Origin: a virus
Strand: one strand, 5' to 3'
DNA: 54,187 nt
Virus record (IMG/VR): IMGVR_UViG_3300044655_000545
Coordinates: 1-54,187 of that record
In this document: positions 1 to 54,187 of the stretch, one piece after another
Numbering within the stretch: position 1 is the stretch's first letter
How the letters are laid out: every line of letters begins with the position of its first letter
The notes under the pieces: model-generated
Told to the model about the DNA's origin: nothing
The model's input: only the letters and a program-made list of their open reading frames with translations
Database searches by the model: none
Made by a program: the position numbers and the translations under genes

Positions 1-127
1 TACTCTGGTACAAGTTTTGCCAGAAGCACTTGGTGTTAGCGCAGAAACATCTACCTTCAAAACTTTGCTTTCACCAGTACCGTCAGAAAGGTTGGTGAAT
101 TTCATAATTGCCATTCGCTCACCATCA
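1..127. repeat. left copy of 127-bp direct terminal repeat
   Basis: These bases are identical to the last 127 of the window. A coding frame runs through the repeat and closes into one intact gene when the ends are joined. The exact length equals a k-mer size commonly used by short-read assemblers, so this is best read as the overlap of a circular assembly (circular or circularly permuted genome) rather than a physical terminal repeat. Confidence 0.95.
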
Positions 128-159
128 AAGAGCGTTTGACTTGCGACTGCATCAGCCAT
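1..159 (-). CDS. junction-spanning structural protein, N-terminal 53 codons
   Basis: This is the 5' part of a gene cut by the window ends; the rest lies at 53815-54187. The start is ATG at 159-157 with a GGAG Shine-Dalgarno about 7 bases upstream. Reading leftward gives exactly 53 codons to base 1 and continues in frame at base 54060, for a joined product of 134 residues beginning MADAVASQTL. An internal ATG further in (MAIMKF) would give only 119 residues and has no comparable ribosome site. The protein is small and probably beta-rich, without membrane segments. It lies between the capsid cluster and the adaptor cluster on the late strand, so a virion role is likely, but I do not recognise a named family. 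Confidence 0.85.
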   Translation of the reverse strand, partial: MADAVASQTLFDGERMAIMKFTNLSDGTGESKVLKVDVSALTPSASGKTCTRV

Positions 160-170
160 ATTTTTCTCCA

Positions 171-195
171 ATTAAAAGGAAGGGGCCGAAGCCCC
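171..195 (-). terminator. rho-independent terminator with UUCG tetraloop
   Basis: On the minus strand a GGGGC / GCCCC stem (195-191 with 186-182) closes a UUCG tetraloop, an exceptionally stable loop. It is followed by TTCCTTTT. It lies in the 44-base gap after the last gene of the capsid cluster and before the junction-spanning gene, so it probably ends or attenuates the head-gene transcript. Confidence 0.7.
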
Positions 196-203
196 GACCT
201 TGA

Positions 204-656
204 TTAGCAAGAACCGCCGTAAGCTTTTTTCATCTTACCACCGGTTTTGTACTTTTGAATTACGCCACCTGTAGCGTACTTCTCAATTACCCCACCAGTT
301 TTCAGACCTTTATGCGCTTTAGACGCAGGCTTATTAGCATGAGACTTAATGTCGCCCTTAATGCCTTTAATAGCTGACATCTCAGCTTTGTGCATCTTAG
401 AAGACTCAACCTCACCGCCTTTTTTACGCATCATTGGCATTGGGCCGGTTTCCATTTTTGTAGGAATACCACCCATACCAATACCGCGTGAAGGCATGGC
501 AGGAGCCATACCACGACGAGCTGCCATAGGGGCGCCACGTGCAGAAGCGCTTTCAGGAATAATACCCTTTTTAGCTACTGCACCGCCTTTTTTGAGCTTT
601 AGCTCAACTGAAGGCTCAGTGGTTTTCATCTTAGGCATTGGTTTAAATTGGCCCAT
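204..656 (-). CDS. basic Gly/Lys-rich repeat protein of the head cluster
   Basis: A 150-residue, lysine- and glycine-rich protein of low complexity. The C-terminal third carries tandem copies of a short motif, GG-V-I-x-K-Y (two full copies plus GGKMKKAY), and ends in GGSC. Shorter GG motifs follow KK pairs near the N-terminus. The start is ATG at 656 with AAGGAG upstream, overlapping the end of the preceding gene. It is last in the head cluster, directly before a terminator. The same GG-x-I/V/L-x-K/Q-Y motif recurs in several other virion-cluster proteins here, for example at 5080-5367 and the C-terminus of 7904-13594. The charge suggests binding to DNA or to the acidic scaffold. No function can be assigned. 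Confidence 0.75.
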   Translation of the reverse strand: MGQFKPMPKMKTTEPSVELKLKKGGAVAKKGIIPESASARGAPMAARRGMAPAMPSRGIGMGGIPTKMETGPMPMMRKKGGEVESSKMHKAEMSAIKGIKGDIKSHANKPASKAHKGLKTGGVIEKYATGGVIQKYKTGGKMKKAYGGSC

Positions 657-658
657 GA

Positions 659-1348
659 TTAACGCTCCTTCGCAGCAAAGATGTAATCAACTGTCATAGT
701 CTTTGCGACTGCTTCACCATTCTGAATAGCAAAACTAATAGTTAAGTCTTCATCATCAGGCAAATTAGTCACAGCAGACGTGCCAGCTACAACACCGTTT
801 ACACAATATTGCATTACTGCACCACCATCGTAGTTGAAGCCCAAGGTAATGAACGTGTCATTAGCCATGGTTGCAACTGAAGTAGTTGTAGCAGTGCCGT
901 TCTTTTCAACCAAGAAGCTCACCGAAGTTGAGCCATCAGCCTTTGTGAAGAACACGCCATCACTGACGTCCAGTGGTGAAGTATCAGTAATTTGCAAACC
1001 AATTGACAAGTCAGATTGAGTAGCATCGCTAACCTTGAAGCGAGCTTCAAAGTATAACTGTTTACCAGAAGAGAAGCGGAATGACTCGCCTTTTTTCTGG
1101 AGTGCAACCAAATCGTTATCAGCCGCAGTGTTGGTAATCAACAGTAAACCACCGTCGCCATCTGTCAGAGCTTGTGTAGCGGCTGCATCTGTCTCAGTTA
1201 CTGTCCAGTCACCAGCCACGTAGTAGTCAAAATCTTCCATGTAAGAATGGAATTTAGTTGGCGAGGGCATGCCCAAGTCAGCCAAAGAGTTTGACTCTCC
1301 CACATTGGTCAAACCAAATGGGAAGCGCGTGTTATAAATATTAGCCAT
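659..1348 (-). CDS. putative capsid-associated beta-sandwich protein
   Basis: A 229-residue protein immediately downstream of the major capsid gene. The sequence is rich in alternating hydrophobic/polar beta-strand patterns. The segment from about residue 40 to the end (LYFEARFKV, GVFFTKADG, FITLGFNYDG, MTVDYIFAA) resembles a lectin/LamG-like jelly roll of the kind found in head decoration or fibre-base proteins. The start at 1348 has a GGAG site. Its position suggests a head decoration or capsid-surface protein. The beta-sandwich reading is inference from pattern, not a family match. Confidence 0.6.
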   Translation of the reverse strand: MANIYNTRFPFGLTNVGESNSLADLGMPSPTKFHSYMEDFDYYVAGDWTVTETDAAATQALTDGDGGLLLITNTAADNDLVALQKKGESFRFSSGKQLYFEARFKVSDATQSDLSIGLQITDTSPLDVSDGVFFTKADGSTSVSFLVEKNGTATTTSVATMANDTFITLGFNYDGGAVMQYCVNGVVAGTSAVTNLPDDEDLTISFAIQNGEAVAKTMTVDYIFAAKER

Positions 1349-1370
1349 TGTCTTTTCTCCTTAATGCGTA

Positions 1371-1384
1371 GGGGCCGGAGCCCC
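1371..1384 (-). promoter_or_regulatory. stable hairpin after the capsid gene
   Basis: On the minus strand, GGGGC-TCCG-GCCCC forms a five-pair GC stem just past the capsid stop codon, with the same stem sequence as the terminator at 182-195. Here the downstream bases are TACGCATTAAGG, with no U-run. It is therefore more likely a partial terminator or mRNA-stabilising stem that keeps capsid message high relative to distal genes. Confidence 0.5.
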
Positions 1385-1393
1385 CACTTGGGT

Positions 1394-2308
1394 TTAGACG
1401 CCGGGTGTACCGTACATTGAGCGCCAGTCAGTCCAACCAATGTCATAACGCTCGGTGGCTTTATAACGCATTGAGTCGGTCTCAAAGTCGCCTTCCATGG
1501 TCTTTTCCAAGCCACGGCGCATCATCAACTTCATGCCTTCAGGGGCATCAGTCTGAACCCACCAAGCTGTGGCAGATGTCAAACGAGAGATAACTGAAGC
1601 ACCTTCAGGCATCAAACCAATAGACTTAATTGGGTTGATGTCGTTGTTGGCTGTACCAGCACGAAGAACGCTCTTCAACAGAACTTCAGCTTGGAAGACG
1701 TTACCGGGAGCAACCACTAACTTCAGGGGTTGCAAACGGATCTTCTTGCCGTTGTTATCCACTGCTTGACGAACTTGGATCAGCATCTGCTCCAAGGAAG
1801 TCTGGCTCAAGTTAGCAGCTGTGTTCAGCAAATTGCTTGCTGTACCGCTAACCAGTGGGTGTGTAGAAGCATTCAACTGAACGCCGTCGCCGCCAGCATA
1901 TGCTGAGTTGAACGCTTGGTTCAACACATTGGCTGCCAATGTCTCTTTGGTTTCCACCAAAGATTGGGCCAAATGCTTAGCGTAAACTTGACCGATACGG
2001 ATGTGGTCACCGTCTTCAACCAATACCTTGGTCAATGCGAAGGCCAAGCCATACACATTGTAGAGGTAACGCTTGAGGAACAGCACGCCACCTTGTTGGT
2101 AAGCAACAGGGCTGCCGTCAGGCAACTGAGGTGCTGCACCAAAGCCGTACAAGACAGGCTCTTCGTGGTAGTTACGTGGAATACCTTGTTGTTCACGGAA
2201 GACCGTGGACCATTCGTCCGAACGTTGATCGTAGACACCGTCGAAGCATTCATTTAGAATTGGTTCGACGATACTACGAAAGTCGGTACTGCGCATTGGA
2301 GCTGCCAT
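1394..2308 (-). CDS. major capsid protein (HK97 fold)
   Basis: A 304-residue protein assembled into the icosahedral shell. It reads like a Mu-gpT-type or other HK97-fold capsid protein: an N-terminal arm, an alpha-helical spine around residues 105-135 (AKHLAQSLVETKETLAANVLN), a loop with NASTHPLVSG, and a C-terminal axial-domain segment with LKLVVAPG, GMKLMMRRG and ERYDIGWTDWRSMYG. The start at 2308 has one of the strongest ribosome sites of the window (GGAGGG), as expected for the most abundant protein. Neighbours are the decoration candidate upstream (2324-2896) and the beta-sandwich protein downstream, with scaffold and portal further upstream. The family is assigned by pattern and order; I cannot give a precise Pfam match. 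Confidence 0.85.
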   Translation of the reverse strand: MAAPMRSTDFRSIVEPILNECFDGVYDQRSDEWSTVFREQQGIPRNYHEEPVLYGFGAAPQLPDGSPVAYQQGGVLFLKRYLYNVYGLAFALTKVLVEDGDHIRIGQVYAKHLAQSLVETKETLAANVLNQAFNSAYAGGDGVQLNASTHPLVSGTASNLLNTAANLSQTSLEQMLIQVRQAVDNNGKKIRLQPLKLVVAPGNVFQAEVLLKSVLRAGTANNDINPIKSIGLMPEGASVISRLTSATAWWVQTDAPEGMKLMMRRGLEKTMEGDFETDSMRYKATERYDIGWTDWRSMYGTPGV

Positions 2309-2323
2309 GGTTCACTCCCTCCT

Positions 2324-2896
2324 TTAAACGGCAAGAACGGACGCATTGAACTGCGACTCGTTAATGGTTACGCGCACAATCGTGTACGCATCGCCCCAAG
2401 CATTGTCGGGGTACGGGGCCAAGTCACGAATCAACATCTGTGCGCTATTACCAGCGCCAGCCAATGTGGTTGACAAGGTGCAAGCAGACAAACCAGTTGT
2501 GGTTGAGCCAGCAGTGGTGTTGCTCAAATCAGCCATGTCACCCACGGATGTTTGTGCTAACGAACCAGCAGCTTGGATCTCATACACAATGTTGGGATCG
2601 TTGTAGTAGTAAGCGACGCATGTGCCAGCTTGGTACGCAGTATTTGCGGGCCAGTTGTTGGATACACGAGCACGGCCGGTAGTGTCAGTCCACTGAACGC
2701 CAGCAAAGGCGCCTTGGAATGCATCACCGGCAGCGGCGACGACGATATTACCTGAAGTGTTCAACTTTACGGGTTGACCTTTTAGGATAGCCGTGTTATA
2801 GGCAGAAGCAATGCCATCCGTCAACGTCACAGCGCGATCTAACCCTGAGGGATGATACGCGGGACGAAGACCAAACGGCGCATTAGTTGCACTCAT
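2324..2896 (-). CDS. putative head decoration/stabilisation protein
   Basis: A 190-residue protein beginning MSATNAPFGLRPAYHPSG, an opening I associate with proteins encoded just upstream of capsid genes in many podoviruses. It is rich in Gly, Ala, Thr and beta-branched residues, with no membrane segment or catalytic motif. The start at 2896 is preceded by TTGAAAGG, the extended ribosome site used repeatedly in this genome. Being the gene next to the major capsid gene, it most likely binds the shell surface. Function is inferred from context. Confidence 0.65.
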   Translation of the reverse strand: MSATNAPFGLRPAYHPSGLDRAVTLTDGIASAYNTAILKGQPVKLNTSGNIVVAAAGDAFQGAFAGVQWTDTTGRARVSNNWPANTAYQAGTCVAYYYNDPNIVYEIQAAGSLAQTSVGDMADLSNTTAGSTTTGLSACTLSTTLAGAGNSAQMLIRDLAPYPDNAWGDAYTIVRVTINESQFNASVLAV

Positions 2897-2938
2897 GATT
2901 GAGTCCTTTCAAAAATTGAAATAAAAACTTTGTCATGT

Positions 2939-3475
2939 TTACTCAAAAACAGGACGGGGTTTAACTTTTGCATCGAATCCTACGCCGCCGCCTTCAATTG
3001 AAACCAATGTCTTGCCATTGCTATCGCGTTCACCCAGCAATTGTTCTTGCTGAACTTTAATCTTTTCTTGCTCTTCCATAGGGGCAAGGTGATGAAGTTC
3101 ATACATCAGCTCTTGATAAATGTCCATAGGCAATTTATACAAAAGCATCTCGTTGCAAGCAACAAAACCTGTGTGTTCACCAGCTTTCACTTTCAGATGC
3201 TCAAAGCCGGGTAATTCTTCGGCTTTTACTGGTTCGTAGCCCAGTCGCATACGCTTGTGAATTGGATCATATTGGTTGGTAGAAGACAACCAGCATAGGT
3301 GGTATCCCGGAATCTCGGGAGGGGTCGGAAGCGCTTCTTGAAGCCACTCCGAGCGGAACATCCTACGACGCTCCTCGGAAGAAACAAAGTTTTCTTCAGG
3401 TGCAGCACGCGATGCATCTTGCATAGCACGATTCTCACGTCCTGCGTTGGTATTCTTTTTGATACGATCATCCAT
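2939..3475 (-). CDS. conserved head-cluster protein, unknown function
   Basis: A 178-residue soluble protein. The first 45 residues are highly charged and probably disordered. A compact domain follows, with the motif YHLCWLSSTNQYDPIHKRMR and later FVACNEMLLYKLP. The last 40 residues contain a charged helix (EEQEKIKVQQEQLL). I know this type as a family conserved between scaffold and capsid genes of uncultured aquatic podoviruses, with no assigned function. It starts 2 bases after the scaffold stop codon, so the two are co-translated. A role in head assembly is inferred. Confidence 0.65.
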   Translation of the reverse strand: MDDRIKKNTNAGRENRAMQDASRAAPEENFVSSEERRRMFRSEWLQEALPTPPEIPGYHLCWLSSTNQYDPIHKRMRLGYEPVKAEELPGFEHLKVKAGEHTGFVACNEMLLYKLPMDIYQELMYELHHLAPMEEQEKIKVQQEQLLGERDSNGKTLVSIEGGGVGFDAKVKPRPVFE

Positions 3476-3477
3476 GA

Positions 3478-4461
3478 TTATTTCCGTTTCTGTTGTTTGT
3501 CATATTCTGCGAACTTGCGAATCATTTTGTTTCGCTGCTCAACGTTATCCCACATGCCCGCCTCTTTAATGGCGGCAACGCGCTTAGGGTCAACGATGTA
3601 TTCGTTGGCTCTTGTCGTCGCTGTAGTATCACGTCCTGAACTTGTCACAACAGACCTCGGTCTCTGGTTTCTCGTACCATTACTATACCCCGAATTATAT
3701 CGGTGTGGTAAATATTTTTGCAATCTGTCGTCGAGCTCATCCCAATAGTCGGGAAGTGCTGGGTCGTAGCCTTCTTCGGTCAACGCCACGTCAATGGTCT
3801 GAGCAATCTTAGAATCTGCGTCCTTCAATTGGGGGTCATACCACTTATTCTTATCGATCCAATCTGAGGCCATTTTCTGGACCATTGGATCGGGAAGTTT
3901 GATGTTCTGCGAGGATTGCGAAAGCTGCTTGTTAGCATTTTCACGCAATGACTGCAAAGACTCTAAATGCCGCTGGCTATCGTACCAGAGCTGCTGAGCT
4001 TTGGTAACTTCTTCACCATTTCGAGCATTGACAGCCTCTTGTAGCTTCATTTTGGCGTACTCAAGCCTTGTACCAGCATCATCAATGGCCTTGTCGACCC
4101 TTGCTAGCTCGGCACCAGACGTGCGTTTCTCCAAAAGAGCTACTCGCTCCGCCATTTGCGAGTTTTGTTTTCGCAATGCCGTGATTAAATGATTAGATTC
4201 ACGGGCTTTTTCACGATGAAGTTGCTTCTTAAGCTTTCTTTCTTCACGTCGAGCGGCACGAATGGCCTCTCTTTCCGGATCGTCTGTGGTAGAACCTTCA
4301 CCATTGTCATCTCCGAGTCCCTCAGCATCATCTGATGCATCAGATATGCCATCTTCGTCATCATCAGACTGGGGATTTGACATTCCTTCGGGTAGTTGCG
4401 CAATCGCAGACCCGTCTTTGGTCTCATCGACCTGCATTTCCAACTTTTCAGTTGCATTCAT
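3478..4461 (-). CDS. putative scaffolding protein
   Basis: A 327-residue protein with typical scaffold architecture. The N-terminal 65 residues are strongly acidic (many D/E, DDDEDG). A long charged coiled-coil region covers roughly residues 65-185 (RREERKLKKQLHREKAR onward). A helical segment follows, and the C-terminal tail is basic (QRNKMIRKFAEYDKQQKRK). P22-type scaffolds bind coat protein through a short basic C-terminal helix, consistent with this tail. The gene lies between the co-chaperonin/portal group and the capsid gene, the usual scaffold slot. The start at 4461 has the TTTGAAAGGA ribosome site. No protease motif is visible, so the scaffold may be recycled rather than digested. 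Confidence 0.75.
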   Translation of the reverse strand: MNATEKLEMQVDETKDGSAIAQLPEGMSNPQSDDDEDGISDASDDAEGLGDDNGEGSTTDDPEREAIRAARREERKLKKQLHREKARESNHLITALRKQNSQMAERVALLEKRTSGAELARVDKAIDDAGTRLEYAKMKLQEAVNARNGEEVTKAQQLWYDSQRHLESLQSLRENANKQLSQSSQNIKLPDPMVQKMASDWIDKNKWYDPQLKDADSKIAQTIDVALTEEGYDPALPDYWDELDDRLQKYLPHRYNSGYSNGTRNQRPRSVVTSSGRDTTATTRANEYIVDPKRVAAIKEAGMWDNVEQRNKMIRKFAEYDKQQKRK

Positions 4462-4479
4462 ATATCATCCTTTCAAAGC

Positions 4480-4902
4480 TTAAATAAAAGCTTTAATGTC
4501 ACGAGGATCGCCAGTGACTTTGCCAATGAGTTCATGATCATTGAAGAAGGTGAAAAGGCATTTGCCCTCGGCGCCTTGCTCGTCTTTGAAATCAATCTCC
4601 CATCGATCACCACCCCACTTTGGTACGCGAACAAAGTCGCCTACCTGTGCCCATGCGCCTTCAGGCCAAGACTCCATGGACTCGCGTTTCTTAAAAGCAA
4701 GAGGCCCGATAGCAATGACTTTCCCAACTTGGGTATTCCATTTCTCGGTCTCCTTAGTTTCTTGTGGAATAAAAATTCCAGCAGATGAGACTTTTTCTTT
4801 AACTGCTCGTAACTGCACAAGTATCCTTGCGCCATACGGTGCCATTAAAGGGTCTATTACAGGAAACGCTTCTCCAAGCGTCTGTTCAACGTCATTCGAC
4901 AT
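4480..4902 (-). CDS. GroES-like co-chaperonin
   Basis: A 140-residue protein resembling co-chaperonin 10. The signature runs from about residue 22 (PYGARILVQL) through a mobile-loop-like segment (KEKVSSAGIFIP, residues 35-46) to VGKVIAIGP. This corresponds to the GroES series P-x-x-D-R-V-L-V, S-A-G-G-I-V-L-P, G-x-V-x-A-V-G-P. The hydrophobic tripeptide that docks onto GroEL is present as I43-F44-I45. It is longer than GroES (about 97 residues) or T4 gp31 (111), because of an N-terminal extension and a loop around residues 72-95. It lies next to the scaffold and capsid genes, implying that it redirects host GroEL to fold the capsid protein, as gp31 does in T4. The start at 4902 overlaps the end of the upstream gene by 11 bases. 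Confidence 0.8.
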   Translation of the reverse strand: MSNDVEQTLGEAFPVIDPLMAPYGARILVQLRAVKEKVSSAGIFIPQETKETEKWNTQVGKVIAIGPLAFKKRESMESWPEGAWAQVGDFVRVPKWGGDRWEIDFKDEQGAEGKCLFTFFNDHELIGKVTGDPRDIKAFI

Positions 4903-5077
4903 TCTTTTCCTCTTCTAAAAGTTGATTAACAATAAGCAAGGCTTCCTCCAAGCCTTGGTGCTGGCCGACTAAACGCTGGTAGGCTTCGAATGTGACTGCA
5001 TTTCCCTGAACTAGGGATTCAGCAATTCGCTCTTGCCTTTGTTTAATTCGACCAATGAAATCTGCAAGAATAGCCAT
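4892..5077 (-). CDS. small coiled-coil protein
   Basis: A 61-residue, almost entirely helical protein (IGRIKQRQERIAESL, then LEEALLIVNQLLEEEK). Similar small helical proteins sit between portal and head genes in many podoviruses, without a known role. It has no recognisable Shine-Dalgarno and begins 2 bases after the upstream stop codon, so its translation is probably coupled. Its 3' end overlaps the co-chaperonin start by 11 bases. Confidence 0.7.
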   Translation of the reverse strand: MAILADFIGRIKQRQERIAESLVQGNAVTFEAYQRLVGQHQGLEEALLIVNQLLEEEKNVE

Positions 5078-5079
5078 GT

Positions 5080-5367
5080 TTAGCGGCCACGACCTGCAGA
5101 CTTCTTCACGGGGATTGCGATGGTTACTGCAAAGCCAGACATCTTCTTGGCGGCTCCGCCCTTTTTCATCGTCGCAATTTTACCAGTAGGCTTAGGCAAG
5201 GGTGGAGGCGCAGAGCCACGTGCTGGCAAATTAGCCACACGAGACTCAGGCATCACACTGCCGCCTGACTTATATTTTTGAATAACACTTTTGCCCTTGG
5301 CTTTGGCTATGGACTCGCCCATTCCCATTGCCAAGCGTTTGTGCATGTTAATGCCTTCATCAGCCAT
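5080..5367 (-). CDS. basic protein with GG motif
   Basis: A 95-residue basic, glycine/lysine-rich protein. It contains SVIQKYKSGGSV, a close copy of the repeat in the protein at 204-656, and KKGGAAKKM. The C-terminus is SAGRGR. The start at 5367 has AGGAG. It overlaps the portal gene by 8 bases, so it is translated with the portal. The motif sharing suggests a common binding partner among virion proteins. No function is known. Confidence 0.65.
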   Translation of the reverse strand: MADEGINMHKRLAMGMGESIAKAKGKSVIQKYKSGGSVMPESRVANLPARGSAPPPLPKPTGKIATMKKGGAAKKMSGFAVTIAIPVKKSAGRGR

Positions 5368-7900
5368 TTTGAGCTCCTAGAGTTTGTTGAATTAGATTCT
5401 GCGCTTCTAAAGCAGTTTTAACCTGCTCATACTGTAAGTTAGCGGCATCGCGCGTAAGGTCCGCTGACTTAATTCTTTCTTGCGTAAGATTGTTCTCAGT
5501 ATTCTTAGCCATATCGGCTTGGAGTTTCTGAGTTGCAAGTTGCATATCCTGCTGAAGCTTTGCAGCTTCCAATTGCATCTCGGCTTGATCCTTGGTAGCG
5601 CGGCGCTGTGTCTCTGCCATGCTGGTTTGGATGAATGCTTGAGTTGCGGGGTCGGTAGGCGGTTGGCCTGACAATTGCTTAATGGCAGCAATGGCGTTTT
5701 GGATGATAGGCGGCAATGCCTTAAAGGTCTCACCAGTATCCTTATGCACATGCTGCGCAACTGCTGCAAGCAACTGATCCGCGCCTTGCGGCAGTGTCTG
5801 CTCTTTCAAAACATTGAATGGCCTATTCAACGCCGCGCTGCTATAAGAATCCACTTGGTTAAGGTACCACAATGTCAAGTGCTGCTTTACATGCTCTAAG
5901 CACAATGGAATGAAAGCCGGAGCCATGATTGGATTGGCACCATACATTGGGTCTTGCAAATAATCCAAGTGAACCTGAATATGAGCCAAGTGATCTTGCC
6001 GTGGGAACGCACCGGCGTGGCGACCAAATGTCATGGCCACATTCTCCAATGCGGGGTTCATTTCCTTCACCTCATTAGGATCAGGCAGAACCTCGTTAAT
6101 GTCAGGCAACTTAATCTGCTTAAGGATTCGTTTCTCAACAGCAAGGCGGTTGTACAAGTCAGGGTTTGCCTGAGCTCGTGCAGCCAAAGTCTGAATCTGC
6201 GCGTACCGCTGCGTTTCAGCAAAGATATGAGGGTCAGACACTGGAACAATATCTGAGTTCTTGGCAAAGTCTTCTTTAGTGACTTCCAAGTCCTCAACCA
6301 TATCCCCTTTAACCTGCTCATCCAAGTACCAGTTATTCAGCCTTGCAATAACCTTCAACACACGGCGTTGTGAGTCATGCAAGCGAGCATGCACAGCGCT
6401 AAACACCGCAGCGCCTTGCTCAATCAAAGCTTGCGTTGTGCCAACCGGCGCGTTAGATGTAATGTCTGCAATCTTTTCTTCGCTTGTGGTGACCACGCCC
6501 TTAGCGGCATTGGATAACCAACCTAGCAATTCAAGCAGCACAGGAGAGGGCTGGTTAAATGGCAATGGCATGGCAATCTTACGAATGTCATCCACACCCG
6601 GTGCGCCTTCAATCTCACTAACCTGCGTAGGCTCAATGGTTAATGACTGGCCTGATATTTTGGCGCCTTTGAGCTTAAGCATTGTGGGCGCCGTAGTAAT
6701 ATGCGCGGAATCCAGCAACGCTCGCAATGCGCCGGTAAGCGCTGCAGATAAGCCACCAATAAGATGCGGTAAACCGATTGCATAAGCACCTCGCCATGGA
6801 ATGAACTTAAACTCAATCAACCAGTCCAGCTTGGCCATGGTCTTATCACCATCCGACCAGTTGCGGTACAAGCCAACAACCTCGGTTGTTAGATCATCAA
6901 CCATCAAGATGTACGGGGCGCGCTTGCCATCTGAGTAGTTGTCATCATCCAACGACAGCCAAGTGTAGATGTGGTATACACGGCGAACGCCGTCTACGTT
7001 ATCCGCTTGGCTCTTACGACCCTCAATCTTATTGTTTGCCTTTTCAGCCTTGGACTCTTCAGGCTCCATGCTGGCACGAACAATATCAATGTCAATGTAT
7101 AAACCACTATCAACGCGTTCTTCAAATACTTCCTGCGTAATGTCTTGTACTTCAGTTACGCGGCCTGCGGTGTAGAAGTTTACAGCTGCAAATGGCAAAT
7201 ACACGTTGTCAATAGGTACAAACTCAGCGCAAGGCCTGCGCTTCTGCTCGTCGTACCAGATCTTCATGTATTGGCTACCACCAAGCGGCAACTGCGTCAG
7301 CAACTGCTCTTCCTCGTCGCGGTATTCTTCAATCTGCTCAGTGAGCTGCCAGTTCATGTAGTCGCGCTTACGCTCGGCGCGTTCTACCTTCTCATCCGTA
7401 GTCTCGCCAATAATCTTGGTTTTAACCGGCCCGTCGGCGGGGAATAGTTCCTTGATGGCGCGAGCTGAGAAGTCAACGCACGCCTCAGCCATAACAGGGT
7501 GGACAACCTTGCTGGCTCCGGTGAATTGCGCTCCGCCCGGCGCATCATGGCCTAAGCCAGTACGACGCAGGCCTTCTTCATATTGCTTATCACGTTCTTC
7601 ACGAGCTTCTTTGTCTTTCTCAATTAGCTCGACGTACTTGTGAGCTAATTTACTGAGATCATAGCTGGTAAGTACATCAGCTAAGTTCTCATAAAAGTCA
7701 GGCTCACCCTCAGGCCCTTTGGAATCATCTTCCATTCTTACGATGGCCGAGCCGTCGGGCAATTCCTCTACTTCCGGAGTCTCATCTTCCATCTCATCAA
7801 ACATGGTGAGAGCAGAAGGCCCAGCGGCTTCGACTTCTTCGTCTGACATAGGCTCGATAAAGCGATCGAAGTCCGGTGGGATTGGCATCTGTGTGGCCAT
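5360..7900 (-). CDS. portal protein
   Basis: An 846-residue protein forming the dodecameric DNA channel at the head vertex. Supporting features are an acidic N-terminus, the segment around residues 110-150 (LRRTGLGHDAPGGAQFTGASKVVHPVM), then DYMNWQLTEQIEEYRDEEEQLL and the PLGGSQYMKIWYDE strand pair, typical of large P22/podovirus-type portals. The last 110 residues form a long Gln/Ala-rich coiled coil, probably the barrel that projects into the head, as in P22 gp1. The size (P22 portal 725 residues) fits this class. The start at 7900 has a GGAG site. It lies between the giant internal protein and the head assembly genes. Confidence 0.85.
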   Translation of the reverse strand: MATQMPIPPDFDRFIEPMSDEEVEAAGPSALTMFDEMEDETPEVEELPDGSAIVRMEDDSKGPEGEPDFYENLADVLTSYDLSKLAHKYVELIEKDKEAREERDKQYEEGLRRTGLGHDAPGGAQFTGASKVVHPVMAEACVDFSARAIKELFPADGPVKTKIIGETTDEKVERAERKRDYMNWQLTEQIEEYRDEEEQLLTQLPLGGSQYMKIWYDEQKRRPCAEFVPIDNVYLPFAAVNFYTAGRVTEVQDITQEVFEERVDSGLYIDIDIVRASMEPEESKAEKANNKIEGRKSQADNVDGVRRVYHIYTWLSLDDDNYSDGKRAPYILMVDDLTTEVVGLYRNWSDGDKTMAKLDWLIEFKFIPWRGAYAIGLPHLIGGLSAALTGALRALLDSAHITTAPTMLKLKGAKISGQSLTIEPTQVSEIEGAPGVDDIRKIAMPLPFNQPSPVLLELLGWLSNAAKGVVTTSEEKIADITSNAPVGTTQALIEQGAAVFSAVHARLHDSQRRVLKVIARLNNWYLDEQVKGDMVEDLEVTKEDFAKNSDIVPVSDPHIFAETQRYAQIQTLAARAQANPDLYNRLAVEKRILKQIKLPDINEVLPDPNEVKEMNPALENVAMTFGRHAGAFPRQDHLAHIQVHLDYLQDPMYGANPIMAPAFIPLCLEHVKQHLTLWYLNQVDSYSSAALNRPFNVLKEQTLPQGADQLLAAVAQHVHKDTGETFKALPPIIQNAIAAIKQLSGQPPTDPATQAFIQTSMAETQRRATKDQAEMQLEAAKLQQDMQLATQKLQADMAKNTENNLTQERIKSADLTRDAANLQYEQVKTALEAQNLIQQTLGAQNG

Positions 7901-7903
7901 AAA

Positions 7904-10900
7904 TTATTTTCTCCGCATCATAAGTGCATACCGCATTTGGTCTGTAGTCGGATTTTGTTGGACTATACCACCATTTGCCTTCTTGATGAAGGCTTTATCC
8001 TGAGTTTGTGTACGAGATGCGCGTTCAGCTTCTTCTTGTACAAGATCTTCCAGCTCGGCCTGAGACTTGGCACGTTGCCCCAACCTTGCCCCAATCGTGT
8101 TATTGTGGGTATCCATATCATAGTCAGCAGGCATTTTACCCGTAAACATGGACTTGACAGATTGGAGTGGGGAAGTCGTGAACTCGTGTGCTTTGCCTAG
8201 AAACTCAGCAGTCTTAGGTCCGTACTTACGTGAAAGCGTGCCTGCAGCCAACATGTGCCTTGCAGCGTCCCGTTGGTCATTCTGCCCTTTTTGGCCGGGG
8301 TACATCTCATAGGCCACAGTCTCCGAGTAAGTCGGGACACTAAACAGGTACGGCGTTTTGACTTCAGGTTTCTTGACTGATCCACCGGCTTGGTAACCTT
8401 GAACTAGGCCGCCATTTGCGTAATCGTCCATGCCTTGGTATCTCTCAATCAGGCTTTCAAGCTCAACTTCTAAAGCGGTTAATAGCTCAGGTGACCATTC
8501 ATATCCTGTTGTAGCCATGCCTAAAATGTCTTCAAATGCCATCTCGCCATTACGACGCAATGCACGTAAATGCTGTCTAATTAGGCGAACAGCAGCACGA
8601 GCATTAGGCGTCTCTGTATAGTAGCCTTCCTCAAGCAAGTTTGCAATCTCTTCAGCAGTATCACGCATGTCTGCAGCAACGCGTTCAGGCGCTGGAGGCA
8701 CGCCATTAGGATTAAGCGCTGCACGTTGCGCGTCCAGTTGCAAAGTTGTAGCTACTTCACGCGCAATGTATTCACGTTCTACAGGCGTAACGTCGTTGGT
8801 TAGACCAAACCCGTTGCGAATATCATTAGCTTCAAGATCCGGATCAAGCCCTTGTCTTCTTGCGGCGCCTAGACGACGATCTATAGAGCTATTTACGCGT
8901 TGCCAAACTCCGCCGGTGTCTGTGTCCATTACAGTGATTTGATCTCTAAGATCCTCGGTAGTAAGCCCTCGCAAATTAGTGTTGTTGCCACGGTGCTGAG
9001 CGTCAGCCTGCATACCTTGCAGAATATGGTTTAGATTCAATGCTGTACGTTGTTCCGCACGACCACGCTCTCTAACAGGCAAACCACGTAGTATTTCGTG
9101 ATCAAAATTGCCAGCATTCAAAGCTTCTATCGTATCGCGCAACTCGGGTATATTCGCGCCTGCTTCATTTGAAAGACGTATTGCAAAGTCTGCCGGGCTA
9201 AACTCAATGTAATTGGCACGTTGGTGAAGCTCTTGAGAATAAGCACGACGCTCAGTGTCTGTTAAAGATATCCAATGATTATTGGCATCACGCGTTAATG
9301 GGTTTCCTACGTTATTTGCCATCCTACGCAAATCTTCAGGGTCTAACTCTGGATCATTTACCGCGTTTTCAAGCTCAAATATACGATCATTGCGTTCATT
9401 ATCAAGGTCTGCAGCACGAAGTCTAAAATCTACAAGCCGTATATCAATTTCATTAATCACGTTTTGAATTGCTGATGCCGCAGCTATGCCGGCAAACCCT
9501 TCTCGCTGAAGATATGGAATTTGAGCTGCAAGATCATCTCTATAGCCTTGCAAATAATTTCCAAACCTGTTAAGACTACCGGGCGTATCGCCTATTTCGT
9601 TTAAATTGTTTTCGGTATAAAGTCTTCCTACGCTTGTTGCAAAAAGCTGAGTGGTAGCTTCGTTATGCTCATCTGACAGCAATCTAGCCTGATTCCCTAT
9701 TTCCCTGTTAATTTGCATTAGTGCAACACTTGCCTGATCTTGAGTAGCAGGTCGATATACTGTAGGCTGTTGCTGTTGTGGTGGCGCAATAGATTCTTCA
9801 ATCTGCGTTGCAAGATCACGTAATGCGTCTAATACAGCTATATGCTCAAGTGCAGGGTCAGCTGCGCGCCTCAAAGCAAGTGCATAGCCTGCAGGATCTA
9901 TCCGAGGTCTGTTGTTTTCGGCAACGCGTTGCGCAATAGTATCAAAGCGATCAGCAATAACAGGCGTAAAATTTGTAGCTACGACATCAGCAATTCTATC
10001 TACCGCACGAACCCAATCAAACGGTTGAGCAGGCGTATTAGCTGCAGGCCCTACTTCAGGCTCCCAATCGCGTATGTACGCGGTATACATATCATCAGCC
10101 AACTCATTTAGCGCAGTCTCAACAGACCCTCGTGCAGCAACTTCAGCAGCACTTCGCAATGCTGTAATAAATGCGTCAGTATCGCGCACAGGATCAAGAC
10201 CACTGCCTTCAGTAATCACGCGGAAAACTGAGCGCAGTTCATCGCCTGCATCAACACCCATTTGTCGATCAAGTTGCAAAGCGGCATCATGCGTCATACG
10301 CAAGTAATCAGGCGCTTGCTCAGGAGCTAAACGGTTAGCATTTCTCCAACGCTCGTACTCATCAACCAACCCTTGTTGTCCTGCATCAGTATTACCTTCT
10401 TGACCATTCCAACGATCATCAAAATTTTCAAGCCATTGCACTTGTTCAGGCGTCAAGCGATCACGATACTCAATCAATAACTCAGTGGTGTCCATATCAG
10501 GTATACGGTCGCCTTGTGCTGCAATAGCACGAGGTTGCGCCGCCTCGGCAGCTTGGCGCGCGGCTACATAATCTGCCTGCAAGCCTAAGGTTTGCTGTAA
10601 GTCTCTAATACCTTCAGCAATGATGTTGGCAACTATACGTGGGCTATTAGCGTATTCATTTTCAAGATCATACAACTCTTGATTGGTAAGCTCCAATGCG
10701 CGAACAGGACCTTCAGCTTGTAAATATCTATCAAAGTTTTCTCGAATGCCTGTAAAAAATGTTTCTGCTTGAACAAATTGATTGCTCTCCCCTGCCTCAT
10801 CAAATGCACGTCTTTGTGAATCAAGTGTATTGTCAATTGACGACGCCACAGTGCCTGACAGAGATGCTGACAGGCTTTCACTAGGCCGCTGTGATAAGAC

Positions 10901-13594
10901 TGCAGGCACTTGCTCTACAGGTTCATTGGCTTTTAAGTTCTCAATATGATTGCGAATATCAGCACGTGTAACAAACCTTGGCAAACCTGCAAGGTCGTAG
11001 CGCTCAAACTGCGATATAGGCATATCAATCATACCGGCCAAGGCGCGATTTTGCATACGCTTTCTATCATTAATGCCTGTGTGGTCATACAGGAAAGTGC
11101 CAACGTCGTGGATCGAGTCCGCACGGCTGTTAAGATACGACTTAATGCCTTCAACGTATTCAGGTTTGATCTTGCCATTTTTACGGCCTGACGCAAAGTG
11201 AATGTTGTACTTACCATCCAATGATGAAGGGTTAAGATCAAAGATTGCAACAGGCTCACCTGTTACTGTATCTCTAAAGCTTACCATTTGCGAGCCATTT
11301 GCAACAGCGTTAATGAAGCCCATCCTAGGGCTGGTTGCATCAGGGTTGCGCTGTCCTGTGACAATGTCGTAAATTGGAATGTACTGACGATCACCGGTGC
11401 CGGGATGCCAAGGGTTTGGCCTGTCTCTAACATTACCGCCTTCACCAATACAGACGTCCAACGCTAAGGTGTCTTCACTTACCAATTGGCCAACCTGCTC
11501 AGGCGTAAAGCGATTGGTGATCTCCAACGCGCCAACATTACCAAAGACTTTGTCATTAGGAATATGCGTATCTGCTGACAACTTAAACTGCGCGTCAGCA
11601 TCCATTTTAAACTGCTTTTCTTTAGCTTGCGCAAGCTTTTCAGCAGCAATCCTACCTTCAGCAGTATCGCGTATATACTTTTCAACAGTCATCTTTGGAA
11701 CTTTGTCCAAATGTATTTTACGCGACATCACATCGCTGTAAAAGCTTTTTGCAAGATCTTCAAAGCCAAGATTGCGCAACTGAACTGGGTTTGCAATGTA
11801 TGCGCGCTCAGTATCAGGCGTTTGCATCAACGCAGGATAGAACTGCCGCTCACTATACTCAATTTCTTCTTTTAAGTTTTTGGCAAAAGGCGCATGAATT
11901 GCCTTGTCAGTTGCGTTCTCATACGCAGCACCTAAACGCAAATTGTCAACCACTTTTTGCTGTTTCTTGTACGCGGTGTTTGCTTTGTCAGACTCGCGTG
12001 ATGCTTGAGCAAAAGGCTCATACCTTCCAAGGTTCATACCTTCAACAACAACGCCCGTGTTAGGGTCAATTGCCCCGTAGCCTAATTGCTTGGCAATTGC
12101 CTCTTGTTCGCGTTTACGAGTTGCTGCATCGCCCGATTGTTGTACCAAGTCAGCTAATTTTTGATCTGCTGCAGCCAACGCCTCATCAGTTGGCGTTTTG
12201 GCAGGCATGCCTGCTGCGGTACGCTTGGCGCCAATCTTGCTGCCTGACATATCTGCGCTATCAAATATTTCTGATGGCGGGTAAAACGTTAAGCCTTGAC
12301 TTGCCAGCTTGGCTGCGGGCTCATTAGGCGTACCAACCTTTTCAACAATGTAATTGGTAAACTGAGAGTTAAGCCAATTGGCCGCAGCTTCATGCATTGC
12401 AGGCAATTCTTCTGCAGAAGGCAAGTCAAGCGCAGCTCTGTACTGTATGCCATTAGGCGTTTGCAAGAACTGATCGTACATTTCTAGTGTGTGCGCTGCT
12501 GAAGCTTCTCTATCACCGAATCTGGCTTTATACGCCGACAACGCCGCGCCTTCTGATGGGGCGTCAGGGTACATCTCATTAGCTTTTTGCTTAAGGAAGG
12601 ACTCAAACGCTCTGCGCGCAGACGCAGCCTCAGGCTTACGCAGGATGTTGTTTTGTATCTCATCCAATGCTTGCACCGGCGTCATTGTTGTGCTGTCAAT
12701 AACGTTGTTAATGATCTCTTGCGCAGGGGCGTAAGTCGCGGCGTCTGCCTTTGCAGTTGCAGGCAACGTAGCAGATGTAACCCTTGACCCTTCAGGTCGC
12801 ATGGCGTACAACTTAGGATTCATTGGTTGCATGGAAGCTGGGAGCCCAGGGATGGGTGGCAACCCTTGCATTTCCCTTTGCGCCATAATGTCACCAACAC
12901 TTTCAGCAACGCCTTGAAGCTTAGCGCCGTACGTTGGCTGACCTGTGATTGGGTCTAACCTTTGCATGCCAGATTGCGCATTCACAAAGTCTGTAGGTAT
13001 ATCCTTGACTTGCCGGCCTACACGCGTGGCCTCAGCGCCCATAACGCGGACGTCATTAGGGGTAATTGGCGGTCTAATTGGCTGGTTCAAGGCCATAGGC
13101 CAAACGGCAGGAATCTTGGACGCGTCCATCGCCCTGGTCACATCTGTCTCAAACTCTTTGCCTAGCTGCGTTGTTGGTGCTTGGTAGAACCGTCCTGTAG
13201 TAACAGGCACGTAGTTCTTTTGCATCTTCATAATGCCTTGCGGATCGCCAAGTATGTCGTACATCGCCTCTGCGCCGGCGGTCTGTACGTTTTGCGCCAC
13301 GTCAGCCCATGCGCCCGCAATTGGTGGGACTGGGTTGAGAGTGCGAACAGACTCCTGCATTGACTTCATCATCATCAGCGGGTTGTACTTTGTAGCCAAC
13401 TCGGTGAAGTTACCTGCCGCCGCGCTTAAAGGGTCAGGCTTTGTTTGCGCAGGTGGGACTGGTTTGCCATACCCTGGGATCTGCGAAGCCGCAGACGGCG
13501 GCGCAGGCGCAGGCTTATTCTGCTTGGCCAAAGCCAATCGCATCTTGTCTAAGTCACCGCTACCACCTTCTTCGCCAAATGGTACTTCATACAT
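7904..13594 (-). CDS. giant (1896-residue) internal virion/ejection protein candidate
   Basis: One uninterrupted 1896-residue reading frame between the terminase-proximal gene and the portal. The N-terminal 700 residues are Ala/Pro/Gln-rich. Around residues 705-830 is a domain with LDVCIGEGG and, further on, SFRDTVTGEPVA then SGRKNGKIK. This order (Cys-x-Gly, SxRD-x3-G-x-P, Gly/Asn/Lys) recalls PcfJ-like domains of mobile elements. The middle (about 880-1700) is long and helical. Near residues 1735-1770 is a GG-L-V-x-G-Y-x-x-GG motif. About residues 1770-1840 hold NDQRDAARH, a later AHE, and DTHNNTIG. This Asp/His array resembles the uncharacterised, possibly hydrolytic DUF6973 type. Size and position next to the portal suggest an ejected protein comparable to T7 gp16. 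The start at 13594 has AAGGG. Domain names are tentative. Confidence 0.6.
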   Translation of the reverse strand: MYEVPFGEEGGSGDLDKMRLALAKQNKPAPAPPSAASQIPGYGKPVPPAQTKPDPLSAAAGNFTELATKYNPLMMMKSMQESVRTLNPVPPIAGAWADVAQNVQTAGAEAMYDILGDPQGIMKMQKNYVPVTTGRFYQAPTTQLGKEFETDVTRAMDASKIPAVWPMALNQPIRPPITPNDVRVMGAEATRVGRQVKDIPTDFVNAQSGMQRLDPITGQPTYGAKLQGVAESVGDIMAQREMQGLPPIPGLPASMQPMNPKLYAMRPEGSRVTSATLPATAKADAATYAPAQEIINNVIDSTTMTPVQALDEIQNNILRKPEAASARRAFESFLKQKANEMYPDAPSEGAALSAYKARFGDREASAAHTLEMYDQFLQTPNGIQYRAALDLPSAEELPAMHEAAANWLNSQFTNYIVEKVGTPNEPAAKLASQGLTFYPPSEIFDSADMSGSKIGAKRTAAGMPAKTPTDEALAAADQKLADLVQQSGDAATRKREQEAIAKQLGYGAIDPNTGVVVEGMNLGRYEPFAQASRESDKANTAYKKQQKVVDNLRLGAAYENATDKAIHAPFAKNLKEEIEYSERQFYPALMQTPDTERAYIANPVQLRNLGFEDLAKSFYSDVMSRKIHLDKVPKMTVEKYIRDTAEGRIAAEKLAQAKEKQFKMDADAQFKLSADTHIPNDKVFGNVGALEITNRFTPEQVGQLVSEDTLALDVCIGEGGNVRDRPNPWHPGTGDRQYIPIYDIVTGQRNPDATSPRMGFINAVANGSQMVSFRDTVTGEPVAIFDLNPSSLDGKYNIHFASGRKNGKIKPEYVEGIKSYLNSRADSIHDVGTFLYDHTGINDRKRMQNRALAGMIDMPISQFERYDLAGLPRFVTRADIRNHIENLKANEPVEQVPAVLSQRPSESLSASLSGTVASSIDNTLDSQRRAFDEAGESNQFVQAETFFTGIRENFDRYLQAEGPVRALELTNQELYDLENEYANSPRIVANIIAEGIRDLQQTLGLQADYVAARQAAEAAQPRAIAAQGDRIPDMDTTELLIEYRDRLTPEQVQWLENFDDRWNGQEGNTDAGQQGLVDEYERWRNANRLAPEQAPDYLRMTHDAALQLDRQMGVDAGDELRSVFRVITEGSGLDPVRDTDAFITALRSAAEVAARGSVETALNELADDMYTAYIRDWEPEVGPAANTPAQPFDWVRAVDRIADVVATNFTPVIADRFDTIAQRVAENNRPRIDPAGYALALRRAADPALEHIAVLDALRDLATQIEESIAPPQQQQPTVYRPATQDQASVALMQINREIGNQARLLSDEHNEATTQLFATSVGRLYTENNLNEIGDTPGSLNRFGNYLQGYRDDLAAQIPYLQREGFAGIAAASAIQNVINEIDIRLVDFRLRAADLDNERNDRIFELENAVNDPELDPEDLRRMANNVGNPLTRDANNHWISLTDTERRAYSQELHQRANYIEFSPADFAIRLSNEAGANIPELRDTIEALNAGNFDHEILRGLPVRERGRAEQRTALNLNHILQGMQADAQHRGNNTNLRGLTTEDLRDQITVMDTDTGGVWQRVNSSIDRRLGAARRQGLDPDLEANDIRNGFGLTNDVTPVEREYIAREVATTLQLDAQRAALNPNGVPPAPERVAADMRDTAEEIANLLEEGYYTETPNARAAVRLIRQHLRALRRNGEMAFEDILGMATTGYEWSPELLTALEVELESLIERYQGMDDYANGGLVQGYQAGGSVKKPEVKTPYLFSVPTYSETVAYEMYPGQKGQNDQRDAARHMLAAGTLSRKYGPKTAEFLGKAHEFTTSPLQSVKSMFTGKMPADYDMDTHNNTIGARLGQRAKSQAELEDLVQEEAERASRTQTQDKAFIKKANGGIVQQNPTTDQMRYALMMRRK

Positions 13595-13596
13595 AA

Positions 13597-14628
13597 TTAT
13601 TTGCCCTTAGACTTAGGTTTGCCAAGTTTTTGCAATACATCACTAATATGCGCAGGCATAGGCGGCGCAGGTGGAGGTTCTAATGATTGGTAGTACGCTT
13701 TAAGATCATTAGGCGAAGGACTCTTATTGCCAACAAAGTTATTGCCTACAAAGTCTTCTAACTCATCAAACGGCAACTTATCAGCGGCGTCTTTGATATA
13801 CGCATCTTTGATTGCGTAATCTGGAATATGCTTTTTATGCTTGTCCAATAACTCATAAAGCTTCTCAACAGCGTTGTAAGGTTTATTGCCTAGGAATTCA
13901 CCAGTAGAGAAATCTTCAGCATAGTAATCAATTATTTCTTGCAACTTGTCCATGCGCTTAAGTTCTTTTTCAGGAACATTACCTTCCAAATAAGAGCGCA
14001 ATGCATTATACGTGTAATACACTTCAGGAGGTACTGCGCCTTCTGCAATGCCTGTTGCAATAGCGTCTAACGCGCCGCTCTTAAACGCGTCAGCAATTCC
14101 GTATCGTGCCGCTAAGCCGGGGAACAACGACTCCATAGTGTCAACAGCTGCAGGCATAATTTGAGGTAAGGCGTCAGTAACGCTGGGCATTGGTACAACT
14201 TGCTGCAGTGCTGCTTGGCCTGCACGCTTTAGTACGTCGCGTCTTGACATTGGCGCATTTAGTGCTTTGTCTGCTAAAGACTGAAGCGGACTTGCGCTTG
14301 GCGCGGATGAAGGCGCTGATGACGTAGGCTGTTGCTGCGGAACTGCTTGTTCGATTTGCTGAGGCGTAGGTCTTGGCGCTGATGGGGGAATCACAGCAGG
14401 CAGCTCAGCAGGCAAAGGCGTCAGGCCTAAGATCGATCGCCGTTGTAAGTTAACTGGGGGCGCGGTTGGTGGGGCTACCGGCTTCTTTGGTCGGCCAAAT
14501 AAGCCAACCTGCATCATGTTGGGGTCTTGGCCTAAGAATCTAGCGCCGTCGTCAAAGACAGGAGGCTCTTCATCTTCTTTAGCAAGCATCTGTGCTCGCA
14601 TACGGGCCAGTTCTTCGTCATACTGCAT
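13597..14628 (-). CDS. putative internal virion protein with Tat-like motif
   Basis: A 343-residue protein. The first 115 residues are Pro/Ala/Ser/Gln-rich and probably disordered. At residues 127-140 is MSRRDVLKRAGQAA, matching the twin-arginine consensus S-R-R-x-x-L-K followed by a moderately hydrophobic stretch, but internal rather than N-terminal. The rest is helical and the C-terminus is Pro-rich and basic. The start at 14628 has GGAGGG and overlaps the terminase gene by 11 bases. It is encoded between terminase and the giant protein, suggesting a DNA-ejection or head-interior role. No known family was recognised. Confidence 0.55.
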   Translation of the reverse strand: MQYDEELARMRAQMLAKEDEEPPVFDDGARFLGQDPNMMQVGLFGRPKKPVAPPTAPPVNLQRRSILGLTPLPAELPAVIPPSAPRPTPQQIEQAVPQQQPTSSAPSSAPSASPLQSLADKALNAPMSRRDVLKRAGQAALQQVVPMPSVTDALPQIMPAAVDTMESLFPGLAARYGIADAFKSGALDAIATGIAEGAVPPEVYYTYNALRSYLEGNVPEKELKRMDKLQEIIDYYAEDFSTGEFLGNKPYNAVEKLYELLDKHKKHIPDYAIKDAYIKDAADKLPFDELEDFVGNNFVGNKSPSPNDLKAYYQSLEPPPAPPMPAHISDVLQKLGKPKSKGK

Positions 14629-16045
14629 ATGGGTTTACCCTCCTTGGACGATCTTCTTCGTAGTCGTCATCAGGATTGTATACCGGGTCGATGGAAATTA
14701 ACCCTAAGTCTCGCAAAAGTCTTAAAGCTTGAGATGTGGAGTCCACCAAGTCATCGTGTCGGACTTCGGGGAAGGAGCATAGCTGGCTGATCAAAGGCTC
14801 GGCCCAATCACGAGCCATGCCTGCGTTGACCGAGGACTCGGGAATGTAGACTCTGCCCTTGGCGATGATGGGAGCCACGATGTTAAGGCGCGTAGTCTTG
14901 TCCGCGTTCCCGGGATTGTAGCTTCTCACAGGCAGACCTGCGCGTTGCAGATCTTGGATAAGCTGCGTGCCGGCTGACTTGTCCTCGATCAGGATCATGT
15001 CTACCTTTTTCCCGTGACCAAACTCGTTCTCATCACCGTAGATGGCGGTGGACTCCTCGATCACCTTAGGTCGCAGCTCAGGGTACTGCATGTACTCCTC
15101 CCAGCAGTCGATGAGCATGACGCTCATAGCCTTGTCGGGACTTGGCCTGAAGATACCCCACACCGTGCAGGCAGTCGGGTCGTTCTTAGTCTTGTCACTG
15201 GTCGCGCAGTCATAAGACTGAAGCACGTACTCAAATCTAGGCAGTGGCTTCTCATTGTCCCACAGCTTAAACCAATCACGCTTGATAATGCCAGCCTCTT
15301 CAGGATCTAGAATCTCGGCGTAGATCTCTTGGCGTCCAAGCTTTGTGCCCTCGTACTGCAGGATCTGCGCTTGGAACGATGGGGCGAGGTTGTGGATGTT
15401 GTCGTACGTGCTGGCCTTGGTACATATCACATCCTCCCCATCTCTGTTCACCAGATCCACGATCAATGGCTTGGGCTTAGGCGTTGTGGTGCATAGCATC
15501 AGAGGCTTCTGCCCCAAGCGCATGCCGAACTGAATCATGTTCCAAGAGTCGTCAAGGTAATCCCATGCAGCCAGCTCGTCGAACCAGCCCCCGTGGAACT
15601 GCGGACCTCGGAATCGAGCCGGTTCTGAAGCAGGGATGCCTTTGATCAGCGTGCCGTTGATGAGGTATATCTCGTGAAGCGACCGAGTGTAGTGATCGAC
15701 CAACTGCGGGGGGATCACAGTGATCAGACCTGAGTCGCCTTCAAAGCAAACGTCGCGGACATCAGATGATGTGGGCGCGGAGACAAGCCATCGAGTCTTG
15801 GGGTGAGTCCATGCTTCCCACCATAGCCACTCGGCAGCTGCACGAGTCTTGCCTGCGCCGCGGCCTGCAAGTAAAAGCCAAATGCTCCACCAATCGCCGG
15901 GTGGCGGAACCTGATGGTCATTGGCTATTGTCAGCCAGCTTTGTCGAGCCTTGTGCGCAGCTTTGCGCTCAGGTAGCATGAGGTTAAGATCAGGACCCTT
16001 GCGGATCCGATCCGCAAACTCACTTGCTCTTGCTTGGCTTAGCAT
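14618..16045 (-). CDS. terL: terminase large subunit
   Basis: A 475-residue packaging motor ATPase and nuclease. Walker A is GRGAGKT (residues 61-67). Walker B is WFDE with Asp156-Glu157, and coupling motif TTTP follows. The C-terminal RNase H-like nuclease has three acidic positions: QSYDCATSD, MILIEDKSAG and RHDDLVDS. This is the Terminase_6 arrangement. The start at 16045 overlaps the small subunit by 26 bases and lacks a clear ribosome site, so translation is probably coupled. The nearby GTAAC cluster at 16541-16697 is a candidate recognition site for the terminase complex. Confidence 0.95.
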   Translation of the reverse strand: MLSQARASEFADRIRKGPDLNLMLPERKAAHKARQSWLTIANDHQVPPPGDWWSIWLLLAGRGAGKTRAAAEWLWWEAWTHPKTRWLVSAPTSSDVRDVCFEGDSGLITVIPPQLVDHYTRSLHEIYLINGTLIKGIPASEPARFRGPQFHGGWFDELAAWDYLDDSWNMIQFGMRLGQKPLMLCTTTPKPKPLIVDLVNRDGEDVICTKASTYDNIHNLAPSFQAQILQYEGTKLGRQEIYAEILDPEEAGIIKRDWFKLWDNEKPLPRFEYVLQSYDCATSDKTKNDPTACTVWGIFRPSPDKAMSVMLIDCWEEYMQYPELRPKVIEESTAIYGDENEFGHGKKVDMILIEDKSAGTQLIQDLQRAGLPVRSYNPGNADKTTRLNIVAPIIAKGRVYIPESSVNAGMARDWAEPLISQLCSFPEVRHDDLVDSTSQALRLLRDLGLISIDPVYNPDDDYEEDRPRRVNPYAV

Positions 16046-16490
16046 CGACTTGGCGCGTTGTTAGGAGATCATCCAACAAGTCTTGTGAGAAGTCATGCAC
16101 CACATCAACCTGCACAGGCCCATCATTCTTGCCTGTGACCTCGAGCTTGGAGTTCTCACGGTATTGCTCGGGGAAGCGTGCTGCCATGCTTCGGCTCCAC
16201 AACCCAGTGTTAAGCTTCACGCCGCCAGGAGCTTCGCGTATGTGATCATGCGCTAAGTCTTCCCAGTATGAGAGCGCATCAAGTCGTGCTTGATCCAAGG
16301 CTTGCCGAAAATCTTCGTGTGCGCCTTCCCATGCAATCATGTTGTGGAGGCCAATGTTTAAGCGCGAGCAGATTTGCCAACGTGATAAGCCCTCTTTGCC
16401 GAGCTCCATGATGGCATCGCAGTATGCGGGATCGTACTTTGAAGGACGTCCCAAGAACTTTCCGTTCTTAGATGGTGTCTTTGTAGTCAT
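16020..16490 (-). CDS. terS: terminase small subunit
   Basis: About 156 residues. It opens with a basic GRPSKYDP segment, followed by a helix-turn-helix-like region (CDAIMELGKEGLSRWQICSRLNI) and a helical region (FRQALDQARLDALSYWEDLAHDHI), the pattern of small terminase subunits that recognise pac/cos DNA. An upstream TTG would extend it to 177 residues, but the ATG at 16490 (MTTKTPSKNG) begins just ahead of the conserved part and is preferred. Neither start has a convincing Shine-Dalgarno. The large subunit follows with a 26-base overlap. Confidence 0.8.
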   Translation of the reverse strand: MTTKTPSKNGKFLGRPSKYDPAYCDAIMELGKEGLSRWQICSRLNIGLHNMIAWEGAHEDFRQALDQARLDALSYWEDLAHDHIREAPGGVKLNTGLWSRSMAARFPEQYRENSKLEVTGKNDGPVQVDVVHDFSQDLLDDLLTTRQVDAKPSKSK

Positions 16491-16540
16491 GTGCGGATTG
16501 TAATCATAAAGTTGGAAGTGTGTACATTTTATTGCGGCAG

Positions 16541-16697
16541 GTAACGGTAACAAGGTAACATATGGTCCAGAAAACTATATAGCTATACACTATTACTATA
16601 TATACTATACTTTATAAAATAATAGTTACCTACTGTTACTCTGTTACTATTCAATCCAGATAAGGCTTTGCGAAGTAACAGTCGAGTAACAGGTAAC
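16541..16697. repeat. GTAAC/GTTAC iteron cluster flanking an AT-rich core
   Basis: In 157 bases there are nine pentamers: GTAAC at 16541, 16547 and 16555; GTTAC at 16625, 16635 and 16643; GTAAC at 16675, 16686 and 16693. Several extend to CTGTTAC/GTAACAG. Between the first two groups is an AT-rich stretch (16571-16624) with a perfect palindrome TATAGCTATA at 16578-16587. This fills most of the 219-base gap between primase-helicase and the small terminase gene. Candidates are a replication origin with initiator sites, or a terminase binding (pac/cos) site. The repeat structure is directly visible; the function is inference. Confidence 0.75.
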
Positions 16698-16709
16698 TGC
16701 TGCAGTGTA

Positions 16710-18797
16710 CTAGAAGCTACCATTTTGCTCCAATTCACGTTGCATTGCGTCCTCTGTTCTCGTGACAACCTGTGACCAAGTCGGCTCGACCCTTCGAGCT
16801 AATGTTACCTCAGACGTGATAAACGTAGTGTAGCGTGAAGGTTTACCATGCACTTTTATGAGCTTACTTGGATCAATTGTCCCTTGGGGCTGCAAGGCTT
16901 TACGTATATATTGTGTTTTTGCACGGCTATCATGCCCCCAACGCTCACATAAAACTTGCAGCTGAGGCGCTGTGAACGCCGCCATTCCATCAAGGTGATC
17001 ATTGACCCAAGCTTTAAGCTCCAACGCAAAAGCTTCAAGCGGAGTCTTGGAAAGCTGGATCGCAGTCTCACGATACTGAGTCTTTGGTGCAGCCTGTTTG
17101 CAATCAAAGCCTGAGATATCACGATTCATGTACCAGTTAAGCATGATGCCAAAGCCCTGCTGCGCCTTAGCCCACTTCATCAAAGCCACGACCTTGGGGT
17201 GCGTTTCTTGGTTGGACAAGCTAGCTGGACTGTAGATAGCTTCACGCCTTGCGGTATCACCCATGTGTGTAACGTAGCTCTTGTTTGTCGTGAATACGAA
17301 GTTGATGTAGTTAGTGATGGCGTACTGCGCGCCGTACTTATTGTTGATGGTAAGCTCATTGCTGGTGATGTAGTTCTTAAGCTTCGCCGAGTGGTCATCA
17401 CGATCAGACGATGGCTCATTCACGACTATGAAGATCTTACCCTTCAACATGCCGTTGAAGTTACCGAACAGCTCATCAGGCCCGATGATGGCTGCAGGTC
17501 CGCCCTCGCCAATGCCTAGCATCTCGGCTATAAACTCGGCGATGGCTGATTTGCCGATGCCCTCAATGGAAGATGCGAACTGCGGTGTGGTGTAGTTCCT
17601 TCTCCATGGGAATTGGACAACATTGGCCACCCAGTTATGCCAGTAGTCGGCAAAAGCAGGCTCATCACGAAAGAAGTACTCACAAAACTCAAGGTAAGGT
17701 GTAGGATCACCCACAACGGGCTCATTAGACCAGTCCTTGAACAGGTTGTAATGCCTTGTCGGGGTGATAGTAAGGCCTTGGTACTCGGGATACATGCCTA
17801 CGCCATCCAGATCACACCGTTTTGCCCAGTCCTTATAGGCATCCAAGATGTAGATGGTCTTGCTGCTGGTGCCACCATTCGGTCGTTGCGTGACTTGCAC
17901 GAAGTAATCCTGCGCGGCGTCAATACGCGCCTTGTTCCAACCAAGAATGAGCCCGTCTTTGAGCCTGATCACATCGCCGTTGATGAGCGCGTACTGAGTT
18001 TTGAACTCATAAAGCTTGGTCTCGAGGGTGTCGATGCCGTTCATCACCGTGCTAGTGCTGGTGAGGACTTGGCCAAGATTGCCACCAGCCTGAAGGTGGT
18101 CATCAATAGCGTACTTGGTGCCCTTACCAGCTCCGAACCTGCCGACACGGCACAGGTGCACCTCAGCCCCAAGCCCACGAAGCGTGACAGCAAGCTTTGT
18201 TTCTGCCATACCAACCTGTTCATTAGGCTCACCATCTTCACCGGCCCCATCGTAGTCAAAGACAATGTAAACCTTGCGGTGCTTCTCAGCGAAGCTGGTC
18301 TTGCGCTGCCATATGATCTTCATCAGGTCTTTGTGCAGGTGTAAACCTGATTTGTCAGTCCAACTTGTAACACCGGCTAAACCTAGTGTGGCGTAGTTAA
18401 GGGTGTCCTTGCTGATTTGCTTGGTGATGGCCCATGTCTTGAACTCACCTTCGGTGATGATGATGGGAACATCTACATCCTGCGCGACCTGCTTCCAACC
18501 GATAGTGGGTGGAAAATAGACGTGGCTTCCGCTGGCTCGAGCCTGAGAATACTTCATTTTGCCTTTCGGTGTGAGTATCCTGACCCGATTAAAGCCGGTT
18601 TCTTGGCCCTGCATATCAAAATACGGGATTTTGATGCTCCACTCACGAGTGTGGCCTAGTAATTGGTAACATTCCTCGGGGTCAAGCAAAGATAGGCCCA
18701 GCGCCTGTATATCTTTGTCCTCAAATGCCCTTGCCGCTAGGAAGTTAGTGTATAATTCTGTCGGCTGTGTTGTTAGTGCTGCAAAACCTGATGACAT
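16710..18797 (-). CDS. primase-helicase (TOPRIM-like plus superfamily 3 type helicase)
   Basis: A 695-residue replication protein. The N-terminal half has a TOPRIM-like core of the DUF3854 type: PIIITEGEFKTW with Glu116, the LGLAGVTSW segment, and VFDYDGAG with Asp181/Asp183. No zinc-binding cysteine cluster precedes it. The C-terminal half is a DUF5906/D5-like helicase, with Walker A EGIGKSA at about residues 409-415, Walker B-like IFIVVNEPSS, and the sensor/arginine motif FTTN followed by DTARREAIY. It should prime and unwind DNA for the family A polymerase encoded on the other strand. It is the first gene of the leftward unit, with a weak AAAG-type ribosome site before ATG 18797. Confidence 0.85.
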   Translation of the reverse strand: MSSGFAALTTQPTELYTNFLAARAFEDKDIQALGLSLLDPEECYQLLGHTREWSIKIPYFDMQGQETGFNRVRILTPKGKMKYSQARASGSHVYFPPTIGWKQVAQDVDVPIIITEGEFKTWAITKQISKDTLNYATLGLAGVTSWTDKSGLHLHKDLMKIIWQRKTSFAEKHRKVYIVFDYDGAGEDGEPNEQVGMAETKLAVTLRGLGAEVHLCRVGRFGAGKGTKYAIDDHLQAGGNLGQVLTSTSTVMNGIDTLETKLYEFKTQYALINGDVIRLKDGLILGWNKARIDAAQDYFVQVTQRPNGGTSSKTIYILDAYKDWAKRCDLDGVGMYPEYQGLTITPTRHYNLFKDWSNEPVVGDPTPYLEFCEYFFRDEPAFADYWHNWVANVVQFPWRRNYTTPQFASSIEGIGKSAIAEFIAEMLGIGEGGPAAIIGPDELFGNFNGMLKGKIFIVVNEPSSDRDDHSAKLKNYITSNELTINNKYGAQYAITNYINFVFTTNKSYVTHMGDTARREAIYSPASLSNQETHPKVVALMKWAKAQQGFGIMLNWYMNRDISGFDCKQAAPKTQYRETAIQLSKTPLEAFALELKAWVNDHLDGMAAFTAPQLQVLCERWGHDSRAKTQYIRKALQPQGTIDPSKLIKVHGKPSRYTTFITSEVTLARRVEPTWSQVVTRTEDAMQRELEQNGSF

Positions 18798-18830
18798 AGT
18801 GCTTTTCTTTGCAAGTTGCCTACTTTATAA

Positions 18831-18863
18831 GGATCTAGACTTACCTCTAGGTCCTTTTCTTTT
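18831..18863 (+). terminator. plus-oriented terminator-like hairpin
   Basis: GGATCTAGA (18831-18839) pairs with TCTAGGTCC (18846-18854), nine pairs including one G-T, around a 6-base loop, and is followed by TTTTCTTTT. The orientation would stop rightward RNA, yet no rightward gene precedes it. It may end a short antisense or leader RNA, or shield the primase gene from antisense transcription. On the minus strand the hairpin lies in the primase leader. Confidence 0.55.
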
Positions 18864-19041
18864 GCCTGTGTGCAGGCTATATCAGGTGCGAATATGCTCG
18901 GCCAATGGTGGCCATGCGTAATGTCAATAGTCATAATGTTCCAATTTATCAATAAAAATCTACCCTGTACGGCAGACGGTGGGGTAAGTAATATACATCA
19001 GCTGCGGTGGCGGTCAAAAGTATTTCTTTTCGGTCTTTTGA

Positions 19042-19052
19042 GTAACTGTTAC
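19042..19052. promoter_or_regulatory. GTAAC-T-GTTAC palindrome, candidate operator
   Basis: A perfect 11-base palindrome made of the same pentamer that is repeated nine times at 16541-16697. It contains CTGTTAC, found twice in that cluster. It is centrally placed in the divergent control region, so one DNA-binding protein may act at both sites. Confidence 0.5.
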
Positions 19053-19095
19053 CTCGAGAAACAAAAGTATACAGAAGCACTAACCGCTGCAGTTT

Positions 19096-19162
19096 TTGAA
19101 AACACAGGTATTCAAAAATAAATGCAAAAAAGTTGAAAATAATTGCAAAAACCTGTTTTCAA
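19096..19162. promoter_or_regulatory. inverted repeat over the -35 area, candidate operator
   Basis: TTGAAAACACAGGT (19096-19109) and ACCTGTTTTCAA (19151-19162) are inverted copies differing by two inserted bases. Between them lie two similar A-tract blocks, AAATGCAAAAAA and AATTGCAAAAAC, about 20 bases apart. The right arm overlaps the expected -35 position of the early promoter, suggesting regulator binding or DNA looping/bending. Confidence 0.45.
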
Positions 19163-19183
19163 TCACGAGAATGGCTATATAAT
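19155..19183 (+). promoter_or_regulatory. early rightward promoter
   Basis: A perfect TATAAT at 19178-19183 lies 62 bases before the DUF932 start codon. The -35 area (GTTTTC/TTTTCA, 19155-19161) is a poor match, so an activator or the upstream A-tracts may compensate. The bases TATAATTCAC recur exactly at 30769-30778, supporting a shared promoter type. Confidence 0.6.
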
Positions 19184-19244
19184 TCACTTACAGCAACAAA
19201 CTTCAGATTGCTGTAACTTAACTGACTTTTGAAAGGTATTTATC

Positions 19245-20207
19245 ATGGCACACTTAATCGCAAACACAATCTCCGGCAAGGCAGCAATGGCTTACGTTGG
19301 TGAAACTCCTTGGCACGGTCTTGGCCAGCAGTTAACTGCTGACTCAACCATTGAAACATGGGCCGAAGAATCTGGCCTTGACTTCCAATTGGCTACCGCC
19401 GATGTCCAGTTCACTCCTCCAGCCAGCGTGTGGAACGGCTTCAAAGCGCAGTCCTTGCCTTATGACGGCAAGAAAGTAATGTATCGCACAGACAGCAACT
19501 TGCCTTTAGGCCTTGTGTCTAGCCAGTACAAAATCGTGCAGCCGATCGAGGTCCTCGAATTCTTCCGCGACATGGTCGGCAATATTGCTCACCTTGAAAC
19601 AGCCGGCGTCCTGCGCAATGGCGCGCATTACTGGGCCCTCGCCAAGATGGATGGCGAGTTCAACATTGCCGGTGACAAGGTTAACCAATATCTTTTATTG
19701 GCCAGCTCCGCTGATGGCTCTCTGGCCACTCAGGCACGCCTTACCAGCGTCCGTGTTGTATGTAATAACACTTTGCAGTTGGCACAGCAAAAAGGCAAGG
19801 CCAACGTCAGCGTTCGTCATAACTCCATCTTCCGCCCCGAGGCCATCAAGGCCGAGTTGGCCAACAGCAACGAAACATTCCGTGTGTTCGAGCAAACGGC
19901 CAAGTTCTTGGCTTCCATCAAGGTTGGCTCTACACAGGCACAGGCCATCTTCACCAAGATCCTTGGCGGCGATGAAAAGAATCCCTCACGCGCAGCAGCC
20001 AGAGCATTGGCTCTCTTCGAAGGCGCAGGCATCGGCGCAGAGTTGGAGTCTGCTAAAGGCACAGCATGGGGCGCGTTGAATGCAGTTACTCAGCTGATGG
20101 ATTGGGAAACAGCCCGCACCGGCGATGCTCGGTTGGCCAACGCATGGTTCGGCGGCGGTGTCAATGTTAAGCAACAAACGGTTGACGCCCTTTTGGCATT
20201 GTCATAA
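19245..20207 (+). CDS. DUF932 phage/plasmid-like early protein
   Basis: A 320-residue protein of the DUF932 family, found in many phages and plasmids and often highly expressed early. Characteristic features are an N-terminal ETPWHGLG, a DSNLPLGLVSSQYKIVQ segment around residues 84-100, and the LTSVRVVCNNTLQLA motif near residue 165. Its biochemical role is not established; links to anti-restriction or plasmid maintenance are speculative. It is the first rightward gene, with a TTTTGAAAGG ribosome site and its own promoter, and is followed by a terminator. This suggests an independent, high-level early message. Confidence 0.85.
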   Translation: MAHLIANTISGKAAMAYVGETPWHGLGQQLTADSTIETWAEESGLDFQLATADVQFTPPASVWNGFKAQSLPYDGKKVMYRTDSNLPLGLVSSQYKIVQPIEVLEFFRDMVGNIAHLETAGVLRNGAHYWALAKMDGEFNIAGDKVNQYLLLASSADGSLATQARLTSVRVVCNNTLQLAQQKGKANVSVRHNSIFRPEAIKAELANSNETFRVFEQTAKFLASIKVGSTQAQAIFTKILGGDEKNPSRAAARALALFEGAGIGAELESAKGTAWGALNAVTQLMDWETARTGDARLANAWFGGGVNVKQQTVDALLALS

Positions 20208-20211
20208 TATT

Positions 20212-20248
20212 TTTAGGGGTACCTCACACGGCCCCTAAATTTGTTGTA
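20212..20248 (+). terminator. terminator after the DUF932 gene
   Basis: TTTAGGGG (20212-20219) pairs perfectly with CCCCTAAA (20232-20239) around a 12-base loop, followed by TTTGTTGT. It lies 5 bases after the stop codon, so it probably gives a monocistronic early transcript with partial read-through. Just beyond, TTTAATCTCACGTTA (20252-20266) resembles the TATAATTCACGTTA of the promoter at 30769 and may restart transcription. Confidence 0.65.
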
Positions 20249-20304
20249 CAATTTAATCTCACGTTACTAGTCCACTTGTTTTTTTGATTATTGAAAGGTA
20301 TTGT

Positions 20305-20817
20305 ATGAACATCTTCTATCTACATCATTTGCCCAGCATTGCTGCAGTCATGCACTGCGACAAGCATGTCGGCAAAATGCTTATCGAATCCTGCCAGTTG
20401 CTTGCAACTGCACATCACCACTACGGCAACGGCGACAAAGTATCCTACCGCCCCACGCATGCCAATCATCCCTCCGCCGTCTGGGTTCGCCAATCACGGT
20501 TGCATTACAACTGGACCAGCGACCTTGCACGCTTCCTCGGCCGCGAATTCAAGTACCGCTATGGCCACGGCCACAAAAGCAATGATGTACTACACGCCGA
20601 ATTATTAGTGTGCCCTCCTGCCATGCTTGCCTTGCCTACCAAATGGTCTCCACCTACACTTGCAATGCCTGACGAATACAAAAGCGACGACCACATCGAA
20701 TCCTATCGTCGTTACTATGCCAGCAAAGCTGCCACCATGCCGCTTGTGTACAACAAAGGCAAAGACCAGCAGCCGCTGTGGCTTCGCGACTTGCTTGCAA
20801 CAGTGGAGGCCGTATGA
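20305..20817 (+). CDS. conserved phage protein, HCDKHV family
   Basis: A 170-residue protein beginning MNIFYLHHLPSIAAVMHCDKHVGKM. I know this opening from a phage accessory family found in many unrelated tailed phages, with no established function. Conserved features are HCDKHV (residues 17-22), the THANHPSAVWVRQS segment around residue 50, and MPDEYK near residue 125. The His/Cys content could reflect metal binding. ATG 20305 follows ATTGAAAGG; an upstream in-frame start lacks a ribosome site. The stop codon overlaps the next start (ATGA). Confidence 0.75.
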   Translation: MNIFYLHHLPSIAAVMHCDKHVGKMLIESCQLLATAHHHYGNGDKVSYRPTHANHPSAVWVRQSRLHYNWTSDLARFLGREFKYRYGHGHKSNDVLHAELLVCPPAMLALPTKWSPPTLAMPDEYKSDDHIESYRRYYASKAATMPLVYNKGKDQQPLWLRDLLATVEAV

Positions 20818-21266
20818 CTAAAACTGTAAGCATCCCTCTCACCGAGTTGCAGGAAATTTACCAAGGCATTGAGGCTTTTGTTCTTAATGCACCTGCTGAT
20901 GCTACTGCCTTGGCATCATACAAAGAGCAATTAGAATTGCGCATGTCAGCAGCACGCGCCCTTGGCCACCTCAGTGCATACGTCATTTACGCAACACCAA
21001 AACCTACCATGCCAGATGAATACGAATACTCCTTAGATCACTATGGCTTAGACAATTGGCAAGCCGAGTGGGGTGATGGCGACATTGAACGCGACATTGT
21101 TGTGTTGTATAGCGTAAAGCGCCTTGGCTTTGATTACGTTGTGTTGATGGATGGCAAAGACATTACAGCAACACTTAACCCAGCTAACCGCAATGCATTT
21201 GAATCACTTATGTACAAAGAATGCTCCGCACGTACTACAACAGCAAATGATTATGCATATGACTAA
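20814..21266 (+). CDS. hypothetical early protein
   Basis: A 150-residue acidic soluble protein of unknown function. A helical N-terminal half is followed by a region with MPDEYEYSLDHYGLDNWQ and a probable beta-rich end. ATG 20814 has GGAGG five bases upstream and overlaps the previous stop codon. The gene overlaps the MazG-like gene downstream, so it belongs to the same translationally linked series. Confidence 0.7.
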   Translation: MTKTVSIPLTELQEIYQGIEAFVLNAPADATALASYKEQLELRMSAARALGHLSAYVIYATPKPTMPDEYEYSLDHYGLDNWQAEWGDGDIERDIVVLYSVKRLGFDYVVLMDGKDITATLNPANRNAFESLMYKECSARTTTANDYAYD

Positions 21267-21666
21267 TTCAGAAAAAGTACTGGCCTTCCGTCGCAAGATG
21301 GGTCTGCCAGTCTCCACCACACCTACCTTGCTTACATCCGAGCAAGCCAGTTACTTTGCTCGCTTCATCATGGAAGAGCTCAGTGAATACCTTCGTGCAT
21401 GCGAAGAGAATAGCCTTGTCGACGCCGCTGATGCTTTGGTTGATCTTACCTACGTTACCATGGGCTGTGCGCATGCTATGGGGTTGCCGTTTGACCAGCT
21501 TTTTAATGTGGTGCACGAAGCAAACATGAACAAAGAACCAGCTAATGATTACATTAGGTCGTTGCGCGGCTCACAATACGACGTCATCAAACCTATGGGT
21601 TGGCAAGCCCCCGAGGCCATGATGTTGGCCATCATACAAACAGAACAGCAAAAGGCAAAGTCATGA
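21259..21666 (+). CDS. MazG-like nucleotide pyrophosphohydrolase
   Basis: A 135-residue all-alpha NTP pyrophosphatase. The metal-binding signature is FIMEELSEYL (E-E-x-x-E) followed by DAADALVDLTYVTMG (D-x-x-D and a further Asp), with a late V-x-x-A-N-M-x-K typical of phage MazG/phosphoribosyl-ATP-pyrophosphohydrolase-like enzymes. Such enzymes convert (d)NTPs to monophosphates. In T4 the analogous all-alpha dCTPase supplies dCMP to dCMP hydroxymethylase and removes dCTP. With a dCMP-hydroxymethylase-like gene downstream here, a similar role is attractive but unproven. Starts at 21253 or 21259 are both possible. Confidence 0.75.
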   Translation: MTNSEKVLAFRRKMGLPVSTTPTLLTSEQASYFARFIMEELSEYLRACEENSLVDAADALVDLTYVTMGCAHAMGLPFDQLFNVVHEANMNKEPANDYIRSLRGSQYDVIKPMGWQAPEAMMLAIIQTEQQKAKS

Positions 21667-22028
21667 ACATCAAAGAATTGATCGACGATTACGTCGCAAC
21701 CAAAAACGAGCGTGAAGAGCTCTCATCTAAAATCAAAGACATGACGGCCAAACTTGGTCGCCTTGAAGGTGACATCATGGCCCTTATGTCTGATGCCGGC
21801 ATTAGCCAAGCGGCATCCGATAAAGCATCATGCTCTATGAAAATGACCAAGCACCCTGCCATCAAAGATTGGCAAGCTTTTTACGGCTATGTCGCACAGA
21901 CAAGCCAATTCGAATTGCTGCATAAGCGGCTTTCCTCAACAGCCTTCCGTGAGCGGTGGGAAGCTGGTGAGGCCATCCCCGGGACCGAAGCATCTGAGGT
22001 CTGGGAACTTACCGTTCGTCGTAAATAA
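21663..22028 (+). CDS. conserved coiled-coil phage protein
   Basis: A 121-residue protein. The N-terminal 45 residues form a coiled coil (TKNEREELSSKIKDMTAKLGRLEGDI). The C-terminal part contains a DWQAFYGYV segment and IPGTEASEVWEL, a pattern I recognise from phage replication clusters but cannot name. ATG 21663 overlaps the MazG-like stop codon (ATGA). It is placed directly before the putative ssDNA-binding protein. Confidence 0.7.
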   Translation: MNIKELIDDYVATKNEREELSSKIKDMTAKLGRLEGDIMALMSDAGISQAASDKASCSMKMTKHPAIKDWQAFYGYVAQTSQFELLHKRLSSTAFRERWEAGEAIPGTEASEVWELTVRRK

Positions 22029-22052
22029 CTTCTTGTTTAACTAAGGATTCTT

Positions 22053-22796
22053 ATGTCTAAAAATCAAATCGCGTTGTTTGAAGATCAACTTGCCGCCTTG
22101 GCCATTGAATCGGTTAAGGCCGAGCAAAGCAGCCTCGCCACGGCATTTCTTTCCACCAAGGGGGGTAACCTCACATACCGTGGTGATGTAATCACTGGCA
22201 ACAAGCTGGCCTGCGTCGTATTGGCAGCTCCCATTGAGCGTCTGTACTACAGCAGCCGTTATGATCCTACCAAGGTCACAGGCCCTGATTGCTTTGCCAT
22301 CAGCGCAACGGCAACAGGCATGGCTCCCTCATCCGCGTCGCCTGCAGTTCAGCACACAACCTGCGAAGGCTGTCCTAAGAATGAGTGGGGCTCCGCGCCG
22401 AATGGCGGTAAAGGTAAAGCTTGCCGTGAAACACGCCGCTTGCTTTTGATTCCTGCTGATAGCATTGGCAGTGTTGATGCTGTCAAGGCTGCTGAGGTTG
22501 CTGCATTGCGTCCACCTGTTACCAGCTTAAAGAACTATGCAACATACGCGCAAACACTTGCTGCTACGTTGAAGCGTCCTCCACTGGGTGTGATCAGTGA
22601 AGTTGCTGTTGCACCTGATGCCAAGACACAGTTCAAGGTAGTCTTCAACATGGTCAAGGCCATTGAAGATAATGCTGTCATTGGCGCATTGATTGAGCGT
22701 GCCAAGACCGAAGTGCAGAAGGCCATTGACTCGGCCGGCGCTATCAACGAAGACTCTGAAGCAGCACCTGCTGTTGAAGGCAACCCTAAGTACTAA
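22053..22796 (+). CDS. putative ssDNA-binding protein with cysteine cluster
   Basis: A 247-residue protein. A central cysteine motif, CEGCPKNEWGS followed by GGKGKAC (C-x2-C and a third Cys), lies at about residues 108-130 and could bind zinc. The C-terminus is acidic (INEDSEAAPAVEG), a feature of phage ssDNA-binding proteins such as T7 gp2.5 and T4 gp32, although the final residues are not acidic. The location just before the polymerase supports a replication role. I recognise the cysteine motif from phage replication clusters, but the ssDNA-binding assignment is inference. AAGGA precedes ATG 22053. Confidence 0.65.
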   Translation: MSKNQIALFEDQLAALAIESVKAEQSSLATAFLSTKGGNLTYRGDVITGNKLACVVLAAPIERLYYSSRYDPTKVTGPDCFAISATATGMAPSSASPAVQHTTCEGCPKNEWGSAPNGGKGKACRETRRLLLIPADSIGSVDAVKAAEVAALRPPVTSLKNYATYAQTLAATLKRPPLGVISEVAVAPDAKTQFKVVFNMVKAIEDNAVIGALIERAKTEVQKAIDSAGAINEDSEAAPAVEGNPKY

Positions 22797-22803
22797 GGGA
22801 TAT

Positions 22804-22873
22804 GGGGCGGCACTGGGAAGCTGCTAGACGCTGTTGGACGTGTTCCAACTGTAAGTGCCCTTTAAGTCGCCCC
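22804..22873 (+). ncRNA. structured RNA leader before DNA polymerase
   Basis: GGGGCG (22804-22809) pairs with CGCCCC (22868-22873). Directly inside, GCACT (22810-22814) pairs with AGTGC (22854-22858), with a 9-base bulge on the 3' side. Within the loop, GTTGGA (22833-22838) pairs with TCCAAC (22844-22849). The element ends 9 bases before the preferred polymerase ATG at 22883, which has no Shine-Dalgarno. It may be a cis-regulatory leader, for example a site of polymerase autoregulation. Alternatively the bases are coding, if translation starts at ATG 22802. Confidence 0.45.
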
Positions 22874-22882
22874 ACCTACATT

Positions 22883-24703
22883 ATGAAACCTGTCTATCTT
22901 GATTTTGAAACAATGGCCATTGGCCCACGGCCGGAGTATCCTCCTGTGCCAGTTGGCTTGGCCGTCTACGACCCTGAAGGTGAATACCCAGACGGCTACC
23001 ACGCCTTTGGCCACCTTACAGGCAATAACACAACGCAAGCAGCTGTTAAAGCTATGATGGAGCTTATCTATGATAGTGGGAGAGATATTTGCTTTCATAA
23101 CGCTATGTTTGACCTTGATGTTGCTGAGACGCATTTGGATGTACCCATCCCACAGAACACCACAGTCATACACGATACTCTTATACTTGCTTTTCTCCAC
23201 GATCCACACGTACAATCTTTATCATTAAAAGACTTGGTTGTTACTTGGAGCTTGGACACGCCTAATGAAAGGGATGAGCTGAAGGAGTGGATCCTTGCTA
23301 ATGTTGATGAGGCACGTCGTAAAAAGTCTACATGGGGTGCATACATCTCCCGCGGCCCCGTGGAATTGGTAGGCAAATACGCCGCAGCTGACGTGCGGCT
23401 TACAAGCAAGCTTTATGAGTATCTTATCGAGCAGGTTTTACCCGCACAGCAGGAGGCTTACCACCGTGAGGTGGCTTTGATTCCAATGTTGCTTGAAAAC
23501 TCGCGGTTAGGCGTAAGGGTTGATCGAGTCGGTTTGCAAAAAGCAAAAGAGCAAGCAGTAGTAGATATTGAAAAGTGTAATGTTTGGGTTCGCGCATTGT
23601 TAGGTTCTCCTGATTTGAATCTTGACAGCGATAAAGAGCTGGTCAATAGTATTTATCCCACAGAATACTGGTTGAAAGATAATGGGTGGCCTACCACGGA
23701 TAAGGGCCAGCCTAGAGCCGATAAAGAAACATTTGAAGAACTAATCACACACGCGGAGTTAAAAGATGTCCTCAGATATAGAGCCAACCTATCAACATGT
23801 TTGTCAACTTTCATTGAGCCCTGGTTACAAGCTTCTGCATCTACAGGTCGAATCTACACAAACTGGAACAGTGTACGAGGTGAACGTGGGGGTACACGAA
23901 CCGGCCGACTCTCCTCAACACCCAACTTTCAAAATGCGCCTGTCCGTTATCCGAAAGTTACCCTCCCCCCTGCTTTGGAAGTTGCACCCCTCCCGCTCAT
24001 CCGCAGCTTCATCCTAGCCGATGAAGGGCATAAGCTAATTGCATGTGACTTCAACGCTCAAGAGTTGCGTATCTTTGCGCACTTTGAAGGTGGTGATTTG
24101 ATGAAGCAATACCAAGCCGATGCACGTGCTGATCTGCACACTTACGCTGCCAAAATGATGACCGAGGCCAGCGGCCGTGAGGTGTCAAGGACTTACTCCA
24201 AAGGCGTATCATTTGCTATTCTCTACGGCGCTGGGCCTAAGAAAATCAGTGAAATGCTTGAGGTAGACTATGAAATGGCAAAGACATTGATGGATGCATA
24301 TACCACCGCCGTGGCTCCGGGCCTCAAGACGATGCAATCAACCATGCGGACAAGGTATAAATTGAACCAACCATTGAAAACCATTGGCGGGCGTCTTATC
24401 AAGATGGAACCGCCTAAGATTATCAATGGCCGTCTGCGTGAGTTCGATTACAAAGGGGTTAACCTTTTGATTCAAGGCTCCGCGGCTGATCAGGCCAAGG
24501 CTGCCATGCTGCTGTATCAAACCAAGCGGCAAGGCAGTAGGCTTCTACTTAGTGTGCATGATGAGCTGGTTATCTCAGCTCCGGAAGAGCACGTTGAGCG
24601 TGAGGCTGAATGCTTAACATGGTCTATGTGCAATGCATTAACGATGGATGTGCCTATGGTCAGTGATTACAAAATCGGCAATACGTATCAGGAGGTCAAA
24701 TGA
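22883..24703 (+). CDS. polA: family A DNA polymerase with 3'-5' exonuclease
   Basis: A 606-residue replicative polymerase. The exonuclease domain shows DFET near the N-terminus, FHNAMFD around residue 71 and the YAAAD motif near residue 166, completing DEDDy. The polymerase domain has motif A ACDFNAQELR (about 388), motif B SKGVSFAILYG (about 439) and motif C SVHDELV (about 557). There is no 5'-3' exonuclease domain, as usual in phages. The position equivalent to E. coli Phe762 is Phe. Starting at ATG 22802 would add 27 residues rich in cysteine (CWTCSNCKC) that look like translated leader, so ATG 22883 is chosen, though it lacks a ribosome site. Confidence 0.93.
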   Translation: MKPVYLDFETMAIGPRPEYPPVPVGLAVYDPEGEYPDGYHAFGHLTGNNTTQAAVKAMMELIYDSGRDICFHNAMFDLDVAETHLDVPIPQNTTVIHDTLILAFLHDPHVQSLSLKDLVVTWSLDTPNERDELKEWILANVDEARRKKSTWGAYISRGPVELVGKYAAADVRLTSKLYEYLIEQVLPAQQEAYHREVALIPMLLENSRLGVRVDRVGLQKAKEQAVVDIEKCNVWVRALLGSPDLNLDSDKELVNSIYPTEYWLKDNGWPTTDKGQPRADKETFEELITHAELKDVLRYRANLSTCLSTFIEPWLQASASTGRIYTNWNSVRGERGGTRTGRLSSTPNFQNAPVRYPKVTLPPALEVAPLPLIRSFILADEGHKLIACDFNAQELRIFAHFEGGDLMKQYQADARADLHTYAAKMMTEASGREVSRTYSKGVSFAILYGAGPKKISEMLEVDYEMAKTLMDAYTTAVAPGLKTMQSTMRTRYKLNQPLKTIGGRLIKMEPPKIINGRLREFDYKGVNLLIQGSAADQAKAAMLLYQTKRQGSRLLLSVHDELVISAPEEHVEREAECLTWSMCNALTMDVPMVSDYKIGNTYQEVK

Positions 24704-24792
24704 TGACACGTTGGGAAAAGATTGAAAGGGTTGTATTCCTTGTTGGGTTTATGGTTGTGTTGATGGACTTATACGTTTGGAGGCCGTTATGA
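24700..24792 (+). CDS. 30-residue single-pass membrane peptide
   Basis: A short gene tightly fitted between polymerase and the next gene. ATG 24700 (or the adjacent ATG 24703) follows a perfect GGAGG at 24691-24695 and overlaps the polymerase stop. Its own TGA (24790-24792) overlaps the next ATG. The product starts MMTRWEKIERVV and continues as one hydrophobic helix (VVFLVGFMVVLMDLYVW), with the charged end predicted to stay inside. The two flanking overlaps and strong ribosome site support real translation. The function is unknown; it could act on the host membrane or as superinfection exclusion. Confidence 0.7.
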   Translation: MMTRWEKIERVVFLVGFMVVLMDLYVWRPL

Positions 24793-25082
24793 CAGCAGCA
24801 TACTTTGAAGATCATCCAACAGACCCTGACAAGGTGATCATGCGTAAACCACGGCTTGACCAAGGGCCAGACTACGAGCGAGGATTTATTGATGGCATGA
24901 TGTATCAGACGCAGACCACTGTGAACAGAGCAGTTGATGCAATGTCAAAGCCAAAGCGTAATGAAGTGCTTGAAGAAGTTGCGCGTGAAATTGAAAAGAT
25001 GACTGCCTTTGGCACAGATACTATTTCAAGCTTTGCAGTATACGTAAGGAACATGAAGGATGCCAAGACCAAAACCTCCTGA
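24789..25082 (+). CDS. hypothetical early protein
   Basis: A 97-residue soluble protein with GPDYERGFIDGMMYQ followed by a long charged helix. ATG 24789 has GGAGG (24779-24783) and overlaps the previous stop codon. The 3' end overlaps the next gene by 23 bases. No family was recognised. Confidence 0.7.
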   Translation: MTAAYFEDHPTDPDKVIMRKPRLDQGPDYERGFIDGMMYQTQTTVNRAVDAMSKPKRNEVLEEVAREIEKMTAFGTDTISSFAVYVRNMKDAKTKTS

Positions 25083-25248
25083 GCCTTTGATAGGCAGACA
25101 AGTACGAATGTCAGATAGACAATGGATTATCTTTAATCATCTTGGCGGCGCTGAATGGTTAAGAAAATTGCTAGATAAAAAAGACCCGTTCCCTAAACAA
25201 TATTACGAGAAACTAAAAGATGCAAATAATGGAACTGATAAAGTATGA
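25060..25248 (+). CDS. small conserved phage protein
   Basis: A 62-residue protein with RMSDRQWIIFNHLGGAEWLRKLL, a compact helical motif (W-x-x-F-x-x-L-GG-A-x-W-L-R) that I have seen in small phage and plasmid proteins and that may be a ribbon-helix or HTH-type DNA binder. TAAGGA precedes ATG 25060. The gene overlaps both neighbours, so the frame is held by translational coupling. Confidence 0.65.
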   Translation: MPRPKPPEPLIGRQVRMSDRQWIIFNHLGGAEWLRKLLDKKDPFPKQYYEKLKDANNGTDKV

Positions 25249-25447
25249 TCACGAAAGAGGTTGCTTTGTTGCAAAAAGCAATAAACCTACCGCAGCCCTT
25301 ACCCCTTGGGAGGAATTGGCGCAGGTAAAAAGACCTAGCATCTTTCTGAAAGACCCTAAGTTTAGAGCTTCTAAAAACGTACCGCAAATGGTTATTGCTA
25401 ACCCCAAGCCGTTCTTCCCCTACAATGAAACTCTGAAAGACAAGTGA
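25220..25447 (+). CDS. hypothetical small protein
   Basis: A 75-residue basic protein overlapping the previous gene by 29 bases. A second in-frame ATG at 25229 (MELIKYDHE) is an alternative start. There is no recognisable domain or clear ribosome site. The stop codon overlaps the next start, so it is likely translated in series ahead of the Cas4-like nuclease. Confidence 0.6.
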   Translation: MQIMELIKYDHERGCFVAKSNKPTAALTPWEELAQVKRPSIFLKDPKFRASKNVPQMVIANPKPFFPYNETLKDK

Positions 25448-26082
25448 TGGCGTATTCAAATTCATCAATCAAAACTTATGAAGACTGTCCTTACAAGTAT
25501 AAGTTGACTCGCATCGAGCATCGACATGAGCCAGCAGGCGACGCCGCGGAACGTGGCAAGATGATCCACGCCGAGTTTGAAGATGCTTTGATCAATCTCA
25601 ATCTAATTCCCGATGAACGCAAGTTTTGGCTGCCTTACCTTGAAGAGCTTGTTGCAAAGAAAACTCGCAGCGAGGTAGAGTTTGCTGTGACCAAGGATTG
25701 GCAACCATGTGACTTCAAGGCCCCCGAGGCTTGGGTAAGGGGTATCTATGACGCTGTGTACTTCGATGGCGCCAGAGCCCACGTCCTTGACTGGAAGACC
25801 GGCAAAGAGCGTGAGTATGGTGAGCAGTTAAAGTTGTATGCAACAATCATCTTGGCCAGCCATCCTGAGATAGAGACCGTAACCACCGAGATTTGCTACA
25901 TTGACTTAAACAAGCAATCACCTTACCCAGAATACACACGCAAAGAGTTCCCAGACTTACAAGCTTGGCTTTCAGCACGTGTAGGCAAACTTGAGAAGGA
26001 TGACATCTTTGCGCCTAAGCCGTCCTACGGCTGCAGGTGGTGTCATTTCCGCAAATCCAATGGCGGGCCCTGCCAATGGTAA
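25447..26082 (+). CDS. Cas4/RecB-like PD-(D/E)xK nuclease with Fe-S cysteines
   Basis: A 211-residue exonuclease-like protein. The PD-(D/E)xK core has GKMIHAEFED, GIYDAV, LDWKTGK (D-x-K) and QLKLYA (Q-x3-Y). Four cysteines sit as in Cas4/AddB: Cys14 in the N-terminal YEDCPYKYKL, and Cys196, Cys199 and Cys209 at the C-terminus, likely holding an iron-sulfur cluster. A role in DNA end resection or recombination is expected. A GTG at 25444 is an alternative start; ATG 25447 is preferred. It is followed by a second nuclease and an SNF2-type helicase in overlapping frames. Confidence 0.88.
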   Translation: MAYSNSSIKTYEDCPYKYKLTRIEHRHEPAGDAAERGKMIHAEFEDALINLNLIPDERKFWLPYLEELVAKKTRSEVEFAVTKDWQPCDFKAPEAWVRGIYDAVYFDGARAHVLDWKTGKEREYGEQLKLYATIILASHPEIETVTTEICYIDLNKQSPYPEYTRKEFPDLQAWLSARVGKLEKDDIFAPKPSYGCRWCHFRKSNGGPCQW

Positions 26083-26363
26083 CCAAAGTTTTGCTTGAGC
26101 GGCATTTGGAGACTTACTTCTCTGCCGCTTGCAAGAAACGTGGCTTGCTTACGTTGAAGTTGAACGTACGCTACGCGCGTGGTTGGCCCGATCGTATTGT
26201 GCCATTGAAAGGCGGCGGGGTTTTGTGGGTAGAACTAAAGCGGCCCGGAGGTAAAACCTCAGCGTTGCAGGACAAGGTGCATAAAGACTTGGAAAAGTTT
26301 GGCCACCACGTCCACATCATTGACTCTAAGGAAGGTATCGACAATGTTTTGGGAACCGCATGA
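26076..26363 (+). CDS. VRR-NUC domain nuclease
   Basis: A 95-residue stand-alone VRR-NUC protein. The catalytic core is GWPDRIVPL, then VLWVELKRPG (D...E-x-K), then TSALQDKVHKDL, and a final HVHIIDS strand. Such phage proteins cleave branched or structured DNA and typically adjoin SNF2-like helicases, as here. The ATG at 26076 overlaps the Cas4-like stop region by 7 bases. No separate ribosome site is visible, implying coupling. Confidence 0.9.
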   Translation: MVTKVLLERHLETYFSAACKKRGLLTLKLNVRYARGWPDRIVPLKGGGVLWVELKRPGGKTSALQDKVHKDLEKFGHHVHIIDSKEGIDNVLGTA

Positions 26364-27741
26364 GTACCAGAAAGAAGCTGTAAAGTTTCTGGTGGAAAAA
26401 GGCTCGGCAGCTTTATGGCTGGATCCTGGGCTTGGTAAAACAGCTGTTGTCTTGTCGGCTTTTAGAATCCTGAAGCTTAAGGGTTTGGCCAAGAAGATGT
26501 TGGTCATTGCCCCGCTCAGGCCTGTGCATGGCGTGTGGCCGCCTGAAGCCAAGAAGTGGGAGCAGTTTGCAGATTACTCAGTTGGCGTGCTGCATGGCGG
26601 CACCAAGGCTAAGGTCTTGAAGCAACAGCATGACATATATGTTATCAACTTTGAAGGCCTTGGCTGGCTGTCTTCGCAACTTAATGGCAAAGATTGGCCC
26701 TTCCAGATCCTGACGGTGGATGAGATATCTTATATGAAAAACACGCAAACTCAAAGGTTTAAAACAATAAAGCCTTTGTTGGATAAGTTTGACCGCAGGT
26801 GGGGGTTAACCGGCTCTCCAGCCCCAAACAGCTTGCTTGACATCTTTGGCCCGCAGCTTATCCTTGACCAAGGGGCTACCTTTGGCCCTTACATCTCACG
26901 ATTCCGTACTGAATACTTCTTTCCTTCCGGTTACGGCGGGTATGAGTGGAAGCTGCAATCTGATGGCGAGGCTAGGATCCATGCAGCCTTGGCTGGCAAG
27001 GTGCTTCGTATGGCAGCGCTGGACCATCTAGATTTGCCCGAGTTAACTTATAACGACATTATGGTAGATCTACCCCCAAAGGCTAGAAAACTGTACGACG
27101 CCTTTGAAAACGACCTGACCGTGGAATTGAATAGCGGGAATGTAACTGCAGTCAACGCCGCCGTGGCCGTAATGAAAGGCCAGCAAATTGCCAATGGTGG
27201 TTCTTACTTAGATGATGATGGAAGCGGCGATGCTAGAACAAGTATACACCTTCATGATGCGAAGACGGAAGCGGTTCTCGATCTGGTCGAGGAGCTATCA
27301 GGCCAACCTTGCATCATCGGTTATCATTTTGCGCATGACCTCGAGAGGCTTAAAGGTGCCTTTCCGGATGCGCCTATCATTGGCAGTGGGGTCATTGGCC
27401 ATAAACTTGATTCTATTATTAATGATTGGAACGCCGGTAAGATACCTGTTCTTTTGGCTCACCCTATGTCGGCGGGTCATGGCCTTAACTTACAAGGTAC
27501 TGGACATGCAGTCATCTGGTATTCGCTGACTTGGAGCCTTGAGGTCTACGAGCAGTTTATTCGCAGACTCTGGAGGCAGGGTCAAAAGAATCATATTGTC
27601 GTGCATCACATCATGGCTAAAGACACCATTGATGAAGCCATCATGATGGCCATCAGGCGAAAAGATAAAACGCAGCAAACTTTGTTAACCGCAGTGCGTG
27701 ACTACGTTAATCGTGATACAATCAATCCCGTTGACCATTGA
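26344..27741 (+). CDS. SNF2-family DEAD/DEAH-like helicase
   Basis: A 465-residue superfamily 2 helicase/translocase. Motif Q-like HEYQKEAV is followed by motif I DPGLGKT, motif Ia VIAPLRPVHGVW, motif II VDEIS (instead of DEAH/DESH), motif III GLTGSPAPN, and motifs V/VI NLQG and YEQFIRRLWRQGQ. Phage members are thought to remodel recombination or stalled-replication intermediates, in a role like T4 UvsW. ATG 26344 has AAGGAAGG upstream and lies inside the VRR-NUC gene by 20 bases, binding the pair functionally. Confidence 0.92.
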   Translation: MFWEPHEYQKEAVKFLVEKGSAALWLDPGLGKTAVVLSAFRILKLKGLAKKMLVIAPLRPVHGVWPPEAKKWEQFADYSVGVLHGGTKAKVLKQQHDIYVINFEGLGWLSSQLNGKDWPFQILTVDEISYMKNTQTQRFKTIKPLLDKFDRRWGLTGSPAPNSLLDIFGPQLILDQGATFGPYISRFRTEYFFPSGYGGYEWKLQSDGEARIHAALAGKVLRMAALDHLDLPELTYNDIMVDLPPKARKLYDAFENDLTVELNSGNVTAVNAAVAVMKGQQIANGGSYLDDDGSGDARTSIHLHDAKTEAVLDLVEELSGQPCIIGYHFAHDLERLKGAFPDAPIIGSGVIGHKLDSIINDWNAGKIPVLLAHPMSAGHGLNLQGTGHAVIWYSLTWSLEVYEQFIRRLWRQGQKNHIVVHHIMAKDTIDEAIMMAIRRKDKTQQTLLTAVRDYVNRDTINPVDH

Positions 27742-27752
27742 AAGGAATTTAT

Positions 27753-28025
27753 ATGCAATTTACGCCTATTGTCGAAAGACCTAACCCCATCCAACAGGAA
27801 GATACTGACATGTCAGAAGCAAAGCTACGCGCCCGTGCAAACAAAAAAGCAATCATTACTTTGGTTGCAGAAACCAACCCAAAGCGTAACAACACGTTGT
27901 CACGTGAACGTTTTGCTTTGTACCGCACTGGCATGACAGTTGCTGAATACATCCAAGCAGGTGGCAGATCAGGTGATGTGAATCACGACGCTGCTGAGGG
28001 CTACATCACGCTTGCATTGCCATGA
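27753..28025 (+). CDS. small conserved phage/plasmid protein
   Basis: A 90-residue protein. Residues 40-90 carry NPKRNNTLSRERFALYRTGMTVAEYIQAGG, a pattern I recognise from many phages and plasmids as a conserved protein of unknown function. ATG 27753 follows the recurring CATTGAAAGG leader. A shorter start at 27810 is possible. The stop overlaps the next start (ATGA). Confidence 0.7.
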   Translation: MQFTPIVERPNPIQQEDTDMSEAKLRARANKKAIITLVAETNPKRNNTLSRERFALYRTGMTVAEYIQAGGRSGDVNHDAAEGYITLALP

Positions 28026-28933
28026 ACATCTTAATTACCGGCGTTACAGAGACGCATACCAACCATCCGCAGCGTGCCAGTTCAACCAAGTTTGTTTCCA
28101 TTCCTGAATTGATGGCATCAGCCTTTGGCCGTATGGGGCATCATGTTGATCATCGTGCCGTTACATCAGGTGAAGACCTCACCCGTTACGACAAAGTGTT
28201 TGTGTACCTATACCCCTTGGATCACAATGCTTTGGATCCTGAGGGTGCCTTGTGGGCCTTAGAAAGCCGCTTTGATGCTTATGTTTGCCTTGATGATTGG
28301 GCTTTCCAAAAGATCCTACCATCATGGGAAAGTAAGATTGCACCCGAGTCGTTGTGTGAGCATACATGGATTGCACCGCTATTTCCATGGGGCAACACCA
28401 AGGCCATGGGCTTGCCAGTAGAAGACATTATTGCATGGGATCCAAGCCCGCTGTATGAAATGCCTGCTGTGCATCAAATGTCTTGGGATCGTCGTAAAAC
28501 CGAATGGTACAACGCATCACTTTCAAAAGAGGCGCATGATTGGGCTACGGCTCAGCACCTTGCATGGCCTATTCACAGTGTGGGTGGCAAGGCACTAGGT
28601 CAGCCAAGAATCCTTGAGTCCGATGTTGTTTGGCAATACGGCAGTTATAAAGGCGTTCTTTGCCCTACGTATAAGCATGCAGGCTGCGGCTGGTGGCGTA
28701 TTCGTTACTTGCACGCAGCGCATGCCGGCTGCGTTCTTGGCGGCGACCCCAAAGAGCTTGGCATCATTGATGCATCATATGATTACACACTCCATGAATT
28801 AGAAAGCATGGATGATTACCAACTTCAACTGACTGCAGCGCAGCAGGCAACTTACTTGCGCACCGCGTCGCTTGAAGACACACTATCAAAACTTGAGGGT
28901 ATCTTAAATGATCGTAATTCTAGAAGGGGCTGA
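28022..28933 (+). CDS. putative GT-B glycosyltransferase
   Basis: A 303-residue protein that reads like a GT-B enzyme. A Rossmann-type start (MNILITG) leads to a GHHVDHRAVTSGEDL strand-helix and YDKVFVYLYPLD. A second half has KGVLCPTYKHAGCGWWRIRYLHAAHAGCVLGGD, comparable to the C-terminal nucleotide-sugar region of GT-B enzymes (R-x-x-E-x-x-A-x-x-x-V), and a helical tail. The layout resembles T4 beta-glucosyltransferase. It overlaps the kinase gene, which overlaps the dCMP-hydroxymethylase-like gene, so glucosylation of hydroxymethylcytosine in DNA is a reasonable hypothesis. Similarity is by eye only. Confidence 0.5.
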   Translation: MNILITGVTETHTNHPQRASSTKFVSIPELMASAFGRMGHHVDHRAVTSGEDLTRYDKVFVYLYPLDHNALDPEGALWALESRFDAYVCLDDWAFQKILPSWESKIAPESLCEHTWIAPLFPWGNTKAMGLPVEDIIAWDPSPLYEMPAVHQMSWDRRKTEWYNASLSKEAHDWATAQHLAWPIHSVGGKALGQPRILESDVVWQYGSYKGVLCPTYKHAGCGWWRIRYLHAAHAGCVLGGDPKELGIIDASYDYTLHELESMDDYQLQLTAAQQATYLRTASLEDTLSKLEGILNDRNSRRG

Positions 28934-29849
28934 TGGCGGGGGAAAGACTACCCTGTCAGAGACCTTGCGACAACGATTGCAGAAGGACAAGATGACCCAT
29001 GTCGTAAAGCATGGCCCGTATAAAGGTATGAATACCGAGGACCTTTGCCGTACGTATTTTCGTGGCATGACAGCGGCGTTGACCTACGATGACCATGTCA
29101 TCATGGATAGGTCATGGCTGTCTGAGCCAATCTATGGCAGCGTGTATCGTAAAGGCGATAACCGCATTGATATGCCGCGCCGTAGAATGTTAGAGCGTGC
29201 AGCCTTGGCACGGGGTGTTGTGGTTATTCATTGTCAACCTGATTTTGAAGTGTGTATGCAAACATTCAAAGATCGCATTGAGGATGAGTACTTAGACAAT
29301 ATCAAACAATTGGAACAAGTGTATGAAGGCTATTCCTCACTGCCTATGGATACCTCACTGCCAGTCATCACCTACGACTATACCAAAGATGATATAGAAG
29401 AGTTGTTCATCAAGCTTGCAACCAAGACAATGACTAACAAATCATCCGGTGGCGGCGCCTTTGTTGAAGGCAATACACTAATGCTTTGCGACAAGGGGCC
29501 TCGTACAAATGTTAAGTCCACCGCAGCCGTGGTGCCTTTCATTAACTTCTTGGATAATGATGGCCCTAGCAGAATGCTGGCTGAAACCTTGGAGCGTGAG
29601 AATGTACCTGAAACTGGTTTGTACTGGGTTAACACTCAAACTTACCAAGGCACACCCATGGATTCAAGCTTCATCAAACAGTTGAAGCCAAAACGTATCT
29701 ACGCCCTTGGCAACAATGCCTACACATGGGCATTAAACAATGAAGTGCCTGTAATTAAATTACCACCACCTTTGTATCACATGCAACACTATCCCGACCA
29801 ACCCTATTTAATTACGGAAGCTGATTATGGAAATGCTGATTCGCAATGA
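28908..29849 (+). CDS. dNMP kinase fused to a UDG-like domain
   Basis: A 313-residue two-domain protein. Residues 1-180 are a thymidylate-kinase-like P-loop: GADGGGKT (7-14) and the DRS motif at 67-69 followed by WLSEPIYG. Residues about 185-305 resemble the uracil-DNA glycosylase superfamily: FLDNDGPSRML, YWVNTQTYQGTP, LKPKRIYALGNNA and a final PPPLYHMQHYP where family 4/5 glycosylases have HPS. The catalytic residues of glycosylases are not obvious, so this domain may bind modified bases instead. GAGGG precedes ATG 28908. The kinase could phosphorylate hydroxymethyl-dCMP, as T4 gp1 does, or act on bases in DNA. Confidence 0.7.
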   Translation: MIVILEGADGGGKTTLSETLRQRLQKDKMTHVVKHGPYKGMNTEDLCRTYFRGMTAALTYDDHVIMDRSWLSEPIYGSVYRKGDNRIDMPRRRMLERAALARGVVVIHCQPDFEVCMQTFKDRIEDEYLDNIKQLEQVYEGYSSLPMDTSLPVITYDYTKDDIEELFIKLATKTMTNKSSGGGAFVEGNTLMLCDKGPRTNVKSTAAVVPFINFLDNDGPSRMLAETLERENVPETGLYWVNTQTYQGTPMDSSFIKQLKPKRIYALGNNAYTWALNNEVPVIKLPPPLYHMQHYPDQPYLITEADYGNADSQ

Positions 29850-30609
29850 GCCTGAGCTCATCAATCTTTACAACGTGCTGCAAAAGCATGGCACTTGGAC
29901 AAGTCCACGCGGCGAAAAATGCCTTGAGATTGAGAACTTTACTTACACTGTCAACCCCTTTGTAAGGTTTAATTCATTCAAAGGTCGTAACTTCAATGTG
30001 AAGTACCTTAAGCGCGAAATGGCTTGGTACATCAACGCTGATCCGTATGATCTTAGCATTGCAGAGCACGCTGCGCAGTGGGGCAAAATCGTAGCCAACG
30101 GCAAGTTGAATAGCAACTACGGCAGTTATTGGTTTGGCAAACACGGCGCTCTGCATATTGCAAAGCTGCTTACGCAGGATCCAATGTCCCGCCGTGCTGT
30201 GATTCCAATGTACGGCACTGACATAGACCATATGGATATAGAGGCAAAGGATGTTCCATGCACGCTGGCCATTGAGTTCCGGATCAGGAATGGCAGACTG
30301 AACGCCAGAGCTATTATGCGTAGCCAAGATATTCTTTGGGGCATGGCAAATGACTTGCCAACTTTCAGCTTCCTGCAGGAAATTGTGGCTAACTTGGTTG
30401 GCGCTGAAATGGGAACCTTAACAGTATCTGCAGGTTCTTTCCACGTCTATGAGTCTCGATTGACCATGTTCAATGACATCATCAACGCCAATTTGCATTT
30501 GCCAGTTGAAGACAAGCCTCCACGGATTAACAGGTACGAGGCCAACCTCTTGGCAGGCAAATCCATCAACCCTACTTTTGAGTTTGCAAAATGGCTATCG
30601 AACGTGTAG
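29827..30609 (+). CDS. dCMP hydroxymethylase-like enzyme (thymidylate synthase fold)
   Basis: A 260-residue thymidylate-synthase-superfamily enzyme that transfers a one-carbon unit to C5 of a pyrimidine nucleotide. The nucleophile is Cys145 (VPCT) and the general Glu is E64 (EMAWY). NSNYG and SRRAV supply phosphate/base contacts, and GSFHVYESR is near the C-terminus. The substrate-selecting position, Asn177 in E. coli thymidylate synthase, is Asp176 here in MRSQDILWGMAND. It is 31 residues after the Cys, as in T4 gp42 (Cys148/Asp179), whose MRSNDVVFGFRND motif is strikingly similar. This predicts dCMP rather than dUMP as substrate, producing hydroxymethyl-dCMP. It overlaps the kinase gene by 23 bases. 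Confidence 0.8.
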   Translation: MEMLIRNEPELINLYNVLQKHGTWTSPRGEKCLEIENFTYTVNPFVRFNSFKGRNFNVKYLKREMAWYINADPYDLSIAEHAAQWGKIVANGKLNSNYGSYWFGKHGALHIAKLLTQDPMSRRAVIPMYGTDIDHMDIEAKDVPCTLAIEFRIRNGRLNARAIMRSQDILWGMANDLPTFSFLQEIVANLVGAEMGTLTVSAGSFHVYESRLTMFNDIINANLHLPVEDKPPRINRYEANLLAGKSINPTFEFAKWLSNV

Positions 30610-30773
30610 ATTTATCATTCGCTGTTCAAAAAGAACTTAGAATATTCGTTTTTGAACTTATTCGTGACGGTTATCAAATGGAGGATGTACTGACGGCATT
30701 GGCCGCTCTAAAAGTGGAAATGGCTTCGGCCATGGTTTGGCAAGATGTAATAAGTACAAAAGACGTGATATAA
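30591..30773 (+). CDS. small hypothetical helical protein
   Basis: A 60-residue, mostly helical protein overlapping the hydroxymethylase-like gene by 19 bases. It has no recognised domain or ribosome site. Its 3' end coincides with the -10 element of the next promoter, so it is probably the last gene of the modification transcript. Confidence 0.6.
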   Translation: MAIERVDLSFAVQKELRIFVFELIRDGYQMEDVLTALAALKVEMASAMVWQDVISTKDVI

Positions 30774-30797
30774 TTCACGTTATGGGATACCCCCATA
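30763..30797 (+). promoter_or_regulatory. promoter with -10 box inside a palindrome, then hairpin
   Basis: TATAAT (30769-30774) is flanked by ACGTGA (30763-30768) and TCACGT (30775-30780), an 18-base inverted repeat centred on the -10 box, as expected for an operator that blocks polymerase. No good -35 is seen. Immediately after, TATGGG (30781-30786) and CCCATA (30792-30797) form a hairpin with a 5-base loop followed by CTTTTG. It could protect the 5' end of the new transcript or terminate the previous one. TATAATTCAC matches the early promoter at 19178. Confidence 0.55.
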
Positions 30798-30829
30798 CTT
30801 TTGTAAATTGACTATTGAAAGGAATTGAA

Positions 30830-31537
30830 ATGTTACCTAAAATTCGTTGGACAGAACGTGAACGCGATCTAGTCATTATGACCGCTGTGGAGTATTACAA
30901 CTCAGGCACTTACAGCCCAATTGCGTCGCTTAGGCAAGCGCAAATTGTGCTGTCACCTGATCGTCGTCGTACTATGCAAAGTCATTCTGCAGTGCCTGAC
31001 TTAATCAAAGAGCTTAAGGTACGTGCCATGCAGGATGTGCCAAAGCGAAAGGTGGTGGAAACTACCACACCTGTGGAAATAATGCCTCCAGCGCCACTGG
31101 TGATGCCTAGAACCGATGCACCAGTTGATCTCGTTGAGCAGTTGGTGAATACTATTACACAACGATTCATTCTGGGGCTTCGTGAAAGCCTGCAAGTTGC
31201 TGTTAAAGAGCTTGAGCATGAGTTTAAGATTGAAAAGCATAATCCAACGTATGGCGCATCTGGCAAGACATTGCCTAAGGTAGTCATCATTGGGTTGCTG
31301 GGTGATCAGGTCCACGCCATCACCAAAGAATTCTCTGATCGGTACGAGGTAAAATGTATTGACACCGATAGAGCCATGGGTATGTCACCGCCACAAGCTA
31401 ATGCATACCTTTTGATGAAGAACTTCATCAACCACCCGCTGTACCACAAGTACCAAGCATTCCCTAATCATGTTTTAATAGATGGAGGCATGTCAACCCT
31501 CCGCATGTGGCTACAAACTAAAGGACAAGACTTATGA
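30830..31537 (+). CDS. putative DNA-associated protein with DUF2325-like C-terminus
   Basis: A 235-residue protein. The N-terminus (IRWTERERDLVIMTAVEYY) looks like a SANT/HTH-type helix bundle, followed by a Pro-rich linker and a helical section. The C-terminal 85 residues start with PKVVIIGLLGDQ and contain LLMKNFINHPLYHKY and VLIDGGMSTLRMWL, resembling DUF2325-type Rossmann domains. It follows a dedicated palindromic promoter and an ATTGAAAGG ribosome site at ATG 30830. It may regulate or mark a later class of rightward genes. Function is unknown. Confidence 0.6.
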   Translation: MLPKIRWTERERDLVIMTAVEYYNSGTYSPIASLRQAQIVLSPDRRRTMQSHSAVPDLIKELKVRAMQDVPKRKVVETTTPVEIMPPAPLVMPRTDAPVDLVEQLVNTITQRFILGLRESLQVAVKELEHEFKIEKHNPTYGASGKTLPKVVIIGLLGDQVHAITKEFSDRYEVKCIDTDRAMGMSPPQANAYLLMKNFINHPLYHKYQAFPNHVLIDGGMSTLRMWLQTKGQDL

Positions 31538-31746
31538 CAACCGAAGATTTTGTGTATACACCTTCATCAACTTGCGTCACCGAAAGATGGCGCCGTGTTT
31601 ATAACTGGGTTCCTCCATCCGAGGATCCTGCCTACGTCAAAAAATGGTATGACTTTAGATCACGGTCTGCCAGAGGTATTGAGGCACTTGACCAACCTAT
31701 CGAGGTGCCTCAGTTCATCTCCATTAAGAAGTGGAAGAAGCAATGA
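31534..31746 (+). CDS. small hypothetical protein
   Basis: A 70-residue protein rich in Trp, Tyr and Arg (ERWRRVYNWVPPSEDPAYVKKWYDFR), with a basic C-terminus (IKKWKKQ). The start overlaps the previous stop codon as ATGA and its stop overlaps the next start likewise. No family was recognised. The composition would suit a nucleic-acid-binding peptide, but that is speculation. Confidence 0.65.
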   Translation: MTTEDFVYTPSSTCVTERWRRVYNWVPPSEDPAYVKKWYDFRSRSARGIEALDQPIEVPQFISIKKWKKQ

Positions 31747-32069
31747 AGCAACCAATAGATATGGTTAAACTGTCGTATGACGACTGGGTGGATCTACTCA
31801 CGCAAACTAATCATTTGGAATTGCTAAGCAACCCCTACGACGTGTGGATTGAGGCTTTCCACGTGGGTAGTATCTTGGAACGTAGGAACTGCGCGTATCA
31901 AATACGCACAAGCATGGGGCTGGTTTCTTCAGAAGACTTTGATGATGACACGACTATGTCGGTCACCGATGTTAAGCAAATGCAAATTGGTTTGCTTAAG
32001 AAAGTCTTGGAGATCTTGGAGCCTACCGCACAGACCCCGGCGGTTCCGATGGCGGGGGTAAAGCCATAG
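31743..32069 (+). CDS. hypothetical acidic protein, last rightward gene
   Basis: A 108-residue protein with a YDDWVDLLTQTNHLELL helix and a late coiled coil (VKQMQIGLLKKVLEIL). ATG 31743 has GGAAG upstream and overlaps the previous stop. The final 47 bases overlap, tail to tail, the end of the leftward gene at 32023. No terminator is visible at this convergence. Confidence 0.65.
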   Translation: MKQPIDMVKLSYDDWVDLLTQTNHLELLSNPYDVWIEAFHVGSILERRNCAYQIRTSMGLVSSEDFDDDTTMSVTDVKQMQIGLLKKVLEILEPTAQTPAVPMAGVKP

Positions 32070-33042
32070 GGTTAGCCTTAGGCGCTGCAGGCTCATTATA
32101 CTTATCCAAAGCGTACTGAGCTCCTGTGGCGCCTAAGCCTAAGGCAAGCCCTGGAATTTGAAGCCCTGGGACCATAGACATTAAACCACCAGCGCCGGCC
32201 AAAGCTGATAGCACCATGCCAGAGCGGTCGCCATTCATGTACCGCTGATAAGCTTCATAAAAGCTCATACCAGCTCCTGCACCGCCTAAGGCACCGCCAA
32301 CAAGTGGTGCTTTGGCAACATTTGCCAACTTAGACATTGGCCCTGGAGTTGCATCAGCTAACCGTTTAGCAGCAGCGGCTTCGGCAGCTGGTGTAGCAGC
32401 AGCTCTTGCAGAAGTGGCAGCCTCGGCTTCCTTGCCTTGTCTAATAAGTCTATCCACCAAAGACTCTTTAATTTGCCCGGGCTCACCTGCGCTATAAATG
32501 TCAGGCCCAAACTTCTTGGTTAATTTTTTGGTAACTTCGCCTTGGCCTTTACTGCGCTGATAAGTTGCTGCAGCTTCTGGTACGCCGCCTGCAATTTCTT
32601 TTGAGCCGCCTGCCCAATTTTGATACCATTTTGTGCCAGAAGTTTGAGCTTTAGGCGTAGCCAATTGCTCAGGTTGGATACCTGCTTTAAGTAATTCTTC
32701 ATCGCGTAGTTTTAGCAACATGTCTTTAACACGCTGCTCCTCCTGTAGTTTCTTAACGCCTTCGGCTGTTCGCATTTCCTTTGTCGGCAATAGCTTTGAC
32801 ATGCCTTTTTGTACAAGCGGGCCAGACACAGCACCTACGCCAGTGGCAACAGCCTTCTCTTCATCCGGTGATAAACCTAGCATAGGCGCCAAAGTCTTTG
32901 GCTTTTTAGTTGTACTGGGCGCAGTCTTTGCAGGCCCAATTGGCATGGTAAAGATGTCGTCGAGTTCCCCTAAACTGTCAGTCTGTGATGTACCCTGTGG
33001 ATCACCAAAAATAAGTGCATCCAGCTTATCGTCTTTTGCCAT
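32023..33042 (-). CDS. putative ejection protein with Gly/Ala-zipper region
   Basis: A 339-residue protein. The N-terminal part is charged and helical. Residues about 205-225 are Ala-rich. From about 235 to 310 there are glycine-zipper-like hydrophobic stretches (GGALGGAGAGM, LAGAGGLMSMVPGLQIPGLALGLGATG) that could insert in a membrane. The C-terminus is Pro-rich and basic. Together with the next two upstream genes it forms a set of helical, low-complexity virion candidates after the tail hub, where podoviruses encode internal (ejection) proteins. It is the last gene of the leftward unit. Function is inferred. Confidence 0.55.
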   Translation of the reverse strand: MAKDDKLDALIFGDPQGTSQTDSLGELDDIFTMPIGPAKTAPSTTKKPKTLAPMLGLSPDEEKAVATGVGAVSGPLVQKGMSKLLPTKEMRTAEGVKKLQEEQRVKDMLLKLRDEELLKAGIQPEQLATPKAQTSGTKWYQNWAGGSKEIAGGVPEAAATYQRSKGQGEVTKKLTKKFGPDIYSAGEPGQIKESLVDRLIRQGKEAEAATSARAAATPAAEAAAAKRLADATPGPMSKLANVAKAPLVGGALGGAGAGMSFYEAYQRYMNGDRSGMVLSALAGAGGLMSMVPGLQIPGLALGLGATGAQYALDKYNEPAAPKANPMALPPPSEPPGSVR

Positions 33043-33050
33043 ATGTCAAC

Positions 33051-34610
33051 TCACTGTGGGTTAAACTGTCTGAACAACTGCATCCGGTATTCGGCGTAGT
33101 CTTTATTGATCTTCTCATACACGCTGCCGGGGCTAAAGAACTGGCGTGGTGAAGCAGCTGGGCCAACTTTACTGGTGTACCCATCATAGGCGCCGTACAA
33201 AGCTTCACGTTGCTTGTTCAACAATAACTGCTGGCGTGCCCACAACTGAACAGCCTTTGATGAGTCATCAATACTTGCCATTGGCGCCTGCAAGAGCCTT
33301 GCATCGTTATCCGTAGGGTTAACACCTAATAAGCCCTTATTAGCTTTTACGTTGGCTAAGAACTCAGTTCCTAAAATGCGGCTTACGTCGCGAACTGCTT
33401 GCTGATCTTCAGGCTCAAGCCTAACACGTTGCAAGAAGTCTTTAACTGGCAACCCAAGTCGCGCAGTATAAGTGCCGGCTTGTGCTTGTGCGCCTTCTTG
33501 CGCTGCAGTCAGCAAACCAGAAAGCAAACCTTTTTCTTGCATTATCGCAAAGATTTGCGGTCTACGCGTTGCAATCTCATTCAACTGCTTCAAGTTAGTA
33601 TTGGATGATTCCAATAACTGCGGCGTGTAGTTAAGGATCTCATCACGCTTAAGATTGAATGACTTATCAGCTTCTTCAACACGACGCTTTTCAATTTCAG
33701 CCCGTGATTGCAAAGGCATACCTTGCAAATCACTTGCCCTAGGCGCCTGCCCGGGTGTAGGCATTGGCGGCTGAGCAGTAACTGCGGGTGCTGGCGGTTG
33801 GCCTGCTTGTTGCTGCGCAACCAATGGCATAACAACAGGCGGTGGAACTGGAGCACCGGGTACAGGACCTGGAGCAGCTCCGGGCATTACCGCTGGAGCA
33901 CCGGGCATTGCTGTAGTTGGCGCAGGGGCAGGCTTAGGTATATCGCCAAGACGTTTGCCACCGGGCATAAGTGGGACAATGTCAGCGCCGTACTTAGCAA
34001 TGAGATCAGCCTCATTCATACCAAGCTCGCGGTCTTTAACTGCGTTGCTAACTTGACGCTGAGTTTGCTCAGCAACAAACTTTTCGCGGTCAAGCCCAAG
34101 CTTGCCCATCTCATTCTGCATGGTGAATGTACCCTTGACAATCTCACCAACCTTAGGCGATAATTGCGCAACCATGGGGTAGATCTTAGCAAGCTTTGCA
34201 GCAACATCCGGAGTCACGTTGCCACTTGACAATACGCCTTCAACCTGCGCTGGTGCAACACCTAATGTTGCTGAAAGCAATTGCAAAGCCTTGCCTTGGT
34301 TCTCTACTTCATATTTTTGACCTGCCAACTGCGCTCGCATTTGCGCAATAGGCAACTGCGCTTCACGTTGCTTTTCTTGGTATTGACCCACAACACCTGC
34401 TGCGCGGCCAACGGCTTCACCAAAGTTGCCTGTGCGGCCGGGATCTAATAAGGCTGCGCCAACTTGAAATAAGTTAGGGCCTTGTTGCGTTCGAGCTTCT
34501 AATGCTGCAAGAGTCTTTTGAATGGCATCAAAGTATTCTGACTTAGCCTTATCATCACCGCCAAGCATGAATGGCGTTGATGAAGGTAACGCGCCTGTTG
34601 GTGTTGCCAT
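33051..34610 (-). CDS. putative internal virion protein
   Basis: A 519-residue protein with two helical halves joined by a Pro/Ala-rich linker at about residues 225-295 (PAPAPTTAMPGAPAVMPGA and further PP repeats). There is no signal peptide, membrane segment or enzyme motif. The start at 34610 has GGGAG. It is sandwiched between two other internal-virion candidates, 8 and 1 bases away, indicating a co-translated set. A long helical protein with a flexible linker fits an ejected protein, but the family was not recognised. Confidence 0.55.
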   Translation of the reverse strand: MATPTGALPSSTPFMLGGDDKAKSEYFDAIQKTLAALEARTQQGPNLFQVGAALLDPGRTGNFGEAVGRAAGVVGQYQEKQREAQLPIAQMRAQLAGQKYEVENQGKALQLLSATLGVAPAQVEGVLSSGNVTPDVAAKLAKIYPMVAQLSPKVGEIVKGTFTMQNEMGKLGLDREKFVAEQTQRQVSNAVKDRELGMNEADLIAKYGADIVPLMPGGKRLGDIPKPAPAPTTAMPGAPAVMPGAAPGPVPGAPVPPPVVMPLVAQQQAGQPPAPAVTAQPPMPTPGQAPRASDLQGMPLQSRAEIEKRRVEEADKSFNLKRDEILNYTPQLLESSNTNLKQLNEIATRRPQIFAIMQEKGLLSGLLTAAQEGAQAQAGTYTARLGLPVKDFLQRVRLEPEDQQAVRDVSRILGTEFLANVKANKGLLGVNPTDNDARLLQAPMASIDDSSKAVQLWARQQLLLNKQREALYGAYDGYTSKVGPAASPRQFFSPGSVYEKINKDYAEYRMQLFRQFNPQ

Positions 34611-34611
34611 A

Positions 34612-35589
34612 TTAGGACTCCCACTCTAATTGCGTAATATCACTAGGCATACCTACTCTGCTATCGAGCATGTAGTCATTAAACATGTTTGTAAGGCCTG
34701 TGCCAACTGACTTGCCAAACGGCGTAGTGCTTACGCCGCCGATGATAGAACCTAAGCCTGCAATCTGTTGAAGTGGTGATGCTGCATAGGCACCAGGAAT
34801 TGGGCCTGTATAGGTATTGGCAACTGTTGTAGGCACGTTGTAACCGCGAAGTGCTTGTGCGCCAAGATTAGCAGCTGTCAATGGAAACAGTTGCTGATTC
34901 TGGTTAATGGTCTGTTGCTGGCTACCCATGGTGGCCAATGCGTTAATGTCTGCCAAGTTAGCTGCTTGGCCTGCAGTTGCAAGACTGCCGTATTGCTGAG
35001 CGGCGCCTAGTTTTTGCGCTTGATCAGCTTGTGCAGCACGCAATGCTTCAGTATAACCAGATTGCAACGCCTGTGACTGCGCAGCTTGTGTGTTTTGCAA
35101 TCCGGTGTTAATGGCTTGCCCAAGAACCTCGGCGCCACGCTTAGATCCAAATTGGCCAGTGCCAACTGCGGATGCAGTAGCCTGCGGGGCCAAGAATTGC
35201 TGAATATTTCGCTGCCCTAACGCGCCTAAGGCGTCCACAACTTGCGTTGTGTAGGGGTTCATAAACTGTTCAATTCTGCTTTGCCCGTCAGCAATAGGCT
35301 GGCCTGTCTTTGGGTCTACAGGCTTTGCAGTAATATCGGTTTTTCCAATATCACTAGTTGATTGCAACGCTTGAGTAAAGTACCCAGGGTACGTATTGGT
35401 TGTTGTTGCAGCCTTCTCAAAAGCCGCAGTTTGCAGTGGCTGCGCATTTGCGTATTGGGCGCCGGAAACACCTGCAGTAACGCCTTTTGCCAAGTCACTT
35501 AAATAGTCAGTGTACCAAGACGGCGCAGATGTTACTTGATTCTGCGTCGTGGTGATATTCGGTAGGGGATCACCTTGCATTAAACTCAT
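34612..35589 (-). CDS. putative internal virion protein, Gln/Ala-rich
   Basis: A 325-residue protein with an N-terminal PSWYTDYLSDLAKG motif that I associate with virion proteins of aquatic podoviruses. A long Gln/Ala/Asn-rich helical region follows at about residues 120-245 (AAQSQALQSGYTEALRAAQA), then a C-terminal amphipathic end. The start at 35589 has TTTGAAAGG and overlaps the upstream gene by 4 bases. Likely part of the ejection apparatus; inference from context. Confidence 0.6.
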   Translation of the reverse strand: MSLMQGDPLPNITTTQNQVTSAPSWYTDYLSDLAKGVTAGVSGAQYANAQPLQTAAFEKAATTTNTYPGYFTQALQSTSDIGKTDITAKPVDPKTGQPIADGQSRIEQFMNPYTTQVVDALGALGQRNIQQFLAPQATASAVGTGQFGSKRGAEVLGQAINTGLQNTQAAQSQALQSGYTEALRAAQADQAQKLGAAQQYGSLATAGQAANLADINALATMGSQQQTINQNQQLFPLTAANLGAQALRGYNVPTTVANTYTGPIPGAYAASPLQQIAGLGSIIGGVSTTPFGKSVGTGLTNMFNDYMLDSRVGMPSDITQLEWES

Positions 35590-38500
35590 TTCATGCCTTT
35601 CAAATATGACAGGGGTGACTTAGCCTTAGGAGGTATTTTACCAACAGGGGCTGATCTTTTGTGTTTTCTTATGCTTTCACGCATTTTATCCAAAACTAGG
35701 GCACCAGCCTTATTTGAGCCGTTGCCCAATGCAGCAACCGTATCCGCGTCAAACACGTACTCGCCATCTGCCAACATGGCCGGTATGCTATCTGACTGGC
35801 CATCACCTGCGCCTTGCACGTAATTGCCGGTCTTTCCTGTGATGAACTCGGGAATATGCTCAACCTGACCGCCTTTAGCAAAGCCTGCCAATGGGCTTCC
35901 ACCAAGGTATTTTAATCCTGCAGAGGTCATACTGCCTGCATTCACGCCCGGAATCATAGTGCTATTGTCGTTACCGCTTACAGGATTCCCGGGAGATGGC
36001 GTGCCTGCAAGCTTGGAGCCTACAAAACTCGTACCTTCAGCAGTTTCATCGGCTTCTGCCGCTGCAGGTTTGATACGTCCTGTCAAGACTTGTAGTAATC
36101 TAGGGTCTACATTAGCAAGTTGTGGGTAAAGTTGTGCAAGTTGCGTCATTCCTGAGTCGTCCTTAATAGATGCACCAGCCAGCATTGTTGGTGTCAAAGT
36201 CCCGGGCAATGCGCCTGTACTAGCAGGCACAGTAATTGCGCCAAGCGCCCCTGATTGCTGCTGCTGTTTATTCGGCGTTGTAGGCGTCTTAGTTGCAGGC
36301 GTTTTAGTAGGGTCTGTTGTTTTTGTGGGGTCTGTCGCAGGCGACTCAGTGGTCCCTGGTGGTGTTATAACGCCGGGTGGAGGGGTAACCCCAGGTGGTT
36401 GAGTTACAACACCAGGGGGTGTTACAGGCAACGCACCGGGTGGTACTACAGGCGGCGGTGTTCTATCAATCCAGTCAACGCCAACTGCAGGTGCAGGAGT
36501 AATTGCTGGTGTCACAGCTGGAGTAACTGCTGGAGTAACTGCTGGAGTAACTGCTGGAGTAACTGCTGGAGTAACTGCTGGTGTTGTAGCAGGCGTAGTC
36601 GCTGGTGTTGTAGCAGGCGTAGTCGCTGGTGTTGTAGCAGGCGTAGTCGCTACTGACAAAGGATTTGTTATTACCGCCCCATTAGGGGTAGTTGTAGCAG
36701 CAGGTGTTGTAGTAAGCGCGCCTGTAGTTGCAGGTGTTGTGCTTACTGGTGTAGTACTTACTGGCGTTGTAGTAAGCGCTCCTGTGCTAGCAGGCGTTGT
36801 ACTTGCAGGGGTTGTAGCAAGCGCGCCAGTCGTAGTTGAAGCTGGTGTTGTTGTAAGCGTACCAGTTGGAGTACTACCGACAAGCGAGCCTGTGCCAAAA
36901 GTAGGCTCAATTTTTGCAGGTCCTAAGATGCTATTGATGTAGTTTGTTAAGCTTGTGTCTTGCTCACTAGTAGTTGAGCCTGAAAATACTTGTTCAAGCG
37001 TAAGATTGGCGCCATTTGCGCTTGTTGCCACAACATTGCTTGACCCAGTTAGATTACTAGGCAAAATACTGCTTACAACGTCACTGCCTAAGCCTACAGA
37101 ATCGCCATACAGCATGGACGCGCCAACCGTGACGCTATCGCCGTTGCTCGACGTTGCAACGGGCGTACTAGAATCTACAGTAGATAGATCAATGTTGCTA
37201 TTACCATCTAAAACTTGCTGGACAGTAACAGGATTGCCTGAATAGTCTCTTCCAATTACCGCACCAGTGTCAACAACTGTTCCCGGCGTTGCCATTGCCG
37301 TCTGTACAGTGCCGCCAATAAAGCTTTCAAACACGCCATTGGATAATGCAGTGCTCCAGTTTGCAGTATCGGGGTTTACCGTGTATGCAGTAATGTAGTT
37401 TTGCGTTGCGCCTGCAACAAAGTTAGACAGCACGCCGGCAGCTGCGTTGGTTGCAAAACCTGCACCAACGTTTGTAAGTGTCTTATCAACTAAGCTCTTC
37501 ATTAAAGGCGCAACAAGCGCTTTGTCAGCAATAAAGTCAGGCCCCATCTCAGCAAGTGCATTTAAACCTGCGCTAATGTATGACTTATCACGAGCTACTT
37601 GCTCTGAATCGCCTTGTGCTTTTGCTTTTTGGTATGTTTCTTTGCCTGATGAGCCAAAGACTTCCATGAAAGAGCCAACAACGCTTGCAGTACCTTGAAT
37701 CAATCTTGCGCTATTAAGTGCTAAAGAACCACCACCTGTCAACAAAGCTGCGCCAATTTGAATTGCAGTCTCTGGAAGTTCCTCAACTGCTTCTGTGCCT
37801 GCAATGTCAAAGAAGCCAATAGGGTTATTAGCAATTGCTGCGCCAATAATCTTAGGCTTATCCCAAAAATCGGCAGACTCTGATTGCTTTACTGCTTGTA
37901 AAATTCTATTTTTTTGTACGTCAATACCGTAACCGTCTTTGCTTTGCGCAAGCTCGGCAAGCTCTTGTCCAATTTTAGTTGCAGTGTTGTTGTAGTCAAA
38001 ATCACCAGTTAATTGCGCGTATGTATTACCAATGTTGGTAATTAAACTGCCTGCGCCTCTAATGGTTGTGCCTAATGCTTGCGCACCCATGGCACTTATG
38101 TTATCTGCTGCAGATCGCTGACCTGACTCCATTAGCCTTTGCGTTTCAGCGTTTGACTCATTTGGCGCGTTGCCTAAAACTAGCGTATTGTTTAGTGCTG
38201 CAAGCCGATTAGTTTCTGCAGCATTTTGGTTTGGCGCAGCCGCAAGAGTTCTTGCCGCGGTATCATTCTGCGCAGCAACTGTGCCAGACGCGTTTGTTGT
38301 AGTAGATAAATTGGCAGTGTTTAAGGCGCCAATCTTGGCATCAGCTGCTGCGGCTGCCTCAGTTGCAGTGCCAGTGTTGTATGTCTTACCGTTCCATTCA
38401 AACGTGGCATTAGGCCCAAAGGCTAATCTGTTAGCTGCAAACGCGTCATTAAATGATATAGGCTTATTGCCTGCTGCTGCATTAGCATCAATGGCGCCTT

Positions 38501-40694
38501 GCAAATCACCAAACTCATTGTCAATGTAATTGCTAGCATCTTCTAAGATATTAGACGTATTAGTAATTGTGCTTAGCGCGCCAGTAGTGGCTGTGTTATC
38601 AGTAATTGACGACGCAACATCTTTACTTCTCAGACTAGTCTCAGTGTTTGCAGTAGTTGCGTTATTAGAAAGCAGCGATGCCACTTCTTGCGCAGACATA
38701 GTGGTTACTGCGTCAGTGGACGCGGAAGCGTCACTTACAGCAGTTGAAATTGCATCAGTTGCCGCAATTGATTGCGCAACAGTGCCTGTCTTTGACGCAT
38801 TTAGCGCAATTGTGCCAGCATCAATTGCTGCACCAACAATTTGATCAGCTGAAAGATTACCGCCATTTTGAATGGTAGTCTTAACAGTGTTGTTGATAAA
38901 AGCTTTTGTGCCGGCGCTAAGGTCATTAAAGCCTTCAATATTGCTTGTAATTGCGCCAACTGCTGCGTCTGTGCCATTGCCTACAAGCAATGAGACTATA
39001 TCTGCGTTACCGCCACTAGACGTAAACTGCCCTGCCGTTTTGGCAACTACGTTTGCGCCGGTTTTGCCAAACGTATCAACTAAGCCAGAGCTAAGATCTG
39101 CGCCAGTCTGGCCAAAAGTATTTGTAAGCGCATCAGCATTGGTTAAGCCTGATACTACTTGACCGCCAGCGTAGGAAAGTAACGCGCCTTTGGCAATGTC
39201 CTCAATGCTTTTGCCTTGTGCTGCTTGCAATGCAGCAACGCCCCAAGGGCCACCAAAATAAGCGGCTGCAGCAGTTGCTATTTTGCCAAGCAACGGGCTA
39301 TCTGCAAATAGATTAACTAAGTCGTTGGAAGATGCCTGCGTTGTATAGAAAACAGGTGTGCCATCAGAGGCAAAGTCTACGCGGTATCCGGTATTCCCCT
39401 TGCCTGCGAATGTACCGCCAAAAGCATTGCCTGTCTGGCGTTCACTATAAGTATTGCCTACGGCTTGACCTGTTACTTTATTGCCAAAAGTTTCACCAAC
39501 TGCAACAACAGCTTGCCCATCTTTAAATGTAATTTTTGATTGATCAACTGGAGTAACAGTTTCGTAGCCGTCATATTGACCATAAACAGACCCAAGCTTT
39601 GCATCAGGAGGAACAAAAACAGTTTTGAGTACAGGTCTATTTTCTCCAGTTTCATAGTCGTATTGATATTCTCCTGTTGGTTCTCGGACATAACTAATAG
39701 TTTGGCCTTCATCATTAGTTGTGGTAATGACTTGTTGGCCGTTGTACGTCTTGCCAATTTCTTGTACAGGCGCATACTGCGTAACTTTACCAAACTGACC
39801 AATGTCAGTAGCGCCAGTGTCTACAATAATCTTGGCCATGTCGGCAGCGTTCTTTTCAGCAGAACCATGCCCTTGCCCTGACCATTGACCAGTAGTGCCT
39901 TGCGAAAGAATCTGCGCTGTAACATACTGCGTAGCTGCCTTTTTGTCGTCTTTAAGCGCTTCAGCCACCTGATCACGAGTTACGTTGCCAGCTTTCATTG
40001 CAGCGCTAATAGCGGCGGCATCAGCATCAGGGTTGGCATTAAACCAACCAAGAATATCAGCTTTAGAAGCAACCGATGCCGCCTGAGACAACGCGCCTGT
40101 AGCTGCAGGAGGTGGTGTAGACACCGGAGTAGACGTGGCTTGCGCCAGCGCGCCTTGCTGCGCAGCAGCTTGTGCTTGTGCAGCAGCTTGTGCTTGCGCT
40201 TCATCCGCTGCTCTTTGCGCAGCAGCCGCATTGTCAAAATTAGGCGCAAGTACTTTTTGCTCTGCAACAGAGCGATTTGCTAATTCAGAGCTTGCGGCTT
40301 GCAAAAAACTAGCTTTCTCTGCCGCGTCTACGCTATTACCAAAGCCTTGTTGCCAAAACGCTAACCCTTCAGCATCTGGTTCACGACCTAAGACTTCTCT
40401 ATAAAGGTCTGCAACAGTTGTCGTGGGTGGCGTGTATACTGGCGCAGGCGGTGGAGTATAAACCGGTGCTTGTGCGTAATCATCCGGAGCAAATTGCTGC
40501 GCGTAGTAGTCAACTGCAGGTGGCGCTATTGCCGCCTCAAATCTAGCAGTTACCTCGCCTACGCCAAGGCCTGTTGCTTGTGCCATTTGCTCAGGTGAAA
40601 CCCCTGCTGCTTGCATTGTTGATGCAATCAATGCGTCATCGGCACCAGGGTTAGCGTTAAGCCAGCCTAAGATATCTGCGTTAGTTACTGCCAT
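35586..40694 (-). CDS. giant (1702-residue) virion protein with DUF4214-like and Thr/Pro-repeat regions
   Basis: A single 1702-residue frame. The N-terminus has a helical module ADILGW-x-NANP (residues 7-45) repeated near residue 210. Between them, residues 93-140 match DUF4214 (VADLYREVLGREPDAEGLAFW), a domain of secreted, surface or cell-wall-linked proteins. A long, Ser/Thr/Ala-rich beta-type region follows. About residues 1250-1450 are mucin-like Thr/Pro/Ala repeats (TPAT/TPAV), encoded by DNA tandem repeats. The C-terminal 90 residues include FAKGGQVEHIPEF and IPAMLADGEYVFDADTVAALGNGS, a motif common at the ends of large phage virion proteins. Possibly a tail needle/ejection protein contacting the cell envelope. 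The start at 40694 has a weak site. Confidence 0.6.
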   Translation of the reverse strand: MAVTNADILGWLNANPGADDALIASTMQAAGVSPEQMAQATGLGVGEVTARFEAAIAPPAVDYYAQQFAPDDYAQAPVYTPPPAPVYTPPTTTVADLYREVLGREPDAEGLAFWQQGFGNSVDAAEKASFLQAASSELANRSVAEQKVLAPNFDNAAAAQRAADEAQAQAAAQAQAAAQQGALAQATSTPVSTPPPAATGALSQAASVASKADILGWFNANPDADAAAISAAMKAGNVTRDQVAEALKDDKKAATQYVTAQILSQGTTGQWSGQGHGSAEKNAADMAKIIVDTGATDIGQFGKVTQYAPVQEIGKTYNGQQVITTTNDEGQTISYVREPTGEYQYDYETGENRPVLKTVFVPPDAKLGSVYGQYDGYETVTPVDQSKITFKDGQAVVAVGETFGNKVTGQAVGNTYSERQTGNAFGGTFAGKGNTGYRVDFASDGTPVFYTTQASSNDLVNLFADSPLLGKIATAAAAYFGGPWGVAALQAAQGKSIEDIAKGALLSYAGGQVVSGLTNADALTNTFGQTGADLSSGLVDTFGKTGANVVAKTAGQFTSSGGNADIVSLLVGNGTDAAVGAITSNIEGFNDLSAGTKAFINNTVKTTIQNGGNLSADQIVGAAIDAGTIALNASKTGTVAQSIAATDAISTAVSDASASTDAVTTMSAQEVASLLSNNATTANTETSLRSKDVASSITDNTATTGALSTITNTSNILEDASNYIDNEFGDLQGAIDANAAAGNKPISFNDAFAANRLAFGPNATFEWNGKTYNTGTATEAAAAADAKIGALNTANLSTTTNASGTVAAQNDTAARTLAAAPNQNAAETNRLAALNNTLVLGNAPNESNAETQRLMESGQRSAADNISAMGAQALGTTIRGAGSLITNIGNTYAQLTGDFDYNNTATKIGQELAELAQSKDGYGIDVQKNRILQAVKQSESADFWDKPKIIGAAIANNPIGFFDIAGTEAVEELPETAIQIGAALLTGGGSLALNSARLIQGTASVVGSFMEVFGSSGKETYQKAKAQGDSEQVARDKSYISAGLNALAEMGPDFIADKALVAPLMKSLVDKTLTNVGAGFATNAAAGVLSNFVAGATQNYITAYTVNPDTANWSTALSNGVFESFIGGTVQTAMATPGTVVDTGAVIGRDYSGNPVTVQQVLDGNSNIDLSTVDSSTPVATSSNGDSVTVGASMLYGDSVGLGSDVVSSILPSNLTGSSNVVATSANGANLTLEQVFSGSTTSEQDTSLTNYINSILGPAKIEPTFGTGSLVGSTPTGTLTTTPASTTTGALATTPASTTPASTGALTTTPVSTTPVSTTPATTGALTTTPAATTTPNGAVITNPLSVATTPATTPATTPATTPATTPATTPAVTPAVTPAVTPAVTPAVTPAVTPAITPAPAVGVDWIDRTPPPVVPPGALPVTPPGVVTQPPGVTPPPGVITPPGTTESPATDPTKTTDPTKTPATKTPTTPNKQQQQSGALGAITVPASTGALPGTLTPTMLAGASIKDDSGMTQLAQLYPQLANVDPRLLQVLTGRIKPAAAEADETAEGTSFVGSKLAGTPSPGNPVSGNDNSTMIPGVNAGSMTSAGLKYLGGSPLAGFAKGGQVEHIPEFITGKTGNYVQGAGDGQSDSIPAMLADGEYVFDADTVAALGNGSNKAGALVLDKMRESIRKHKRSAPVGKIPPKAKSPLSYLKGMK
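36520..36651 (-). repeat. tandem repeats encoding Thr-Pro-Ala units
   Basis: Five perfect copies of a 12-base unit (plus strand GGAGTAACTGCT, 36520-36579) adjoin three perfect copies of a 24-base unit (36580-36651). Both are multiples of three and stay in frame inside the 1702-residue gene, giving TPAV and TPAT repeats. Such repeats can expand or contract by slippage and so vary linker length between individuals. Perfect repeats longer than reads can also be miscounted by assembly. Confidence 0.9.
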
Positions 40695-40696
40695 AG

Positions 40697-40957
40697 TTAG
40701 CTCGTTGCTGGGTTAACAGAGTTGACAAGCTGCTCAGCCCATTCTTGCCAATCATCATATTGATACGGTCCGGGAATACCCTCATTGCTAAACACGTCGA
40801 TAGCTTTCAAACCTGCACCCCACTCTTGCCAATTAGTATTTGCATCAGGAATGGATAGTTGCTGTGCTGAGTATAACTCAACCATAAGGCAAGCCCATGA
40901 CTCAAAGGTGTGATACCTAGGATCATAAACCTGTGCAACGTTAAGTAAGTTAGCCAT
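40697..40957 (-). CDS. small hypothetical protein
   Basis: An 86-residue acidic protein with several Trp residues (TNWQEWGAGLKAID, YDDWQEWAEQLV), suggesting two copies of a W-Q-E-W-x-x-x-L helix motif. The ATG at 40957 overlaps the upstream gene's final codons; a TTG at 40975 would add six residues. It ends 2 bases before the giant virion gene starts. Unknown function; perhaps a chaperone or partner of the large protein. Confidence 0.65.
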   Translation of the reverse strand: MANLLNVAQVYDPRYHTFESWACLMVELYSAQQLSIPDANTNWQEWGAGLKAIDVFSNEGIPGPYQYDDWQEWAEQLVNSVNPATS

Positions 40958-42938
40958 AAGGTCTTGAATCTCCAACGTCCGCGTCTAGCAAGATCTTACC
41001 TACTTGGTAATCTCCGCCTGCCACATTTGAAACAAACTTCAATCGTAATTCACGACGCTGTTCACGCATATCGATTTTGCCGGTGCTAGGTCCAAAGGTG
41101 TAAGGGCCTGTTGTCTCATCGGCAATCTGCGCAAATGGACGGCCTGTAACATACAAATCCATGTCACCTTCTTGAATAAAGTCAGGTTCTACACGCTCTA
41201 GTCTTAACCATCTATTTTCACCAACAGGACTGGGCTGCGATGGGCCGCCTGCAACTAAACCTAGATCACTAGTTTCAAAGTAGGACTCAATGGCTGTGGA
41301 AAGCGCCCCACTAACTTTATCAGTGCCAATCTCATTTTGGTATAAAGACACAAAGCTCATTAACGTGTTAACTGTCAAAACAAAACCTGCGCCGCCTGCA
41401 ATCACTGCAGATAAAGTATTACCAACAGCATAGTTAATACCATGGCCGTTAATCACAACTGATGTAACAACATTTCCAGCAACAGTAATATTAGCCGTAG
41501 CACCAGTTCCGGCACCGCCTGTTAATGGCGTGTTGTTATAGGTGCCATTGGTGTAAGCAGATCCTGCGTTGGTAATAGCGGCAGTTAAGATACCGCCGGT
41601 TGCATTAACATTCCAGTCAGATGAAACTGGAAACTGAAAGATTTGAGAGAAGAAGCCTGCAGATCGTTGCGCGCCTACGGCAAAACCTGCGTCATACCAT
41701 ACGTTTTCACGTGTATTGTAGATGACAGCGTTATTGCATTCAGTGGAGTTACCTGATGGATAAAACCACCAGATCTCGCCAAAACGTGGAACCTTGGTTA
41801 CCCAAACTTTTTCACGTTGGTCGTAATTTAAGTTGTCAAAAAAGTAATTCTGATTAAAGTTGTTAGGGATCTCTTTTACAACACCGTTATAAAGCAAGAA
41901 CCTATCAACACCACACCAATAATACACACCGTCGTACTCAATCACCGACTGGCTTGAAAGAATAGACGACTGGCTTGAGATTAAGTCATACCGCCAAAAC
42001 TGTGGGGGTGATCCTGCGCCACCAATATAGGACACTCGAATTAAAGAATCCAAGCTCCAAAAGAGGCCCGATGGTGCATTTGATCCACCACGTACAGGTA
42101 ATCCTTGGACAATCTTGCCGGTGGCCACTGAGACCTCATTGGCATCAGCAGACACCCAATCATTTACATTTCCAGCCGAGCAATTCTTAATTAGACCATC
42201 GTTGCCATAGACAAACACGTAAGGGTGCAAAGTAACTACACCGCCAGACACTGAGACTTGATTGTCAAATGTTAACGTAATGCTAGAGCCGTTGGCTGTT
42301 GCAGGTGCTGAAATAATCAACGTCGTGGATGCAATCGATACTACAGTAGCGCCAGCCGGTATGCCTGTGCCTGTTACCAACTGACCTGCTCCAATTTGCG
42401 TATTGACAGCAGACATTGTAATAGAGGCTGATCCACTTGTAATAGTGGCAGCAACTGCTGTGAATACGCCAATTGGGCTTAAACTTGTGCCTGTAATGAT
42501 GCCACCAAGCACGGGAGTGTTAACGTTATTGTCAATCAGTGTAAGGTTTTGCCCAGGGTGCGCAAGTAATAAGTTATTGCCTGAGCCGGTGCCATCAAAA
42601 AAAGTATCAAACTGCCATAGGTTATTGGCGTTGGCCGTAAACCCTGACAAAGTCATATCAGTAATGCCTGAGCCAATACCACTATTGCTAATTGGCAGCA
42701 CTTGCAAACCGCCTGAATAGCCATTAAAAACGTTGTTAAAGCTTTGTTGTGGGTTCAAATAAATGCCACGACTTGGACCTGCCAAGTCATTTACAATCTC
42801 TCTGTAACCACCTATCTTACGTGGACGGCCGCGCTGAAACCTTACCCAGCGGCCGTCAGTATAAGCGTCAGCATCAAAGGTGGTGCCATCACGCTGTATT
42901 CCGGGCTTTGTATCTAAGGCAAAAACCTTTTTAGTCAT
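40950..42938 (-). CDS. tail hub/DNA-stabilisation protein (P22 gp10-like)
   Basis: A 662-residue beta-rich protein. The N-terminus has RDGTTFDADAYTDGRWVRFQRGRPRKIGGY, and propeller-like blades follow (VYYWCGVDRFLLYNG, IWWFYPSG, NAVIYNTRENVWY), a pattern of P22 gp10-like hub proteins that plug the portal after packaging. Two inserted beta domains interrupt it: at about 150-225 (ITSGSASITMSAV) and 455-525 (AGTGATANITVAGN), probably Ig- or fibre-like modules. GGAGG precedes ATG 42938, which overlaps the fibre gene by 4 bases. Confidence 0.7.
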   Translation of the reverse strand: MTKKVFALDTKPGIQRDGTTFDADAYTDGRWVRFQRGRPRKIGGYREIVNDLAGPSRGIYLNPQQSFNNVFNGYSGGLQVLPISNSGIGSGITDMTLSGFTANANNLWQFDTFFDGTGSGNNLLLAHPGQNLTLIDNNVNTPVLGGIITGTSLSPIGVFTAVAATITSGSASITMSAVNTQIGAGQLVTGTGIPAGATVVSIASTTLIISAPATANGSSITLTFDNQVSVSGGVVTLHPYVFVYGNDGLIKNCSAGNVNDWVSADANEVSVATGKIVQGLPVRGGSNAPSGLFWSLDSLIRVSYIGGAGSPPQFWRYDLISSQSSILSSQSVIEYDGVYYWCGVDRFLLYNGVVKEIPNNFNQNYFFDNLNYDQREKVWVTKVPRFGEIWWFYPSGNSTECNNAVIYNTRENVWYDAGFAVGAQRSAGFFSQIFQFPVSSDWNVNATGGILTAAITNAGSAYTNGTYNNTPLTGGAGTGATANITVAGNVVTSVVINGHGINYAVGNTLSAVIAGGAGFVLTVNTLMSFVSLYQNEIGTDKVSGALSTAIESYFETSDLGLVAGGPSQPSPVGENRWLRLERVEPDFIQEGDMDLYVTGRPFAQIADETTGPYTFGPSTGKIDMREQRRELRLKFVSNVAGGDYQVGKILLDADVGDSRPYG

Positions 42939-44203
42939 GTAAAGGTGCCTCCAGCAATGCCGGTGGTAAACGTACCAGTTGTACCAGAAACAGCGCCTGA
43001 AGCAGCTACAGCGCCTGTAACAGCCACGCCTGCAGCTGTTGCTTTAAGTCTTTGTGTGCCAAGTACAGATACGCCAAACTCACCAGCAGCGGGGCGGTAA
43101 ACACCGGTGCCAGTTTCAGCAGCAAAGTTAAGTGATGGAGTGCCAACTGTGCCATCCAAAAGACTTACGGTTGAGGCGCCTGCCTGCGTTGTATTGGCGT
43201 TTAAAAAATTAACGCTATCACAAATTAAAGTAGCTTGCTGACCGGGTGGAATAGTAGCAGAAAAGCCTAACCCCGTAGTGACAGTAAGGCTAAAGCCATT
43301 GTCAGTTGTTTGATTTGAGATAACGTACAGGTTAACAATTGGAGGAAACGTTACGGTTACGTTGCTGGTTAGACTACCAACATACTCTTGAATGTTATTT
43401 GCCGCTTCATTGTTGGTCAGCAAAACAGCGCCGCCGGTAACACTCTTAGTTAATGCGGTAAATACAAATGAAGTACTTACGCCGTAGCCAATGGTTACGT
43501 AGGCTGTGCCTGTGCAAACAATAAACGCAGACTCTGTTGGGTTGAAAGTCTTGGTGCTATTGCCGTCAATCAACTCTGCGCCAGTGCAAGAGATTGTGAA
43601 TGAGCCTGTACCGTTATTCTTAAACAGCGTAAACCAGTTATTGCCTAACGTTGCTGCTGCAGGTAGAGTTGCAACTCCTGCGCCACCGCCCCACACCCTG
43701 GTTTGTGCCCTATCTGTAGCGGCAAATGTAGTGCCTGTTGTAATTGCTGCTGATGGGTGGCTTTGGTTTAACGTTGCGCCACTTGCAACTAACCCATAAC
43801 CTGCCAACGTTGCAGCATCTGCGCTGGATGTGCCAGTTCCAAAGGCAATTATGCCCCAAGTGCCTTGGCTGGTTGCATTAGTTGTTATATAGATATACTT
43901 GGATTCTCCAGCAGCCACTGAGACGATGGTATTTGTGCCTGCGTAATCCTTAACAGTGAAGGTATTGGCGCCAATGTTGCGAATTAGCGCATCATTGCCA
44001 ACAGATGTCTGATCAGCCGGTGGCATATACATACTTAAACCGGCAGTGCTGGCTGTCACCTGCATAATGCGCGCAGCGTAATCAGCATTGGTTGTGCTGT
44101 TAGAAGGCCAGTTTAATTGCGTGTTGGCAGCTAGCGTGACGGCGCGAAAGCTAACATCAGTTGGCTGAATGACGTCACCGGTGAATGGGCTTACATAGCT
44201 CAT
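42935..44203 (-). CDS. tail fibre/appendage protein
   Basis: A 422-residue beta-rich protein, Thr/Ala/Gly-rich, with repeated strand motifs (SFRAVTLAANTQLNWPS, NNWFTLFKNNGTGSFTISCTG). Its C-terminal segment ends GTTGTFTTGIAGGTFT, nearly the same ending as the 998-residue fibre (TTGIFGGTF). No enzymatic motif is evident. It lies between the second adaptor and the hub, overlapping both by 4 bases, so it is probably attached to the hub. The fibre assignment rests on composition. Confidence 0.6.
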   Translation of the reverse strand: MSYVSPFTGDVIQPTDVSFRAVTLAANTQLNWPSNSTTNADYAARIMQVTASTAGLSMYMPPADQTSVGNDALIRNIGANTFTVKDYAGTNTIVSVAAGESKYIYITTNATSQGTWGIIAFGTGTSSADAATLAGYGLVASGATLNQSHPSAAITTGTTFAATDRAQTRVWGGGAGVATLPAAATLGNNWFTLFKNNGTGSFTISCTGAELIDGNSTKTFNPTESAFIVCTGTAYVTIGYGVSTSFVFTALTKSVTGGAVLLTNNEAANNIQEYVGSLTSNVTVTFPPIVNLYVISNQTTDNGFSLTVTTGLGFSATIPPGQQATLICDSVNFLNANTTQAGASTVSLLDGTVGTPSLNFAAETGTGVYRPAAGEFGVSVLGTQRLKATAAGVAVTGAVAASGAVSGTTGTFTTGIAGGTFT

Positions 44204-44835
44204 GAATCCACCGCTATGGCTTGACGATCTGCAATACGAAGCTTGTCTTCAGCCATCAATGTTTGCATGATCAAATCATAATTTTGCTGCCACATTGGCA
44301 TACGTTCATCATTCTTGAGGAACGGCATGGCCTGCATGAGGGACCCGTAGAGCAAAGCTTGCGGCGCGTAAATAGTAAACCAATTGGTTTGGTTTGATGA
44401 ATCCAGAGGCTGTACTCGTTCATAGTAGAGTACCTCAAACGCGTAGTTAGCGTTTGGCGTAGGTGCTATCAACCAATTGGAGTAATCATAATCGCAGTAG
44501 TACAAAGGCACATCAGTGGCGGTTGAATCCGGCCAGTAATTGCGAAGGTACTCATACTTACGAAGCAGTACGGGTTGGCGTTCACCACTTACCGTTACGT
44601 TCATGGAAACAGTCTTATGCCACCTTGCAGGCTTGGCAATGACACCATTGCCTAATACCATTGTGCTTGTGTTGACTGTTAAGTTGCCAAGGAACTTAAT
44701 CTGGCTAGCAATGATCTGCTCCGCCAACATAATGAAGAGTGGGATCTTCGCTATGGTGGCGGCGTCAGTACGCTCCAGATAAGACTGGATGTTCTCCACC
44801 AAGGAGTCATAGGTCATTACTGCGGCAGTTGCCAT
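44200..44835 (-). CDS. head-tail adaptor (gp6/gp4-like)
   Basis: A 211-residue protein with a helical N-terminus (YDSLVENIQSYLERTDAATIAKIPLFIMLAEQII), a beta section with ARWHKTVSMNV, and later FEVLYYERVQPLD and QALLYGSLMQAMPFL. This is the layout of phage adaptor proteins that ring the portal. GGAG precedes ATG 44835. A second, larger adaptor-like protein is encoded at 52352-53410, so the connector probably has two stacked rings. Confidence 0.75.
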   Translation of the reverse strand: MATAAVMTYDSLVENIQSYLERTDAATIAKIPLFIMLAEQIIASQIKFLGNLTVNTSTMVLGNGVIAKPARWHKTVSMNVTVSGERQPVLLRKYEYLRNYWPDSTATDVPLYYCDYDYSNWLIAPTPNANYAFEVLYYERVQPLDSSNQTNWFTIYAPQALLYGSLMQAMPFLKNDERMPMWQQNYDLIMQTLMAEDKLRIADRQAIAVDS

Positions 44836-44837
44836 GC

Positions 44838-45008
44838 TTACTTGCTCCGCTTCCTAGCCATAGCCATATTGTCAACCAAATTAGGATAGGGTCGGCCTGC
44901 TGCTTTGGCTCTTGCTTTTGCTGCCGACTTTTTCTGCGGCGTAAGAGGCTTAGGCTTACCTAATGATTTTGGCCGTTGTTTTTCCCAAACAGGCTTACTT
45001 GATGCCAT
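44838..45008 (-). CDS. 56-residue basic protein
   Basis: A short gene between lysozyme and adaptor. ATG 45008 follows GAGGTG with ideal spacing. The product is strongly basic, with WEKQRPKSLGKPKPLTP, QKKSAAKARAKAAGRPYPN and a final ARKRSK. I have seen this small lysine-rich type in other podovirus late clusters. It could bind DNA or RNA; no established function. Confidence 0.7.
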   Translation of the reverse strand: MASSKPVWEKQRPKSLGKPKPLTPQKKSAAKARAKAAGRPYPNLVDNMAMARKRSK

Positions 45009-45043
45009 TTTAATCACCTCTTAAAAATAAAGATATAGAATTT

Positions 45044-45520
45044 TCATGATAGAAACAAAGCTCTTTCGTCAATTCGGCGTTTTTGCAAGCCCTTCAAAAC
45101 TTTCCCGCCAGCCATGCAATACTTTAAGAGTTCTTCGGCAGCGCCTTCTTTATCGCCTCTAAGCAGTTTTTGGCGAAGCGTAGAACGCTGTAGTGTCCCA
45201 AGACCCACGTTAAAAGCAAAGCTAACAAGGCCATCAAACATGCCTTGTGTAAGAGGGACAGGACAGTAAGTATGCACCCCACGCTCGAATCGTTGCAAAT
45301 CATCTCGTAAAATAGCATCTACTTCTTCTTTTGAAAACTGTCGATTATCTTCTTGGTGAAGTTGATAACCGCCTCTTTGATCAATTGGCATCTTGCCTTG
45401 AACAGGGTAAAGTACATGTCCGACTCCTATAGTCCATAGTTTTGCTGGGCATTGATATGGTTTGTATCTTACACCTTCGTGGTGCTTAATCATATCAATG
45501 GTCTTGGTGGAGACGTTCAT
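45044..45520 (-). CDS. endolysin, GH24 lysozyme
   Basis: A 158-residue muramidase cleaving the glycan strands of peptidoglycan. The GH24 triad spacing E-8-(D/C)-5-T is met by Glu15, Cys24 and Thr30, with Cys in place of Asp, as in some P1/lambdoid SAR lysozymes. GVGH follows. There is no signal peptide or N-terminal membrane anchor, so it needs a holin to leave the cytoplasm. It overlaps the holin candidate by 4 bases. Confidence 0.92.
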   Translation of the reverse strand: MNVSTKTIDMIKHHEGVRYKPYQCPAKLWTIGVGHVLYPVQGKMPIDQRGGYQLHQEDNRQFSKEEVDAILRDDLQRFERGVHTYCPVPLTQGMFDGLVSFAFNVGLGTLQRSTLRQKLLRGDKEGAAEELLKYCMAGGKVLKGLQKRRIDERALFLS

Positions 45521-46032
45521 TTTCCGAAAGCCCTACCGCCAAAGTGGAATGCAATAATGCTTGCAAACAAAGCTTGAGTGTCTGAATCCCAAAGCATCTG
45601 CGCCAACTCAACAAATGTAACACCGTTGTGCCAGCCGTAGACAAACAAGCCAACATCAACAAAGACTAACAGAAAAAAGAAACCATAAGTAATAACTGGC
45701 CGCACCGAAGCACGTAGATTCTTCATCCACCGGCTTGTGCCTTCGTTCAATGACGTATCATGTTCGTAGATGGCTTGCATTTCAGCTTGCTGAGCGCCAA
45801 TCAAAACTTGCTGCGTATTAGCAGCGCTTTCAGTTGACAACTGCTCAGATCGAATATGCTCTATGCGTTCCATGGCTTCAAAGCCAGCTTTACGTAGCTC
45901 AAGTTCACGTTCAATCTGTAGACGTGCTAAAGCCAATTCATGAAGCTTATCAGACCTGTCTTGAAAAAAGTCAAGTAGCTTAGGCAATCCGCCCATAAGA
46001 AACGAGATCAGTGTTGATAATAAAGTTAACAT
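45517..46032 (-). CDS. holin, 3TM type
   Basis: A 171-residue protein with a hydrophobic N-terminal helix (residues 1-22), a long charged helical region, then RASVRPVITYGFFFLLVFVDVGLFVYG and a final FASIIAFHFGGRAFG. The R-P-x-x-T segment with two C-terminal membrane helices is characteristic of the Holin_3TM family. AAGGA precedes ATG 46032. Directly upstream of the lysozyme gene, it probably times membrane permeabilisation. Confidence 0.8.
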   Translation of the reverse strand: MLTLLSTLISFLMGGLPKLLDFFQDRSDKLHELALARLQIERELELRKAGFEAMERIEHIRSEQLSTESAANTQQVLIGAQQAEMQAIYEHDTSLNEGTSRWMKNLRASVRPVITYGFFFLLVFVDVGLFVYGWHNGVTFVELAQMLWDSDTQALFASIIAFHFGGRAFGK

Positions 46033-46298
46033 TTGCCATCCTTTTTAGATTCGTCATTTTGCATAAGTTTGATACCAGACAGGAACCCAATCATGCCGCC
46101 GATAAGAGTAGAAAAAGCGGGTGAAATCATTTTGAAAATCTCGGCGTTGTCCACTTCCTTGGCCCACAAACCCAGCATAAAGCTGACCACCATTGCCAAT
46201 ACGGAGATACATAGGGTTGTGCTTACCATGAGCGTGACGTACAGCGTCAGCTTGTCCCTCGTGTTTGGCGCAGGTTTGGGTATGGGCTTTCTGGTCAT
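46026..46298 (-). CDS. two-helix membrane protein of the lysis cassette
   Basis: A 90-residue protein with a basic N-terminus (MTRKPIPKPAPNTRDK), membrane helices at about 17-45 and 57-78 (AFSTLIGGMIGFLSGIKLM) and a charged tail. It resembles small class II holins or holin regulators. The start overlaps the previous gene by 4 bases without its own ribosome site. It could be a second holin or an antiholin. Confidence 0.7.
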   Translation of the reverse strand: MTRKPIPKPAPNTRDKLTLYVTLMVSTTLCISVLAMVVSFMLGLWAKEVDNAEIFKMISPAFSTLIGGMIGFLSGIKLMQNDESKKDGKC

Positions 46299-46534
46299 AC
46301 AAGTTTGTCAATCTCGCGTTTAAGGTTTGTGATGTCAATGTTCAGCGTTATCTGCCTCATTCTGTATTCATAAATCTCATACTCATATTGGTGAAACTTC
46401 TTCACCTGCTTATCAATCTGCACCTGCAAAGCGTATTCAGCGTTTTGCTTTTCCACTTTCTTTATAAATAGTTCCTGTTGCACCATTGCTTGAGGCTGGA
46501 CGACTGGATACCACTTGTCGTAGCTGATCTTCAT
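46295..46534 (-). CDS. coiled-coil protein of the lysis cassette
   Basis: A 79-residue helical protein rich in Gln, Glu, Lys and Tyr (KKVEKQNAEYALQVQIDKQVKKF, YRMRQITLNIDITNLKREIDKL). It has no membrane segment or signal. It overlaps both neighbours by 4 bases. Inner spanins also have coiled coils, but this one lacks the membrane anchor, so that reading is weak. Confidence 0.65.
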   Translation of the reverse strand: MKISYDKWYPVVQPQAMVQQELFIKKVEKQNAEYALQVQIDKQVKKFHQYEYEIYEYRMRQITLNIDITNLKREIDKLV

Positions 46535-46818
46535 TTCTTCTCTCGCTCAAGTGCATCTTTGTATCCATGAATGACTTTAGTTCTGAGTTCTGCTGAGTCT
46601 GCCGCGCCAGCCCACTCTGACAAATTGTTCCACATCACCACATAATCTTGTGATCGACAATGCTGTGCATTGTTTGTTAGCCACATTGACATCTGCTGAT
46701 GGCGCTCGGACGGGTTGTGAATTGTCCAAGCAATTGACCAAAACTCTCGTACGTGACAGCCATTTTTGGCCACGGCCCCGACTAGCCCCAACAGCAATAA
46801 CAATATGAGCCAACGCAT
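46531..46818 (-). CDS. exported small protein of the lysis cassette
   Basis: A 95-residue protein with an N-terminal signal or anchor (MRWLILLLLLGLVGAVA) followed by a Trp/Cys-containing domain (CHVREFWSIAWTIHNP, NNAQHCRSQDYVVMWNNLSEW). A Cys at residue 21 is not preceded by a standard lipobox. Two further features, the paired cysteines and its place in the lysis region, suggest a periplasmic role. It starts directly after the stop of a 31-residue membrane gene, without its own ribosome site. Confidence 0.7.
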   Translation of the reverse strand: MRWLILLLLLGLVGAVAKNGCHVREFWSIAWTIHNPSERHQQMSMWLTNNAQHCRSQDYVVMWNNLSEWAGAADSAELRTKVIHGYKDALEREKK

Positions 46819-46914
46819 TCACCATGTCCCAGCCCATACGATAATATAAGTGCCAAAAATAACAAAGGCAACTAAAAGAGTCGCCGCAATAAATGCTTCG
46901 ACCCAGTCACGCAT
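46819..46914 (-). CDS. 31-residue single-pass membrane peptide
   Basis: ATG 46914 to TGA 46819 encodes a peptide with a charged N-terminus (MRDWVEAF) and one hydrophobic helix (IAATLLVAFVIFGTYIIVW). The stop codon abuts the next ATG and the start follows the upstream stop by 1 base, so the fit is exact. The ribosome site is weak (GGCGGA). It may be a lysis regulator, such as a pinholin-like peptide; unproven. Confidence 0.6.
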   Translation of the reverse strand: MRDWVEAFIAATLLVAFVIFGTYIIVWAGTW

Positions 46915-46915
46915 G

Positions 46916-47065
46916 CTAGTCCGCCGTCAAGTCGGGTTCAGGAACCGCAGGAGGCTTTGCGGCGTCCTGCATGGCTTGGATCAGTTGAAAGACTTCTTGG
47001 TAGGGGCGTGTGCCCAAGTAACCAATGATCTGGTTTGCTGTTTCAATTGGCAATTGCAAGGTCAT
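46916..47065 (-). CDS. 49-residue hypothetical protein
   Basis: ATG 47065 has GGAG upstream and overlaps the previous gene's stop by 4 bases. The product (MTLQLPIETANQIIGYLGTRPYQEVFQLIQAM...) is one or two helices and an acidic Pro-rich tail. Such small proteins often occur beside holins in aquatic phages. No known function. Confidence 0.65.
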   Translation of the reverse strand: MTLQLPIETANQIIGYLGTRPYQEVFQLIQAMQDAAKPPAVPEPDLTAD

Positions 47066-47352
47066 ACTGTTGGCTCCACAGGAGTTGGTTCAGGGACAAA
47101 CACGGGCGCAACGTAGCTCGGGTCTGCATCTACTTGATTTGTCGCTTCGTTGTAAACGTGATTGCCAATAACAATATTGTTTAGTGCTTTAGTGAATGTG
47201 ACTTCTGCAAATGCGTAGTTCTCATCGCCAACTTCATTGTCGGCAAGAAATATATCAAACCAATGTTGAGCGGTGTGAACTGCAGGTATACACATATCGT
47301 GACGATATTGCACAATTTTCTTCGTTGTTTTGTGATAAATAACTACAAACAT
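47062..47352 (-). CDS. hypothetical protein with Pro-rich tail
   Basis: A 96-residue protein with a beta-rich start (FVVIYHKTTKKIVQYRHD) and a C-terminus of PVFVPEPTPVEPTV. AGGGGA precedes ATG 47352. Its place between fibres and the lysis cassette, and the P-x-P-x-P tail, suggest a tail accessory or fibre-assembly protein, but there is no recognisable family. Confidence 0.65.
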   Translation of the reverse strand: MFVVIYHKTTKKIVQYRHDMCIPAVHTAQHWFDIFLADNEVGDENYAFAEVTFTKALNNIVIGNHVYNEATNQVDADPSYVAPVFVPEPTPVEPTV

Positions 47353-47364
47353 GGTGATCCCCTA

Positions 47365-47922
47365 TTAAGACTCAGTGATGGTGGTGAAGCTATAGTAAAC
47401 ATTTGCGGTTTCAGCCGTACCTCCACGAAAGCAACGGAATACTAATGAATCGCCGCTGTTCATCCAAAATTGACTGGGGACGTATTCAATTGTACTATCT
47501 TGAGGAGTGCCAGTAGCACCATTCGGCCCACCAAATCCCCAGTATCCATTAGTTAAATTCTTGCCAAGCATATTACTAGCTGAACCGCTCATATTTGTTA
47601 CCGTCCAACGATTTACGTAATTACTAGTCGCTTGCATACCTTCCAATGGGCTATATGAACTGTTTGGGAATAAAGTCTGCCCGCCACTACTACTCGAATG
47701 CGTGCCACCGAGTATAGCTACGCAAGTTTCGTTGCCAGTCCCGTTGATGTTTATCATTAAAGAGCATCTCGGGTAATTAGTCCCGTTAGGTGTTGACCAT
47801 GAGACTGAATTCAAAATGACTCTTGTAGCTGTCCCAGTACTCTGTGTAAATAAGGTGACGGAATTCTGACCATTACTAGTTACAGTAGTCGAGCCTCGTT
47901 GAGCCGCGATTGTTTGTGCCAT
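47365..47922 (-). CDS. putative tail-associated protein
   Basis: A 185-residue Ser/Thr/Asn/Gly-rich, beta-type protein, with AGGAG before ATG 47922. Sequences such as GGTHSSSSGGQTLFPNSSY and SGDSLVFRCFRGG suggest a compact beta-sandwich, perhaps a receptor-binding tip that complements the fibre encoded upstream. No family was recognised. Confidence 0.6.
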   Translation of the reverse strand: MAQTIAAQRGSTTVTSNGQNSVTLFTQSTGTATRVILNSVSWSTPNGTNYPRCSLMININGTGNETCVAILGGTHSSSSGGQTLFPNSSYSPLEGMQATSNYVNRWTVTNMSGSASNMLGKNLTNGYWGFGGPNGATGTPQDSTIEYVPSQFWMNSGDSLVFRCFRGGTAETANVYYSFTTITES

Positions 47923-47942
47923 TTCTTTCTCCTAAATAAAAA

Positions 47943-49016
47943 TTAGTAACCGCCGGTGGAACCAAAGGCGACGAATGCTTGTGAACCACCACCTGCCGCC
48001 GCCCAAGTAGGTGCCGCACCTGAACCGCCAGATGTTAACACCTCACCTGCGTTGCCGTAGGATGGGGTCGCGCCGATACCAAATTGTCCTGCGGAACCAA
48101 AAACAAATCGAGTATTAAGGCTACTTCCGTTACGGATGTAAATGCTACCATTTCCAGTCATGTTCAAATAACCGTCTTGAACATTTGACTGTAGTTGTAA
48201 GTAAGCGCCAGTTGAGTTTTGTGCGGTAACGACAGCGTTTTGAGTCGTACTTAGGGTTGCGAAAGTATCACCACTACTTGATAATGAAGCAACCCTAGAC
48301 GTTCCGCCATACCAGTCAAACAGCTCAGTAGTCGAGGGAGTACTACACCATAAAGTGCCAGCATTGATACCAAATCCATAATCAACCGATGAACCCCCCA
48401 ATGACGGGTATAAAACTAATTTAGTACCAACACTTCTTGTTCCAAACGTCGGCAGTCCTATACCAGTGGCACCCCACGTTATGTAGTTTGCTGTTGCGCC
48501 ATTAAGAAGAATCGCAGAACCGCCAGACGTGGAATTGAATTGCCCTGTTGCAGTTAATGTAGTAAACGCACCAGTATTAGCCGTAGTAGCACCAACGGTA
48601 CCGTTGATGTTGATAGATGCCGTACCTGTTAAATTGGTTACAGTACCGCTAGACGGAGTTCCCAAGGCAGGTGTTACCAATGTAGGACTTGTAGATAAAA
48701 CTACCGATCCCGTGCCTGTAGAGGATGTAACGCCTGTACCGCCGTTAGCTACGGCCAATGTGCCCGCAAGTGTGATTGCACCTGTTGTGGCAGTTGAAGG
48801 TGTGAAGCCTGTTGTGCCTGCTGAGAACGAAACCACTGGAGCAGAGGTTGCGTTTGATGCCAACAACTTAACAGTACCCGCGCTATTCTTGAAGTACAGT
48901 TTTTCATCAACTGTATTGAGTGCCAACTCACCAGCAACCAAGTTGCCAGACGAAGGAACAGCCGCCGCTGTGGTGCTGTAGTAAAGTGAAATGGGCGTAA
49001 AGCCTGCTTGTGCCAT
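47943..49016 (-). CDS. tail fibre protein
   Basis: A 357-residue fibre-type protein. The N-terminus (GFTPISLYYSTTAAAVPSSG, AGELALNTVDEKLYFKN) is a common phage-fibre opening. Repeats such as LAVANGGTGVT and GAFTTLTATGQFNS are shared with the 998-residue fibre. The end (GEVLTSGGSGAAPTW then GGGSQAFVAF) resembles the final module of many fibres. Its start codon shares one base with the preceding stop (TAATG). Confidence 0.75.
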   Translation of the reverse strand: MAQAGFTPISLYYSTTAAAVPSSGNLVAGELALNTVDEKLYFKNSAGTVKLLASNATSAPVVSFSAGTTGFTPSTATTGAITLAGTLAVANGGTGVTSSTGTGSVVLSTSPTLVTPALGTPSSGTVTNLTGTASININGTVGATTANTGAFTTLTATGQFNSTSGGSAILLNGATANYITWGATGIGLPTFGTRSVGTKLVLYPSLGGSSVDYGFGINAGTLWCSTPSTTELFDWYGGTSRVASLSSSGDTFATLSTTQNAVVTAQNSTGAYLQLQSNVQDGYLNMTGNGSIYIRNGSSLNTRFVFGSAGQFGIGATPSYGNAGEVLTSGGSGAAPTWAAAGGGSQAFVAFGSTGGY

Positions 49017-52012
49017 TAGAATGTACCCCCGAAGATGCCAGTCGTGGCGTTCAATGTTGTAAATGCGCCAGTTGATGTCGTTGTCGCACCAATTGATGTT
49101 CCGTTAATTGTCCCACCAGTTATAGCCACTGCGCCAGCACTTTGTGTTGACATTGTGCCGAGACCAGTGATCGCCGTGTTAGGGATCGTGGTGGAGGCTG
49201 ATACTGCGCTTGTGCCGTTACCGAACAAATATCCTGACAACGTAGTAGCACCTGTACCACCATTTGCTACATTCAATGTGCCAGCAAGGGTGATTGTGCC
49301 TGTGACGGTGACAGGGCCACCAGATGTTGTGAGTCCAGTTGTACCGCCAGATACGTCCACGCTTTGCACCGTACCACCAGCGGCAGGAGTAGCTGAGATT
49401 GTGATGCCACCAGCAGTGTTTGAGATGCTGACGTTCGTGCCAGCGGTCAAAGTTGCTAAGGAGTAGCCAGATCCGTTACCGATAGCCAACTGACCATTGG
49501 ACGGCGTAGCAGTTAAACCTGTACCGCCGTAAGCTACCCCAATAGCTGTACCGTTCCATGTTCCCGCAGCTAGAGTACCTACACCAGTGATGCCAGTGTA
49601 AGAACCGCTTATACGACCCGTAGGAAGCGTTCCAGAGGTGATGTTGGCGGCGTTGGTTGTGTCAGTCGTAGCTGAAGGCGCCAAACCTGATACAGCACCA
49701 GCGGCAATGGCAATCGCTGTGTTGGTGACCGATGTCACGCGACCGTAGGTGTCTACAGCAAACACAGGAACCTGCGAGGCAGAGCCGTAGGTAGCCGCAA
49801 CAACGCCAGACGTACCCAAGGCTATGGTGATAGGCGCGGAGCCGTCATAGCTCGTTCCTGTGAGTCCTGTACCGATTGTCAAGGCGTTAGGATTGGCGGC
49901 GGTGATTATTCCAGATGCACCCAAAGCGATGGATGTTCCGTTAACCGTTACCGCGCTATTCGCCAACTGCGCATTTGTCACAGCTCCAGATGTGATCTGG
50001 TTTGCGTTTATTGCGATTGATGTGTTGCTGGCGCTGGTAATCTGACCTTGTGCGTTGATCGCCAAAGTTGGAGTTTGTGAAGCAGTTCCGTAGGGGGCGG
50101 CGGTAACACCAGTGTTGGTAATACTGAACTGCACACCAGATAGTGTTAAACCAGTTCCCGCTGTGTAAACCTGAGCAGAACTGATAAGAGCAAACGTAAT
50201 GGCTGTTGTACCAAAAACGATCACACCAGTTGTTGTAACTACATAAGTCTCGCCTGCGCCTGTATTGCCGCTTTGGACAAAGAAAGCGTCATTGACACCC
50301 AAAGCATTTGGATCGCGCAAACCATAGGTGTCAGCGTCAGTAGCGCGAGTAAGCACCCAATTAGTTGATACCGTACCAACGACTGTGACCGTGTAGACGC
50401 CGTTTTCAGCTTGATTGGTTTGGTTGTAAATAAGTACACGTTTACCGACGGTCATCAACACACCGTCAATAGTCAACGCAACTTGCGTACCTGCATTAGT
50501 CAACGTAGCACCTACGCCAGAGGCTCCGTTGTTGTACGTGGCAGTGAGGTTGCCAGCAGTATCTGGAGACTCTACGAATACAGGTGCATGGTACGTAATA
50601 CCCTGTGTGACCAAGTTATCTACGTATTGCTTGTTAGCGATGTCTGTTGCGGCGGTTGGCGTGGTGGAGACCGTACCAGTTGTTGTCGCTAATGCAGTAA
50701 ACGTACCCGCCGCTGGAGTCGATGCGCCAACAGTTGTTCCGTTGATCGTTCCACCAGTAATGGCAACAGCAGTCGCGTTCTGCGTGGACATAGTGCCCAA
50801 GCCAGAAACCTGCGTGTTGGCAATTGCAATAGGCGTCTCAGCCAAAGCTGTTAAGCGACCTTGTGCGTCAACAGTAGCGGTTAGGGTTTTAGACGCCGCG
50901 CCATAAGCACCTGCTGTCACAGCAGTGTTAGCAAGATTGATCGTTGTCGCTGTTGAGCCGTTAAATGACCCAGCGCTCATGCCAGTGCCAAACGTCAACG
51001 CATTTGTTGTATTTGATGTGATCGTGCCTGAAGCGCCAAGAGCAACAGATACACCATTGAAAGTAACTGCGCTGTTGGCTAACTGAGCGTTGGTGATTGA
51101 TCCAGACAAATCAGTAGTTGGAACAGTAGCCGAAGCTGTCATGGCAGATGTGCCATTACCTTTAACATAACCTGTCAAAGAATTGGCGCCTGTACCGCCA
51201 CTTACTACATTGACTGTACCGCCTAAGGTTACCGCACCACCTGTTGCCGTAGCGGGTGTTAAGCCTGTGCCACCCCCAGAGATGGATGTAACACCCCCAA
51301 CTAGTGAGAATTGACTCCATTGTCCGGATGCGTAGCCATCAAATGTTTGCGTGTCAGTATTAAATCTAAACTGACCTGCGGTGCCTACAGGTTGCTGCGC
51401 CGTTGTTCCCTTAGGTAAGGTTACGCCGCCTGTCCCAGGTAGTGTTACGTTATCAACAACTGAAATCGTTGGATTGCCTGAGCCATTGCCATTAACAACA
51501 TCAATCTGATTTGCTGTTCCAAGAATCTCGCGTCCTGCAACAGTAGAGCCTCCAACCACGGCCATTAGCCCAGTGCCGCCTAAGTTTGCTACAGCCGCTG
51601 CCACGCCGCTTAAAGCAAGTGTCGGGTTAGCGCCTGTACCGTCCGCATTAGACACACTTAAACCAGCCCCTGAAGTGGCTATGGAGCGGTTAATCAGTGA
51701 ACCTGCGCCGTCTTTAACAACAATGCCACCGCCTAGCGCATTCAATTGTGAAACTGCGCCAGTTAGTGCAATTTGATAATAAGACTGCGCGCCACCGTCA
51801 ACTAGCGTAATGCCTGTGTTGGTAGATAGATAGCGGCTGTTAGGTAGTGTAGGCTCTTGATTTTTAGTTAAGAATGTCGCAGTTAGCGCAGGTGATGCAG
51901 CAATGGCGCCTGTTGTTGTCTTAACCGTTACGCCATTCTGCACAATTGGCACTGACTCTGTGCCTGTGATTGCGCCGGCGGTTGGCAGTTGCGTAATTTG
52001 TATATTGGCCAT
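49016..52012 (-). CDS. long tail fibre with duplicated modules
   Basis: A 998-residue fibre. The first 50 residues (ITQLPTAGAITGTESVPIVQNGVTVKTT) are a typical virion-attachment opening. Near-duplicate stretches NAQLANSAVT-x-NG and GLGTMSTQ-x-A-x-AVAITGGTINGT occur in the middle and near the C-terminus. Around 440-610 is a module with ANKQYVDNLVTQG, then RVLIYNQTNQAENGVYTV and LTRATDAD, widespread in phage fibres. It ends NATTGIFGGTF. The fibre mediates host recognition. Repeats raise the chance of recombination between fibre genes. Confidence 0.85.
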   Translation of the reverse strand: MANIQITQLPTAGAITGTESVPIVQNGVTVKTTTGAIAASPALTATFLTKNQEPTLPNSRYLSTNTGITLVDGGAQSYYQIALTGAVSQLNALGGGIVVKDGAGSLINRSIATSGAGLSVSNADGTGANPTLALSGVAAAVANLGGTGLMAVVGGSTVAGREILGTANQIDVVNGNGSGNPTISVVDNVTLPGTGGVTLPKGTTAQQPVGTAGQFRFNTDTQTFDGYASGQWSQFSLVGGVTSISGGGTGLTPATATGGAVTLGGTVNVVSGGTGANSLTGYVKGNGTSAMTASATVPTTDLSGSITNAQLANSAVTFNGVSVALGASGTITSNTTNALTFGTGMSAGSFNGSTATTINLANTAVTAGAYGAASKTLTATVDAQGRLTALAETPIAIANTQVSGLGTMSTQNATAVAITGGTINGTTVGASTPAAGTFTALATTTGTVSTTPTAATDIANKQYVDNLVTQGITYHAPVFVESPDTAGNLTATYNNGASGVGATLTNAGTQVALTIDGVLMTVGKRVLIYNQTNQAENGVYTVTVVGTVSTNWVLTRATDADTYGLRDPNALGVNDAFFVQSGNTGAGETYVVTTTGVIVFGTTAITFALISSAQVYTAGTGLTLSGVQFSITNTGVTAAPYGTASQTPTLAINAQGQITSASNTSIAINANQITSGAVTNAQLANSAVTVNGTSIALGASGIITAANPNALTIGTGLTGTSYDGSAPITIALGTSGVVAATYGSASQVPVFAVDTYGRVTSVTNTAIAIAAGAVSGLAPSATTDTTNAANITSGTLPTGRISGSYTGITGVGTLAAGTWNGTAIGVAYGGTGLTATPSNGQLAIGNGSGYSLATLTAGTNVSISNTAGGITISATPAAGGTVQSVDVSGGTTGLTTSGGPVTVTGTITLAGTLNVANGGTGATTLSGYLFGNGTSAVSASTTIPNTAITGLGTMSTQSAGAVAITGGTINGTSIGATTTSTGAFTTLNATTGIFGGTF

Positions 52013-52013
52013 A

Positions 52014-52349
52014 TTACGGACTCAGGTTATCAAGGTTGCCATTATTCTCTGGATCATCAGTATTCTGCTCCGGCGAGATATTGTACGTATTATACGGCCC
52101 AGTGATCAACGAGTCTTGCTCTACAGCAATATTAACATCAGGCCTTGGAAATCTAAGTGCAATCTTTTCAGGCTGCCGCGCAGGTAAACGGTATGGGTCA
52201 AACTGATCTCTGCACCCATGATCACAGACTTTTAAGCCCGGGAAATTAGGGTCAGGTCCTAGTTCAACGTACGCTCTCTTCATGTGACAGCGGTCACAAA
52301 TTGCAATACTTAATACAGCATTGCCAAGAGTGTCAAGCGTACGTGGCAT
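52014..52349 (-). CDS. small zinc-ribbon-like virion-cluster protein
   Basis: A 111-residue protein. Two cysteine pairs, CDRC (residues 18-21) and CDHGC (42-46), could hold a zinc ion. FDPYRLPARQPEKIALRFPRPDVNI follows, a P-x-R-P region that I recognise from a conserved unnamed family placed between adaptor and fibre genes. The tail is acidic and Asn-rich. AAGG precedes ATG 52349. Possibly a connector component. Confidence 0.65.
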   Translation of the reverse strand: MPRTLDTLGNAVLSIAICDRCHMKRAYVELGPDPNFPGLKVCDHGCRDQFDPYRLPARQPEKIALRFPRPDVNIAVEQDSLITGPYNTYNISPEQNTDDPENNGNLDNLSP

Positions 52350-52351
52350 AC

Positions 52352-53410
52352 TTACCTTGTATAGTAACTAATATTCGGAGCCCAGTAAATAGGAGATTTG
52401 TCTCTTTCTTCCTGTTCTGCGATATTCCAATACTTTTCAGCTTGCCCTTCAAGATACTGAATACGTTCACCCGGGACCGTGGGCAGTTCCATACTCATCT
52501 GATGCGCAAGCATGTTCTGAACGGCAAGATACCATCGCTGAGGAATTTCTATCTCACCTGATAGATCACCTACATCCTGAATTTGCCGATGTCTCCAGAC
52601 CACGAGTTGTGGCGCGAATGATGACGGCGCAGGCCACAAGTACATTGCAGGCTGAGGAATGTTTCTGTCAAACCAATATTGCAAGGGGTAAAGGCTTGTA
52701 AAGTTCTTGTTAGGCAGGTTGGTGTAGTCATCACGATTCAAACGAGCCAGTGGAATTTCATTGGCGTTTGAGCCAAATACCACCTGATAGACACCCATGT
52801 TGGCGCCTGCTGTTTGTAAGATTCTCCAATATGGCGTGCTTGCAGAAGGCTCTAAGTCATAGTAAAGCCATGTGCCTGCAGCCCAAGTAACGGCTCCAGG
52901 GCTATAAACCGTTGTCCACGTGGATCCATCGGTAGAAGACTGAATTGAGATGGTCACTGAGCCGGATATTGCCGGTAGTATACCCACGGTCCCCATGTAG
53001 ATGTCATTTCCAGACCCGTTATTGATACCAATAAAGCCCGAGTTGTTGGTTAATTGGCAAATGTTGGTGTACTGGCCATCAAAAGCATTGGCTGCATTGC
53101 CTGAAGAGCTATTTGCACCAGTGTTATTAGCTGTCACCGTGCGGTAGTTGGCGTTCAGCACATCCACCGTGCCAGTTGGCAAATAGTAAACGTACTTATC
53201 GGGATTAAGACCTACAACGGTCTTATCAATGCACCAATACTGAATTCCGCGATTGGCAAGGTTAGATAGCAAATAGTAGAGACTGTCTTTAGCCGCTGCT
53301 ACTTGCTCATTGGTTAACTCTTCAGCCAGCTTGCCAGAACGACGCGCGCCATGATCAATTAGCTTTTGAACCGTAATTGTTGTCTGTCCAACTGTTCCAC
53401 TAGTGCTCAT
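52352..53410 (-). CDS. P22 gp4-like adaptor with inserted carbohydrate-binding-like domain
   Basis: A 352-residue protein. The N-terminal (VQKLIDHGARRSGKLAEELTNEQVAAAKDSLYYLL) and C-terminal parts (LARLNRDDYTNLPNKNFTS, PAMYLWPAPSSF, LVVWRHRQIQDVGD) match the adaptor type that joins portal and tail hub in P22-like phages. Between about residues 85 and 215 is an inserted beta domain with AFDGQYTN, SIQSSTDGSTWTTVY and PYWRILQTAG, resembling discoidin (F5/8 type C) folds. Such inserts can bind glycans or decorate the connector. Confidence 0.72.
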   Translation of the reverse strand: MSTSGTVGQTTITVQKLIDHGARRSGKLAEELTNEQVAAAKDSLYYLLSNLANRGIQYWCIDKTVVGLNPDKYVYYLPTGTVDVLNANYRTVTANNTGANSSSGNAANAFDGQYTNICQLTNNSGFIGINNGSGNDIYMGTVGILPAISGSVTISIQSSTDGSTWTTVYSPGAVTWAAGTWLYYDLEPSASTPYWRILQTAGANMGVYQVVFGSNANEIPLARLNRDDYTNLPNKNFTSLYPLQYWFDRNIPQPAMYLWPAPSSFAPQLVVWRHRQIQDVGDLSGEIEIPQRWYLAVQNMLAHQMSMELPTVPGERIQYLEGQAEKYWNIAEQEERDKSPIYWAPNISYYTR

Positions 53411-53413
53411 ACA

Positions 53414-53812
53414 TTACCACCCTGGGCAGTTCCAACGTTTAAGAGACGCGGCTTTACGCGTAAGCTCGCCTTTTTCATCACGCTTAGGCCCCGGCATTCC
53501 AGACATTCTGGCGCAGAATGAATCCTTACGGCCTTGATCAGCTTTAGTTTTTGGGTGCGGCGCAGGTGCTTTAAGATTAGAGCCAGTTGCGCGATTGATC
53601 TTATCGCGGCCTTTTTGAGTTAAGCCAGCCCCACGACTTGTGGGTAGCTTCTCACCACGAGAGACTGAAAGTCTTGGCTCACCACCATCTTTCATCTTTT
53701 TATCTGCTTTCACAAACTCTTTGCCGACTTTTTGGGGCACACCGCCAAAGCCACCTTTTGTATGTGCGGCGGCTTGCATTAAACGATGCTGGGCTGGTGA
53801 TTTGCTTGGCAT
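53414..53812 (-). CDS. basic late protein with AQHRLMQAA motif
   Basis: A 132-residue basic protein. The start MPSKSPAQHRLMQAAAH resembles DUF3008-like phage proteins; VPQKVGKEFVKADK follows. The C-terminal half has FCARMSGMPGP, TRKAASLKRWNCPGW, a motif of many aquatic phage proteins. A TTG at 53818 would add two residues; ATG 53812 is preferred. It sits between the junction-spanning gene and the adaptor. It may bind DNA or assist assembly; unknown. Confidence 0.7.
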   Translation of the reverse strand: MPSKSPAQHRLMQAAAHTKGGFGGVPQKVGKEFVKADKKMKDGGEPRLSVSRGEKLPTSRGAGLTQKGRDKINRATGSNLKAPAPHPKTKADQGRKDSFCARMSGMPGPKRDEKGELTRKAASLKRWNCPGW

Positions 53813-53814
53813 GA

Positions 53815-54187
53815 TCAACCGTAAAATTTAACCATCTCAAGGACGACGGTGTAGAAGTCACCATTAGTAGCATCAGCAGTGCTAAACAATACATCACCAG
53901 TTACGCCAGTGCCTGCGTTGTTAGTCAAACCGCCGAACTTATCAAAATCCATTGTGTATTGAGAATTTTGTGGCACACACCAACAAAATACATCTGTGGT
54001 TGCATCCCAATAAATCTGCACTTCCAAGCCATGCGTTGCGCCATGGATCTTTGTGATCGCTACTCTGGTACAAGTTTTGCCAGAAGCACTTGGTGTTAGC
54101 GCAGAAACATCTACCTTCAAAACTTTGCTTTCACCAGTACCGTCAGAAAGGTTGGTGAATTTCATAATTGCCATTCGCTCACCATCA
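53815..54187 (-). CDS. junction-spanning structural protein, remainder
   Basis: The 3' portion of the gene whose true start is at base 159 on the other end; the part inside the terminal repeat is present at both ends. It has TKIHGATHGLEVQIYWDATTD, CWCVPQNSQ and a hydrophobic FYTVVLEMVKFYG end. Taken alone the frame would begin at an internal ATG (54174), which is an artefact of the cut. Two cysteines lie close together. Expected to be a virion component. Confidence 0.8.
   Translation of the reverse strand, partial: DGERMAIMKFTNLSDGTGESKVLKVDVSALTPSASGKTCTRVAITKIHGATHGLEVQIYWDATTDVFCWCVPQNSQYTMDFDKFGGLTNNAGTGVTGDVLFSTADATNGDFYTVVLEMVKFYG
54061..54187. repeat. right copy of 127-bp direct terminal repeat
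   Basis: Identical to bases 1-127. Removing one copy gives a 54,060-bp circle in which all late leftward genes form one continuous series. Confidence 0.95.

Follow-up and report, generated by a model that had tools for sequence, protein, structure and literature searches.

What does the gap at 22797–22882 of the viral record IMGVR_UViG_3300044655_000545 (IMG/VR) encode? The gap lies within the 54,187-nt stretch analyzed here (positions 1–54,187 of that record, henceforth the window), and is bounded by the stop codon TAA of an upstream gene (22794–22796) and by ATG 22883, from which a DNA polymerase of family A can be read. The preliminary description of this DNA had proposed two readings, a structured RNA leader and a cysteine-rich extension of the polymerase, and had expected only one of them to be under selection. 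This expectation is borne out: the RNA carries compensatory base pairs, and the protein frame carries no sign of selection. Judged from the comparison of related sequences, the hairpin in the gap is real, and it is RNA, not protein.

The Polymerase Start and the Cysteine-Rich Frame

The absence of a ribosome site ahead of ATG 22883, pointed out in the preliminary description, is confirmed, for the 15 nt that precede it (CGCCCCACCTACATT) contain no Shine–Dalgarno sequence. The protein read from this codon begins with an MKPVYLDFET-type sequence, and an M[KQ]P(V/I)(Y/F)LDFET-like start is found at the same place in most relatives, by which ATG 22883 is identified as the correct start of the polymerase. 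The other frame that had been described, starting at ATG 22802, also exists (translation MGRHWEAARRCWTCSNCKC); it is open, with AAGGG ending 2 nt ahead of its ATG, as would suit an N-terminal Cys-rich extension of the polymerase. Its conservation is another matter. Among the related loci that we retrieved (the best 80 of 178 in IMG/VR), 26 have polymerases 95–99% identical to that of the window (L001–L025 and L047), and comparison of up to 40 residues upstream of the polymerase in each finds the Cys motif in none of them, nor any other conserved protein extension. The upstream open stretch has no ATG, GTG, or TTG in 18 of the 26 (including L022, which reaches only 16 nt), and a stop occurs within 12 codons in 11. 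Moreover, the T that creates ATG 22802 is unique to the window among the rows of the RNA alignment presented below, and other copies of the same RNA stand ahead of different genes. Selection on a Cys-rich extension thus finds no backing in these relatives; on their sequences the extension is accidental and not a conserved feature, and a functional one is hardly credible.

Fold and Covariation of the RNA

The RNA predicted in the gap, which we call class B, has a nested consensus structure of two hairpins joined on a closing stem (table 1). Its folding strength alone is modest when the whole region 22790–22900 is considered (z −1.0, with 34 of 200 shuffles equally stable); the segment 22803–22875 folds at −30.3 kcal/mol (z −2.48, equaled by 2 of 200 shuffles). 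A covariance model of the class, R2, which was trained on 16 sequences including that of the window, scores 102.5 bits at 22803–22875 and has no second match in the window, where the element is consequently single.

The covariation analysis that the preliminary description had called for was carried out and supports a structured RNA. RNAalifold recovers from 16 sequences a P1 stem of 8 bp, P2 and P3 stems of 3 bp each, and P4. With the addition of a further record, L337, the alignment comprises 17 records, 15 distinct rows, and 300 pair cells, of which 98.0% pair, the letters of the outer stem having been fixed by the search pattern in 15 of the 17 records. Changes on both sides are seen at four pairs among the 15 distinct rows, one in each of P1, P2, P3, and P4 (table 1), three of these four compensations each coming from a single sequence. 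None of 500 shuffles reaches either 98.0% pairing or four such pairs, and controls in which the structure was slid along the alignment attain at most 70.9% and one pair. The pair at columns 32–46, in P4, is unpaired in 5 of the 15 distinct rows.

The hairpins that had been described earlier are therefore partly retained: the six-pair hairpin GUUGGA/UCCAAC is the covarying P4, but the 11-pair interrupted stem gives way in the covarying fold to the 8-bp P1. We reconstructed that longer stem as 6 + 5 pairs, GGGGCG/CGCCCC and GCACU/AGUGC, both of which are present in the gap. Over 16 records it pairs in 95.8% of cells and has one both-sides pair, located in the shared six-pair hairpin; its inner half shows zero compensation and has one pair broken in 4 of 14 rows. 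It may still form as an alternative fold of the element. The minimum-energy fold of the window sequence considered by itself was rejected, with 90.1% pairing and one both-sides pair versus 97.9% and three for the consensus fold.

Table 1. Features predicted in and around the gap ahead of the polymerase gene
Feature	Coordinates	Strand	Basis or remark
Putative SSB-like gene, 247 aa, phrog_27714	22053..22796	+	Stop 7 nt ahead of the RNA
UAAGG overlapping the stop codon	22794–22798	+	Sole Shine–Dalgarno-like stretch near the polymerase start; not general among relatives
Class B structured RNA, 70 nt, two hairpins joined on an 8-bp stem	22804..22873	+	R2 model, 16 other records, pair counts
P1, 5' strand, pairs with 22866–22873	22804..22811	+	All 8 pairs kept; C-G to U-A at columns 6–67 in L337
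P2, 5' strand GGG, pairs with CCC 22858–22860	22815..22817	+	G-C to A-U in L334
P3 hairpin AGC/GCU, 8-nt loop	22819..22832	+	A-U to G-C in L335
P4 hairpin, GUUGGA/UCCAAC, six pairs	22833..22849	+	G-C/U-A exchange at columns 33–45
P1, 3' strand	22866..22873	+	Pair counts in the class B alignment
RCC tail (ACC), unpaired, directly behind P1	22874..22876	+	RCC counts in class B and long class A
DNA polymerase of family A including a 3'-5' exonuclease, start ATG 22883	22883..24703	+	PF00476 E 1.2e-57, PF01612 E 2.2e-7

Distribution of Class B and the Gene Upstream

An exact 20-mer from the window matches seven other IMG/VR records, a gapped class B pattern retrieves 15 records, and two inner-only patterns retrieve 14 stretches, of which one (L337) is new. 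The RNA is thus found in 16 other phage records, always with a length of 70 nt and with 95% column identity. A stop codon on the same strand lies 5–9 nt upstream in all 16, at a distance similar to that in the window, the upstream frame of L324 being shortened to 46 aa by the end of the contig. Ten of the 16 upstream proteins were scanned, and eight of these are SSB-like; seven belong to phrog_27714 and one each to phrog_112 (Gp2.5-like SSB), phrog_2402, and phrog_9528, while the six unscanned proteins resemble the scanned ones by their ends. The downstream genes vary between records. Judged by its start sequence, the next frame is polymerase-like in 5 of the 17 records including the window, and the representatives that were scanned are polymerases, primases, MazG-like proteins, and proteins of unknown function. 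By its genomic position, class B is an intercistronic RNA of the sense strand that separates the stop of a gene for an SSB-like protein from the replication genes that follow, and its recurrence extends to several unrelated upstream families, SSB or SSB-like in most of those scanned.

How firmly can the upstream protein of the window itself be called an SSB? It matches phrog_27714, a family of unknown function, with E 5.5e-18; searches of Pfam and NCBIfam with this protein return no match (in NCBIfam none of 10 scanned proteins has one), and a sequence search of the PDB has no match at E ≤ 1. Its AlphaFold model (pLDDT 75) yields nothing below E 0.45 in Foldseek. With VIA-align, where Z below 8 is suggestive only, the model gives middling values throughout: 7.9 for the top structure, the phiC31 RDF (9teh_I), 6.6 for the RB69 SSB core (2a1k), 6.1 for the T4 gp32 core (1gpc), 5.5 for BRCA2-DSS1, 5.1 for the gp32-Dda complex, and at most 4.3 for the remaining rows. 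Distant homologues of the protein have acidic C-terminal tails such as ADWDTDD and DEWDDEE, a habit of SSB proteins. Together, model and tails suggest a protein that is SSB-like, not a proven SSB.

The linkage of the elements to SSB-like genes raises the possibility of autoregulation, in which the SSB-like protein or a partner would bind the RNA and repress or stabilize its own message or the one downstream. The resemblance of the upstream protein to gp32 cores, middling in Z as it is, is consistent with this, and the gp32 proteins of T4 and RB69 do repress their own translation (PMC535899). The element, however, lies behind the gene and not at its start; the same 70-nt RNA follows several upstream families, all of which would need to recognize it; and the gp32 operator is a pseudoknot (PMC3014915). 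We consider such autoregulation improbable.

The Same Slot in Close Relatives

Among the best 80 of 178 loci, class B is absent from all 26 closest relatives of the window. The gap ahead of their polymerase is hypervariable (24 of them measure 41–135 nt), and yet a hairpin closed by a G-run and a C-run stands in it in the loci whose sequence extends that far upstream, L016 containing 91 nt and L022 only 16 nt. Most of these slots have the form GGGG-GAAA-GC...RAGUA-CCCC, some with GAAC or CGGUA variants, and define a second class, which we call class A; other folds fill the slot in L005, L011, L014, and L018. When the slot hairpins are folded singly, their z values range from −3.58 to about zero, those of L014 (+0.59), L018 (−0.29), and L048 (−0.10) being no better than shuffles; the piece of L005 was folded without its 5' stem. 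On these predicted folds, the slot that holds class B in the window is occupied in relatives by structurally unrelated hairpins, of class A and others. Two slots deserve separate mention. In L005, the 80 nt that lead up to locus position 397 contain, in our own reading, two T-arm-like hairpins resembling tRNA 3' halves under a 9-bp stem, and in L056 and L063 the slot before the polymerase is taken by a compact GGGGC-UUCG-GCCCC hairpin with UUUU behind it, which looks like a terminator.

The presence of a hairpin between stop and polymerase ATG in these close relatives, including loci with other upstream genes (L011, L018–L021), speaks for a polymerase leader, either an operator to which the polymerase binds, of the T4 gene 43 type, or a looping-out of the gap by the hairpin, whereby the UAAGG at 22794–22798 would serve ATG 22883, as in T4 genes 25 and 38. 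That this ATG has no Shine–Dalgarno sequence of its own agrees with such a leader, and split sites are known in T4 (PMC3014915). Most copies, however, stand ahead of other genes, many downstream genes have their own Shine–Dalgarno sequence after the hairpin, and polymerases that are 80–86% identical can lack it altogether (e.g., L031–L034 and L051). The preliminary description had singled out an autoregulatory RNA of the gene 43 type; this is unsupported since the element goes with the SSB-like gene and not with the polymerase, the next frame being polymerase-like in so few class B records and the UAAC loop being absent. A leader of either type is distinctly improbable.

The Class A Family

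Class A elements, in which the basal part forms a GAAA/RAGUA internal loop and the heads vary freely, are much commoner than class B. This internal loop matches the bulged-G (loop E) consensus. Two patterns for this class give at least 120 matches each in IMG/VR. A loose pattern, with a paired 4-mer of at least three G/C around GAAA...RGTA, has, in the sampled loci, 341 matches, 268 of which are GGGG..CCCC; four of its controls give 65–127 matches without an excess of GGGG..CCCC, and the AAAG control, which overlaps the real motif, gives 386. A strict scan requiring GAAA, RAGTA, and RCC returns 106 matches, with stems GGGG in 101, GAGG in 3, GTCC in 1, and GGGC in 1, versus 0, 0, and 3 in the controls and 102 in the AAAG control that overlaps the motif. 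Our class A sample contains 149 distinct elements of 24–117 nt. Changes on both sides occur at three of six pairs, and G-U is present in 14 of 46 cases at one pair, which argues that class A acts as RNA of the sense strand; the stem letters are biased toward GGGG because the sequences came from patterns. Heads such as those of L233, L257, L270, and L273 contain recurring modules common to elements in different contexts, for example GG(G/A)UACG(C/U)CC with a covarying second hairpin.

A covariance model of class A, R1, has 32 matches at E ≤ 1 in the polymerase loci (the best 80 of 178); all are plus-strand matches, and no locus has more than one. Its best score in the window is 9.9 bits (E 3.6), which is no match, and the copy in the window therefore does not belong to class A. 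The two classes keep apart in our samples: no class A is found in 16 class B records, of which some are short, and no class B in 39 long records with class A, many of all these records being fragments; R2 finds class B in five of five class B records searched.

The gene context of class A is similar to that of class B. Of 222 distinct contexts, 175 have their longest upstream frame on the same strand, 7 have it on the opposite strand, and 40 lack a frame of at least 80 aa; the element begins 4–9 nt after the stop in 121 of the 175. Mechanically called open frames of at least 100 codons include the element on the same strand in 22 of 222 and on the opposite strand in 63 of 222, which speaks against an exclusively intergenic location. 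We grouped 172 upstream proteins into 29 clusters, each labeled from one scanned representative. Fifty-nine fall in the family cluster of the window's upstream gene, which is not an independent sample because it includes loci chosen via the polymerase search; a further 15 are SSBs of phrog_18154, 9 are Enc34-type SSBs, 4 are SSBs of DUF669/phrog_6015, 14 are acidic-tailed proteins (many ending in IPF or VPF) without a family match, and 1 has a DDDIPF tail. On this reading, 102 of the 172 would be SSB or SSB-like. The others include 29 PD-(D/E)XK exonucleases, 6 Pam3_Gp34 proteins, 6 of phrog_9528, and 2 capsid proteins. As a rule there is one class A match per record (34 of 39 long records).

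Both classes appear to be uncatalogued. Rfam 15 has no family above gathering in the window, and in 34 further loci, ten of class B, it recognizes only tRNA, Betaproteobacteria-1, and int-alpA, none of them on an element; nor did we find a publication title describing either RNA class in the literature. The window element, when searched against phages and plasmids, has only partial matches of 18–32 nt (E ≥ 0.5) or none, and the same applies to the single class A element that was searched against phages. Bacterial genomes contain no match to the long class A pattern and 11 matches of 45–71 nt to the class B pattern, which most likely are due to chance, R2 scoring at most 21 bits on the 9 of the 11 that it lists. 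The Rfam RNA Betaproteobacteria-1 is located at 2885–3005 of L107 and at 4267–4389 of L193, a hint of betaproteobacterial hosts.

R1 has no match beside the polymerases of two named phages, ctUtU524 and AXL_3. In the siphovirus ctUtU524 from Manatee Spring (MW202621.1; L349, 1709–1830), a G+C-rich stretch of structured appearance and without Rfam match follows an unannotated frame ending in RY. In Stenotrophomonas phage AXL_3 (MT536174.2; L350, 2196–2274), the gap behind AXL3_43, which ends in SRKY, contains GCCGACC...GGTCGGC and then ACT, possibly a cultured counterpart of the element.

The RCC Tail

If unlike folds occupy one slot, what do they have in common? The larger slot RNAs share a stem that begins with G and is directly followed by unpaired RCC. 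RCC follows the closing stem in all 17 class B records (14 ACCT, 3 GCCT) and in 97 of 103 contexts of long class A, or 75 of 81 distinct elements, versus a background of 5.7% after any CCCC (796/13941) and 4.4% after random G+C stems (73/1678). It is less regular in other elements (18/31), in those of TTCACATA type (9/17), and in short class A elements of less than 36 nt (11/58). Closure by a G+1–C72 pair followed by unpaired RCC, a trait of RNase P substrates, is present in 17/17 class B and 97/103 long class A. Pairing between the base at N−1 and the first tail base is rare: the two are C and A in 71 of the 103 class A contexts and in 12 of the 17 class B records; in the window they are U and A, as also in 12 of 103 class A. 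After RCC the next base is T in 78 of 103 long class A and 17 of 17 class B, and hence the tail is mostly not a full CCA. A stem and RCC alone prove nothing, since a stem of at least 7 pairs followed by RCC is found at 20 places in the window, and we discarded this combination as a search key for the same reason.

Tandem pairs or triples occur in L097, L120, L167, L193, L202, L204, L243, L265, L269, L274, and L285 (of which only L265 is among the 39 long records), and thus a single copy is a rule, not a law. In the tandems inspected for their linkers, ACC and then a short stretch, for the most part rich in T, come after the leading units; in L097, L120, and L167, CTCC takes the place of ACC behind the second and last unit. 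Such CTCC-ended units and the scarcity of RCC in short class A imply either that these units act otherwise or that the tail is inessential.

Several arrangements are worth recording for themselves. The minus strand of L193, around locus positions 1772–1927, carries three dissimilar hairpins in succession, all with ACC behind them; one of the three is a class A unit with the closing stem GTCC/GGAC. In L243 (1511–1579) and L265 (1399–1467), an element of the type GGGGRGATGCGTACTCC...GAGGCAAGTCYCCCC-ACC, the hairpin arms of which covary between the two copies, occurs in tandem upstream of a class A element. In L204, L269, and L285, an ordinary class A element forms a tandem with a longer unit that resembles class A and has GGGGCC/GGCCCC or GGCC/GGCC as its closing stem. 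In L259 (6541–6679), a class A element followed by ACCA is joined at once to tRNA-Gly(TCC), an arrangement like that of a two-tRNA precursor. Only two tRNAs are found in 337 loci (2.75 Mb), this one and another in L113 that is not near an element.

A Possible Punctuation Mark for RNase P

Because a G-first stem with RCC is the simplest common denominator of the unlike folds, we propose that they mimic the acceptor end of tRNA. The element would then be a processing signal that parts the mRNA of the SSB from that of the replication genes; this is the reading we prefer, at a confidence somewhat short of even. In outline, the element would imitate the acceptor end of a tRNA precursor, and host RNase P would dock on RCC and cut on the 5' side of the G-rich stem, close after the stop of the SSB gene. 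The cut would free the SSB message, the message for polymerase or primase would keep a folded structure at its 5' end, and the two could thereby be expressed and decay independently. Recognition would need only the stem, its stack, and RCC, which could explain why the rest of the element is variable and can be swapped.

What is known of the enzyme is partly consistent with this proposal. According to PMC11143913 and PMC12710915, R73-C74-C75 pairs with GGU in the P15 loop of RNase P RNA; the enzyme also processes mRNAs, pre-4.5S RNA, and phage RNAs; and an aptamer pseudoknot is cut, at low efficiency, only once an RCC-bearing trailer is added. In one model system, C at N−1 induces shifts of the cut site, the aptamer there being cut far less efficiently than hairpins. 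The base at N−1 is mostly C in the elements, which counts against the proposal, as do the T after RCC, the short elements poor in RCC, the slot hairpins that fold no better than shuffles, the contexts behind exonuclease and capsid genes, and the lack of class B in the 26 closest relatives.

The main rivals are the autoregulation of the SSB considered above and a plain barrier to decay, in which a stable hairpin at the 3' end shields the SSB message from 3' exonucleases, its sequence being otherwise free. The location of most elements 4–9 nt behind stop codons, their G+C-rich closing stems, and the freedom of class A heads to vary all agree with a barrier. It would not need, however, the near-invariant loops of class B, with their 95% identity, nor the GAAA/RAGUA loop, nor unpaired RCC, and we regard it as rather unlikely. 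Another possibility is that the element, once released, works in trans, as a small RNA, a decoy of tRNA-targeting defense, or a regulator, or else that it is a single-copy replication signal. Its usual presence in one copy per record, its swappable modules, and its location among replication genes would be compatible with these roles; a fixed distance to the stop of one gene and the mutual replacement by unrelated folds point instead to a local role, and the sense-strand G-U pairs speak against a signal at the DNA level. There is little probability for any of them.

Returning to RNase P, a wider form of the proposal, which we advance with clearly more doubt than the processing signal itself, is that uncultivated phages share a slot behind an SSB-like gene for interchangeable, unrelated RNAs, mostly one per genome, the larger of which would be RCC-tagged, tRNA-mimicking punctuation that passes the early transcript to the host enzyme, perhaps releasing hypervariable small RNAs. 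If RNase P does read the elements, phages would punctuate their replication transcript with mimics of tRNAs, as mitochondria punctuate theirs with real ones, and would have a simple way of setting the ratio of SSB to polymerase. Apart from mechanism, there are here two apparently uncatalogued RNA families with a common genomic address and a common tail, and the element may serve as a sequence tag for SSB-type genes of unrecognized families in uncultivated phages.

Comparison with Known Systems

Two ordinary explanations of a hairpin behind a gene were set aside. The element is not an intrinsic terminator, its CCCC being followed by ACCUACAUUAUG without a U run, nor a tRNA gene, ARAGORN finding none in the window and RF00005 having no match at gathering.

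Among phage regulatory RNAs, the operator of gene 43 in T4 and RB69 is similar in being a hairpin upstream of the start of a phage DNA polymerase; in contrast, the present element is linked to the SSB-like gene upstream, precedes a polymerase of family A, and has a different fold, with the loops CGUGU and UGCUAGAC, no UAAC-type loop, and no overlap with a ribosome binding site. The T4 gene 32 operator is likewise comparable, in that a possibly regulatory RNA is carried by the message for a gp32-like SSB. That operator is, however, a pseudoknot at the 5' end, at gene 32's own translation start, whereas the window element comes 7 nt after the stop of the SSB-like gene. The split Shine–Dalgarno sites of T4 genes 25 and 38 have a hairpin between a possible Shine–Dalgarno sequence, here UAAGG, and the AUG. 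This layout is present in the window, where UAAGG precedes the hairpin and the AUG lies 9 nt after it, but is not general among the copies; unlike those hairpins, the element is larger, conserved in sequence, and often followed by a Shine–Dalgarno sequence.

By context, the nearest printed relative is STAXI (RF01728), a structured RNA often near SSB genes, with a different fold. According to PMC2864571, STAXI usually consists of tandem pseudoknots, often with UUCG loops; the copy in the window is single and has no pseudoknot repeat. RF01728 has no match in the window at gathering; a search with this family by itself gave no signal anywhere, its controls among them.

In the tail, the closest resemblance is to the RNase P substrates that are not tRNAs. 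4.5S RNA ends in a stem of G-run and C-run and then ACC. These substrates (pre-4.5S RNA, tRNA-like, and RCC-tagged RNAs), as presented in PMC11143913 and PMC12710915, have in common with the element a closing stem that begins with G and is followed by unpaired RCC, the rest of the fold being tolerated. The element differs from them in lying between phage genes, in having usually ACCU instead of ACCA, and in that its cleavage is a prediction.
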